Virus record (IMG/VR): IMGVR_UViG_3300008451_000432
Location: 1-34,935 of that record
Direction: 5' to 3' (one strand)
Length of the DNA: 34,935 nucleotides
Source: a virus
Part shown: positions 1 to 34,935 of the stretch, one piece after another
How positions within the stretch are numbered: position 1 is the stretch's first letter
Layout of the letters: every line of letters starts with the position of its first letter
The notes under the pieces: model-generated
Seen by the model: only the letters and a program-made list of their open reading frames with translations
Databases searched by the model: none
Told to the model about the DNA's origin: nothing
Translations under genes and position numbers: made by a program

Positions 1-35
1 CGGCCTTGGATATACTCGTTTGTCAGTTTTGCCAT
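1..35 (-). CDS. Start of an unknown protein, cut by the window edge
   Basis: Only the first eleven codons are inside the window (MAKLTNEYIQG). The ATG at 35 is preceded on the minus strand by a purine-rich AAGAGGA about six bases upstream, a good ribosome binding site, and the gene follows the 79-303 gene in the same operon. Too little protein is visible to assign a function. Confidence 0.55.
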   Translation of the reverse strand, partial: MAKLTNEYIQG

Positions 36-56
36 GATATGTCCTCTTCAAATGGT

Positions 57-73
57 GGGGGCGCAAGGCCCCC
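57..73 (-). promoter_or_regulatory. GC-rich intergenic hairpin
   Basis: Perfect inverted repeat GGGGGC / GCCCCC with a five-base loop. It begins a few bases after the stop codon of the 79-303 gene on the minus strand and ends before the next gene's ribosome binding site. No run of U follows, so it is not a classical intrinsic terminator; RNA processing, stabilisation or partial termination are possible. A sibling with the same flanks (CCGGGGG ... CCCCCACC) lies at 345-360. Confidence 0.5.
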
Positions 74-78
74 GGCTG

Positions 79-303
79 TTATGCTATCGCAAAAATATCG
101 TTTGCCTCAAAATAAGCGTCTGCACGTTCCATAATCCGCTGCCCGTCAGCCATCGCATCAGACAAGCGGGCGAGGATGCTGCCCTTAACTTCCGCGCCAT
201 CCTCTGCGCGAATGATGATAGCATAAAACCCGTGATTTGCTTTGTATTTGCCGATTGCTGGCAGTTCGATTTTTTCCATCCGCATGATATATTTGATATT
301 CAT
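79..303 (-). CDS. Small hypothetical early protein (74 aa)
   Basis: Unknown function. The protein is short and mixed alpha/beta in appearance, with no signal peptide, membrane segment or cysteine motif. I chose the ATG at 303 because AAGGA lies eight bases upstream; the ATG at 312 has its purine run directly against the start codon. It sits near the left end of the minus-strand early operon between two GC-rich hairpins, among other small accessory genes. Its place suggests an early takeover or accessory role, but nothing in the sequence shows what it does. Confidence 0.6.
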   Translation of the reverse strand: MNIKYIMRMEKIELPAIGKYKANHGFYAIIIRAEDGAEVKGSILARLSDAMADGQRIMERADAYFEANDIFAIA

Positions 304-344
304 GTCATTCATCCTTTGATGCGGGCTGATGCCCTTGGTGGGGT

Positions 345-360
345 GGGGGCCGAAACCCCC
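345..360 (-). promoter_or_regulatory. GC-rich intergenic hairpin, sibling of 57-73
   Basis: GGGGG / CCCCC stem with a six-base loop, placed four bases after the stop codon of the 367-672 gene on the minus strand. Sequence and position relative to the stop codon match the 57-73 hairpin, so both look like copies of one element. No U tract follows. Confidence 0.5.
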
Positions 361-366
361 GGCTCG

Positions 367-672
367 TTAGTATGAGAAAAACCCGTTTGCAGAGCAAATG
401 CCAACATAACCGCCCGTGCTGTTTTTGCGGTTAAGCAATTCGGTCAAATCAATTGCGCCAACCCAGCGGCCCCAAGCCTCATTGAATAAAACAACATAGC
501 GGGCAGTTGGTGCGTCAGGGCGGCGCTCAATATCAAAATGCTGGGCTGCGCGTTGCGCCATCAAAGCAGTTGCCTTTTCAGCAGCTTCCTTGGTCGAATA
601 ATTCTTGCAGGGGTTCTTGTTGGTTGCGCGGTATTCTTCAATTGCGGCAATCAGCTTGTCGGTGATGTTCAT
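367..672 (-). CDS. Hypothetical early protein (101 aa)
   Basis: Unknown function. The first half is helical and charged, starting MNITDKLIAAIEEY; the second half holds aromatic residues in a pattern like a small beta domain (ARYVVLFNEAWGRWVGAIDL). One cysteine lies in each half, with no zinc motif. The ATG at 672 has a strong ribosome binding site (AAGGAG, eight bases upstream). An 89-base gap separates it from the 762-938 gene, the largest space in this part of the operon, and a hairpin follows its stop codon. Confidence 0.7.
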   Translation of the reverse strand: MNITDKLIAAIEEYRATNKNPCKNYSTKEAAEKATALMAQRAAQHFDIERRPDAPTARYVVLFNEAWGRWVGAIDLTELLNRKNSTGGYVGICSANGFFSY

Positions 673-761
673 GTCGTCGTCTCCTTATTGGCGGGCTTAA
701 TTGCCCTCTGACCATTCGCTTCAACCATATTTCAGAAACCCGGTCAACAATAAAATGCAAT

Positions 762-938
762 TCAATTAGATTGGGTTGTCTTTTTTACCTGATATTCGGC
801 AATATCCCAATCGCTTGAGCCATCCGGCCAAGGTTTCCAGCGCCATTTGCGGGGGTCGGTGTCCCTGACGATGTGACCATTGCGCATTTTTAGGTCAACA
901 GTCTCAGCGTCAGGGCATCGGCCATTGTTCTTAGGCAT
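762..938 (-). CDS. Small Trp-rich hypothetical protein (58 aa)
   Basis: Unknown function. The most distinctive part is the tryptophan- and proline-rich stretch KWRWKPWPDGSSDWD near the middle. The frame is open upstream, but I place the start at the ATG at 938 because it overlaps the stop codon of the 931-1521 gene by eight bases, the spacing common in this phage; there is no strong ribosome binding site, so translation is probably coupled. A downstream Met (MRNGHIVRD) is an alternative start. Confidence 0.5.
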   Translation of the reverse strand: MPKNNGRCPDAETVDLKMRNGHIVRDTDPRKWRWKPWPDGSSDWDIAEYQVKKTTQSN

Positions 939-1521
939 CGGTTGCGATGACAGTGCCATCATCAAGGCGCATCAGCGCACCGCACTTGATGCCAATTTCA
1001 ATCATGTTTGGCGACATCTCTTCAATTTGCTCTGGCGTAATTTCTGGCAATGGTTGACGTTTTGCCATGCTTTCAATTTCTTGGCGGCGCTTGCGCTCTC
1101 GGTTGGCAATCTGCTGCGCTTTCTGGCGTTGGCGCACATCTGCATCATCCCTGCGCCATTCATCAATGATGTCGATGCACTCTGCAATGGTGGGAAACCA
1201 ACGGCAGCGGCGCATTGATTGCTCGGCAAGATAGGCAATCGCATCCTTTGGATAGCCCTGCAAAACCCTCTGATAGCCCATCACAAACAGCTTCCCAGAA
1301 ACCATGTCCTTAGATTGCTTTGGCAAAACAGCGTCCATTACCCTGATGCACTTTAGGAAATGCTGCTCATCGCAAGGGGCTGGGGGCGGCAATGGCGATG
1401 AAGCCATCTCCATCACTTGAGCCAATTGCTTGTCTGTCAGAATGTCCGGCAGGCTTTCCAAGTCCAAGCATTCTGTCAATTTCGGCAGAGACACCATCTT
1501 TTCGTTCGGCAAAGTTTCCAT
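931..1521 (-). CDS. Putative replication-associated protein overlapping the DUF1376 gene (196 aa)
   Basis: No family recognised with certainty. The middle section (roughly residues 60-130) is helical with Cys and Trp residues and reads like phage replisome or helicase-loader proteins found beside DUF1376 genes; that role is inferred from context only. The C-terminal half is a charged, Arg/Gln-rich helix. I chose the ATG at 1521 because AAGGA lies eight bases before it; the earlier ATG at 1542 has no ribosome binding site. The first 155 bases overlap the end of the DUF1376 gene in another frame, unusually long for this phage. Confidence 0.6.
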   Translation of the reverse strand: METLPNEKMVSLPKLTECLDLESLPDILTDKQLAQVMEMASSPLPPPAPCDEQHFLKCIRVMDAVLPKQSKDMVSGKLFVMGYQRVLQGYPKDAIAYLAEQSMRRCRWFPTIAECIDIIDEWRRDDADVRQRQKAQQIANRERKRRQEIESMAKRQPLPEITPEQIEEMSPNMIEIGIKCGALMRLDDGTVIATDA

Positions 1522-2152
1522 TTTTGTGTTCCTTAATTTCATAGAGGTCAGTCCAGCCGTTCATCGTGCTTCGGTCAAGCACCTCGGCAATATCCTGCCC
1601 GGCATGGCGCATAGCTTCCAGCTTATTGATTGCCCGCGATGCAGCCCGGTCTGTAAGTGGCTTCTTGCGCTGCTTGCGCATTTGCAACCATCCATTCCAA
1701 GCCTCTGATGGCATCCAATCTGGAATTGCAATCTCTTGCCCCTTGGGGGGCTTATGGGGGGTTATATCTGGTTGTTGGTTATTGGTTATTGGTTGTTGGT
1801 TATTGGTTGGTTGAACGTCCGTTGAGCGTTCGTTCAACCGGCGTTGCGCAGATGCCTTGCCAGCGTTGGATGCTTTCTCTGATTTTTGGCGGAAATGCGC
1901 AATTTCTGCATCGCACCGCTCTTGCCGCCAATTTGCGCCATCGCTGATAAAAAAGTCGGATAGCACCTGTGCCACCTCTGGCACATGGTCGCGCATTCCA
2001 ATCTGTCTGGCGATGTCTGCAACGTCACCAACAAGGCAACCCTCGCGCATATAATACAAATCAAGTAAGCGCCGATAAGCCAAATCTTCCATCAGTGTGA
2101 GGTGACGGGTGTGGCTGGCATAGTCGCCAATGTTGAATTGGAAATAGTGCAT
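1367..2152 (-). CDS. DUF1376-family phage replication protein (261 aa)
   Basis: The N-terminus (MHYFQFNIGDY, then LMEDLAYRRLLDLYY) is the hallmark of DUF1376, a winged-helix-like domain of phage replication initiators that occupy the place of lambda O. Residues 1-100 are this domain; residues 115-128 form a Gln/Asn linker made of two seven-residue repeats (TNNQQP); residues about 140-215 form a second helical domain with SEAWNGWLQMRKQRKKPL. The ATG at 2152 follows a purine-rich AAAGGA. It follows the DnaA-like gene, so an initiation role fits. The DNA encoding the linker contains direct repeats that may be the replication origin. Confidence 0.8.
   Translation of the reverse strand: MHYFQFNIGDYASHTRHLTLMEDLAYRRLLDLYYMREGCLVGDVADIARQIGMRDHVPEVAQVLSDFFISDGANWRQERCDAEIAHFRQKSEKASNAGKASAQRRLNERSTDVQPTNNQQPITNNQQPDITPHKPPKGQEIAIPDWMPSEAWNGWLQMRKQRKKPLTDRAASRAINKLEAMRHAGQDIAEVLDRSTMNGWTDLYEIKEHKNGNFAERKDGVSAEIDRMLGLGKPAGHSDRQAIGSSDGDGFIAIAAPSPLR
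1770..1839. repeat. Iteron-like direct repeats and dyad inside the DUF1376 gene (candidate origin)
   Basis: An 18-base sequence, GGTTGTTGGTTATTGGTT on the plus strand, occurs twice without mismatch at 1770-1787 and 1791-1808, a 21-base period. Immediately beside it is an inverted repeat, GGTTGAACG at 1809-1817 and CGTTCAACC at 1831-1839. In lambda the replication origin consists of direct repeats inside the initiator gene O, in the DNA encoding the linker between its two domains; the placement here is the same. The repeat is seen directly; origin function is inference. Confidence 0.5.
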
Positions 2153-2153
2153 C

Positions 2154-2228
2154 TCAAGATGTTCCTTTCATGCGTGACGAAAGGCCCAAAGAGGGTTGCA
2201 AGGCGGATTTCTGGCGTGTATTTAACAT
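2154..2228 (-). CDS. Possible 24-residue leader ORF before the DUF1376 gene
   Basis: A short frame (MLNTRQKSALQPS...) starts at 2228 behind a perfect AGGAGG ribosome binding site with five-base spacing, stronger than that of most genes here. It stops two bases before the ATG of the DUF1376 gene. This could be a leader peptide that couples translation into the replication gene, or a chance ORF. The peptide itself has no recognisable feature. Confidence 0.35.
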   Translation of the reverse strand: MLNTRQKSALQPSLGLSSRMKGTS

Positions 2229-2253
2229 TTATGCCTCCTGCATAGGCTGATTT

Positions 2254-2282
2254 GGGCGAGGGTGTGACTAGCATCCTCGCCC
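2254..2282 (-). promoter_or_regulatory. GC-rich intergenic hairpin after the DnaA-like gene
   Basis: Perfect 8-base inverted repeat GGGCGAGG / CCTCGCCC with a 13-base loop, ten bases after the stop codon of the 2293-2733 gene on the minus strand. No U tract. It belongs to the same class of post-stop GC hairpins seen elsewhere in the window. Confidence 0.5.
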
Positions 2283-2292
2283 TTTCCATATC

Positions 2293-2733
2293 TCAGTGCG
2301 ACTTACCCTTCAAGCCATCACTGCCTTTAAGTGCCTCAGCAAGAGCATCAGCAACCTTTTTGACAGCATATCGCACAGAGGAAGGGTCTTTATTGAATGT
2401 TCTGCCAATCTGATTGAACGACAATCCATCCTCAGTGTGCAGTTCATGAAACAGCACTTGGCGCACAGATGAAATGTCATGTGTCCGTATCTCGCCGCGA
2501 ATATCATCTATGCTGAAACCATATGGCCTGCCAATTTCAACCGCTTTCACAAGCGCCTTCTCGACAAAATTGTTTTCAATGGTTTGCGGCTGCTCTTCTT
2601 CAGCAAATGCAGCAAAGGCTTCTGGGCTTAGACTGCAACAGCCAGAGCAATGCAGCCATCCATAATGGTCTATGACCAAGCCCCTATTGTCGCAGATTGG
2701 ACAATGCAGGATAATTGATTGTGCTATTTCCAT
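2293..2733 (-). CDS. Zinc-ribbon protein with a DnaA domain-IV-like HTH (146 aa)
   Basis: Residues 11-33 hold a zinc-ribbon pattern (CPIC ... HCSGCC). Residues about 75-131 resemble the DNA-binding domain IV of DnaA: a helix with VRQVLFHEL, then LSFNQIGRTFNKDPSSVRYAVKK, matching the family pattern of IGR.F..D.(S/T)(S/T)V..A..K. There is no AAA+ ATPase domain, so it could bind DnaA-box-like sites without acting as a full initiator. The ATG at 2733 follows AAAGGGGA with good spacing, so it is preferred over the ATG at 2748. It lies between the RusA-like and DUF1376 genes. Confidence 0.65.
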   Translation of the reverse strand: MEIAQSIILHCPICDNRGLVIDHYGWLHCSGCCSLSPEAFAAFAEEEQPQTIENNFVEKALVKAVEIGRPYGFSIDDIRGEIRTHDISSVRQVLFHELHTEDGLSFNQIGRTFNKDPSSVRYAVKKVADALAEALKGSDGLKGKSH

Positions 2734-2753
2734 TTTTTCCCCTTTCATGATAT

Positions 2754-3161
2754 TTATGGCTTGCCGCTCCCCTTTGGCGGCGGGGCTGGGCTGCCACTAC
2801 CCAGCCCCATCAAGGGGGCGATAATCACTTCAACACCAGAAACATGAGGCGAACGATAAATCGTAAATTCGTCGCACCATCTGTCATCTGGGATAATCTC
2901 AAGGCCAACCAGTAAATCAGTCAGCAGCTTTTCGCGGTTCATGATGTCGCCGCGCCTGTTGATGTTTACCTTGACCAACATCTTAAAAGGCTGCCCGCTT
3001 GCCATAACCGGGCCACCCTGCTGCCGATGTTGCAGTTTGACGATGATGGCAGCTTCACGCTTCCAATCCTTATGCTCTTTTGTCTTGACCCTGCCGATGC
3101 CGGGGACATTCCGATAAGCCATGTTTGCCGATGGCGGCACAGGCAGGATAAAGTGCATCAT
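2754..3161 (-). CDS. rusA: RusA-like Holliday junction resolvase (135 aa)
   Basis: RusA enzymes cut Holliday junctions during recombination and packaging of branched phage DNA. The protein starts with a short strand and PPSANMAYRN, as in the family, and has the acidic core at about residues 70-95 (RRGDIMNREKLLTDLL, then IPDDRW) with D72, K78, D82 and the D92-D93 pair as candidate metal or catalytic residues. Length is normal for RusA (about 120-140 aa). The start overlaps the stop codon of the regulator gene by four bases (ATGA). It probably resolves intermediates made by the ERF/exonuclease system on the other strand. The C-terminal Pro/Gly-rich tail is not part of the core. Confidence 0.75.
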   Translation of the reverse strand: MMHFILPVPPSANMAYRNVPGIGRVKTKEHKDWKREAAIIVKLQHRQQGGPVMASGQPFKMLVKVNINRRGDIMNREKLLTDLLVGLEIIPDDRWCDEFTIYRSPHVSGVEVIIAPLMGLGSGSPAPPPKGSGKP

Positions 3162-3367
3162 TTGGCGGCCTTCTCTGCAATCAGGTCATCCACGGCCTTC
3201 CTTGCCCGCAAATAACCCTCAAGGCTGGGCTTGGTGCGGCCATTGCGCCAGTAGCTAATGCCATTGGCACTAACGCCCGCCCGCTCGGCCACCTCATAAG
3301 CGTGGATGCCATATCTGGCCGCATCGTCAAAAATTTGACGGACTAAAATGTCAACTTCCTGTTTCAT
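3158..3367 (-). CDS. Cro/CI-type HTH regulator (69 aa)
   Basis: A compact five-helix DNA-binding protein. The HTH reads EVAERAGVSANGISYWRNGRTKPSLEGY at about residues 24-50, a standard lambda-repressor-like fold with no oligomerisation or protease domain, so Cro-like. It is the first gene of the leftward early operon and faces the rightward recombination operon across a 132-base gap, the usual place for a switch protein that represses its own and the divergent promoter. No integrase is present in the window, so lysogeny cannot be inferred. Confidence 0.75.
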   Translation of the reverse strand: MKQEVDILVRQIFDDAARYGIHAYEVAERAGVSANGISYWRNGRTKPSLEGYLRARKAVDDLIAEKAAK

Positions 3368-3499
3368 GCCGCTTTTCTAAGTCCTCTTTGATAATTAGGC
3401 AACCCTTCTTGCATTAAATATAAGCGTTTTGCATTTAGGGGCTTGATTATGTTGTCGCATGGCGTATTCTGCACAGGCAAGAAGCGAAAGGGTGCTATT
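3368..3499. promoter_or_regulatory. Divergent early control region
   Basis: This gap separates the first genes of the two early operons and must hold promoters for both unless transcription enters from elsewhere. It is more AT-rich than its surroundings. TTGCAT occurs twice on the plus strand, at 3409-3414 and 3429-3434, exactly 20 bases apart and flanking AAATATAAGCG. These could be -35 elements or operator half-sites for the 3158-3367 regulator. No consensus promoter with 17-base spacing is clear by eye. Confidence 0.4.
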
Positions 3500-3865
3500 A
3501 TGAAAAGACCAATTCCAACCAATCCATGCGACGATTGCGGCGGCAGCGGCGTTATCGAGTATTACAGCCAGCACGGCATCTGCGAGGATGTCTGCGAGGC
3601 TTGTCATGGCGTTGGCGAAGATGATGTTGATACTTGCCGCGAATGCGGTTGCCGTGTCGAGGTGCTGACAGCCGAAGACTGCTGCATTGCCTGCGATGTC
3701 TCCATTATACTGACCGAAGCGTCTGAATTTCACCACAGCAGTCGCCAGCGCGAATTGGCGATGCGGATTGCTGACGTAATCAACGGCGAATGGGCCAAGC
3801 CAGATATGGCTAATGCAAAAGCCCGCTCACAGGCCATTCTGGCCGCACTTAACTTGGGAGCCTAA
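3500..3865 (+). CDS. DnaJ-type CxxCxGxG zinc-finger protein (121 aa)
   Basis: The N-terminal half carries several cysteine pairs: CDDCGGSG, CEACHGVG and CRECGC, followed by CCIAC. The first two are CxxCxGxG motifs as in the zinc centre of DnaJ. Such small proteins are common in phage early operons; they probably bind zinc and a protein or nucleic acid partner, but the exact role is unknown. The C-terminal half is helical without cysteines. The frame is open from 3443, but I choose the ATG at 3500 because AAAGGGTG lies just upstream. First gene of the rightward operon. Confidence 0.7.
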   Translation: MKRPIPTNPCDDCGGSGVIEYYSQHGICEDVCEACHGVGEDDVDTCRECGCRVEVLTAEDCCIACDVSIILTEASEFHHSSRQRELAMRIADVINGEWAKPDMANAKARSQAILAALNLGA

Positions 3866-3868
3866 ATC

Positions 3869-4438
3869 ATGTTGACCGAATTATATGACGCTATGTCCAA
3901 AGCCTTCCCTGAGATTGAAGGCGCAATCAAAGACAGCAGCAACCCACATTTTAAGAGCAAATATGCTGATTTAACATCAGTGGTGATGGCGATTAAGCCA
4001 GCCCTCTCTAAGCATGGGCTGTTTTTCCGGCAGGCAACGCGCATTACAGATGGCGGCGTTTGTGTTGAAACTTATATTTGCCACAAGTCGGGCCAAGAGG
4101 TGTCATGCGGGCTATTTTTTGCGCCAGCCCTCAAGCAAGACGCGCAAGGCTATGGCTCTGCGTTGACTTATGCCCGCCGCTATTCGCTATCAACAGCCTT
4201 CGGGGTATGCCCAGAGGATGACGATGGCAACGCTGCCGTGCAGTCAGTGCGCCAAGAGCCAAAGATTAATCAGCAGCAGTTCCTTGAATTACAGGCGCTT
4301 ATTGAGGCCAGCGGGGCTGACATCAAGGTTATGTGCGACTTCTATAAAATCGGCGGTCTGGTTGATTTGCCTGCGTCTAAGTTTGCCCATGCAAAGGCCA
4401 ATCTTGAAAAGAAGGTTCTTGAAAATGCTGCAAGTTGA
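3869..4438 (+). CDS. erf: ERF-family single-strand annealing recombinase (189 aa)
   Basis: ERF proteins anneal complementary single strands in phage recombination. The N-terminal 125 residues match the family: an early helix, NPHFKSKYADLTSVV, ALSKHGL, then SALTYARRYSLSTAFGV..EDDDGN, which is the ERF signature. The C-terminal 60 residues form a variable helical tail. It starts three bases after the previous gene and its end overlaps the exonuclease start by 14 bases, the classic exonuclease-annealing protein pair. Length is typical for a short ERF. Confidence 0.9.
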   Translation: MLTELYDAMSKAFPEIEGAIKDSSNPHFKSKYADLTSVVMAIKPALSKHGLFFRQATRITDGGVCVETYICHKSGQEVSCGLFFAPALKQDAQGYGSALTYARRYSLSTAFGVCPEDDDGNAAVQSVRQEPKINQQQFLELQALIEASGADIKVMCDFYKIGGLVDLPASKFAHAKANLEKKVLENAAS

Positions 4439-5048
4439 ACAGAACAGCGACGAATGGCGGCAGGCGCGTTGCGGGTCGCTGGGGGCCAGTGGTCTAAATG
4501 AGGCGCTGGCAACCACCAAGTCAGGATGGGGCGCATCGCGGGACAATATCAAGGCCCGCATCATCGCAGAGCGCCTGACAGGGGTGCCACAGGACGGGTT
4601 CACCAATGCAGCGATGCAGTGGGGCCATGACAAAGAAGATGACGCGGCAACAGCCTATCAGTTCATCACAGGGCGCAAAACTGACTTGGCTGGGCTTTTC
4701 TATCATCCAACCATCAAAAGCAGCCACGCAAGCCCTGACAGGCTTGTCGGGGATGATGGGCTAGTCGAGATTAAATGCCCCAACACAGCCACGCACATTG
4801 ACACTCTGACCAGCCAGAAGGTGCCTGCCAAATATCTGACGCAGATGCAGTGGCAGATGGCCTGCACGGGCCGCAAATGGTGCGACTTTGTGTCCTTTGA
4901 CCCTCGGATGCCAGAAGAGTTGCAGATTTTTGTGCAGCGGGTCGAGCGTGACGACAATGAGATTGCCCGCCTTGAGGCCGCCGTTTCGGTGTTTCTGCAA
5001 GAGGTGGACGATAAGATTGAAGCCCTCAACCAGCTAAGGAGCAAGTGA
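4425..5048 (+). CDS. YqaJ-family lambda-Exo-like exonuclease (207 aa)
   Basis: A 5'-3' double-strand exonuclease of the PD-(D/E)XK fold, which makes the single strands used by the ERF protein. Residues 1-25 (EQNSDEWRQARCGSLGASG) match the YqaJ N-terminal motif; the active site is D105 in SPDRLVG and E115-x-K117 in VEIKCP; QMQWQMACTG follows, also conserved. The frame is open far upstream, but the ATG at 4425 gives the family's standard beginning and has AAGG about ten bases before it. Length matches lambda Exo (226 aa). Confidence 0.9.
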   Translation: MLQVEQNSDEWRQARCGSLGASGLNEALATTKSGWGASRDNIKARIIAERLTGVPQDGFTNAAMQWGHDKEDDAATAYQFITGRKTDLAGLFYHPTIKSSHASPDRLVGDDGLVEIKCPNTATHIDTLTSQKVPAKYLTQMQWQMACTGRKWCDFVSFDPRMPEELQIFVQRVERDDNEIARLEAAVSVFLQEVDDKIEALNQLRSK

Positions 5049-5049
5049 A

Positions 5050-5292
5050 ATGGGCAATCAGGAATTGCGCTTGTTGGCGCATCTCAAGCAGCACAAGACC
5101 ATTCAGCCAATGGAAGCGTGGCAACAGCTTGGCATCTATCGCTTGGCCGCTGTCATCCATCTGCTGCGCACTGACGGGCATGAAATTGAGACAGACCGCA
5201 TCAGCGTGACCAATCGCTTTGGTGAGGAATGCAAGGTCGCCCGCTATATCTACCGGGGCAAGCAGGCCGAAAGCCTGTTTGATTTGATGTGA
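5050..5292 (+). CDS. Small winged-helix / HTH protein (80 aa)
   Basis: The sequence LLAHLKQHKTIQPMEAWQQL, then YRLAAVIHLLRTDGHEIET, fits the phage helix-turn-helix family (HTH_39-like) often encoded within recombination operons: helix, helix-turn-helix, then a beta wing ending in a Tyr/Lys-rich strand. It starts one base after the exonuclease stop codon and its stop overlaps the next gene's GTG by four bases. It may bind DNA or assist the neighbouring recombination proteins; target unknown. Confidence 0.65.
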   Translation: MGNQELRLLAHLKQHKTIQPMEAWQQLGIYRLAAVIHLLRTDGHEIETDRISVTNRFGEECKVARYIYRGKQAESLFDLM

Positions 5293-5621
5293 AGGTCACG
5301 CACAAGCGCATCAAGCCCAAGGCTGGCGCTGCTCCTACGGCAGAAGAGCGCCGCTTTATGGCTTGGGTTGCTGAATGTGCCTGCCTTGCTTGTGGTCGCA
5401 GGCCAGTGACCCTGCACCATGTCACAAGCGATGGTTTCAAGCGCATATCACGCAGCCACAAACGGATTGTGCCGTTGTGCGCCATGCACCACCTCATTCA
5501 GCATGGGCCGACAGTCTCAGTCGAGGCGCTTGGTCACTATGGGTTCAAGGCGCGTTGGGGTGTCGATTTGCTTGTCGAGGCAGAAAGGCTTTGGGAAAAT
5601 TATGCAAACAGTCACGCTTAG
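5289..5621 (+). CDS. HNH-like Ref/DUF968-type nuclease (110 aa)
   Basis: The protein carries a zinc and His-metal centre: CACLACG (two Cys), LHHVTSDG (the His pair typical of HNH) and VPLCAMHHLIQHG (Cys and His). This order fits the P1 Ref / DUF968 group, RecA-dependent or recombination-linked nucleases in phages. About 110 residues covers only the core domain. The GTG start overlaps the previous stop codon by four bases (GTGA). Its location between exonuclease and NinB-like genes supports a recombination or DNA-processing role; a structure-specific nuclease is the alternative. Confidence 0.65.
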   Translation: MKVTHKRIKPKAGAAPTAEERRFMAWVAECACLACGRRPVTLHHVTSDGFKRISRSHKRIVPLCAMHHLIQHGPTVSVEALGHYGFKARWGVDLLVEAERLWENYANSHA

Positions 5622-5991
5622 AGGGTTCGAGCAGCGGCAGCTTGCAAAGAACCTGATTGATTTGGCACCTGACGATAGCGTGGTCAAAATCAGCCCGCGC
5701 AATCGGTCATCGCAGCAGAATGCCAAGCTGCACGCCATGCTGGCCGATTTGGCAAAGCAGAAACCACAAGGGCGCGAATTGGATGTCGAAACTTGGAAAG
5801 GGCTATTTCTCGCTGAGATTGGCCGCCGGGTTAAGTTCGAGCCAAGCCTTGATGGCACTGGTGTGGTTGCGATGGCACCAAGAACGTCAAAGCTGAATGT
5901 TAAGGAATTCAGCGATTTGATAGAATGTATTTATGCCTATGGCGCAGAACATGGCGTAAAATGGTCGGAAAGGGACAATTACGATGTTTAA
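5602..5991 (+). CDS. ninB: NinB-like recombination protein (129 aa)
   Basis: NinB (lambda Orf) helps load recombination proteins onto SSB-coated DNA. Matching features are NRSSQQNAKLHAMLADLAKQ near residues 35-54, VETWKGLFLAEI near 65, and a C-terminal section ending YAYGAEHGVKWSERD, all in the family order. The length (about 130 aa) is close to lambda NinB (146). The ATG at 5602 overlaps the end of the nuclease gene by 20 bases; the frame is open upstream, but this start gives the proper NinB N-terminus. The neighbour downstream is SSB, its known functional partner in lambda. Confidence 0.8.
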   Translation: MQTVTLRGFEQRQLAKNLIDLAPDDSVVKISPRNRSSQQNAKLHAMLADLAKQKPQGRELDVETWKGLFLAEIGRRVKFEPSLDGTGVVAMAPRTSKLNVKEFSDLIECIYAYGAEHGVKWSERDNYDV

Positions 5992-6406
5992 TCAATGTCA
6001 GTTTATCGGAAACTTGGGCGCAGAGCCTGAGATTAAAGCCTTCCAGTCAGGCGGGCGCATTGCAAACTTGCGGCTGGCCGTGTCGGAAAGCTGGAAAGAC
6101 AAAGATACCGGGGAGCGCAAAGAGCGCACCGAATGGGTCAGTGTCGTGCTTAACAGCGATGGCCTTGTGAACCTTGCTGACCGCTATTTGCGCAAAGGCA
6201 CCAAGGTGTTTGTCTCTGGCAAGATGCGCACCCGCAAATGGCAGGATAGCAATGGCAATGACCGCTATTCGACTGAAATTGTGGTTGGTGGCTTTGATGG
6301 CAAGCTGGTCATGCTCAGTGGTAAGCCAGAGGGTGAAAGCCAATTCGCCAAGCAGGATGAGCCAGCTTATCCGTTTGATGACCTAAGTGATGATGTGCCT
6401 TTTTGA
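5984..6406 (+). CDS. ssb: Single-stranded DNA-binding protein (140 aa)
   Basis: An OB-fold SSB. The N-terminus FNQCQFIGNLGAEPEIK, the central RTEWVSVVLNSDGLVNLADRYLRKGTKVFVSGKMRTRKW and the acidic C-terminal tip DDLSDDVPF are all diagnostic; the DDVPF tip is the standard docking peptide for partner proteins. The OB fold covers about residues 1-108, and the linker is short. It overlaps the NinB-like gene by eight bases. It probably coats single strands for both replication and ERF annealing. Confidence 0.95.
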   Translation: MFNQCQFIGNLGAEPEIKAFQSGGRIANLRLAVSESWKDKDTGERKERTEWVSVVLNSDGLVNLADRYLRKGTKVFVSGKMRTRKWQDSNGNDRYSTEIVVGGFDGKLVMLSGKPEGESQFAKQDEPAYPFDDLSDDVPF

Positions 6407-6409
6407 GCC

Positions 6410-6571
6410 ATGACCGATAAAATCTTAAATGAGGCCCGCGAACGTGTGGCCGCGAAATATCGTGAAGGGTCTGTTTGCTGGCGTGGTATTATGTCCGGCC
6501 AGTGGGATAGGGGCGCTTTAATGCGTGATGCGATTAAAGAGGTGACAGATGAGAAACGTGCCAATCGGTAA
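6410..6571 (+). CDS. Small hypothetical protein (53 aa)
   Basis: A short ORF directly after ssb (three-base gap), reading MTDKILNEARERVAAKYREG and ending KEVTDEKRANR. It is helical and highly charged, with one central CWRG. No family recognised. There is no clear ribosome binding site, but the short gap after the SSB stop suggests re-initiation. It overlaps the following gene by 23 bases. Charge-rich composition and tight packing support a real gene. Confidence 0.55.
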   Translation: MTDKILNEARERVAAKYREGSVCWRGIMSGQWDRGALMRDAIKEVTDEKRANR

Positions 6572-6917
6572 AACCATCAACGCAATTGAATTGGTTGAAT
6601 TGCTGGCCGCGGGCCAATCAGACAAGGAAATTGCAGCATATTTTGATTGCCACCCAACTGTTGTGGCTCGGCTGCGAAAAACGATGATGGCGGTGAAGCC
6701 AACCATCAAAACAAGCATTGCACCAAAGAAAAACGACAACCCGCCAACCAAGGATTATGTAAATCTGCGCTCCAATGTTAACATGATTGATGGCTCGGAG
6801 CGTTTGTTACAGCGTCAGCTAGAGGTTGGCCTTCATTGGCTCGACAAGGCCCGTTTCATTGCTGTGTGCAAAGAAAAGGGCTGGCAGAACAGATTGCCGA
6901 AAGGATTATTAGCATGA
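6549..6917 (+). CDS. Helix-turn-helix protein (122 aa)
   Basis: Residues about 10-45 read AIELVELLAAGQSDKEIAAYFDCHPTVVARLRK, a helix-turn-helix of the resolvase/sigma-like type that recognises DNA. The middle is Lys/Pro-rich and probably disordered; the last 45 residues form a helical end with Trp residues. The ATG has an excellent ribosome binding site, GAGGTGA, inside the end of the previous gene. It may regulate the switch from early to late transcription, but only the fold is supported. Confidence 0.65.
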   Translation: MRNVPIGKTINAIELVELLAAGQSDKEIAAYFDCHPTVVARLRKTMMAVKPTIKTSIAPKKNDNPPTKDYVNLRSNVNMIDGSERLLQRQLEVGLHWLDKARFIAVCKEKGWQNRLPKGLLA

Positions 6918-7111
6918 CAGAACAAGAGGTCATAAAACGGGCAAAGGCAGCCCTTGCAAAGCAAGAAAAGCTAAAAGCCCAGTTGCGCCAAGTCGATGCG
7001 GACATCCGCGAGATTTGCAATGATTATCGGACAGTCACAAGGACATGGATTGTCAGGCCAGAAAGCCTAAAGTTTGCGGTTGAGGCCCGCGAAGGCAGGC
7101 GGGCTGCATAG
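6914..7111 (+). CDS. Small coiled-coil protein (65 aa)
   Basis: Unknown function. Residues 1-40 form a charged, Ala/Lys-rich coiled coil (IKRAKAALAKQEKLKAQLRQVDADI); the rest is short and basic, ending in RREGRRAA-like composition. The frame is open from 6836, but the ATG at 6914 overlaps the stop codon of the preceding gene by four bases (ATGA), the usual junction here. Last gene of the rightward operon; it faces the end of the late operon. Confidence 0.6.
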   Translation: MTEQEVIKRAKAALAKQEKLKAQLRQVDADIREICNDYRTVTRTWIVRPESLKFAVEAREGRRAA

Positions 7112-7120
7112 CCCACTTGC

Positions 7121-7198
7121 AGGCGGTGATGGGAATTGCCACGGGCTGTCCTCGCAGCACCCCCTTTCTTGCAACCGGGGCAGGTTGCATCACCGCCT
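7121..7198. terminator. Structured convergent intergenic region, possible bidirectional terminator
   Basis: An 11-base inverted repeat, AGGCGGTGATG at 7121-7131 and CATCACCGCCT at 7188-7198, encloses the gap. Inside it is a tighter hairpin: TGCAACC (7170-7176), six-base loop, GGTTGCA (7183-7189). The two share bases and compete. Neither strand shows a U tract. The position between two converging operons makes termination likely, perhaps with Rho or by blocking antisense read-through. Confidence 0.45.
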
Positions 7199-7347
7199 TA
7201 TTTCTTGCGCTTGCCAGCCTTTTTCTTGGCTTCACGCGCAACGCTTAGAGCGATGGCGATAGCTTGGTTTTGAGGTTTGCCGCGCTTCATCTCTTCTTTG
7301 ATGTTCTCGCTCACGCTCTTCTGCGAATAGCCCATTTTAAGCGGCAT
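7198..7347 (-). CDS. DUF6496-like small basic protein (49 aa)
   Basis: A very basic short protein: [20 protein letters not shown], then [24 protein letters not shown]. The pattern of MP.K.G.S...VSENI..E...G.P..QAIAIAL, then a Lys-rich tail, is a small family common in phages of aquatic bacteria, usually called DUF6496. Function is unknown; the Lys-rich tail could bind nucleic acid or membrane. It starts three bases after the stop codon of the upstream gene and is the last gene of the late operon. Confidence 0.65.
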
Positions 7348-7350
7348 AAA

Positions 7351-7632
7351 TCACCATTTTACCTTGTCGGCCCAATAGGCAGCCGAGAGTTTGCCCTTGG
7401 CGATGTTCTTTGCATGGCGGGCTTTAAATGCCGCCCTGCGTTCTTTGTCCGCCTTGCTCTCGCCTTCGCGTGGCGGTGAACCTTTGACACCCTGTTGACC
7501 AAAGCGGATGGTCTTGATGGTGTTGCCTTCTTTAGCCACGACAACATGGCTTTTGGTCGGATGGCTTGGGGTCGCCTTGGGCTTGTTATAGCCCTCAAGG
7601 CGCAGCTTGGTCAGTCGAGGGTCTTTAGCCAT
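7351..7632 (-). CDS. DUF6321-like basic protein (93 aa)
   Basis: The sequence MAKDPRLTKLRLEGYNKPK, TPSHPTKSHVVVAKEG, TIRFGQQGVKGSP, then ERRAAFKARHAKNIAKGK and AAYWADKVKW matches a widespread phage family (DUF6321). It is rich in Lys, Arg and Gly, and its YW/KW C-terminus is typical. The role is unknown; similarity of the IRFGQQGVKGSP section to nucleic-acid-binding proteins is only suggestive. It sits directly downstream of the spanins and one base from the o-spanin stop codon. Confidence 0.7.
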   Translation of the reverse strand: MAKDPRLTKLRLEGYNKPKATPSHPTKSHVVVAKEGNTIKTIRFGQQGVKGSPPREGESKADKERRAAFKARHAKNIAKGKLSAAYWADKVKW

Positions 7633-7992
7633 CTATTTTTTCCCAACCTTCAAGGCTTCCTGCCATGCCTCAACAAGCAGCCGATGCTTGGTTTTGCAGT
7701 CGCCGTATGTCTCAATAAGCGCCTTTTCCCACAATATACGTTCTGGGTCTACCAGAGGAACGGGCGGGTCAGTTAGGTTCTTGCACGGATGCGCGAGGTT
7801 CGCGGGCGGTGCCGGGAGCGTCTGTATCACGGATGCTTTCGATGAGCAGCCCGACAGCCCTATCAGGAGGCACAGGGCAATCAGCAGGAGGGGCAGGGAT
7901 AGTTTTGTAAATTTCCCTAATCGTGTCTGTTCGTTCGATGGAGCGTCCATCGGCAATATCGCGGGCTTTTTCGTATTCTTGCGCCTTAGCAT
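7633..7992 (-). CDS. Outer-membrane spanin lipoprotein, Rz1-like (119 aa)
   Basis: The o-spanin is an outer-membrane lipoprotein that pairs with the i-spanin across the periplasm and fuses the membranes in the last step of lysis. A hydrophobic segment (LSLPLLLIALCLLIGL) ends in a lipobox LSGC, with C49 the predicted lipid-modified cysteine. A Pro-rich section follows (LPAPPAN, TDPPVPLVDP), as usual in Rz1. The start at 7992 has GGGGGTG about six bases upstream; a start at 7950 (MDAPSNEQ) would give a more compact signal peptide. It overlaps the end of the i-spanin gene by 224 bases in another frame, the embedded/overlapping architecture of Rz/Rz1. Confidence 0.75.
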   Translation of the reverse strand: MLRRKNTKKPAILPMDAPSNEQTRLGKFTKLSLPLLLIALCLLIGLSGCSSKASVIQTLPAPPANLAHPCKNLTDPPVPLVDPERILWEKALIETYGDCKTKHRLLVEAWQEALKVGKK

Positions 7993-8146
7993 CTATCACC
8001 CCCTGCATCTGTTCCTTTTGCTTTGCGGCCTTTTCCAATGCCTTGGAATAAGCTGCATCACATTGCCAATCCCGCACCTTATAGCCACCAAGGAAGCCCA
8101 CAATCAGCAGGCCGCCCATGATATAAGGTTTGGGAATGCCAAGCAT
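7769..8146 (-). CDS. Inner-membrane spanin, Rz-like (125 aa)
   Basis: A single N-terminal membrane anchor (about residues 8-24, YIMGGLLIVGFLGGYKV) is followed by a long charged helix (residues 30-85) rich in Ala, Lys, Glu and Gln, and a short Pro-rich C-terminus: the i-spanin plan. A cysteine follows the anchor (DWQCDAAY), which could form a disulphide-linked dimer as in lambda Rz. Its ATG overlaps the endolysin stop codon by one base (TGATG). The overlapping downstream lipoprotein gene confirms the spanin call. Confidence 0.75.
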   Translation of the reverse strand: MLGIPKPYIMGGLLIVGFLGGYKVRDWQCDAAYSKALEKAAKQKEQMQGVIDAKAQEYEKARDIADGRSIERTDTIREIYKTIPAPPADCPVPPDRAVGLLIESIRDTDAPGTAREPRASVQEPN

Positions 8147-8757
8147 CAGAGCCAGTTTGCGTATTTCTTGGTTTTGGCCTTGCGGTCATCCAAGCCATGC
8201 GTCCCACCATTAATGCGCTTTGTCAGGCGCAAGATAGCATCGTCATTGATGCCAAGGTCGCAAATCTGCCACAGCTTGTTTTTGTCAAAGAACCAAAGGG
8301 CGCTCTCAAAACAAAGTTCACCAGCCACCAAATCAGGGTTGGTCATAACGTCTGGGCGGTTCACATAATTGGCAAATTCTTGATAGTTAAAACGCCCGGT
8401 CAATTGGAGCGCCCCCCTGCCGCGAAATGCGAACCCCGCGCCTGATGCCTCATCGCCATTACCCATGCGGTTCGCATAGACCCGGTTGGCAATCTTGGCA
8501 GGCTGACGCGCATAGGCATTGGCAAGCGCATCCGTTGGGAAATACTTGCCGAAAATCTTGCGCAGCCCTTGGGCCGAATAGTTAAGGTTCTCGCTGAAAG
8601 CAGTGAAATTGCCGCTTTCATGGGCGGTCTGGGCAAAGAAATGCGCAGCCCGGTTGCGGTTCAAGTTATAGAATTTGGCGGCGGCCTTCAAAGTGCCGGG
8701 GCCAAAAGCCCCGTCAGGCGTAACGCCAATCTTCGCTTGCAGATTTTTAAGGCTCAT
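8146..8757 (-). CDS. GH19 (chitinase-like) endolysin (203 aa)
   Basis: Cleaves the peptidoglycan glycan backbone during lysis. Residues 1-30 resemble the start of a peptidoglycan-binding helix set (LQAKIGVTPDGAFGPGTL); the GH19 domain follows, with FFAQTAHESGNF (E47 in HES is the expected catalytic acid), SENLNYSAQGL, then GNGDEASGAGFAFRGRGALQLTG and the aromatic end ANWL. No signal peptide or SAR anchor is seen, so export depends on a holin. The start overlaps the EF-hand protein stop codon by four bases (ATGA); an earlier start in frame would lie inside that gene. Confidence 0.9.
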   Translation of the reverse strand: MSLKNLQAKIGVTPDGAFGPGTLKAAAKFYNLNRNRAAHFFAQTAHESGNFTAFSENLNYSAQGLRKIFGKYFPTDALANAYARQPAKIANRVYANRMGNGDEASGAGFAFRGRGALQLTGRFNYQEFANYVNRPDVMTNPDLVAGELCFESALWFFDKNKLWQICDLGINDDAILRLTKRINGGTHGLDDRKAKTKKYANWL

Positions 8758-9332
8758 TGTCCACCCCCAATGTTTGCGCGCCAATTTGGGAAATCGTTCT
8801 CATCAACCACGCCATCGCCGTTCAAATCCCAGCGCATATCTGTGCGGTCTACCATTTCCCAAGGCTGCAATATGCCATCGCCGTTTTCGTCAAACGGGAC
8901 ATATTCGGCAGCGGGTTCCTCTACGGCTTCAACCGCGACAGCAACTGCCGCAGCCGCTGGGGCAGGGGCAATCGGTTCGCTAAGGTCAAGAGTTTGCGAA
9001 GGTTCTGGGCTGTCAGGTGCGGGCGCAGAAGGGTTATCAATTGGCGCAGGCGGGTCATTTGGCGTTTCCTTGCTATCGCGGGCATTCGCGTTAAGGCTCA
9101 AGCCACCAAGCAGGCCGACAAAGGCCCCCACGATGGTTTGGAATGCAGGGTTAATCATCTCAAGCACGGCAGTGCTGTCCACCAACTCATTCGGCATGAA
9201 CAGGCCAACAACCAAGGCCATCACCACAACCACAATCACCAGTGACAGCGTTGTAATCGCCATGCGGATGGTGAATTCAATTGTGTCGTTGATGCCCTCT
9301 TCTTTGCTCTCAAATCCTTCAAAGAAACTCAT
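8754..9332 (-). CDS. Holin candidate with C-terminal EF-hands (192 aa)
   Basis: Residues 24-45 (ITTLSLVIVVVVMALVVGLF) and about 63-80 (FQTIVGAFVGLLGGLSL) are two membrane segments. An Ala/Pro-rich linker follows at about 90-140. Residues 148-159 are a textbook EF-hand calcium loop, DENGDGILQPWE (ligands D148, N150, D152, E159), and residues 169-180 are a second, DLNGDGVVDEND. Just upstream of the endolysin in an operon otherwise without a holin, it is the best holin candidate. The calcium-binding tail is unusual for a holin. Alternatives are a membrane anchor or regulator of lysis. Confidence 0.6.
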   Translation of the reverse strand: MSFFEGFESKEEGINDTIEFTIRMAITTLSLVIVVVVMALVVGLFMPNELVDSTAVLEMINPAFQTIVGAFVGLLGGLSLNANARDSKETPNDPPAPIDNPSAPAPDSPEPSQTLDLSEPIAPAPAAAAVAVAVEAVEEPAAEYVPFDENGDGILQPWEMVDRTDMRWDLNGDGVVDENDFPNWRANIGGGQ

Positions 9333-9336
9333 CGCA

Positions 9337-9852
9337 TTAGTCCTTTCCGGCCAAGGGATTTGCTAAAGTCCGTTGGATTTTCTCATCAACATCTTTTTGC
9401 AGGGCTTTGACGCGCTCTTGGCCTTCTTTGTCCTGCTCACGCAACTGCTGGATGATTGCGCGTTGCATTGCAATAGTTTGTGCATCGCTTGCCCTCACAC
9501 TACTGCTAACCGCATCCACAGTTTGCCGGGTGCTGGTTACGCTGCTTGAGATGCTGCCAGATAGATAATTCAGCGCCTCAGAATTACCTTTAGTCAATCG
9601 CTCAATGGATGTCACGCGCTCATCAAGCACGGAAATTCGGCTCTCAATGCCAGACAGGTCGGGCGGCACATAGGCCGCAGTCACTTCCTTCATGGTTAGG
9701 AATTGCTGATAGACTTGGAAGCCAGCCCACATTCCACCAACCACAGTGGAAAGCGCCGCAAAGATAATTGCGATTTTTCCGCTGCTAAGGTTGCCAATCT
9801 TGAAGCTGAAACCACCTTCATCAAACGAAACTTCTGGCTTTTCATCACTCAT
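9337..9852 (-). CDS. Membrane-anchored coiled-coil protein (171 aa)
   Basis: An N-terminal acidic segment (SDEKPEVSFDEGG) is followed by a membrane anchor at about residues 27-50 (IAIIFAALSTVVGGMWAGFQVYQQF) and a long helical, Ser/Gln/Thr-rich region to the end, consistent with a periplasmic or cytosolic coiled coil. Unknown function; it might be a lysis accessory protein or anti-holin. The start I chose (ATG at 9852) overlaps the previous stop codon by eight bases, as at other junctions here; the frame also has an ATG at 9864. Confidence 0.6.
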   Translation of the reverse strand: MSDEKPEVSFDEGGFSFKIGNLSSGKIAIIFAALSTVVGGMWAGFQVYQQFLTMKEVTAAYVPPDLSGIESRISVLDERVTSIERLTKGNSEALNYLSGSISSSVTSTRQTVDAVSSSVRASDAQTIAMQRAIIQQLREQDKEGQERVKALQKDVDEKIQRTLANPLAGKD

Positions 9853-11311
9853 ATTGCTGCCCAATCATCTCCAACCATCGGCGGTCATTATTCATCATCA
9901 GTCGATACATTACCAAATAAGCGTCCACAGGTCGATTTTTGCGGTAAATCTCCCTTGGGTTGTAAAACGCGACATCTGGAATTTTAGCTTGCGCATATTG
10001 CACAAGGTTCACATTGCCCGCCAATTGCTGCATCTCAGCGTCAGGCTCGGCGGGGCTGCTGTCCTCTTTCTTGGCGGACATCATATCCAAAATCTGCAAT
10101 TGGGTTGCCGGGTTCATAACATCAGACACAGATGCAACGGATGCAGAGGCCAATAGTTGCTGCCCTTGCTGGGGCGTGATTGGGCTGAAAACTAATTCAG
10201 CCTGATTAAAAGCCCGCTCAGGCGAATTTGAGGCTTCCTGCGCCATAACCATGCTCGTGCGCTCTTCTTGCGCTGTGCTGCCTTGCTGGTCGGCCTCGCT
10301 GGCATTTTGGGCGGTGTTTTCTTGCTTGGCTTCCTGTTGAACGTCCTTGGCAGCGTCTTGTGATGCCATTTCCTGATTTGCCTGCCCGTCTTGTGCGCCA
10401 ACTTGGCTTGGCAGCAATGCAGAAAGCAGGCGGCCAGATGTTAAGGCGGCCAATTGCGTTGGGCTTAGGCGCTCTGCCTGTTGCTTGGTTTCCTGCTTGG
10501 CCTCAGCCACAACCTCAGCGCGGGCCTCTGCGACAGCTTCTGTGCGTGTCTCAGCCTGCGCAACCACAGTCACAGCTTCTGCCACAGGTTCGGCAACTGG
10601 CTCTGCCGCTGCAACCTCTTCGGCAGCCGGGGTGGCTTCCTGCACAGCCTCTTGCACGGCCACAACAACGGGCGCTGCCGAAACGCTTGGGCCAATAACA
10701 ACAGGGTTAAAAATAGGCTCTGGCTCTTCTGGCAGACCAAGGGCGATATAGCTGGTGTTGTCCAGCAAGTTGACGTTTTGCCCATATAGGATGCTAAAGC
10801 TGTCAGTTGATGTCGGGCCAGTTAATCCAGCGGTCACAACGTGCCACTGATTGTTAACGTCCGCATAGTTCCATTGGATTTTTCCATCTGGATAAATGGC
10901 AATTTCAAACGTGTTGGTCAGCCCGGAGCCATATTCGTAGGTGTTATACCAGCCAAAGATTGCAGCATTTACGTCTGTGCGGAAATATGGATTGCCGCCA
11001 CTAACTAGGTCTGTCCAAAGCCCATAAATAGCATTGCGCGGCGCTTGCTCAATAGGCTCACCATTGCAGCACCGATTGCCGATGTCCGCAAATGAGATGA
11101 AGCCATTGGATGAAACCCAAGCCTGATTAAATGTCTGGCCGAAATACTGAAACGGAAAGCCAAGCTGCACAAGGCGTGTGCTATCATCACCACCATTTAG
11201 AGGGGTCATGGTTTCTGGGCCGCCAATGATTTGGCCGGGAATGATGATGGGGCTGTAATCCTGCGCAGATGCAGGCGCAGCCACTAACGCTAAGGCAAAG
11301 AGCCATCTCAT
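9845..11311 (-). CDS. Exported nidogen-like (NIDO) domain protein (488 aa)
   Basis: An N-terminal signal peptide ends at ASA|QD (about residue 16). Residues 45-192 read like a NIDO domain: LGFPFQYFGQTFNQAWVSSNG, later FEIAIYPDGKIQWNYAD. The rest, from about 200, is a long Ala/Glu/Val- and Gln-rich, low-complexity region with repeated AEPVAE and QEA units, then a compact C-terminus (YNPREIYRKNRPVDAYLVMY). The protein should be exported to the periplasm or outside the cell. NIDO domains are mostly known from adhesive extracellular proteins. Start overlaps the preceding gene by four bases. Its role in a phage late operon is not known. Confidence 0.65.
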   Translation of the reverse strand: MRWLFALALVAAPASAQDYSPIIIPGQIIGGPETMTPLNGGDDSTRLVQLGFPFQYFGQTFNQAWVSSNGFISFADIGNRCCNGEPIEQAPRNAIYGLWTDLVSGGNPYFRTDVNAAIFGWYNTYEYGSGLTNTFEIAIYPDGKIQWNYADVNNQWHVVTAGLTGPTSTDSFSILYGQNVNLLDNTSYIALGLPEEPEPIFNPVVIGPSVSAAPVVVAVQEAVQEATPAAEEVAAAEPVAEPVAEAVTVVAQAETRTEAVAEARAEVVAEAKQETKQQAERLSPTQLAALTSGRLLSALLPSQVGAQDGQANQEMASQDAAKDVQQEAKQENTAQNASEADQQGSTAQEERTSMVMAQEASNSPERAFNQAELVFSPITPQQGQQLLASASVASVSDVMNPATQLQILDMMSAKKEDSSPAEPDAEMQQLAGNVNLVQYAQAKIPDVAFYNPREIYRKNRPVDAYLVMYRLMMNNDRRWLEMIGQQYE

Positions 11312-12162
11312 TTGCGCTTCTTGGTATCCGGGCGGTTCTCAGGGTATTCAGCCCAAGCGTTTGTGGCCTCAGTGCCAATTTTCCCATAGAACGGGCAAGG
11401 GGTGCCTGCCATTTCCATTGCTTGAAAGACGCGCTTGTCTTGGCAAAGCAGCGATACAGCAGCCACCTTCATTCCCATGTCGAACAGCTTGGACGATAGC
11501 TTAATCCGTTCGCAATTTTCATCGCGCACAGTCCGTCCAGCCGATAGGCCGAAGATTTGGGTCTGCACTGCGCCAGACTGACCAGTGGTGCAAAGGTCTT
11601 GGCTGTAAGACATCATGCTAGGCGCGATGGCGCTGGGCGGCGGCGACTTGATGTTCTGGTCAATCACCTGACGATTGATGCTCTCGCTATAGCTTTTGCT
11701 GTCCGAGACATTGACGTTGTTGTTCTGATTGACGTTGTTGGCAGTGGAATTCTGGTTGACCACCTGATTGACGTTTGAGGTCACATTCTGGTTTGATGTC
11801 TCGGTTGTGATATTACGATTGGTGCTATCGACAGTCGAGATGTTCCGATTGGTCATATCACCAAAATTGTAATTGGTGTTTTCATTCTGGCTGGTCGAGG
11901 TGCTGACATTCTCGTTATAATTTGTATTGGTTGAGGTGGACACATTGGTCGATGTGGACACATTCTCATTGTAATTTGTCGCGGTGCTGGTGTTGATGTT
12001 GGTGTTGGTCGAGGTGCTGGTGTTGACGTTGTTGTTCGTCGCCGTGCTGGTAGACGTATTGACGTTCGTGTTCGTCGAATTGGTTGTCGTGTCGTAGACG
12101 TAGTTATTCGACTGAGCAAAAGCCGCCACAGGAACAAAAGCAAGCAGCAGCAGTTTACGCAT
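11308..12162 (-). CDS. Exported Asn/Ser/Thr-repeat protein (284 aa)
   Basis: A clear signal peptide (MRKLLLLAFVPVAAFA|Q) precedes about 140 residues of low-complexity repeats of Asn, Thr and Ser, units such as NTNVNTSTST and NENVSTST. The last 110 residues form a different, compact domain (SPPPSAIAPSMMSYSQDL...) with four cysteines (DLCTT, ENCER, LLCQD, TPCPF), which could make two disulphides in the periplasm. It overlaps the 72-residue protein's stop codon by one base (TGATG) and the NIDO gene by four. Function unknown; the neighbouring signal-peptide gene suggests joint export. Confidence 0.65.
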   Translation of the reverse strand: MRKLLLLAFVPVAAFAQSNNYVYDTTTNSTNTNVNTSTSTATNNNVNTSTSTNTNINTSTATNYNENVSTSTNVSTSTNTNYNENVSTSTSQNENTNYNFGDMTNRNISTVDSTNRNITTETSNQNVTSNVNQVVNQNSTANNVNQNNNVNVSDSKSYSESINRQVIDQNIKSPPPSAIAPSMMSYSQDLCTTGQSGAVQTQIFGLSAGRTVRDENCERIKLSSKLFDMGMKVAAVSLLCQDKRVFQAMEMAGTPCPFYGKIGTEATNAWAEYPENRPDTKKRK

Positions 12163-12380
12163 CAGCGGTCAGCCTTGTTATCGAGCTTGTCCTCGATACG
12201 ACGAAGGTGCGTCATCACCTCGTCAAACTTCTTGTCGATGGCCTGAAACTTCTCGCCACCGAAGTCGAGTTTCGTCTCAAGGATTGCCAAACGGCTGCTT
12301 AATTTCGTCCACACCCCGATAAGCGCAAAAACGCCAGCGATGACGGTGAGAAGCGTATCGATACCGAATGACATATCCAT
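12162..12380 (-). CDS. Small single-anchor membrane protein with coiled coil (72 aa)
   Basis: Residues about 6-24 (GIDTLLTVIAGVFALIGVW) are one membrane segment; residues 28-70 form a charged coiled coil (AILETKLDFGGEKFQAIDKKF, HLRRIEDKLDNK). This plan resembles XhlA-like membrane proteins encoded near phage lysis genes, often helpers or antagonists of the holin. No family identity is claimed. The ATG at 12380 follows the cupin stop codon after two bases; a second Met two codons later is possible. Confidence 0.6.
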   Translation of the reverse strand: MDMSFGIDTLLTVIAGVFALIGVWTKLSSRLAILETKLDFGGEKFQAIDKKFDEVMTHLRRIEDKLDNKADR

Positions 12381-12382
12381 AG

Positions 12383-12652
12383 CTATTTCCTGATATTTAT
12401 CAGCTTGCAGTTTGGCTCTAAGGCTTCAAATCCGTGCCACTGGTCATCTTTCCAATCGAAAATATCGCCAGCGTTTGCTTCTTTTTCCCATCCAACCCCA
12501 AAAACTCTAACCTTCCCGCGACATACAATCGTAATGTGATTTGTTTCTGGGGCCATTTGGTGAGAGTGCATTTCTAAGGTGTCACCCATATCCTCAAAGG
12601 TATAGATGACACCCCCAATTGAGCCAATTTGTATTTGCTTACTCAACAACAT
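12383..12652 (-). CDS. Cupin-domain protein (89 aa)
   Basis: A small beta-rich protein with the cupin pattern EMHSHQMAPETNHITIVCRGKVRVFG, then AGDIFDWKDDQWHGFEAL: HxH, a short turn, a Glu, then a second-motif His. This could bind a metal and a sugar or acid; cupins occur downstream of tail fibre genes in several phages, but their role there is not established. The start (ATG at 12652) overlaps the end of the preceding gene by 14 bases. Length fits a minimal single-cupin domain. Confidence 0.7.
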   Translation of the reverse strand: MLLSKQIQIGSIGGVIYTFEDMGDTLEMHSHQMAPETNHITIVCRGKVRVFGVGWEKEANAGDIFDWKDDQWHGFEALEPNCKLINIRK

Positions 12653-12872
12653 TTGGGGCTTCCTGAGGTGTCTCAGGCGGTGTCGGCTCTTCTGGCTCGG
12701 CGTAAATCGCCCAAGTCCCGTCTGGATTTAGCGTGCTGTTTGAAACAACTTCATCGGAAACTGAGACAAACTGCGCAGCGATGTCAGGATGGAAGCATTC
12801 CTCAATCGCCACGCCTTCCGGTGCTTGGAAAATTTCAACAGCTACATTTTCAACAATTCGTGCGTATTTCAT
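12639..12872 (-). CDS. Fibre-associated small protein (77 aa)
   Basis: The protein reads MKYARIVENVAVEIFQAP, EECFHPDIAAQFVSV, then a Pro/Glu-rich acidic tail. This is a common phage small protein found immediately after tail fibre genes and sometimes annotated as tail fibre assembly or tail-associated, although function has rarely been shown. It starts at 12872, spaced zero to a few bases after the stop codon of the Gly-rich fibre gene, so translation is likely coupled. The tail (PEEPTPPETPQEAPN) is low complexity. Confidence 0.6.
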   Translation of the reverse strand: MKYARIVENVAVEIFQAPEGVAIEECFHPDIAAQFVSVSDEVVSNSTLNPDGTWAIYAEPEEPTPPETPQEAPNVVE

Positions 12873-12874
12873 AA

Positions 12875-13852
12875 TCACCACTCCACAACGACAAAGCCGT
12901 TGCCACCATTTGAGCCTGAGGAATAGTTCGACGTGCAGCAGTCATTGTATCCGTAACCACCACTACCTCCACCGCCAGAATTTCCGGCTATACCTTGGTA
13001 ACTCTGGTTAACCCCCGGCGCTCCTCCGCCGCCAACCCCAGCCGCACGAGAACCCGCAGCACCGGTGTTCTTCCACGCGCCAGCGCCGGTTCCTGACGAC
13101 CCGGACGGGTTCGCTGTCCCGGTGAAAATGTCAAAATTAAAACGCTGGTAAAACGCCAGAGGGCTTGGCTCCGCAGTTGTCGAACCCGCCGCGTTTGTCA
13201 CCAAGCCATAGAAGGCGTCGCCGGGGTTAATAGTATTTCCGCCGGTCTTTACGCCACCGCCCATGCCGGGGAGGGAGTAAAGAGCATCGCCGCCTTGGCC
13301 GCCTGTGCCAAGCTGTGAACCAGCGCCACCACCGCCACCGCCGAACCTATACGGCCAGCTAGCGTAAGCATTTCCTCCACGACCGCCTGTCCCTTGAAAT
13401 TGTCCGCCAGTCCCCGTGCCGCCTGTCGCGCCAGCAGTTCCGGTTGTCGCGCCGTTTCCACCAGTTGCAGAAATTAAAGCACCAAACGAAGAGGTGCCGC
13501 CCGCCTGTGCGTTGCCTGTAGACCAGTTTCCGCCCGCACCGACAGTAACTGTATAGGACGTTCCGGGGGTTACGGTGAAAACACCATGAGCGTAACCGCC
13601 ACCACCACCGCCACCACCGCCCTGAGACGGGTGCTGAGTGCCACCGCCACCACCGCCAACAACGCGAATCCGGATACTCGTTACACCAGATGGAACAACG
13701 AACGTAAAAGTTCCGCTATTCAAAAATTGCAAAAATTGCCCAGAGCCAAATAAACGGGGGGATACGGCGTTGTTAACCTCCCATTCTGAACCCGGAGATG
13801 AAAACGCGGCAAGCTGAAAAAGCTGCAAGTTAGTCGTGCTAGTCTGTCCCAT
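12875..13852 (-). CDS. Glycine-rich tail fibre / receptor-binding protein (325 aa)
   Basis: Residues 1-45 form a head domain that may attach to the tail. Residues about 48-70 (GTFTFVVPSGVTSIRIRVVGGG) begin a glycine-rich beta region, with GGGGGGGGGY and many GGGG, GGTG and TGG runs, ending FVVVEW. This is the Gly-rich fibre-tip architecture of T4-like adhesin proteins and other receptor-binding proteins, in which surface loops between glycine motifs choose the host receptor. It follows two other fibre genes. Receptor binding is inferred from fold and position. Confidence 0.75.
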   Translation of the reverse strand: MGQTSTTNLQLFQLAAFSSPGSEWEVNNAVSPRLFGSGQFLQFLNSGTFTFVVPSGVTSIRIRVVGGGGGGTQHPSQGGGGGGGGGYAHGVFTVTPGTSYTVTVGAGGNWSTGNAQAGGTSSFGALISATGGNGATTGTAGATGGTGTGGQFQGTGGRGGNAYASWPYRFGGGGGGAGSQLGTGGQGGDALYSLPGMGGGVKTGGNTINPGDAFYGLVTNAAGSTTAEPSPLAFYQRFNFDIFTGTANPSGSSGTGAGAWKNTGAAGSRAAGVGGGGAPGVNQSYQGIAGNSGGGGSGGYGYNDCCTSNYSSGSNGGNGFVVVEW

Positions 13853-13856
13853 TTAT

Positions 13857-14168
13857 TTACTCCTCAAATCCGTAAACATTGACGGAAACATTACCAGTTG
13901 ACGAATAGACCACGATATTTTTTCCTGCGCTTGCAACAAGCCCCGTTTTTTCAACAGTGCCATACTGCCCAACCAACACATCATATAGAACATATTCTGA
14001 CGCAGTTGGCGTTGAGTTTGTGGCAATCGCCAAACGAACCCACGTTGACATAATCGCTCGATTTTGAAAATTGACAGTGAACGAGCCGGTCTTTCCGGCT
14101 GGCACTGTATATACCGTTGTATTAGTTCCTGCCGCTAGCACGGCCTGTCCTAAAGTTCCTGATGCCAT
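13857..14168 (-). CDS. Small tail-fibre/tail-tip protein (103 aa)
   Basis: The sequence TTVYTVPAGKTGSFTVNFQNR, then VRLAIATNSTP and EYVLYDVLVGQYGTVEKTG is a beta-sandwich pattern often seen in phage fibre-associated proteins (VPAG, GKT..FTVN). Only about 100 residues, so probably a single domain at the tail tip or a fibre adaptor. It lies four bases upstream of the Gly-rich fibre gene and 12 bases after the Ala-rich fibre gene. No binding site is evident. Confidence 0.65.
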   Translation of the reverse strand: MASGTLGQAVLAAGTNTTVYTVPAGKTGSFTVNFQNRAIMSTWVRLAIATNSTPTASEYVLYDVLVGQYGTVEKTGLVASAGKNIVVYSSTGNVSVNVYGFEE

Positions 14169-14180
14169 GACCTAGTTCCT

Positions 14181-15245
14181 TTAATTAACGCCAGCGAAAA
14201 ACAAGGCCTTTCCAGATGAGAAGCTGGAGACAACCTCCCAACTAACGGATGACCCATCAGTTTTTAGAAATTTGTCAGCGTTTCCTGCCTGCGATGGTAA
14301 AATTGTGTTTGCGTTTGCTAATGCGGCAATTGCTTGGGCCACATTGGCTGGCGACATTCCTCGCAGCGCAACCTGTGTTCCAGCCTGCATTTCTGCCAGC
14401 GTAGCATGAGCAATTTCTTCAATTGCTCCCGTGCCAGCGGAGTTGCGACCAAGTAGCTTGTCAGTCGCCATTGTAAGGCCGCTGCCAGTTACAGGGCCAG
14501 CAGTCGCGCCACCGAAACCAATAGCAGCCCAAACGTCAGGATTTGTATCTGTGTCAGGGATAAGCGTAAAGCCAGCAGGGACGTTCACCAACTTACTAGT
14601 TGTGGCATCCGTAAACGTATTGCCGACAGCGCAATTGATGGTGACAGTGTTGCCATCCGATGTGGTCTTTTTAACACCACCTGTGAATGGCAGCGTTAGG
14701 CCAGAAATAAGCGCCAGATTAACGACGATGTTGCCAGCAGTCGTATCGCAAGCAATCAACTTGCCGTTTGTCGAATTGTTAATGGTATAAGGCGACATCG
14801 ATGCATCAATGAAAACAATGTCTTGGAAGCCGATACCCGCAACAATAGCTTCTGCCTCGGCAGCAGACGCAGCAGCGGCATTTTCGCTTGCAAGCGCAGC
14901 GGCCTCACTATCAGCAGCAGCGTTTTCGCTTGCAAGTGCAGCGGCAGCAGATGCCGCGGCAGCAGATTGGCTTGCAGCGGCAGCGTCCTCGCTGTCAGAG
15001 GCAGCGGAAGCTGATGATGCAGCCGCAGATGCGGAATTTGATGCGGCATTTTGGCTTGCTAGTGCCGCATCAGCATAACCATCAACTGTTGCGGCAAGTG
15101 CGTCTAAATAATCAGCCTGAGCATTAGCATCGGTCTGAAACTCAGGTAGTGCGCCCAAAAAGGCATCAGCATCAGTGCTGAATGTGTCCGGGGATTGCGA
15201 ACGTGAAGGCGGTGTTGGCAGCGGTGTGATATGCGGTGCGGGCAT
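14181..15245 (-). CDS. Ala/Ser-rich tail fibre protein (354 aa)
   Basis: A Pro-rich N-terminus (PAPHITPLPTPPSRSQSPDTF) with FLGALPEFQTDANA is typical of fibre tail-attachment domains. Residues about 60-135 form a long Ala/Ser/Glu heptad-like helix with repeats such as AALASENAAADSE, expected to trimerise as a coiled-coil shaft. The second half is beta-rich, with a C-terminal segment (TILPSQAGNADKFLKTDGSSVSWEVV) like other fibre ends. Its start overlaps the 15245-16138 stop codon by one base (TAATG). Likely the fibre shaft that carries the next two proteins. Confidence 0.75.
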   Translation of the reverse strand: MPAPHITPLPTPPSRSQSPDTFSTDADAFLGALPEFQTDANAQADYLDALAATVDGYADAALASQNAASNSASAAASSASAASDSEDAAAASQSAAAASAAAALASENAAADSEAAALASENAAAASAAEAEAIVAGIGFQDIVFIDASMSPYTINNSTNGKLIACDTTAGNIVVNLALISGLTLPFTGGVKKTTSDGNTVTINCAVGNTFTDATTSKLVNVPAGFTLIPDTDTNPDVWAAIGFGGATAGPVTGSGLTMATDKLLGRNSAGTGAIEEIAHATLAEMQAGTQVALRGMSPANVAQAIAALANANTILPSQAGNADKFLKTDGSSVSWEVVSSFSSGKALFFAGVN

Positions 15246-16138
15246 TAAACCAATCCTTCAACCTCAATGGAGCAATCAGAAATGCTCGGTGTAGACAACA
15301 CTATATTAAATTGCTTGTAAAATCCATACACTACTGTCTCAGGGCGGTTTTCATCGCCAATAAAAACAGTAGGTGTCGTGCGAACATCAGCAAGCGCCTT
15401 CTGAACAGCAGCAACCGAGGCGGTTTCAACAGTCACATCGTAATCAGCCCGCTTGCTATATGCGCGAGTTGTGATGACAGTGTTGCCAAAATCGTCAGTG
15501 GATTTGACCGAATAATCAATGATGCTCACGCTGGTGCCAAAATTAGAAACGCCAAGGGTGCGCTGCTTGCCAATAATAACCTCACCAACCTTAGCATCAC
15601 CCGCGCCACCATCTACAATGGCGTTGATTGTCGCGCTGCCATAAGCAGGCAAACCAAGGAAAACCATATCAGGCAAGAAGGCAATTTCCTCGAAGAAATA
15701 GGTATACCAGTCAATGATGATGGTGTTGTCTTGCAGGCTTCGCGTCTCGGTATAAACAACGCCTTCGCCGGGGTCTGTCATCGTCAGCGTGATGCTATTG
15801 CCTGACAAGCCAAAGAAGGCAGCCGCGTTGACCACTGTTGCGGGTGTGATGCTTACGTCAACTTCAGCAGCATAAACTGTTTGGGTGCTGATAATCTGGT
15901 CAAACATCTTGAAGCGATTGGTCGCGCCGAGGTCTAGCCAAGATGGTGGCGTTGCCACAGCGCCAACATCAGGACGGGCAGTCGTGCTGCTAACAATAAC
16001 TTCATAAACCCGATGGTCATAAATGCGCTTGGTGCCAAGCGTATAGGTTCCGGCAGTCCATGCAGGCGCATCCGTCTCAGGCACATTGGATGCCGTGAGC
16101 ATGGCTGCCGTGACAGGAACGGGCTGAACGATAATCAT
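15245..16138 (-). CDS. Tail-tip / distal tail structural protein (297 aa)
   Basis: The first gene after the tape measure, where siphophages encode distal tail or tip proteins. The sequence is beta-rich: IIVQPVPVTAAML, NVPETDAPAWTAGTYTLGTKRIYDHRVYEVI, then FFGLSGNSITLTMTDPGEG, and a C-terminal ADVRTTPTVFIGDENR. The early WTAGTY and VYEV pieces resemble carbohydrate-binding-like modules seen in phage tail tips. The specific family was not identified. Its ATG overlaps the tape measure stop codon by one base (TAATG). Confidence 0.6.
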   Translation of the reverse strand: MIIVQPVPVTAAMLTASNVPETDAPAWTAGTYTLGTKRIYDHRVYEVIVSSTTARPDVGAVATPPSWLDLGATNRFKMFDQIISTQTVYAAEVDVSITPATVVNAAAFFGLSGNSITLTMTDPGEGVVYTETRSLQDNTIIIDWYTYFFEEIAFLPDMVFLGLPAYGSATINAIVDGGAGDAKVGEVIIGKQRTLGVSNFGTSVSIIDYSVKSTDDFGNTVITTRAYSKRADYDVTVETASVAAVQKALADVRTTPTVFIGDENRPETVVYGFYKQFNIVLSTPSISDCSIEVEGLV

Positions 16139-19100
16139 TAGGCAACATTCCTTTCGGGCGGCAGGCCATCACCATCCCAGCGGTTCATCAGGTCATAAGA
16201 TTTGCCAGTGTTCTTGGCGATTTGATACATCGCAACCCGCATCTCTTCGCGCAAAGCCTTAACCTCATCTGCCGTGGCACCATGATTGAGCATATTGCCA
16301 AGCTGGTTTGAGTTGTAGATGCGCGAGGGGCCAGTTGCCTCAATTTCTGGGCCATTTTCACCAACGATGCGCAGGCCGCCACTATGCAGGCCGCCATTGG
16401 CAAATGGACGGATATTGTAATTGATGCCCTCAAATGCCTGCCTGCCGCCACCACCGCCATAATCCCTAATTGTCTGATTAACTTGACCGGCATTCACGTT
16501 ATCATTGACTGCATTTTGTATCGCGGCAGCGGCAGCGGCAGCGGCATCGGCAGCAGCCTTTGCAGCAGCATCGGCAGCAGCCCTTGCGGCAGCATCGGCG
16601 GCAGCCCTTGCTGCGGCATTTGCAGCGGCATCGGCAGCAGCCTTTGCAGCAGCATTCGCAGCAGCTTGTGCAGCAGCAGCGTCAGATGCAGCCTTTGCCT
16701 GTTGTGCAGCAACCAGAGCAGCCTGCGCTTGAGCCGCCGATGCCCGTGCGCTCTCAATTGCAGACATGGCAACTCTTGCCATTTCAGCGCCCGTTTGCTG
16801 TGTCACTCGAATGAGTTCTGCAAAGCCGCGTTGGTTTATATCAGCCAGCACAGCATCACGCTGGGCCTTGGCTTCATCCAATTCACGTTGGGTTTGCTCA
16901 ACGCTAATCACGCTTGCATCTACAGCAGCCAGCATATCAATCTGCTCTTGCAGATAAGCCTTCTGCCGCTCTGCGCTGATGGCCGCTTGCTCTGCCGTTT
17001 GAAGCTGGCGGATGGCCTCATCAACCGACAAAGTTGTTTCATTTAGCTGGATAAACTGACCAACAAGCGCCTCAGTAGCGGCTTTCTGCGCATTCAGTTG
17101 GTCGATGGCATTCTTTTCAATGCTGATGAGGTATTCGTTTTGCAGTTGCGCTTCGGCAAGCTGTTGCTCGGCAATAGTTGCTTGCAAATCGGCAACAGCC
17201 GCAACCTCATTGCTCTGCGCCTGCAAAGCATAAAGTTGGCGCAGCATAGACACCCGGTCAGGCGAGTTGGAAACAATCGCATCACGCAATTGCTTGCCCA
17301 CATCTGTAAACTGACCCATCGCAGCCTGATTGCCACCCATCGCCAATGCAGCAATTTCAGCAAATCTGGCGCGTAGGGTTGCCAACGATGACCGCCCATT
17401 GCTGTTCATTGGGATAATGGTTGCGGCAAATTCGCGGACAGAGTTGGCGAATGAACGGAATTGTTCAATCGTGCGCTCAAAGATGCTTGATTGGTCTTTG
17501 AATGCGCTTTCAAGCGAAGAAATATTCGCGTTGCGCTTGCCAATTTCGTCATCAATCCGCGCAATTTCTGCGTCATATGCCCGGCGCAGTGCGGCTTGTG
17601 CTGCCTCGCGTTTGCTGATGATGGCATCAAGGTCAGCAATTTGCGCCCGATAGCTTTCAATTTGGCGCTGGCGCTGGGCTTTCATTGCCTCTGCAAGTTT
17701 GGCTTCTGCGCTGGCGACATTAGAATTGAGCATATTAACAGCAGCGCGAAGGTCTGAAATTGCGCTTTGCTCTGCTGCGCGGGCAGCATTGATGTCCTGC
17801 TGCGCATAAACCATACTTTGCATTGAGCGCAAAGACGCATCCATTGCAGCAAGTTCATCCTGCCGCCGTGCGGCAAGTGCGCCAGCCGCATTCCCTTGCA
17901 GTTCCATGAGAGTAATTTCCATCTCACGGGCCTGTTTCAACACCTCAGTGCGGTCTACAACCACCTCTTCGGTCATGCCAAGTTCTTGCATCCGGCTGAT
18001 TAATTCAGCAAATGCTGGCGAAAGCTGAATAAGCTGCGCATAGGTGCGGCGGCCAGCTTCGGTGTTGAGGTCTTGCGCTTCAACCAAGGCGCGGAAACCA
18101 GCCAGCGTGTCAGGCAAAGTCAGGCCCATCAGGCCCATAGCCTCACTAAGCTGCTTGGTGATGGCTGCAACTTGCTCAGTCTCGCTGTAGAAGGTGCTGA
18201 AATATTCGTTAACTTGCTCCATCAGCGTGGTTGCATCGCCAAACGTATCAATCAAAGCCATCTGCGATTGCAGGGTCAGATTTTGAGTTGTCTGGCCGAG
18301 CATCTGGAATGCGCGGTCAAGCACCTCAATGTTGCTGGCAACCCGAATGATTGTCTCGAAATAGCCTTCACCAACCTTCTGGAAGGCTTCAAGGCCGGGG
18401 ATGGCTGCCTTGGCGATGCTGTCGGCAGCCGCGCCAAATACCGCTGTCAGGCGCTCTTGAATTTCCTCACCAGTGAGGCCCTTCACATCAATCTTGCCGA
18501 TGTTAAGGACAAAATCTGCCATATTCTTAGCAACTTGGTCGCTGGCGATTTTCAGCGGCCCAGCGGTGGCAAGAACAGTGTCATAGATGTTCTGGATGAC
18601 AAGGCCGAATTGGCGGTTAATTTCAGCATCAGCAGCCGCGGTCTGGGTCTGATAGCTGGTTGATGTGGTGATGCCGAAAAACTTCTTTTTCTTCTGAATG
18701 TCCGTGTAATAAAGCACATCAAAGCCAGTGGCGAGGATGTCCGAAACGCTCTGCGCAGTGGCTGTAATCCCTTGACCGACGATGCTGGTCTTTGTTCCGA
18801 AGAGCGATGACACCAGCCCTTTAATCAGGCTCATGGCAGCGCCAAGGCCAGCGCCGACAATTGCACCAACTGGGCCAGCCACAGCAAAGCCAAGGCCAGC
18901 GCCCGCGCCAGCCATTGCAGCGGTGCCACCAGCACGTTGGCCGATGTTTGCTGAATTGCCTGTGTTGACCCCAGCGGCAAGGTTGCTGATGCCAGATGTG
19001 CGCAGCACCAAGTTAGTCACGCCAACCATCGCTGCTTCAATATTCTTGAGCGAATTGAGCATCTGCGATGAATAGCGCATCGTGCTGGCGTTGATGTCAA

Positions 19101-21390
19101 CCAGCCGCTCCATGCTGCCGATAATGCTTTCTGACTTCGCTTCGCTGTCACCAAAGACTGTGCCTGTCCCGGTGTTTGTAACTGGCGCAGCAGATTTGCC
19201 ACCGCCCATGACAGCAAAGCCAAGACCAGCCATCAGTGCAGCCATAGCGGCAATCCGCGCCCATGCAGTGAACGGGTCGCCCTTGCCTTGGTTGGCGATG
19301 GCAGCAGCAGCGTTAGCAGCGCCGACAGACGTTGCAGCAGCCACCTCAACAGCAGCCCCGGCGGTTGCCGCAGTTGCAGATGCGCCATAGCCAGCAACCT
19401 TGATTGCCATTTCTTTGAGCGCCAGAGCGATGCTGACAGCCCGATAGGCAGTCTCAGCCGCTTGCAGCACCTTATAGCCGCTTGAGCCTTCCTTAAAGAA
19501 GCCCTTAGCCGAGCCAAGAAGGTTAGCATAATTGTTAACCATCAGGCGCTGGTTTTTGTTTTCGATGGCCGCCAGCTTGTTGCTATCGGTGCCAGCCGCC
19601 TTGATTGCGGCCTGATATTTCTTTTGCCCTTCCAGCACATCATCAAGGCCGCCAACAATGCCGCCAAGGGCCTTGCCAAAGTTGCCAAACAAGCTGTCAA
19701 AGTTGATGTCGAGGGTTAGCTTATCCCAATCCTCTAATGTTTTCTTCGTGTCCTCTGCCGCCTTCTTGATGCCATCAATCTCACCATTCAGCCTGATGAT
19801 GTTATCAATCTCGCTCTGGGTCGCGCCTTGGCGGGCCAGTTGGACGCGCAGCCGAGCCTGCTCAAGCGACAATCCTTCACGAATTAGGCCAAGTTCAGTC
19901 TGTAAGTCACTGACTTGATTGCCAAATGTTTCGCGCTTCTTAATCTCTTCGCGTTTCAATTCCTCTGCCGCGAGGTCTTTGGTCAGTTGGACAATCTCTG
20001 CAATCTGCGCAGAGTTAGCACCCTGACGGGCAAGCTGGACACGCAGACGGGCCTCATCGGCAGCAGTGCCAGCTTGGACAAGGGCAAGTTCGCGCTCCAT
20101 GTCAGTAATCATCTCACGCACAGCCTTTTGCTGGCGCTCATATTCGCTGATTTGTGGCTTTTTGCGCTGCTCACGCTCTAGCTGCTTGGCAGTCTCAATC
20201 TCAGTTTCTTTGGTTTTGTTGAGATTAACCAACTGCTGCAAATATTGGTCGCGGTTGAGTTTGCCAGCCATGAAACTTTGACGCAGCGCATTTTCAGCCT
20301 TGTCATAGCGCAAGGTTGCAGCAGCCGATGCGTCAGTCGCGGCGGCGGCTTGGCGGCGGATAAGTGGCACATCAGCAGCCTTAAGCAGATTTTGAGCCTT
20401 TGCTGCGCCTGTTTCCAGTTCGCCAAGTAAGGCCCTCGCCGAGCCAACCTGTGCAGCATATGCGGATTTGAGTTCCAACCCTGCCTTCGAGGTGATGCCT
20501 TGGCCTTGAAAACGAGCCATCGCTAATTGCAGTTCGGTTTTAGCAAGTTCGCGGTTGGCAATTGCTTGATTTAAGATTGCAACCGCATTGGCCCGCGCCT
20601 GCACCTCAGTCTGATAGCTGGTGGCGTTTGCCTTGTTCTGCGCAGCGTTAAGCTGATTGATAGCGCCAATCAGTTCGCGGGCGGACATCCCTTGGATGTT
20701 CAAGGCATCAGCAAGGTCTAGGGTGCCTTGTTCTGCTTTCTTGGTGTTGGTGAACAACATCCCCAAAATCATGCCAGCGCCCATGATGACAGAACCCCAC
20801 GGGCCTGCAAGGAAGCCCAGAAGGCCACCGGCACTGCCGCGCATCATGCTCAATGCTTGCACAACTTGACCACCCTGCTGGGCGAAAATCATCATCGGGC
20901 TGGTGCCAAGGGCAAATTGCTGGGCAACGTCACCAATCTGGAAGCTGAGTTGCTGCATCCCGGCCCGCTGCTGACCAGCAGATGCCACAACGCCACCGCT
21001 TGCAGCGTTAAAGCCTTGGGCAGAGCGCATGGCCCGCAGATATTCTGCGCCTGTCTCGCGGATTTGGTTGCGCAATTGCGCAGTCGGGGCCGCAGCCGCC
21101 GCCGTTGCAATCTCCAATTTCTTGAGTTCGACTGCCGACATCCCCAGACGTTTGGTCTGGTCGGCAAGCTGCGCCACATAGGTTGCAGCAGCGCGGTAAG
21201 ATTGGTCAGTCGATTTGATTGCGTTGTTTAGTTCGCGCTGGGCGGCTGTTGCAATGCGAACAGTTGAACCAAACTTGCCAATTGCGCCTTCTGACCGGGC
21301 AGCCGCAGAGGACATTCCACCGAGGTCAGTTGTGGCGTTTTTAACATCGCGGCTGTCTACAGCTATTTTGAGGGAAGCTAAATCAGCCAC
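16138..21390 (-). CDS. Tape measure protein (1,750 aa)
   Basis: The tape measure fixes tail length and is ejected with the DNA. The N-terminus (MADLASLKIAVDSRDV) and following helical, Ala/Gln-rich sequence are typical. Hydrophobic segments occur near residues 190-215 (GGLLGFLAGPWGSVIMGAGM), near 690-715 (ARIAAMAALMAGLGFAVMGGG) and near 810-850 (GLGFAVAGPVGAIVGAGLG). A duplicated unit containing ARLRVQLARQGA appears twice around residues 440-520. Near the C-terminus is an Ala-rich run of AADAAA and AAKAAA repeats. It starts with GTG at 21390. At about 1.5 angstrom per residue the tail would be near 260 nm. Confidence 0.95.
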   Translation of the reverse strand: MADLASLKIAVDSRDVKNATTDLGGMSSAAARSEGAIGKFGSTVRIATAAQRELNNAIKSTDQSYRAAATYVAQLADQTKRLGMSAVELKKLEIATAAAAAPTAQLRNQIRETGAEYLRAMRSAQGFNAASGGVVASAGQQRAGMQQLSFQIGDVAQQFALGTSPMMIFAQQGGQVVQALSMMRGSAGGLLGFLAGPWGSVIMGAGMILGMLFTNTKKAEQGTLDLADALNIQGMSARELIGAINQLNAAQNKANATSYQTEVQARANAVAILNQAIANRELAKTELQLAMARFQGQGITSKAGLELKSAYAAQVGSARALLGELETGAAKAQNLLKAADVPLIRRQAAAATDASAAATLRYDKAENALRQSFMAGKLNRDQYLQQLVNLNKTKETEIETAKQLEREQRKKPQISEYERQQKAVREMITDMERELALVQAGTAADEARLRVQLARQGANSAQIAEIVQLTKDLAAEELKREEIKKRETFGNQVSDLQTELGLIREGLSLEQARLRVQLARQGATQSEIDNIIRLNGEIDGIKKAAEDTKKTLEDWDKLTLDINFDSLFGNFGKALGGIVGGLDDVLEGQKKYQAAIKAAGTDSNKLAAIENKNQRLMVNNYANLLGSAKGFFKEGSSGYKVLQAAETAYRAVSIALALKEMAIKVAGYGASATAATAGAAVEVAAATSVGAANAAAAIANQGKGDPFTAWARIAAMAALMAGLGFAVMGGGKSAAPVTNTGTGTVFGDSEAKSESIIGSMERLVDINASTMRYSSQMLNSLKNIEAAMVGVTNLVLRTSGISNLAAGVNTGNSANIGQRAGGTAAMAGAGAGLGFAVAGPVGAIVGAGLGAAMSLIKGLVSSLFGTKTSIVGQGITATAQSVSDILATGFDVLYYTDIQKKKKFFGITTSTSYQTQTAAADAEINRQFGLVIQNIYDTVLATAGPLKIASDQVAKNMADFVLNIGKIDVKGLTGEEIQERLTAVFGAAADSIAKAAIPGLEAFQKVGEGYFETIIRVASNIEVLDRAFQMLGQTTQNLTLQSQMALIDTFGDATTLMEQVNEYFSTFYSETEQVAAITKQLSEAMGLMGLTLPDTLAGFRALVEAQDLNTEAGRRTYAQLIQLSPAFAELISRMQELGMTEEVVVDRTEVLKQAREMEITLMELQGNAAGALAARRQDELAAMDASLRSMQSMVYAQQDINAARAAEQSAISDLRAAVNMLNSNVASAEAKLAEAMKAQRQRQIESYRAQIADLDAIISKREAAQAALRRAYDAEIARIDDEIGKRNANISSLESAFKDQSSIFERTIEQFRSFANSVREFAATIIPMNSNGRSSLATLRARFAEIAALAMGGNQAAMGQFTDVGKQLRDAIVSNSPDRVSMLRQLYALQAQSNEVAAVADLQATIAEQQLAEAQLQNEYLISIEKNAIDQLNAQKAATEALVGQFIQLNETTLSVDEAIRQLQTAEQAAISAERQKAYLQEQIDMLAAVDASVISVEQTQRELDEAKAQRDAVLADINQRGFAELIRVTQQTGAEMARVAMSAIESARASAAQAQAALVAAQQAKAASDAAAAQAAANAAAKAAADAAANAAARAAADAAARAAADAAAKAAADAAAAAAAAIQNAVNDNVNAGQVNQTIRDYGGGGGRQAFEGINYNIRPFANGGLHSGGLRIVGENGPEIEATGPSRIYNSNQLGNMLNHGATADEVKALREEMRVAMYQIAKNTGKSYDLMNRWDGDGLPPERNVA

Positions 21391-21458
21391 AGTCGCCCCG
21401 CTAAGTGATTTGGATGTCCGCTATTATCGCGGAAAACCCCTCACAAAGCAAGGCGACA

Positions 21459-21878
21459 TTATTTAGCTTTGACCCTGTTCAACTTATCAGCCCAACTGCC
21501 CATTGCATCGGCAATTTTAGCCCGTTGCTCGTCGCTTAGTTGCACTTTTGCAACATAAGGTGCGGGGCAATCATGCTTGCTTGCCTCAAAAAGCATCGCC
21601 GCATAATCTCGGCTCAATGTCCTGATAATTTTGCATTCCCAAGGTGACAGGCGCACCCTTTGGTTTTGCTGCCAAGCTATCAGGTCAATTTCATCAATGC
21701 TGATTTGCCCGCCCATCCCGGCAGGCTTTGTAGGGCCAATTTCGAACAGTATTTCAATGAGATAGCCAGCAGAGCCGACATCAGGCATCGGCGCATTCTG
21801 TCTAGTTTCTCGGCGCGGCCTCTTCGCCTTTTCCGGCACAGTGTTCAACCATGCCGTTTGCTTGGCAAAGAGGCTCAA
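21459..21878 (-). CDS. Tail assembly chaperone, downstream part (frameshift product region)
   Basis: This frame (DEIDLIAWQQNQRVRLSPWECKIIRTLSRDYAAMLFEASKHDCPAPY) fits the second part of tail assembly chaperones, between tail tube and tape measure. The only initiation codon near its beginning is TTG at 21878, and the first ATG lies about 30 codons in, so independent initiation looks poor. The frame is open upstream only as far as the T6 slip site in the upstream chaperone gene, so the likely product is a fusion of both. Chaperones of this type wrap the tape measure during tail assembly. Confidence 0.7.
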   Translation of the reverse strand: MSLFAKQTAWLNTVPEKAKRPRRETRQNAPMPDVGSAGYLIEILFEIGPTKPAGMGGQISIDEIDLIAWQQNQRVRLSPWECKIIRTLSRDYAAMLFEASKHDCPAPYVAKVQLSDEQRAKIADAMGSWADKLNRVKAK

Positions 21879-21891
21879 CGCCTCGTAAGTC

Positions 21892-22284
21892 TCAGCGAAA
21901 AAAGTTTGCCCGGCTGTTCACAAATTCCTGTGCCTGCTCCCTAATCCAAGCCCATTCAGTGTAGACTGTGCGGACATTCTCAGGGGTGCATTCCAGTTCT
22001 TTGCCATCCAGCTTAAAGCCAGACCATGCGACTGTCAGCTTCACAAGGTCATCAAGGCTTTCTTCGGCAAGGCGCTCTGCATCAAGGTCAACAGCTTTCT
22101 TGCCCTTTGAGATACGGGCCAAAGCTGCCTGTTGCTTAGTAAGCTGCATCTTGCGGTAAATTGCGCTGTCCTGCCCTAGCAGGGTGATGCTCATGCCCTT
22201 GATGACTTCTTCAGTCTCAGGGTGGCGCAAGTCGAGGGTCGCACCCTCATCAGCCTTTACAGGCTTCAGTTTATTCAAGTCCAT
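21892..22284 (-). CDS. Tail assembly chaperone, upstream part (130 aa)
   Basis: The position after the tail tube and before the tape measure, the length and sequence (MDLNKLKPVKADEGATLDLRH, ISKGKKAVDLDAERLAEESLDDLVKLTVAW) match the first chaperone (lambda gpG-like). The N-terminal part is beta-rich, the rest helical. Its last codons run over TTTTTTC and stop at 21892. The gene has a good ribosome binding site (AAAGGA) and is preceded by a stem-loop/pseudoknot-like element. Frameshifting near its end would give the longer G-T-like fusion in a fraction of the products. Confidence 0.8.
   Translation of the reverse strand: MDLNKLKPVKADEGATLDLRHPETEEVIKGMSITLLGQDSAIYRKMQLTKQQAALARISKGKKAVDLDAERLAEESLDDLVKLTVAWSGFKLDGKELECTPENVRTVYTEWAWIREQAQEFVNSRANFFR
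21898..21903 (-). promoter_or_regulatory. Candidate programmed ribosomal frameshift site (T6)
   Basis: On the minus strand the upstream frame reads AAC TTT TTT CGC TGA. The downstream frame lies at +1 (equivalently -2) and is closed by a stop codon 14 bases before the AAC, so the shift must happen in the short window that contains T6. A +1 step from TTT to TTC keeps pairing with the same tRNA-Phe anticodon. A -2 step also keeps the A-site pairing, but not the P-site. This is the place where tail chaperone shifts are found in other tailed phages. Confidence 0.6.
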
Positions 22285-22302
22285 GAAAACTATCCTTTCA
22301 AG

Positions 22303-22357
22303 CTATCCGGCAATTGGTCTTGGGTGGACGGGCCGGATAGTGAACCGCCCACCCAAG
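22303..22357 (-). promoter_or_regulatory. Pseudoknot-like RNA element between tail tube and chaperone genes
   Basis: In the transcript, a 12-base stem CTTGGGTGGGCG (22357-22346) pairs with CGTCCACCCAAG (22330-22319), with one G-U pair. Its 15-base loop contains CTATCCGG (22340-22333), which is fully complementary to CCGGATAG (22310-22303) eight bases past the stem. The two pairings would form an H-type pseudoknot or two competing hairpins. The second arm ends eight bases before the chaperone's ribosome binding site. It could lower chaperone translation or transcription relative to the abundant tail tube. Confidence 0.55.
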
Positions 22358-22367
22358 CTGGTTAGCC

Positions 22368-22826
22368 TTATGCGGCAACCTTTACAACGCTGTTGTCAAT
22401 TTCCAGCGTAACTTCTGCCATCGTGATGGCATCGGCGTTGCCGACATTCACCTTGTAGGACATGACCTGACCTGTGAAATACTGCGTTTCGCCATTAACG
22501 AGAACAACCTTCACCGAAACCTGTGCATCGGTGCCAGCAGCAGCTTCGGCGGCATCCTGCAAGACAGTCTGGCCCGTGTCAGCGTCAGACACAGCCATTG
22601 TCAGAGCAACCGAGCCATAGTTCAGCGAACCACGGCGCTTGGCAACAATGCCAGTTTTCAGTGGGGTGTGCGTGGCAAGAGCAGCTTCTGCACCGAAAGC
22701 GGGCAGTTCGGCCAATTCGCCAACCAAAGACCAAGTGAGGGCTTCGAAGCCAGCTTCGTTATACGTTGCGGGCGCGTTAGCGGAAACCGAAACGCCAGTG
22801 CCAACCGAGGAAACAACATCAGACAT
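22368..22826 (-). CDS. Major tail protein, tail tube subunit (152 aa)
   Basis: The tube of the non-contractile tail is built from this protein. The sequence is beta-rich and Ala/Val-rich: SVSANAPATYNEAGFEALTW, GELAELPAFGAEAALATHTPLKTG, then AKRRGSLNYGSVALTMAVSD and the C-terminal KVNVGNADAITMAEVTLEIDNSVV. The GF..L.W...GE....G pattern and the TG...KRRG motif are typical of siphophage tube proteins. Its ribosome binding site (AGGAGTT) follows a palindrome. It lies between neck and chaperone genes and is the expected highly expressed tail gene. Confidence 0.85.
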   Translation of the reverse strand: MSDVVSSVGTGVSVSANAPATYNEAGFEALTWSLVGELAELPAFGAEAALATHTPLKTGIVAKRRGSLNYGSVALTMAVSDADTGQTVLQDAAEAAAGTDAQVSVKVVLVNGETQYFTGQVMSYKVNVGNADAITMAEVTLEIDNSVVKVAA

Positions 22827-22837
22827 TTTAATAACTC

Positions 22838-22851
22838 CTGTTCATGAACAG
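22838..22851. promoter_or_regulatory. 14-base palindrome directly before the tail tube ribosome binding site
   Basis: CTGTTCATGAACAG is a perfect palindrome. On the minus strand its last bases run into the AGGAG ribosome binding site of the tail tube gene. It may form a small RNA hairpin (CTGTT/AACAG with loop CATG) or be a protein-binding site. The gap of about 70 bases is unusual in this dense operon. Confidence 0.35.
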
Positions 22852-22897
22852 CCAAAAGGCTTAGTTCATTTATCACAAGCCCAAATCCATGTCTAAT

Positions 22898-23302
22898 TTA
22901 GCGCAGGCGGCGGGTAACTTCGTCAATTGTTAGACGGGCCATGCCTTTTGGTGCCTGCCGCGAAAACCCGCCAATCGTCTTTGGCCCATCAGAATAAAGG
23001 CCATATTCGAGCGAAGCGATATAAGGCAGATTGTTGGTAATCCAAAAGACATTGCCGGGCGCTTGGCTCACCGCATCTTGGCTGGCTGAAATGGTTTGTT
23101 CGCCACCTTTGTCCAAGGTTTCAAGCTGGGTCATAGTTGGTGCGCCAATGCTTGCCTGCCAGTTAGCGCGGGCGCGTCCCGTATCAACCGGGGTTTTCAT
23201 AACAATGCCAGTTAGCAAGTCCAAGCAGATGACGCGCACCTTGGCATCAGCATTCTTGGTTGTCTTGTCGATGAATTTGCTGATGTCGAGGCTTAGGCTC
23301 AT
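22898..23302 (-). CDS. HK97 gp10-like neck / tail component (134 aa)
   Basis: The sequence has the gp10-like signature: an N-terminal helical region, then TPVDTGRARANWQASIG at about 50-65 (the DTGR..NW motif of the family), NNLPYIASLEYGLYSDGPKTIGGFSRQAPKGM in the second half and an Arg-rich end. The family forms the neck/head-completion ring that joins head and tail. The ATG at 23302 overlaps the preceding stop codon by four bases (ATGA); the frame is open further upstream but inside the tail terminator gene. Length (134 aa) is normal. Confidence 0.75.
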   Translation of the reverse strand: MSLSLDISKFIDKTTKNADAKVRVICLDLLTGIVMKTPVDTGRARANWQASIGAPTMTQLETLDKGGEQTISASQDAVSQAPGNVFWITNNLPYIASLEYGLYSDGPKTIGGFSRQAPKGMARLTIDEVTRRLR

Positions 23303-23694
23303 GCGAATGCCCGATATGTGACCGAGACAGGGATTGCCCACCTGTCACCGCTTGTGAAGGCTGGGCCTTGCGATGTGCGCAGCACAATAACTTTCACGCC
23401 ATCATAGGTTAGCTGGGAAGCCTTGGGGAAGGCATCAGCCACATCCTTAGCCACAGCGATGCCAGCACCCTTAGTGCCGCCAAGAGGCGCATAGACTGTC
23501 ACCTGATAGATGCCGCCGAATTCGTCGCTAGATGTCCCAGCAACGCCCACAGACAGCGTAGGGCCGGGCAACAGGGCTTCTGCAACGTAAACAACGCCAG
23601 CAGTGGGCGTGAATGGCGCATTTTCCCATTGGGTCGGCAAATTCAACGTGTTTAGCTGGCTTGCAAGGGCGGCGGCAATGGCTTGGTTACTCAT
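23299..23694 (-). CDS. Tail terminator / completion protein (DUF4128-like, 131 aa)
   Basis: The tail terminator caps the tail tube and binds the head connector. The protein begins with a helix (SNQAIAAALASQLNTL), then QWENAPFTPTAGVVYVAEALLPGP, GGIYQVTVYAPLGGTKGAG and a final strand GDRWAIPVSVTYRAF, which fits the terminator family called DUF4128. The frame extends to 23745, but the ATG at 23694 gives a proper N-terminus and overlaps the upstream small gene by eight bases. Neighbours on both sides are neck proteins. Confidence 0.75.
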   Translation of the reverse strand: MSNQAIAAALASQLNTLNLPTQWENAPFTPTAGVVYVAEALLPGPTLSVGVAGTSSDEFGGIYQVTVYAPLGGTKGAGIAVAKDVADAFPKASQLTYDGVKVIVLRTSQGPAFTSGDRWAIPVSVTYRAFA

Positions 23695-23854
23695 CGTCAA
23701 AAACCTCCGCAACTTGCATATCAATGGCAACCTTAGTCCCGTCATCCTTCTTTATGACATAAGCGATGACTTTGCCAGAATTGCCGACAAGCACACTATC
23801 AAGGATGCCGACTTCCCAGACCGATGGAAACCACACCTTTGTGCCAATTTCCAT
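23687..23854 (-). CDS. Small neck-region protein (55 aa)
   Basis: A short beta-rich protein: MEIGTKVWFPSVWEVGILDS, then GKVIAYVIKKDDGTKVAID and an acidic end VFDDE. Its plan is that of a small SH3-like fold, but no family is recognised. It lies between a connector and the tail terminator; its ATG overlaps the connector stop codon by one base (TAATG), and its end overlaps the terminator start by eight bases. Tight packing on both sides supports a real gene and a possible head-tail joining role. Confidence 0.65.
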   Translation of the reverse strand: MEIGTKVWFPSVWEVGILDSVLVGNSGKVIAYVIKKDDGTKVAIDMQVAEVFDDE

Positions 23855-24207
23855 TAGTTCGCCCTTAGCTGACAGATATAAACTACATCTGCGCCGCTCT
23901 TGCGGATGCTCTGCACATCCATGATGCGGTAAGTGGTGCTATCTACCAATGCCGTGCAACCGCGCTCTGGGCGCTGCGTAATCAGTTCAAGGATTAAGCG
24001 GATGTCGTTTGCCTGTATCACTGCCCCGTCAATATCCGAAGAAACGTATTTCCCAGCATATCCCTTGGCTGTGTAGCTAGTGCCACCAGTAGGGGTAACA
24101 GGCTCCCCAGTAATAGGGTCAAAAGCAGCAGTGCCAGCGAAGGTAATCGTGACCGCTTCACCATATTTGTCCAGCAGCTTGGCTGCTTGCGCCGCTGTTT
24201 GCCCCAT
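23854..24207 (-). CDS. Head-tail connector / stopper protein (117 aa)
   Basis: The position and beta-rich sequence fit a head-completion 'stopper' that closes the portal after packaging: EAVTITFAGTAAFDPITGEPVTPTGGTSYTAKGYAGKY, SSDIDGAVIQANDIRLIL, then TYRIMDVQSIRKSGADVVYICQLRAN. These features (an early V.I.., D..TGE..., QANDIRLIL and a final V.YICQLR) match stopper/adaptor proteins of siphophages. It begins immediately after the previous adaptor gene, with one base shared. Exact family assignment by eye is not secure. Confidence 0.65.
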   Translation of the reverse strand: MGQTAAQAAKLLDKYGEAVTITFAGTAAFDPITGEPVTPTGGTSYTAKGYAGKYVSSDIDGAVIQANDIRLILELITQRPERGCTALVDSTTYRIMDVQSIRKSGADVVYICQLRAN

Positions 24208-24722
24208 TATGTCCGCACCACCCGCGCCTGCGTAAAGCCACCATCGCTGGTGCTAGACATGAGATAGGGCAAAACAAGGCGATTGACCGCAGGATAGCGG
24301 GCGGCCTGACTGCCAAATTCAGAATAGGTGGTTTCAATGACATCCACCTTTTCCTTGATGATTTGCTGGCCGAGGTCGCTAATCAAATCCTCACCCGCAG
24401 AGGCGCGAAGAGCCATCTCAATGCAGGCGCGAATAACAGCAGTTGGCACAATGTTGGCAGGAACAGGGAATGTGTCCACCTCAACCTGTTCACGCGGCCA
24501 TGAAAGGGCTTGTGTCGAGGTGACGCGATAGCCCTTCCAAGCCTCACGATAGGTCTGCTCCAAGTAATCCGTGGCTTTGATAAGCGATTGCTCTTTGACT
24601 GTCTGCGTCAAGGCAGCCCAGCCAGTGACCCCTCGGTCTGCGACATAGCTGTCAGCAGCCGCAACAGATGCGTAGCTGTTCGAGTTGCTCAAGCCAGCAC
24701 CAGTTTCAACCACAAAAGCCAT
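24207..24722 (-). CDS. Head-tail adaptor (DnaT-like annotated family, 171 aa)
   Basis: The protein (MAFVVETGAGLSNSNSYASVAAADSYVADRG, then LIKATDYLEQTY, LSWPRE and IPVAVIRA-like VPTAVIRACIEMALRA) is the family widely annotated as 'DnaT-like ssDNA-binding', but in siphophages it is the adaptor ring under the portal. The NSYASVAAADSY helix-start and LEQTYREAWKGYR and WPRE motifs are typical. Position directly after the capsid cluster supports adaptor, not replication. Its start codon follows GGAGG. Confidence 0.75.
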   Translation of the reverse strand: MAFVVETGAGLSNSNSYASVAAADSYVADRGVTGWAALTQTVKEQSLIKATDYLEQTYREAWKGYRVTSTQALSWPREQVEVDTFPVPANIVPTAVIRACIEMALRASAGEDLISDLGQQIIKEKVDVIETTYSEFGSQAARYPAVNRLVLPYLMSSTSDGGFTQARVVRT

Positions 24723-24761
24723 GTTTTATTCCTCCGAGCGTCTCCCGGCCTTATCGCTTAT

Positions 24762-25001
24762 TTAAGCCTTTGGCGCAACCTTCGCAGGGCGCTTGGCCTT
24801 CTTTGGCTGTTCTGCTGCTGGGGCTTCCTCGGCAATAGGCTCTGGGGTCGGTTCGGGTGCCGGGGCGGGAGCCGCAACAGGCTCAACCTTTTCACCAGCC
24901 GGGGCAAACTTTGCATCAAGGATGCGATAGCCCTGCGTCTGCAATTCAGCTTTGCGCTCTGGGCTTACGGGGTGGGGTTCATAAATAGTTTTGCGGGCCA
25001 T
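24762..25001 (-). CDS. Small capsid-region protein with Pro/Ala-rich tail (79 aa)
   Basis: The first 35 residues (ARKTIYEPHPVSPERKAELQTQGYRILDAKFAP) look like a small domain; the rest is Pro/Ala/Glu-rich and ends in a Lys-rich tail (KKAKRPAKVAPKA). Such short proteins between the major capsid and adaptor genes are common; they may decorate the capsid or bind DNA in the head. No family name is claimed. It starts in the gap after the capsid hairpin, with a GGAAC ribosome binding site. Confidence 0.6.
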   Translation of the reverse strand: MARKTIYEPHPVSPERKAELQTQGYRILDAKFAPAGEKVEPVAAPAPAPEPTPEPIAEEAPAAEQPKKAKRPAKVAPKA

Positions 25002-25022
25002 GTCAGTTCCTTCAAAGAGTTA

Positions 25023-25045
25023 GGGGGCAGCCCAACACTGCCCCC
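25023..25045 (-). terminator. Stem-loop after the major capsid gene
   Basis: An 8-base perfect stem GGGGGCAG / CTGCCCCC with a seven-base loop lies just after the capsid gene stop codon on the minus strand. The following sequence (TAACTCTTT) has only weak U content. It may be a partial terminator, or an mRNA-stabilising stem that keeps the capsid message abundant. Confidence 0.5.
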
Positions 25046-25057
25046 TCCCCCTGTTGC

Positions 25058-26023
25058 TTAGGCTTCGCCGATGATAACAACGCCAGCAGTATCCTTGATG
25101 CTGGTGACGCACTTATCCCAGTTAGTGCCAGTGGCAAGTTCTGCATCCGTAGGCGACTTGCCGCCGTTGGCAGCATCCCACGAATAACCCTTGAGGCGCA
25201 GACCAAACGAATAGTCCACCTGCATCGTAGTTTCGATGCGCAGTTTGCCGTTGGTGGTTTCGATGTTCGACACAACGTCACCAGCGTCATAGACGATGGC
25301 TGCGCTGTCGGCCAAACCAAGAACAGCGTCATAATCAACGCTGCTTTCAGTGAACGACAGAGCAGGGGCATCGGTGACCACGATGGCGCGGCCAAGGATG
25401 TCCACAACAGTCACATCGCCAGCAACAAACAGGTTGTTTGCGTTGGTGATGTTCTGGCCGAGCAACTTGTGGAAAGTCGCGCCCGTCATAACATCGGCAA
25501 CGATGCGCGAAGATGCGTCACCAAACAGGGCATGACCGCTGTTGATGGCGTTCTGCGTGATTTCGTTGCCAGAACCAGCCGAATACCAAGCACCAGCCTG
25601 ATTGCGAGTTGCAGCGACAGCAGCAGCAATCGCAGTATTCAACTGGTCTTTCAGCATGGCTTCGGCAAAGTTGCGCGATGCAACTTCAATGCCTTCGGCG
25701 GTCGGCTTGTTCAACCAAGTAAGCTGCGAAGGCTCAAAGCGGATGGGGCCGAAACCGCCAGCAACTTTGACAGCATTCGCAAGGTTCTGCGTCAGGTCAG
25801 TTGCAGAGGCAGAGCCGTTGGACGCATAGCGGTCAACCCGGCGCTGTGCAGCGTGAACCGAGGCAAAGAAGCTCTCTTGGAAAAAGTCGCCATCAAAGCC
25901 TTCAGTCGTGAGACGGAAAGCGCCGTTTGAGGCGGTGTTAAACTTATCAACCATCTGAGCCAGCGTCTCGATGGTGGCGGGCATGATATACTGGTTAAAA
26001 ACCTGCATCTGCGAAAGAGACAT
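25058..26023 (-). CDS. Major capsid protein (321 aa)
   Basis: The shell subunit. The N-terminal helix (SLSQMQVFNQYIMPATIETLAQMVDKFNTA) is followed by the HK97-type body: FFASVHAAQRRVDRY, WLNKPTAEGIEVASRNFAEAMLKDQLNTAIAAAVAA, IVADVMTGATFHKLLGQN, VTVVDILGRAIVVTDAPAL and the C-terminal IETTMQVDYSFGLRLKGYSW. These motifs match the phage capsid family of about 320-340 residues found in siphophages with scaffold. It starts 11 bases after the scaffold gene, and a stem-loop follows. No separate protease gene is present; a lack of a long N-terminal scaffolding domain fits the separate scaffold. Confidence 0.9.
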   Translation of the reverse strand: MSLSQMQVFNQYIMPATIETLAQMVDKFNTASNGAFRLTTEGFDGDFFQESFFASVHAAQRRVDRYASNGSASATDLTQNLANAVKVAGGFGPIRFEPSQLTWLNKPTAEGIEVASRNFAEAMLKDQLNTAIAAAVAATRNQAGAWYSAGSGNEITQNAINSGHALFGDASSRIVADVMTGATFHKLLGQNITNANNLFVAGDVTVVDILGRAIVVTDAPALSFTESSVDYDAVLGLADSAAIVYDAGDVVSNIETTNGKLRIETTMQVDYSFGLRLKGYSWDAANGGKSPTDAELATGTNWDKCVTSIKDTAGVVIIGEA

Positions 26024-26034
26024 AACTTAAATCC

Positions 26035-26640
26035 TTATTGAGCGAGTTCGGGAAAACGATTTTTAAGCGCATTTACCCGCTGCGACTTGTCCCCGCCAAG
26101 GTTGCCCTTGGGTGCTGGGGGCTGTCCATTTGCAGACTGTCCGCCGGGAGCGCCGCCCCCAACATTTGCAGGCGCTGAGACAAAATGCTTGCCTTCATCG
26201 CCAGCCGCCCACTCTGAAACAGCATCAAACAGCGGTTTGTCACCCATTAGTGCCGAATATTGCCCATTTTCGGCTGCGAGTTGCGTCTGTGATTTTAGCA
26301 TCGCCTTAACGGCTGGCATCATCTCAGGGCGCACCCCAACTTTAAGCAGGGCATCATTAAGGCCATTGTCGATTAGGTAACTTTGCAAAGCGCCATCTTT
26401 TTCTGTCAGGCTCTTGGATAGGTTATCAATCGTCTTGGCGGCCTCTTTTTGCGATTTGTCCAAATTAGCCCGCAATGCCTCAACCTCTGATTGAAGCGCC
26501 GCATATTCGCCGGGGTCAATTTCTGCGCCCTTGGCTCTCGCCTTGGTTGTTCGCAGTTCGCCTAGCAATTCGCGGTTTTTGGCGCTCAGCACCTCAATTG
26601 CTGCCTTCAATTCTTCCAATTCGTTGTTTTCGTCACTCAT
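26035..26640 (-). CDS. Capsid scaffolding protein (201 aa)
   Basis: A mostly helical protein with a long coiled coil at residues 3-85 (ELEELKAAIEVLSAKNRELLGELR and SEVEALRANLDKSQKEAAKTI), a middle helical domain to about 165, then a Gly/Pro-rich linker and a basic C-terminus (KSQRVNALKNRFPELAQ) that would bind the capsid protein. It is directly upstream of the major capsid gene, the usual order. Scaffolds guide procapsid assembly and leave before or during packaging. Confidence 0.85.
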   Translation of the reverse strand: MSDENNELEELKAAIEVLSAKNRELLGELRTTKARAKGAEIDPGEYAALQSEVEALRANLDKSQKEAAKTIDNLSKSLTEKDGALQSYLIDNGLNDALLKVGVRPEMMPAVKAMLKSQTQLAAENGQYSALMGDKPLFDAVSEWAAGDEGKHFVSAPANVGGGAPGGQSANGQPPAPKGNLGGDKSQRVNALKNRFPELAQ

Positions 26641-26743
26641 GTGTGTTGTCCTCTGGACGTTGTTGGCCTCTGGCCGGTGGACGCATTGGCTCTGCCGCAG
26701 CTATCACAGTCCATTTAACACCAATTTCAATGAAATCAAAGCA

Positions 26744-26944
26744 TCATGCAATTGGGGGAATATCACCCTTGTAAAGCGGGTCATTCACGATAAGGGCGAC
26801 ACCTTCCATCACGAATAAACCACTCTCCCAATCATCTGGGTCAGCTTGCACAAGCAGCGTTTCAATCTCAATCAAATCAGATTGCATCAAGCCTGCGCCC
26901 TTATCAGCCAGAATGGCTTGGGCTTCATCTATTTGCTTGCTCAT
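26744..26944 (-). CDS. Small acidic protein after the MuF gene (66 aa)
   Basis: An acidic protein (IDEAQAILADKGAGLMQSDL, LVQADPDDWESGLFVMEGVAL) of unknown function. Its start overlaps the end of the MuF-metallopeptidase gene by 20 bases, so both are likely made together. The acidic character and immediate position downstream of a possible toxin or protease would fit an inhibitor or immunity partner, but no homology supports this; it might equally be a head assembly accessory. The reading frame continues open beyond its stop codon for 36 codons. Confidence 0.55.
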   Translation of the reverse strand: MSKQIDEAQAILADKGAGLMQSDLIEIETLLVQADPDDWESGLFVMEGVALIVNDPLYKGDIPPIA

Positions 26945-29003
26945 TTAACAGCCTTTCAATGAGTTTTGCTGCGTCAGCGTCCACCAAATCGCGCTTGCCC
27001 GTCATATAAAGGGCAAAGTTCTCAGCAAACCACTCGTATTGGTCAGTTGTGCCGTATTTAGAGGCCTGCAAATCCTTCTGCGCACGATTAACGCCAGCCC
27101 AAATATTAATTAAGTCACGCTCCACTGGGGGCTTTTGAGCCAGCCGCGAAACCTCTTTGCCATACATCTGATGAATATGGTGGGCCATCTCATGATAAAG
27201 CACATTTCGCGCTCTATCAAAGCCATCAGCAAAATAGCTGACAGTGTTGAATGGCCGCTCTGCAACATCATTGCCGGGCTTCCATTTAGAGGCATCCCCA
27301 CCAGCCCTGCTTAGTGTGAGCAATTCTTGCCGTGCAATATTCACCTTCTGGCCCAATTCCGTAGCTTCGCGGCGGGCCTCATCCCATTTGATGAAGACTT
27401 CATCATATTCTGGGGTTCCACGAATTTGACCCAACTTTGTCGCAAGCTGCGAAATTTCACCCAGCAAAACATCGCGCCTGTCCATGTCCTTGGCAACTCG
27501 CGCTTCTAGTTCGTCCGCGAAAAATTGAGGCTTTTTGCCACCAACGCCATAGGAATAAGAATTGAAGCTGTCAGGGTTCAGATGCAAAACACCATCGCCC
27601 ATTGCGGCAATCGTTCTGCGCCCAACCTTGATGCCCCTGATTGGTGGAATGCCAAAACGCGCAGAGATGTCATCTAATTCTGGTTTCAAAGCCAGCACCA
27701 TTGATGCCGCCTCATCGTCAAACCCAGCCAGTGCAGCCTTGCCAATGTCCTTTGGCTTTACGTCACGATAAACAATTCTGTTTTCAGTGCCATAAGCAGC
27801 AGAGGTTGCGGCTGATGCCAACTGCGCATCAAGCTGCCTAATCACCTCGCGTTTTTTCAGCACTGGTGTTGTGGCAGCAGTCAACTCAGGATTTATTGCA
27901 GGAGCATTCACATCACGCGCAGGGATTGGCTTGGGTTCTGGCGTGTTGTCCACCTTCACCTTGGTAACGCCACCATATTTGGCCTTGAGTTGCGCAAGTG
28001 TCAGAGGGGTGCCTTGGGCGCTCAGAAGCTGCGACAGCGTGATTTTGCCATCGCGCCACAGTTGCGCCCGGCCTTTGCCCAACATCTCATCAGCGAAGCT
28101 GTCAGGCTTGCTGCGAAGGAATTGGTCAAAGCTAAGGTCGGCAGCAACTTGCCCGTCCATGCTTGAGCGAGTTGATGGCTGGGTGTTCGGGCCAGCTTTT
28201 CCCTCTCCATCAATCTCGGCAAAGGTCTTCGTGATAGGAATGGTGGTTGAGCGACAAGCCCAGTGTGCAGGCGGGCCGCCACCCCAAGGGATATTATGCC
28301 CTTGAGGCTCAAACTCAGGGAATGACCACGTTTTGCCAGAACGGGCGATGCAGATGTCGCTGGTGCGGCCATCTAGTGTTGAAACCCACTGAATAGCCTT
28401 GATGATGTCGGCGTTTTTCTCATAGGTCGCAATACGCGCCTCATTCGAGAGAGTTTGAACGGCAGTTCGTGTGATTGCCACAGCGTCACGGCGGGCCTTT
28501 GATAGCGCCTCTGGGCCTTTGTCAGTCCCATTTCCGACAATCGACTTGGCAATTTCCCTGTTTGTCTGCCCAAGCAAAACCCCATTTTTGATTGTGCGCT
28601 CTAGGTCAAACTGGGTTGTTTCATTCAGCTTACCCCACCACTGACCAAGGGTCGCACCTTGAATGAGCGATGATTTGCCGATGCGGTCAATCACAGGCTC
28701 TGGGGGCAGGACAGCTTCAATGCCAACTTGAGCCATGCTTGCCACTGTATAATTGGCCTCAGTCGCCGCCAGTTCGCCAATAGCAGGCTCTGGAACAATA
28801 ACCCGCGCCTTGAGTTCCTCAATGGCCTGATTAAGCCTTCTGCCTTTGTATTCCGTCAATTCTGGGCCGCGCAGTTGCTTTTCAATGTCAGCAGCAATCG
28901 CGTCATATTCTTTGTTGATGCGGATATTTTCGCCAGAGATAAGGCGCAACAGCAGCAATTGTCGAATAGCTGTCAGGTCAAGCAGGCGGTCTGAGGTGTT
29001 CAC
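26925..29003 (-). CDS. MuF head morphogenesis protein fused to a zinc metallopeptidase (692 aa)
   Basis: The MuF minor head domain spans about residues 130-270, including AITRTAVQTLSNEARIATY, TLDGRTSDICIARSGKTW and the PPAHWACRSTTIP motif at its end; it binds portal in the procapsid. A long middle region (about 300-590) is not recognised. Residues 604-608 are HEMAH, a zinc-binding HExxH, and at about 657-661 EWFAENF supplies further Glu, as in lethal-factor-like peptidases. This may be a MuF-carried toxin injected with DNA, or the phage's maturation protease. It overlaps the collagen-like gene by four bases. Confidence 0.8.
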   Translation of the reverse strand: MNTSDRLLDLTAIRQLLLLRLISGENIRINKEYDAIAADIEKQLRGPELTEYKGRRLNQAIEELKARVIVPEPAIGELAATEANYTVASMAQVGIEAVLPPEPVIDRIGKSSLIQGATLGQWWGKLNETTQFDLERTIKNGVLLGQTNREIAKSIVGNGTDKGPEALSKARRDAVAITRTAVQTLSNEARIATYEKNADIIKAIQWVSTLDGRTSDICIARSGKTWSFPEFEPQGHNIPWGGGPPAHWACRSTTIPITKTFAEIDGEGKAGPNTQPSTRSSMDGQVAADLSFDQFLRSKPDSFADEMLGKGRAQLWRDGKITLSQLLSAQGTPLTLAQLKAKYGGVTKVKVDNTPEPKPIPARDVNAPAINPELTAATTPVLKKREVIRQLDAQLASAATSAAYGTENRIVYRDVKPKDIGKAALAGFDDEAASMVLALKPELDDISARFGIPPIRGIKVGRRTIAAMGDGVLHLNPDSFNSYSYGVGGKKPQFFADELEARVAKDMDRRDVLLGEISQLATKLGQIRGTPEYDEVFIKWDEARREATELGQKVNIARQELLTLSRAGGDASKWKPGNDVAERPFNTVSYFADGFDRARNVLYHEMAHHIHQMYGKEVSRLAQKPPVERDLINIWAGVNRAQKDLQASKYGTTDQYEWFAENFALYMTGKRDLVDADAAKLIERLLNEQANR

Positions 29004-30028
29004 GGGGCCACCTTATTGACTGTGAGGATGATTGCGGGCGTTGCAGGGCGCGTTGGCGTTGTCCGTGCCGGAATGTTGGCAATATAAACCTTATCACTTG
29101 GGCATGACCATAGAATGCGGCAATATTCGCCCTTCTTGGCACGAATGAAGAAATTCCAAGCAGCCACTGTTGCGCCATTAAATGCCCCATGCTTGCTTGG
29201 CACTGTTAGGTCGGTGCAACTATCAGGCTCGTTTGTGCCATCGCGGGCAAGCCAGATGCTGACATCGTGTTCTTGGCTGTCGGTATTGTAAAGCTGGGCG
29301 CTAAACTGCACATTGAATAAGCCACTGACGCCAAAGGCAATTTTCACCCCATCCTCAACGCTGATGCCAAAATTCTCGACAACAGTGTCAAATTCCATCG
29401 GGGTCGCAGTGTTGGCTGCATGGGTCTGCGTCTGGCTATCAATCGCAGAAAGGTAAACAGGCTGGGCTGCGCCGCTGGCGATAACCCCACCGCCCCTGCG
29501 CTTTGGCTTGGGCAGTTCGATTTCAAATTCGCGCCCGTCAGTCAGGGTTATCCAAAAAGACGTTTCGTCGCGCTGCTCAACAAGCGCGATACCCACCCCA
29601 TCAGAGCCATCACGGCCATCACGGCCATCAATGCCATTGCGGCCATCAATGCCATCACGCCCATCAGTGCCAGCATCACCATCGCGCCCAGCAGCGCCAA
29701 CCAGTTCGTCGCGGTTAATCTCAAACCAGATGTCAACGGCAAGTCTAATTTCCTCGCTGGTCGGCGCTCTTCCGGCCTGTCCATCATCGCCCTTTGGGCC
29801 GGGTTCGCCATCCTTGGGTTGTGCGATGTTGGCTTCGAGCCACTGCACAGCAGCAGATTTGATTTGTTCGTCAGTAACAGCAGGCGCATCCTTACCATCC
29901 TCGCCGGGCGGGCCTCTATCGCCGGGCGGGCCGGGGATTTGCTTTTGGACAGCTAAATCATTGACCCGCTGGTTAAGGTTAGCCATCCCCTCAACCAAGG
30001 CAGTAATGATTTCATTTTGAACGGCCAT
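29000..30028 (-). CDS. Collagen-like head fibre / decoration protein (342 aa)
   Basis: A helical N-terminus (residues 1-30) precedes three stretches of collagen Gly-X-Y repeats: around 32-46 (GPPGDRGPPGEDG), 73-85 (GEPGPKGDDG) and 114-146 (GRDGDAGTDGRDGIDG and more), separated by two similar helical pieces (DEQIKSAAVQWLEANI and SEEIRLAVDIWFEINR). The C-terminal 150 residues form a beta-rich domain resembling a trimeric C1q/TNF-like head. The protein should be a trimer. Encoded between portal and MuF, not with the tail fibres, so a head fibre is the best guess. Confidence 0.7.
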   Translation of the reverse strand: MAVQNEIITALVEGMANLNQRVNDLAVQKQIPGPPGDRGPPGEDGKDAPAVTDEQIKSAAVQWLEANIAQPKDGEPGPKGDDGQAGRAPTSEEIRLAVDIWFEINRDELVGAAGRDGDAGTDGRDGIDGRNGIDGRDGRDGSDGVGIALVEQRDETSFWITLTDGREFEIELPKPKRRGGGVIASGAAQPVYLSAIDSQTQTHAANTATPMEFDTVVENFGISVEDGVKIAFGVSGLFNVQFSAQLYNTDSQEHDVSIWLARDGTNEPDSCTDLTVPSKHGAFNGATVAAWNFFIRAKKGEYCRILWSCPSDKVYIANIPARTTPTRPATPAIILTVNKVAP

Positions 30029-31564
30029 TTACAGCCCCAATCGTTCGCGTATTCCTGCCATCAGGTCGGCTTCTTGCTGATTATCTAGGTCATCATCATT
30101 GTTGTCATCAACAACAAAGACGTTGCCATCAGCATTGGTCGGCATCGCAAGGCTTGGGCCTTGGTCATTAAGCTGGGCCTCATACTCTTCAAACGTCATG
30201 TCGGGCCGGACAAGTTCGCCGCGCTGCATATTATCAAACAGCACAGACAGAGGCATCACATCACCTTGATAGGCGGCGACAAGGGCTGTCAGCATCTGAG
30301 GCTGCATCCGAGTTGCGCCAAAGTCAGTATTGAGCGAAAATTCAACAGTCTCAGGCGCTCCCACCCAAGCTGCCATCCAGTTAAGGCTGCGCTTGATGGC
30401 ATCAGAGGCGGCGCGACTGATAGAGGCCAGCACCGAGCGTTCGCCTGCTGTGCGCAACTCAACAGTGCCATAGGCTTCGGCTGTGCGCTTTTCGTCAATC
30501 AGCATCCGAGCGCCAAGCACGGCCATGCGGCCTTCTTTGTCCTTGATGGCTTCGCGCAAAGTTCCAAGGCCATCGCCCTTAAACTCAAGAAATTCAGCCT
30601 TCGCGCTGGGGTCTGGAAACACCCATGCCGACAACGAGCCAATCGCCAACACTTGTCCTGCGTCAAGCTGGACACCAGCCACATATGGGGTCGGCAGGCC
30701 AGTGAAATGCAAGCCATGCTCATAATCTGCGCTGTTGCGGTAGTGAGCAAGGTTCATGTCCACCAAGTCAAGTAGCGGCGGCTTCTGCACATTGGTGTCA
30801 GCACTATTCGCGCCCAAGATGGTGAACGGAATAAAGCGCATCGGCGCACCGCGCATCAGCGGGTAAACCTCAGACTTTAACGCGCCCTCTTCATCCATAA
30901 CGCGCACCCGATAACCCTGTTCCGTAAGGTCAAGCACCCGATATTGCACACCTGTGTTGGCTGTGAATTCGTCCTCAAACGTCTCCACATCCTCGCGCAA
31001 CACTACCAATGTCAACACCTCTGCGCCATTCATGATGGTTGTGCGCCAGTTAATCATGGCCTCCGCACTATACCAACGCAGGAAAGGCCGAGCATTCAAA
31101 GCCTCGGCAGCGGCAACAGTCAGGTTATCAGGCAAGCCTTGCGGGTAGTCCACCATGATGCCCACCCGGCCCACCGCAATCTGCTGCTCGACAACCTGTT
31201 CGCTAAACTCACGCAAGTTGATGTCAGAAAGGGTCACATCATCTGCATAAGGCACAATGGCAGTCGGCAGGACAAATTGCGGGTCTTTGGCAAAGATGAG
31301 GCCAGTCAGAGCGTCAAGGGTGCGCCCGGTGGCGTTAAAGAAGCCTGCCCGCTCCTGATATGCCAGATATTCGGCATCAGACTGCCCAACAAGCCGGGGC
31401 AAGTAAATGTCGGTGTTGTAGACCGGGTTGAACAGGGTGCCGATATAGCGTTCACCTGTCTTGCCGTTCTGGATGATGGCATCCTTACCAGCGACAACAT
31501 CGCGGCAGCGCCGCCATTTCCACTTATACGCATCATATTGTTTGTGCGTGTTAGTGACCGACAT
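30029..31564 (-). CDS. Portal protein, DUF4055 family (511 aa)
   Basis: The dodecameric portal sits at the capsid vertex and passes DNA in and out. The start (KQYDAYKWKWRRCRDVVAGKDAI) and RYIGTLFNPVYNTDIYLPRLVGQSDAEYLAYQERAGFFNATGRTLDALTGLIF section are the DUF4055 signature; later HGLHFTGLPTPYVAG and AWVFPDPSAKAEFLEFKGDGLGTLREAIKDKEGRMAVLGARML match its stem/clip region. Length (about 510) is normal. It starts three bases downstream of the TerL stop codon. The C-terminal acidic tail (DDNNDDDLDNQQEA) may face inside the head. Confidence 0.9.
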   Translation of the reverse strand: MSVTNTHKQYDAYKWKWRRCRDVVAGKDAIIQNGKTGERYIGTLFNPVYNTDIYLPRLVGQSDAEYLAYQERAGFFNATGRTLDALTGLIFAKDPQFVLPTAIVPYADDVTLSDINLREFSEQVVEQQIAVGRVGIMVDYPQGLPDNLTVAAAEALNARPFLRWYSAEAMINWRTTIMNGAEVLTLVVLREDVETFEDEFTANTGVQYRVLDLTEQGYRVRVMDEEGALKSEVYPLMRGAPMRFIPFTILGANSADTNVQKPPLLDLVDMNLAHYRNSADYEHGLHFTGLPTPYVAGVQLDAGQVLAIGSLSAWVFPDPSAKAEFLEFKGDGLGTLREAIKDKEGRMAVLGARMLIDEKRTAEAYGTVELRTAGERSVLASISRAASDAIKRSLNWMAAWVGAPETVEFSLNTDFGATRMQPQMLTALVAAYQGDVMPLSVLFDNMQRGELVRPDMTFEEYEAQLNDQGPSLAMPTNADGNVFVVDDNNDDDLDNQQEADLMAGIRERLGL

Positions 31565-31566
31565 GG

Positions 31567-32817
31567 CTAGACCCCTGATAGCTTGGCAAACGAGACTGTG
31601 CCGCGATTGATGCCAAACTTATAGCACACAAAATATCCAAGTGCATCATTAAGGTGGTCATGCCCGCTAGACTTATCAGGTTCGCCGTTTTTGTCATAAG
31701 ATTGCTGCTCCAAGCCTTCCACCAAAGTCGGGCATTTGTCAAAATTCACAAGCAGGCGGCGCACCCCGTTGGAATGAATAAGCTGGTTAACTGACATCAC
31801 CCTATCTTTGACCGCAGGGTTTGCTGGGTTCGCCAGCACTGTGAAATTGGCGCTGCGCAAAAGGCTGATGTCCGAAACGCTGGCATTAACCGATTTGGTC
31901 GATTTGCCGGATGCGTCTGGGTAAATCGTGATGCTGTGGCCGGGATAGCGTGACCGCAGCACATCAATCATGGTTGGCGTGTCCCTGACTTTGGTTATTT
32001 CTTCCATCGCTATCGGGTCGCCACCCCTGATGACGCAGACAATGGCGCTCATATTGTTGACGTTAAAGTCCATGCCAACGTGCAATGGCTCATTACCTTG
32101 GATGTCGAGGTCGCATCCATTAAGTTGGCGGTCAAACTCATGATAAACGCTGCCAGCGGTCAGGTTGACGAATTCACCATCAAGATAGGCGGCAAGCAGG
32201 CTGGACGGATAAATTGCCTTTAGCTGGTCTATATAGCCATCAGGCAGGAAGGGATTGGATGAGGTCGGGGCCTTGATGAGTTCATAACCCGGCTTCGCCT
32301 CTCTGCCCCATGTGTTGTAGACGAATTTGAACCCTTCTGGTGTCGAGACAGCGGCAAGCGTGTTCTTAGCCCCGTCAGGCTTCACTTGTCGGCAGCGGCC
32401 AAGCATCTTAATCCAGACTTGCGCGGCGTGGGCGTGTTTCAGCGTGTCAATTTCGTCAATCACGCCATCGGCAATTTCAAAGCCAACCAGCCGCTCTGGC
32501 GTGTCAGCAGACCGAAAGATAATCTGCGCATCGTTTTCTAGCTTGATGATGCCATCGGTCTTGTTCGCCTCATAACCAATGCCAAAGTCGTCAAAGAATT
32601 GGCAGAAGCGAGGCCATGCAATCAGGCGGATGAGGTCGAATGTCGGTTCGACAAAGCCAAAGTTTAGGCCGGGATAGGTCAGAGCCTTGAGCGCCAGCCT
32701 GATGATAGCAGCTTGCGACTTGCCTGCACCAAAGCCTGCAATCATGGCAGGGTGTGGCGCATCCGTAAAAACGAATTGCTCTTGAGGCTCAGTTAAGCGC
32801 AGCCGAATTTCTGGCAT
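31567..32817 (-). CDS. terL: Terminase large subunit (416 aa)
   Basis: The motor ATPase and nuclease that packages DNA. Walker A is GFGAGKS at residues 28-34; Walker B is VIDEID at 119-124 with the catalytic Glu. The nuclease domain starts around 225: HVGMDFN (D250), IYPDASG (D301) and DHLNDALGYF (D387/D391) are the three acidic metal-binding sites. Length is rather short (416), but all motifs are present. It overlaps the small subunit gene by 29 bases and is followed by portal. Confidence 0.95.
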   Translation of the reverse strand: MPEIRLRLTEPQEQFVFTDAPHPAMIAGFGAGKSQAAIIRLALKALTYPGLNFGFVEPTFDLIRLIAWPRFCQFFDDFGIGYEANKTDGIIKLENDAQIIFRSADTPERLVGFEIADGVIDEIDTLKHAHAAQVWIKMLGRCRQVKPDGAKNTLAAVSTPEGFKFVYNTWGREAKPGYELIKAPTSSNPFLPDGYIDQLKAIYPSSLLAAYLDGEFVNLTAGSVYHEFDRQLNGCDLDIQGNEPLHVGMDFNVNNMSAIVCVIRGGDPIAMEEITKVRDTPTMIDVLRSRYPGHSITIYPDASGKSTKSVNASVSDISLLRSANFTVLANPANPAVKDRVMSVNQLIHSNGVRRLLVNFDKCPTLVEGLEQQSYDKNGEPDKSSGHDHLNDALGYFVCYKFGINRGTVSFAKLSGV

Positions 32818-33118
32818 CGTCTGCGTCTATTGTGATTGGCAATTTTTGGTCGGCGCGTTCCACAATAATCTTAATGGGTTCGCCCTTGCTCTTGAGGTCG
32901 ATTTGCGTTGGCAGGATTTTGGCAAGCAGGCCCATAAAGGCAACAGGGTTATCCTTTGCCTGCTGCACAAGCCATTCGTGTCCCCCAACCTCATCAAAGG
33001 CAGCAAGGATGGCTTCTTTGACTGTGCGCGTGAATTTGTTGAGTTCGCCCTTTTGGCGGCCACGGCCCGCTGATGGGGGAAGCCTTTTTGCAACAGGTTG
33101 CAATTCTTTATTGGACAT
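32789..33118 (-). CDS. terS: Terminase small subunit-like protein (109 aa)
   Basis: The sequence GRGRQKGELNKFTRTVKEAILAAFDEVGGHEWLVQQAKDNPVAFMGLLAKILPTQI matches a phage protein commonly encoded directly upstream of TerL and annotated as small terminase: a basic, Gly/Arg-rich N-terminus and a compact helical domain. It should recognise the packaging start site. The C-terminal part (VERADQKLPITIDADDARNS) overlaps the TerL start. It lacks an obvious classical HTH, so the TerS role is inferred from context. Confidence 0.75.
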   Translation of the reverse strand: MSNKELQPVAKRLPPSAGRGRQKGELNKFTRTVKEAILAAFDEVGGHEWLVQQAKDNPVAFMGLLAKILPTQIDLKSKGEPIKIIVERADQKLPITIDADDARNSAALN

Positions 33119-33159
33119 TATGCCCTCGCATCTAACAACTTTGCACCCTTATCGCTCAA

Positions 33160-33288
33160 TTAGGCTTTGCGGTCTAGCGTCTCTCTCGCAAGCTGCATTG
33201 GCTTGGGCCATCCTGATGCAATTCGCTTTAGGGCATCGCGCAGGCGGTCTATTTCGTTTTCCAGCGCCTTGCGCTCTGCCTCAGTCAT
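33160..33288 (-). CDS. Small coiled-coil protein (42 aa)
   Basis: A short ORF starting MTEAERKALENEIDRLRDAL, a perfect short coiled coil, and ending RETLDRKA. The ATG at 33288 overlaps the end of the preceding gene by eight bases, as in other real genes here. It lies 41 bases upstream of terS. The function is unknown; coiled-coil proteins of this size may be oligomerisation modules. Confidence 0.6.
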   Translation of the reverse strand: MTEAERKALENEIDRLRDALKRIASGWPKPMQLARETLDRKA

Positions 33289-33454
33289 CGTTGCCCACCT
33301 CAAACATCTCTTTATTGGTCAGTATAAAGTGCATTTTTCTGCGCTTGGCTTCGCGGACAAGGCCGAAATATTTGCGGCGGGCGCGGTCAAGTTGCTCTGG
33401 CAGGATTTTGATGCGGTAAACATCATATCTTTCATTTTCTTCTTGTTTGTTCAC
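33281..33454 (-). CDS. Small basic hypothetical protein (57 aa)
   Basis: The sequence (NKQEENERYDVYRIKILPEQLDRARRKYFGLVREAKRRKMHFI...) is basic and helical, with a possible DNA-binding surface in RARRKYFGLVREAKRRK. I choose a GTG start at 33454 because GAGGG lies about nine bases upstream; the frame is open to 33550, which would overlap much of the previous gene. Unknown function. Position in the small-gene cluster before terS suggests an early-late accessory role. Confidence 0.5.
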   Translation of the reverse strand: MNKQEENERYDVYRIKILPEQLDRARRKYFGLVREAKRRKMHFILTNKEMFEVGNDD

Positions 33455-33665
33455 GATGGTGACCCTCTGCAATGCAAGCTGCTGCCAGTTCAATAGCCTC
33501 TGCTGCCGCTTCGCATTCTCGCTCTTTGTATTTGCCGGATAATGCCCCACCCATAATTTCGGCTGCGCTTGCGTTTAGCCAGAAAACGATGGCTTCCCGT
33601 TCAAGGCGCTTGCCTGTTTCCAAGTCCTTGCGGCGAAGGTTAGAGATTATCTTTAGCCCCACCAT
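33432..33665 (-). CDS. Small hypothetical protein (77 aa)
   Basis: A helical protein, MVGLKIISNLRRKDLETGKRLEREAIVFWLNASAAEIMG, then YKERECEAAAEAIELAAACIAEGHHREQTRRK. It is rich in Glu and Ala with two Cys. No family recognised; it may be a small helical bundle. Its start overlaps the membrane protein gene by 13 bases. Part of the small-gene block right of terS. Confidence 0.6.
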   Translation of the reverse strand: MVGLKIISNLRRKDLETGKRLEREAIVFWLNASAAEIMGGALSGKYKERECEAAAEAIELAAACIAEGHHREQTRRK

Positions 33666-33781
33666 TCTTCTTCCATCTCTTCGCGCTCTTCGGGTGATGG
33701 GGTCGGGCTGGTGGCTATCAGATAGCTAGTCAGGCCAAGAATGCCGACAATCGTGACAAAAAGTATAGTCTGGCTGTTCAT
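33653..33781 (-). CDS. Small single-anchor membrane protein (42 aa)
   Basis: The protein reads MNSQTILFVTIVGILGLTSYLIAT, an N-terminal membrane segment, then a short Pro/Glu-rich acidic tail (SPTPSPEEREEMEEEWWG). Its ATG shares one base with the MazG stop codon (TGATG). Function unknown. Similar tiny anchored proteins occur three times in this block, suggesting a host-membrane role such as exclusion or lysis control; this is speculative. Confidence 0.65.
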   Translation of the reverse strand: MNSQTILFVTIVGILGLTSYLIATSPTPSPEEREEMEEEWWG

Positions 33782-34155
33782 CAGTCGGCCTCTCTGACGA
33801 AAATGCCATCAACCATGCGGCCCTTGCGGTCTTTTATCTCATCCCATGCCTGTTCTATGCAGCTTTCGATGAGAAAGCCCTTTTGCTCTGCCAAGATGGT
33901 CAGCACGACGATGACATCACCGATGCTGTCCTTGAATTGGTGTTCTTTGCCCTTGGCGATGGCTTCTGCCAGTTCGCCCACCTCTTCAATCAGCTTGACG
34001 AATTGGGCCTGCGTTGTGCTGCCTTCAATCAGGTTGCGGTCACGCGCCCAGCTTCTAATTAATGCAAAATGTTCCATTGCTCCCCTTTCGCAATCGCACC
34101 ATGCCCGGTTGTTGCCCAGCCGCACTATGGCGCAATTTGGATGATGCTGCCTCAC
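33781..34155 (-). CDS. mazG: MazG-like nucleotide pyrophosphohydrolase with Cys-rich N-terminus (124 aa)
   Basis: MazG-like enzymes hydrolyse NTPs (or ppGpp) to monophosphates and are common in phages of aquatic bacteria. The all-alpha NTP-PPase motif is LIEEVGELAEAIAKG, then FKDSIGDVIVVLTILAEQ, giving the ExxE ... ExxD-type metal residues. The GTG at 34155 overlaps the previous stop codon by four bases and adds a Cys-rich extension (HPNCAIVR, AWCDC). An ATG at 34077 (MEHFALIR) has its own AGGGGA; either start may be used. The gapless alternative is favoured by the operon's tight packing. Confidence 0.8.
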   Translation of the reverse strand: MRQHHPNCAIVRLGNNRAWCDCERGAMEHFALIRSWARDRNLIEGSTTQAQFVKLIEEVGELAEAIAKGKEHQFKDSIGDVIVVLTILAEQKGFLIESCIEQAWDEIKDRKGRMVDGIFVREAD

Positions 34156-34307
34156 TTTTTCTTAGCAAATCTGCCGTTTTTGTCACGCGCCTGTTTCTTT
34201 GGCGGGTCAACTTTTAGAACAGTTTTTGCCTCAGTCTTGGTGCCACCAAATATAAAGGCAACCACAATCACGAAAGCCAGAACGGCCAAAATTCCTAAAA
34301 CATCCAT
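34152..34307 (-). CDS. Small membrane protein with basic tail (51 aa)
   Basis: The N-terminus is a membrane helix (MDVLGILAVLAFVIVVAFIF), followed by GGTKTEAKTVLKVDPPKKQ and a strongly basic C-terminus (GRFAKKK). The ATG at 34307 has AGGAG about nine bases upstream. It is followed by MazG with a four-base overlap. Unknown function; a membrane anchor with a basic cytoplasmic tail may bind DNA or phospholipid. Confidence 0.7.
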   Translation of the reverse strand: MDVLGILAVLAFVIVVAFIFGGTKTEAKTVLKVDPPKKQARDKNGRFAKKK

Positions 34308-34319
34308 TTTTCCTATCTC

Positions 34320-34529
34320 CTAAAATGTGTCTGTTATCTCAGGCACGAAACCCGCCTGCATCGCTTCGACTGCAACGCAGACAGCACCGGGGATGGGGAC
34401 TTCATCTTTTTCCCAGCGGCGCAGATTGCGTTCGCCGTGCATCCCCATCCTTAAAGCATCGGCAAGGTCGGTTAGGGACATCCCCATTGCCTTCCTTGCC
34501 TTTGCCAACTGCTTGCCCGTTTCAATCAC
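34320..34529 (-). CDS. HTH regulator (69 aa)
   Basis: A small Cro/XRE-type DNA-binding protein: GKQLAKARKAMGMSLTDLADALRMG, then NLRRWEKDEVPIPGAVCVAVEAM. The HTH is at residues 15-43. The GTG start at 34529 overlaps the upstream small membrane gene stop codon by four bases (GTGA); the frame is also open to 34622, but this would extend into the upstream gene. Upstream of the packaging genes, it may control late transcription. Confidence 0.65.
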   Translation of the reverse strand: MIETGKQLAKARKAMGMSLTDLADALRMGMHGERNLRRWEKDEVPIPGAVCVAVEAMQAGFVPEITDTF

Positions 34530-34651
34530 GGCATAGCCACCCAAATTGCCCAAAACAGCACTGGGCCAATGACAGGGAACAACAGACCAAAAACCTTTTC
34601 GCTGGTCGGCTGACTGGCCCAAACGGCCTTAATTGTTTGCATTGTTGTCAT
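34526..34651 (-). CDS. Small membrane protein (41 aa)
   Basis: Reads MTTMQTIKAVWASQPTSEKV, then FGLLFPVIGPVLFWAIWVAMP, a hydrophobic C-terminal helix. The ATG at 34651 overlaps the end of the right-most gene by 23 bases; the ATG at 34642 is a shorter alternative. It lies between the acidic partial gene and the HTH gene. Function unknown; the membrane helix at the very C-terminus is like a small holin-type or toxin peptide, without further evidence. Confidence 0.55.
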   Translation of the reverse strand: MTTMQTIKAVWASQPTSEKVFGLLFPVIGPVLFWAIWVAMP

Positions 34652-34935
34652 CTTCTGCAACCTCTTCTGTTTCTTCTGCCTCTTCAATGGCCTCTGGGGC
34701 TTCCTCGGCAGGCTCTTCAATTGTTTCTGTCACGGGCGCAGCATCAATCACTGCAACTTGCTTGATGAGGTCGAGCGACAGGTTAAAATGTTTTGCGCCC
34801 TTGCTGGCATCAATGATGTCGGCGGTGGCGGGCGGCATATCGCCACAATCCCAGCCGAAGCCATCAGCGGCCACGATGACTGCGTTGCCATCCTCATCCA
34901 GATAAGCGTCCTTGACTGCTGCGTTGCCAGCAATC
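34629..34935 (-). CDS. Acidic hypothetical protein, 5' end outside the window
   Basis: The visible part begins in frame with AGNAAVKDAYLDEDGNAVIVAADGFGWDCGD and runs to a Glu/Ala-rich acidic C-terminus (EEPAEEAPEAIEEAEETEE...) ending in Asn. The true start lies to the right of the window. The Asp/Gly-rich beginning (YLDEDGNAVIV) may be a small beta domain, and the acidic tail could be a binding peptide. Family and function are not recognised. It is the most upstream visible gene of the late operon. Confidence 0.6.
   Translation of the reverse strand, partial: IAGNAAVKDAYLDEDGNAVIVAADGFGWDCGDMPPATADIIDASKGAKHFNLSLDLIKQVAVIDAAPVTETIEEPAEEAPEAIEEAEETEEVAEDDNNANN

Follow-up and report, generated by a model that had tools for sequence, protein, structure and literature searches.

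Genes A, B and C appear to form one mobile cassette of aquatic phages, which in the window (the whole stretch of 34,935 bases of a virus record analysed here) is carried with the lysis genes. Our main reading, to which we give a probability of roughly 40%, is that the three products make up a late exported envelope complex with a swappable ligand-binding head, serving adhesion or receptor occupancy around lysis. We arrive at an adhesin because of the predicted export, the A-B-C linkage, the exchange of heads, a match to the adhesin RemA, a likeness to tail fibres, the 'putative carbohydrate binding domain' label of the B in uvMED S28-C10, the swap of the cassette as an accessory unit and its lysis-linked position.

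Gene order and predicted export

Siphovirus-like late genes, with terminase, portal, head protein and tape measure, lie on the minus strand of the window. The initial annotation had described two adjacent exported genes, and its coordinates and frames proved correct: gene A (12162-11308, minus strand, 284 residues) has a signal peptide, N/S/T repeats, an SPPPSAIAPS linker and a four-cysteine C-terminal domain, while gene B (11311-9845, minus strand, 488 residues) has a signal peptide, a NIDO-like head, a disordered linker and C-terminal helices with an FYxPxxIY motif. PHROG matches and direct reading place both, as proposed, between the tail-fibre genes and the endolysin and spanins, with the expected anchored coiled-coil proteins on either side (12380-12162 and 9852-9337, minus strand). 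A and B are adjacent, but the real unit is larger than a pair: the downstream flank is gene C (9337-9852), the third member of a trio A-B-C, with an N-terminal transmembrane segment, a coiled coil and the ending NPLAGKD. The upstream flank, directly before A, is a 72-residue membrane-anchored protein with relatives in 11 related loci. A small cupin-like protein (89 residues, by reading; 12383-12652) is found between the tail-fibre genes and the cassette.

Directly after C, on the same strand, comes a proline-rich multi-transmembrane protein (8754-9332) with an EF-hand-like end, DLNGDGVVDENDF, and relatives in 10 loci; from its position it is a holin-like candidate. The endolysin (8146-8784, minus strand) is GH19 chitinase-like (Pfam PF00182, 2.3e-8; phrog_181, 1.1e-59). 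By direct reading, an Rz-like i-spanin (8146-7769) overlaps an Rz1-like lipoprotein o-spanin with an LSGC lipobox (7992-7633), both within 7633-8146 on the minus strand; neither matched a spanin family in this analysis. The first three junctions, from the 72-residue gene to C, are stop/start overlaps (TGATG, ATGA and an overlap of 8 bases) and TAATG is found after C, an arrangement that fits one translationally coupled lysis-end operon.

Both of the signal peptides claimed earlier are present, each spanning residues 1-16: MRKLLLLAFVPVAAFA before QS in A (AFA-QS; 12115-12162, minus strand) and MRWLFALALVAAPASA before QD in B (ASA-QD; 11264-11311, minus strand). A uniform rule applied to the 44 window genes flags only A, B and the Rz-like i-spanin and, with the i-spanin segment read as a transmembrane anchor, A and B hold the sole cleavable-type signal peptides (2 of 44). 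Across homologues, a heuristic rule calls a hydrophobic N-terminus in 110 of 116 As and a signal-peptide-like one in 78 of 84 complete Bs. A lipobox is found in none of the 116 As, and the 12 apparent matches among B homologues, to which window B does not belong, all fall inside the hydrophobic segment.

Disulfide-folded proteins tend toward even cysteine numbers. Among non-redundant homologues, the count is even in 86 of 92 mature As and 50 of 54 Bs, as against 26 of 51 cassette-flanking genes; the contrast is strong, while the p-values are too small given that the homologues are not fully independent. Cysteines in B range from 0 to 30. Because signal peptides occur in only two of the 44 window genes and cysteine counts are almost always even across relatives, the predicted export of A and B from the cytoplasm is well supported, and their predicted disulfide folding outside it is supported.

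The A-B-C cassette encodes no outer-membrane secretion route. In nine loci (L004, L041, L048, L069, L084, L104, L108, L113 and L059) A ends in a hydrophobic tail such as SIGIGAILLLLL, and in all of these except L059 the N/S/T linker is very short. The tail suggests a membrane-anchored form of A. Since the cassette brings no outer-membrane route and some As have this anchor-like tail, the complex may never reach the surface.

Linkage and distribution of the cassette

By tblastn, A has matches in 11 phage records, namely six pelagiphages of different types, two roseophages, a uvMED Votkovvirus and two spring-water phages. Seven of these, the pelagiphages and the uvMED one, have A followed by a protein of about 430-610 residues and then by a short membrane coiled coil, with one small extra gene inside this order in two of the seven; the last gene ends in NPL in all seven except HTVC115P. 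A phage late operon exporting such large proteins had been thought unusual, a view that does not survive the IMG/VR scan with the four-cysteine domain of A: this marker domain is common in aquatic phages, with at least 599 confirmed loci. Co-occurrence of the two genes is near complete: of the 72 unique A loci that extend at least 3.5 kb downstream, 71 have B after A. Among these 72 loci, an NPL-ending C was recognised in 59 by a strict pattern and in seven more by eye (66), with two further variant coils, and no C could be recognised in L007, L009, L108 and L115. In the reverse test from the window-type C, both B and A were upstream in all 52 loci with enough sequence; these scans consist of best matches, and linkage is less certain in the most distant relatives.

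Among named phages, the carriers are those of SAR11 and roseobacters. A bacterial origin was rejected: the 21 genome-contig loci, all metagenome- or single-cell-derived and spread across unrelated phyla, are read as misbinned phage DNA, and none of them yielded a cellular homologue with context. We found no description or name of the A-B-C cassette in the literature. Among Pfam, NCBIfam, PADLOC and PHROGs, the only family bearing on the function of A, B or C is phrog_20531, for A; the NCBIfam matches are low-complexity or coiled-coil noise.

Several cassettes have additional neighbours. An IscU-like Fe-S scaffold gene is located between B and C in L086 (after 6372) and L096 (6563-6973), and the A-B gap measures 375 bases in L068 and L074. 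A staphylococcal-nuclease-like gene (DGDTxD, GIDTPESRT) immediately precedes A in the marine loci L028 (2413-2829), L038 (2504-2932), L066 (2378-2806) and L076 (2902-3339), and an annotated toxin-activating lysine-acyltransferase lies a few genes past the cassette of HTVC115P (gp46; L004:11243-11692).

The comparison of two pelagiphages points to a clean swap and to an accessory cassette. In HTVC202P, A-B-C is flanked by a gene and a terminase that are 91% and 81% identical, respectively, to their counterparts in HTVC026P, which has three small genes there instead. These (gp25-gp27; L122:3892-4800) encode a membrane coiled coil and two small exported-looking cysteine proteins, and are possibly a functional alternative to A-B-C. 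The gp25 protein resembles the C-position protein of HTVC115P.

Domains of A and B

The four-cysteine domain of A (residues 187-279; 11326-11604, minus strand) is the most conserved part of the cassette. As the initial annotation had it, A ends in a four-cysteine domain; the cysteines do not vary in either of two alignments, of 39 and 50 sequences, and the domain was modelled confidently as a hairpin followed by four helices. A matches phrog_20531 over residues 81-266 (E 1e-13), a PHROG of unassigned function. Searches of the PDB with the A model (Foldseek, VIA-align) gave nothing significant, the best VIA Z of 4.2 being in the range that the tool calls common. The N/S/T-rich stretch (about residues 17-170; 11653-12114, minus strand) covers 153 residues, where about 140 had been estimated, with 64% N+S+T and strict two-residue alternation (autocorrelation z=+6.1 at lag 2 and z=-3.7 at lag 1).

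Such a stretch could in principle form an extracellular, amyloid-like polar-zipper fibre, a phage-made counterpart of curli. The strict periodicity over about 150 residues, a linker of up to 293 residues in relatives and the long strands called in the A model are in its favour, as is the fact that phage curli clusters have already been proposed for host capture (PMC7029224, PMC9599517). We nevertheless regard a fibre as very improbable: in several cassettes the repeats are down to about 20 residues, so that they must be dispensable, the strands were modelled at low confidence (pLDDT mostly 40-50), and there is no match to a curli family.

The type VIII (curli) cluster of pelagiphages resembles the cassette in being an exported multi-gene module that moves between unrelated aquatic phage families, and it has been proposed to act on the host surface or in aggregation (PMC9599517, PMC7029224). 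Membership in that system was rejected: the cluster has the composition HK-CsgF-CsgG-CsgA/B-FecR-AC, and A, B and C match none of these families in Pfam, PHROGs or NCBIfam. The 'sibling capture' proposed for it (PMC7029224) is the nearest published idea. A study of the methylophage Melnitz saw no clumping for a comparable curli idea (PMC9004378).

The head of B (residues 20-192; 10736-11254, minus strand) was modelled by AlphaFold as a confident beta-sandwich, with pLDDT 84-97 in most 10-residue blocks. The long tails noted by the initial annotation are disordered in the model, and the C-terminal region (residues 434-488; 9848-10012, minus strand), common to Bs with different heads, is helical at low confidence and bears the FYxPxxIY motif. 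The NIDO label is supported only in part. Window B has no Pfam match at E<=10, and one relative (L061, E 0.0019) stays at 18.7 bits against a gathering cut-off of 25 for NIDO (PF06119); nevertheless, a profile of 40 B homologues matches RemA residues 9-175 over the head (E 1.2e-11), the target being RemA and not the NIDO family itself. We found nothing relevant in the literature on NIDO domains in phages.

RemA/RemZ of Flavobacterium johnsoniae (sequence 8gl6_D) is a secreted adhesin with the homologous domain at its N-terminus, after the signal peptide, and a title cited in PMC10994853 reports RemA as a mobile surface lectin. In the solved complex, whose trapped substrate is named RemZ, a RemA homologue, this substrate is well resolved only in its C-terminal domain. 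B differs as a 488-residue phage protein with another C-terminal half and with partners A and C.

Among predicted viral structures, Foldseek matched the B model to an uncultured phage protein (E 1.8e-27) and a Synechococcus phage S-SRM01 protein (E 5.7e-5), and the head weakly to a tail-fibre model of Xanthomonas phage Suba (E 0.0099, probability 0.92). Against the PDB, Foldseek and VIA-align found nothing significant for B; the best VIA matches, YidC periplasmic and GH81/PL26 sandwiches, have a Z of 4.9, again in the common range. Neither window B nor the B of L029 matched any of 50,697 phage records by tblastn, and the B C-terminus alone is too divergent for a profile scan. One B (L110:6411-8549) contains 30 cysteines, and the repeat CxxxPLxxxxCPGYxxA occurs many times between its head and its tail; shorter forms of this repeat are found in marine Bs (e.g. 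L025, L029, L059).

The tail-fibre resemblance of the head, together with the position of the window cassette after the tail-fibre genes, could mean that B is a host-recognition protein of the virion, its N-terminal hydrophobic segment being no working signal peptide. The gene label 'putative carbohydrate binding domain', given to B in uvMED S28-C10 and HTVC033P, is listed under host recognition in the passages of PMC3909814 covered here, where it marks the commonest identifiable genes of hypervariable marine metaviromic islands, read as virion host recognition; those passages leave export, the partners A and C and head exchange out of their description. The evidence for export makes a plain virion role less likely: the signal-peptide-like ends are kept across homologues (A 110/116, B 78/84), cysteines are even in number and reach 30 per B, and the partner C is a membrane protein. 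We consider a receptor-binding virion component quite improbable.

That B heads are exchangeable, between NIDO-like, carbohydrate-binding-like and other folds, is well supported by sequence comparison. Sorted by head, the 84 complete Bs make up ten groups, one NIDO-like with 56 members, one jelly-roll with 14 and eight that are smaller, while 68 of the 84 have one C-terminal family in common. Between L099 and L016, A is 88% identical and the B linker aligns at 41%, and the heads give no alignment at all; the head of L099 is CBM-like by reading and has motifs in common with that of L101, on a different backbone. Every part is under purifying selection, with dN well below dS in six close pairs. 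A fast-evolving B head was rejected, since median identity over 57 close pairs was 0.90 for the head and 0.74 for the C-terminus.

Variable heads would also suit the varied targets of superinfection exclusion, in which exported proteins block the DNA entry or the receptor of competing phages, and an exported, envelope-located, accessory and horizontally moved cassette is what such a system might look like. The late, lysis-linked position in the window and the lack of a match to PADLOC or a known exclusion family tell against it, and we rate exclusion as unlikely. PADLOC, which does not cover all exclusion proteins, gave nothing but a chance match to the coiled coil of C (E 0.0072).

Position at lysis and proposed role

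The position of the cassette raises the question of a lysis accessory: a C-tethered, periplasm-spanning A-B-C that loosens the envelope or times its breakdown besides holin, endolysin and spanins. In the window, overlapping codons connect the cassette with the endolysin operon, and many loci have a holin-like, Rz or Rz1 gene next to it; in 34 of 53 loci longer than 7.5 kb we found a neighbour from our probe set, which includes two non-lysis neighbours from the window. C has an i-spanin-like topology, with an N-terminal membrane anchor and a coiled coil in a lysis operon as in Rz/Rz1, and some As have the anchor-like tail. Yet Rz/Rz1 are already encoded by the window and several relatives, the cassette is absent from a close relative, and in HTVC202P, Baldr, uvMED S28-C10 and Mosig its neighbours are terminase or primase genes and not an annotated endolysin. 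Nor would a general lysis part be expected to have exchangeable heads. An accessory role in lysis is, on balance, somewhat unlikely. Membership of A-B-C in a spanin pair was rejected: there is no lipobox partner (0 of 116 As), separate Rz/Rz1-like genes are present at 8146-7633, and the flanks of relatives have Rz-like PHROG matches.

The initial annotation had suggested adhesion, superinfection exclusion, envelope remodelling or phage aggregation. The sequence singles out none of the four, and an adhesion-type head is favoured by the RemA profile, the CBM-like swap and the even cysteines. In the adhesin mechanism that we propose, A and B would be exported by Sec and would fold with disulfides outside the cytoplasm, while C would be an inner-membrane protein whose coiled coil extends into the periplasm. 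The three would form one complex, C and A holding B in the envelope, and C, together with those As that have C-terminal hydrophobic tails (nine), would tether it to the inner membrane. B would then use a long flexible stalk to present an exchangeable head, which is NIDO-like in the window and CBM-like or otherwise folded elsewhere, and which may bind a glycan or protein at the surface of the host's envelope. Acting as a modular adhesin around lysis, the complex would occupy or cross-link host surface ligands, so that progeny would not be wasted on debris and/or would be held near new hosts, two variants that are not separable here. Several points weigh against this reading: the missing outer-membrane route together with the anchor-like tails, the PDB searches that matched neither A nor B significantly, the head of B, which does not outpace the rest of the protein in close pairs, and the Melnitz result.

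More tentatively, and perhaps rather than probably, the cassette represents an undescribed and widespread envelope apparatus of aquatic phages: a scaffold tethered to the membrane and bonded by disulfides, from which interchangeable ligand-binding heads are displayed on the dying host to match its surface variants much as tail fibres do.

Taken globally, a cassette that occurs in phages of SAR11 and roseobacters and in numerous uncultured phages of aquatic habitats, that has passed from one phage type to other, unrelated ones and that purifying selection maintains must confer a common benefit. HTVC202P, which has the cassette, and HTVC026P, which lacks it at the same site, are cultured phages and make it directly testable. 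In hypervariable phage islands, B-type genes have so far passed as host-recognition genes of the virion; should their products be exported instead, this reading of marine phage-host matching needs revision.

What the first reader, a model, noticed from the sequence alone, without database searches (positions are those of the whole stretch)
26925..29003. MuF head protein carrying a C-terminal HExxH metallopeptidase
The MuF domain (HWACRS end motif) is followed by a large unknown region and a C-terminal HEMAHH zinc site with a downstream EWFAENF motif, as in lethal-factor-like gluzincins. Phage MuF proteins with toxin-like C-termini are known in temperate phages. Here it could be an effector injected with DNA or the capsid maturation protease, since no separate prohead protease is visible in the head cluster.
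Basis: partly seen in the sequence, partly recalled or inferred. Interest (0 to 1): 0.75.

Follow-up and report, generated by a model that had tools for sequence, protein, structure and literature searches.

The report
Phage-head protease toxin with paired antidote
A minor protein of a phage head ends in a zinc-dependent protein-cutting domain that is exchanged between phages as one block together with a tiny neighbouring gene, as a poison and its antidote would be, so the phage probably injects a protease with its DNA.

Summary
In detail: the 692-aa ORF at 26925-29003 (-) is a MuF (SPP1 gp7-like) head protein with a C-terminal lethal-factor-like zincin. HExxH, Tyr650, Glu657 and Glu661 are invariant in 59 aligned zincin domains; the model is confident (pLDDT 95.7).

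A like-placed small ORF follows the zincin in 79 of 80 relatives; the other contig ends too soon. Two phages 93% identical over 5.0 kb before, and 96% over 2.2 kb after, carry unrelated C-termini plus unrelated small ORFs in between. A sister phage lacks both genes as one block. Among 24 close relatives, 19 without an extension lack a small ORF and 5 with one have it.

Best reading: a MuF-type polymorphic toxin, an injected protease with its cognate immunity protein. Capsid maturation is rejected: sister phages dispense with the zincin, and 21 of 54 zincin-bearing records also carry an S78 prohead protease. The kind is known; this protease/small-protein pair, also in Pelagibacter phages without a detected integrase, is a new variant. 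Toxicity and injection are inferred.

The parts
26925..29003 (-). MuF-zincin protein, 692 aa, GTG start
27969..29003 (-). Carrier part, aa 1-345 (SPP1 gp7/MuF head protein; PF04233 at aa 135-255)
   Evidence: PF04233 9.1e-13; PHROG 241 5.1e-93; phageSPP1_gp7 1.2e-11
27969..27980 (-). Exchange junction (aa about 342-345): homology between L110 and L111 stops here, and short relatives end about here
26925..27866 (-). Lethal-factor-like zincin domain as modelled, aa 380-692
   Evidence: A6 alignment; AF2 pLDDT 95.7; profile match to lethal factor; VIA Z 11.1
27273..27551 (-). Long-helix (coiled-coil-like) insert in the zincin domain, aa about 485-577; nearly absent from the pelagiphage relatives
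27180..27194 (-). HExxH zinc motif, H604-H608
   Evidence: H604, E605, H608 invariant in 59 of 59
27021..27035 (-). E657-W-F-A-E661: presumed third zinc ligand (E657) and second glutamate
   Evidence: E657 and E661 invariant in 59 of 59
26744..26944 (-). Acidic 66-aa gene overlapping the zincin gene by 20 nt; predicted three-helix bundle; proposed cognate immunity protein
   Evidence: dN 0.27/dS 1.22 against L002
26952..26957 (-). GAAAGG, Shine-Dalgarno-like, 7 nt before the ATG of the small gene
   Evidence: read from the sequence
30029..31564 (-). Portal protein (context)
   Evidence: PHROG 145 4.3e-132
29000..30028 (-). Collagen-like protein between portal and MuF (context)
   Evidence: PF01391 3.1e-07
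26035..26640 (-). Scaffolding protein (context)
   Evidence: PHROG 206 7e-21
25058..26023 (-). Major capsid protein, Gp13-like (context)
   Evidence: PF20036 2.9e-116

Best explanation
The two overlapping genes form a MuF-type polymorphic toxin cassette. The N-terminal 345 aa are a portal-associated minor head protein that would carry the chain into the procapsid; the C-terminal domain is a lethal-factor-like zinc endopeptidase, ejected with the DNA, that cuts one or more proteins of the next cell; the acidic 66-aa protein made from the overlapping ORF binds and blocks the protease in the producing cell. Shown here: domain make-up, an intact and conserved active site, the paired small gene, and exchange or loss of the two as one unit at a fixed junction. 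Inferred: head loading and ejection (from SPP1 gp7 and published MuF toxins), proteolysis, toxicity, the target, and inhibition by the small protein.
For: (1) Cassette swap: L110 and L111 are 93.2% identical over 5,035 bp up to MuF residue 342 (carrier proteins 97.4% identical), without a match over the next 1.3 and 1.1 kb (C-terminal domain plus small ORF), then 96.5% identical over 2,165 bp; the two small proteins do not match at E 1. (2) Joint loss: L003 (95.6% identical capsid protein) ends its MuF at 344 aa and lacks the small ORF; its flank still matches the last bases of the small ORF. L096 likewise has neither. (3) Association among 24 close relatives: 19 short MuFs with no small ORF, 5 extended ones all with one, Fisher 2.4e-5; on a quick carrier tree of 29 rows at least 7 changes of C-terminus, and 5 of 5 independent pairs agree (p 0.0625). 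(4) 79 of 80 zincin relatives (the other contig ends too soon) have a small ORF of 54-92 aa, 73 overlapping or touching the zincin stop, 77 with pI under 5.5. (5) The small-ORF family goes with the zincin: 75 of 87 zincin-linked small ORFs join one profile family, against 0 of 8 that follow other extensions and 0 of 1,045 decoys. (6) Active-site residues invariant in 59 of 59; 313-residue model at pLDDT 95.7; profile match to lethal factor (E 1.9e-5). (7) Behind the MuF part of more distant relatives stand an ADP-ribosyltransferase, zeta toxin and a PI3/4-kinase-like domain. (8) Published precedents: SPP1 gp7 is targeted to the procapsid by the portal in few copies (PMC6316719, passages); MuF toxins Bxa and Apk2 are antibacterial, and a small cognate protein blocks the enzyme (PMC11699363, passages; PMC12226406, abstract).
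Against: No toxicity, protease activity, binding or virion content was measured. The window protein scores below Pfam's ATLF cut-off (18.9 against 27.4 bits), Foldseek found no PDB match at E 0.001 or better, and the VIA match to lethal factor (Z 11.1) is tied with matches to the long-helix insert. 17 of 52 full-length proteins scanned have no Pfam MuF match at E 0.01. 12 of 87 zincin-linked small ORFs, that of the pelagiphage Aegir among them, did not join the family (7 of 87). In the wider MuF set 7 of 53 short MuFs also have a small ORF close behind and 2 of 10 extended ones do not (17 of 80 loci left out). A weak zincin-like match in a Bdellovibrionales genome (L092) has no small ORF behind it. 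No integrase or resolvase was found in the window's group, so an antidote that protects lysogens is not an obvious need there.
Confidence: 0.77

Rival explanations
1. The zincin is an injected effector protease, but the small gene is its cognate chaperone or loading factor, not an immunity protein.
For: Effector chaperones can also be small, acidic and swapped with their partner (general knowledge); nothing here tests inhibition.
Against: The carrier itself is thought to be the loading domain in MuF proteins, and small proteins tested next to the MuF toxins Bxa and Apk2 neutralise the toxin (PMC11699363 passages; PMC12226406 abstract).
Confidence: 0.12
2. The zincin is a processing peptidase, as proposed for metallopeptidases of polyvalent proteins: it cuts its own chain or other head proteins in the virion or after injection.
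For: PMC5512222 (passages) proposes such a role for zincin-like domains in phage polyvalent proteins.
Against: Here the zincin is the last domain, with no further effector domain behind it to release; it is exchanged for unrelated domains and lost together with the small gene.
Confidence: 0.07
3. The zincin is the capsid maturation (prohead) protease.
For: No S78 prohead protease was found in the window.
Against: Sister phages with nearly the same scaffold and capsid proteins lack the zincin; 21 of 54 zincin-bearing records have a separate S78 protease; a maturation protease would not be exchanged for unrelated domains.
Confidence: 0.02

Closest known systems
MuF polymorphic toxins (Jamet et al. 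2017, PMC5576092)
   Same: MuF N-terminus behind the portal gene, variable C-terminal enzyme, small ORF directly downstream; 20% of their 191 toxins had a metallopeptidase domain (passages and section 5).
   Different: They found MuF toxins in temperate phages, mostly of Firmicutes, none with a known toxin domain in a virulent phage, and left many C-termini of proteobacterial MuF proteins without known domains. Here: a lethal-factor-like zincin with one small-protein family, present in phages of Pelagibacter and in Sphingobium genomes, in some records without a detected integrase. Whether their Ct_MAD profile overlaps this domain was not tested (supplements could not be read).
Bxa and Apk2 MuF toxins with tested immunity proteins (PMC11699363, PMC12226406)
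   Same: MuF carrier in the head gene cluster, C-terminal toxin, adjacent small neutralising protein (passages; abstract).
   Different: ADP-ribosyltransferase and (p)ppApp synthetase instead of a protease; other immunity proteins, some of them enzymes.
Tox-ALFMetallopeptidase of polymorphic toxins (Zhang et al. 2012, PMC3482391)
   Same: Lethal-factor-like HExxH domain used as a toxin domain.
   Different: Its table row names PVC and T2SS delivery with Imm-SuFu, not MuF (passages; section 17).
Anthrax lethal factor catalytic domain (Pfam ATLF)
   Same: HExxH, a Tyr seven residues before a glutamate ligand (lethal factor's residues recalled, from no call), and the best-ranked structural match.
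   Different: Window protein is below the Pfam cut-off; phage-borne, with a long-helix insert and a small partner gene; no link to animal cells seen.
Zincin-like peptidases of polyvalent proteins (Iyer et al. 2017, PMC5512222)
   Same: Zincin-like domain in phage virion-linked proteins; lethal factor was also their profile match (passages).
   Different: Those sit in large multidomain proteins, and a processing role was proposed.

Membership tests
MuF polymorphic toxin | N-terminal MuF domain encoded in the portal-capsid gene cluster | tested here: met
   PF04233 and phageSPP1_gp7 over cut-off; portal upstream, scaffold and capsid downstream
MuF polymorphic toxin | Variable C-terminal domain exchanged on a conserved carrier | tested here: met
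   L110 against L111 swap; at least 7 changes on the carrier tree
MuF polymorphic toxin | Small gene directly downstream that goes with the toxin domain | tested here: met
   79 of 80 zincin relatives, the other untestable; 75 of 87 in one family, 0 of 8 of other extensions
MuF polymorphic toxin | Toxicity neutralised by the small protein | not testable with these tools
   needs expression experiments
MuF polymorphic toxin | Carried by a temperate phage (association reported by Jamet et al.) | tested here: inconclusive
   PF00589 in 2 of 18 records, PF00239 in 4 of 14, none in the window or in Kolga and HTVC026P, whose records are titled complete genomes; two zincin loci lie in Sphingobium genomes
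Lethal-factor-like gluzincin | HExxH, downstream glutamate ligand, active-site tyrosine | tested here: met
   H604, E605, H608, Y650, E657 and E661 invariant in 59 of 59; roles by analogy, recalled
Lethal-factor-like gluzincin | Lethal-factor catalytic fold | tested here: inconclusive
   VIA top match lethal factor, Z 11.1, 177 residues, rmsd 3.8, tied with coiled-coil rows; Foldseek none at E 0.001 or better; profile match E 1.9e-5
Pfam ATLF | Score over the curated cut-off | tested here: not met
   18.9 against 27.4 bits; 40 of 52 full-length proteins, the window's included, match at E 0.01 or better, best 1.6e-8
Capsid maturation protease | Kept wherever scaffold and capsid proteins are kept | tested here: not met

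The most novel reading that the evidence does not exclude
In phages without lysogeny (perhaps the pelagiphages and the window's group) the pair is not a lysogen weapon but an early-infection tool: a few protease molecules enter with the DNA and cut a host defence or regulatory protein, and the antidote exists only to keep the same protease quiet while new heads are filled. The C-terminal tail of the small protein that recurs in this group (NDPxYxGDIxP, seen by eye) might plug the active site.
Probability: 0.3. Interest if true: 0.75.

Novelty: new variant of a known kind. Interest (0 to 1): 0.55.

Why it matters
Jamet et al. left open what the C-termini of proteobacterial MuF proteins without known domains do. 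One family of MuF C-termini is given here an enzyme class, a partner gene and a natural swap experiment, so it can be tested directly. 319 matching stretches in IMG/VR, fragments and near-copies included, and three cultured Pelagibacter phages suggest that such pairs are not rare. If phages without lysogeny use them, the view that MuF toxins serve lysogens needs to be widened.

Tried and rejected
Capsid-maturation protease: rejected. Chance HExxH: rejected. The first genome-contig scan with the single protein found no relative; the profile scan gave 6 loci, 3 of them weak. A scan with the 66-aa protein alone found only the already known L002 contig. Foldseek against the PDB gave nothing significant; the long-helix insert dominates its list. 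VIA for the small protein gave only low matches (best Z 6.4, staphylococcal Efb-C), taken as a common helical arrangement. NCBIfam gave no match to the small protein at E 0.01. The L111, L115 and L117 C-termini have no Pfam match at E 0.01 besides MuF and were not modelled. Literature: the listings showed no paper on a MuF/lethal-factor-like pair with this small protein; only open-licence PMC papers are held, most were seen only as titles and abstract starts, and supplements could not be read.

Limits: near-identical contigs, and contigs fetched twice (L009 = L002, L110 = L010; L088 and L089 encode the same proteins as L011 and L042), are counted separately, so counts are of records, not of independent phages. 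For one search I chose 50 of the 80 kept loci by hand (rows cut at the 5' end and near-copies mostly left out) plus the window and L002. One search uses iterative inclusion at E 0.001. In one search the small-ORF states were set by hand, and the tree is a quick one. Small ORFs were defined by fixed windows (start -45 to +25 nt of the stop, 45-115 aa; -45 to +20 nt, 45-110 aa). The host of the window's phage is unknown; the nearest capsid protein among cultured phages is 67% identical (Acinetobacter phage TCUAN1).

Full report
What is there. The ORF at 26925-29003 (-) encodes 692 aa. Residues 1-345 are a MuF/SPP1 gp7-type head protein (PF04233 9.1e-13; PHROG 241 5.1e-93; phageSPP1_gp7 1.2e-11). 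It lies in the order terminase, portal, collagen-like protein, MuF, scaffold, capsid. The C-terminal part holds H604-E605-M-A-H608 and E657-W-F-A-E661. The window is a virus record of 34,935 bases; its host is not known.

The zincin. A profile search of IMG/VR found 319 stretches that encode a relative of the C-terminal domain, of which the best 80 were kept. All 80 have HExxH, among them all 38 that fit only the other search motif. In 59 aligned domains (the window and 58 of the 80 loci, after removing copies of 90% identity or more) the invariant residues are G469, H604, E605, H608, H611, Y650, E657 and E661 in window numbering. AlphaFold2 gives pLDDT 95.7 and pTM 0.89. A profile of the family matches lethal factor chains in the PDB (E 1.9e-5 for 2l0r, weaker for the full-length chains) and, better, a zinc metallohydrolase lipoprotein (9urd, 3.1e-7). 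VIA-align ranks lethal factor first (Z 11.1, 177 residues, rmsd 3.8), tied with coiled-coil proteins that match only the insert; Foldseek finds no significant PDB match but three viral proteins at E below 1e-11. The window protein is below Pfam's ATLF cut-off, while 40 of 52 full-length proteins match ATLF, and 35 of 52 match MuF, at E 0.01 or better. I therefore call it lethal-factor-like, not a member of ATLF.

The partner gene. A 66-aa ORF (26744-26944, -) starts inside the last codons of the zincin gene, with GAAAGG seven bases before its ATG. Against L002 it has the same length, 62% identity and dN 0.27/dS 1.22, so it is very likely a real gene. Of 80 zincin relatives, 79 have a small ORF in the search window (the L037 contig ends too soon); 73 overlap or touch the zincin stop, lengths are 54-92 aa, and 77 have pI under 5.5. 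Starting from three sequences, 75 of 87 zincin-linked small ORFs join one profile family, against 0 of 8 small ORFs behind other extensions and 0 of 1,045 decoys; without decoys in the database it was 80 of 87. The pelagiphage Aegir's small ORF joins but not. The predicted structure is three helices, pLDDT 95.4.

A cassette. L003 is a sister phage (portal 79.8%, scaffold 88.5%, capsid protein 95.6% identical). Its MuF ends at residue 344 and the small gene is missing, yet its downstream flank matches the window from the last bases of the small ORF on, which looks like one deletion that removed both genes. L096 also has neither. Among 24 close relatives with a readable end, 19 without an extension lack a small ORF and 5 with an extension have one (Fisher 2.4e-5). 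In the wider set (63 of 80 loci usable, the close ones included) the association is weaker: 46 short without and 7 with, 2 extended without and 8 with (5.9e-5). On a quick tree of 29 carriers the C-terminus changed at least 7 times; 5 of 5 independent pairs agree, p 0.0625. The clearest case: L110 (this zincin) and L111 (an unrelated C-terminus with its own HExxH) share 93.2% identity over 5,035 bp up to MuF residue 342, nothing detectable over the C-terminal domain and small ORF, then 96.5% over 2,165 bp; the two small proteins do not match each other. More distant extended MuFs carry ADP-ribosyltransferase, zeta toxin or PI3/4-kinase-like domains.

Why not capsid maturation. Phages of the same group encode the head genes without the zincin, and 21 of 54 zincin-bearing records searched carry a separate S78 prohead protease (59 records in all, the 5 zincin-less ones have none).

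Who carries it. Tyrosine integrase was found in 2 of 18 records and serine recombinase in 4 of 14, all in the group of L011, L012, L014 and L042; none in the window's group or in the pelagiphages Kolga and HTVC026P, whose records are titled complete and whose gene tables name no integrase. Sphingobium genomes hold two intact copies, identical to the proteins of L011 and L042. HTVC026P's carrier matches neither Pfam MuF (E 0.1) nor a PHROG (E 0.01). Two gammaproteobacterial genomes (L091, L093) have a shorter zincin-like end on Mu-F-like carriers (PF04233 2e-13 for L091; a sub-threshold phageSPP1_gp7 match for L093) with a small ORF behind. The module thus seems to ride more than one kind of carrier.

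How it probably works. SPP1 gp7 reaches the procapsid interior through the portal in few copies; it is dispensable, but only about 25% of virions without it are infectious (PMC6316719, passages). MuF toxins Bxa and Apk2 are antibacterial and neutralised by adjacent small proteins (PMC11699363, passages; PMC12226406, abstract). By analogy the zincin enters the next cell with the DNA and cuts an unknown protein, and the 66-aa protein blocks it in the producing cell. Loading, ejection, proteolysis, toxicity and inhibition are inferred.

Novelty. MuF toxins, including metallopeptidase ones, are known (PMC5576092, passages and section 5), and lethal-factor-like toxin domains are known from other delivery systems (PMC3482391, passages and section 17). 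The pairing of this zincin with this small-protein family, also in phages with no detected integrase, did not show up in the listings. I rate it a new variant of a known kind.

Noticed in passing
window 29000-30028 (-): Collagen-like protein between portal and MuF; collagen-like motifs are reported in some capsid-associated phage proteins (PMC6316719 passage).
   Followed up: no
L111:4001-5872, L115:4001-5878, L117:2521-4626: A second kind of MuF C-terminus with HExxH and no Pfam match besides MuF, each with a small ORF behind; the small ORFs of L111 and L115 form a family of their own that L117's did not join.
   Followed up: partly
L119:5-1468: A third HExxH-bearing MuF C-terminus with a different 64-aa overlapping ORF.
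   Followed up: no
L090 (Sphingomonas sp. H160509): Zincin gene split by a change of frame, found as two pieces.
   Followed up: partly
L092:7143-8255: A lone zincin-like ORF in a Bdellovibrionales genome with a signal-like N-terminus (by eye), no MuF-like N-terminus seen by eye and no small ORF listed behind it.
   Followed up: no
L034:1527-5162, L036:3415-6990: Very long ORFs (1,211 and 1,191 aa) ending in the zincin, followed after the small ORF by a 165-aa and a 193-aa ORF of one kind instead of the scaffold gene seen in the window's group; what their extra N-terminal part is was not looked at.
   Followed up: no
L124, L130, L156, L175: Other MuF C-termini: zeta toxin in two stretches, an unassigned end, PI3/4-kinase-like, ADP-ribosyltransferase.
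   Followed up: partly
records of L011, L012, L014, L042: Serine-resolvase gene in all four of these records, and in none of the other ten searched.
   Followed up: no
HTVC026P gp47 (MN698240.1 21400-21813): Pelagiphage gene annotated as toxin-activating lysine-acyltransferase next to putative tail genes.
   Followed up: no
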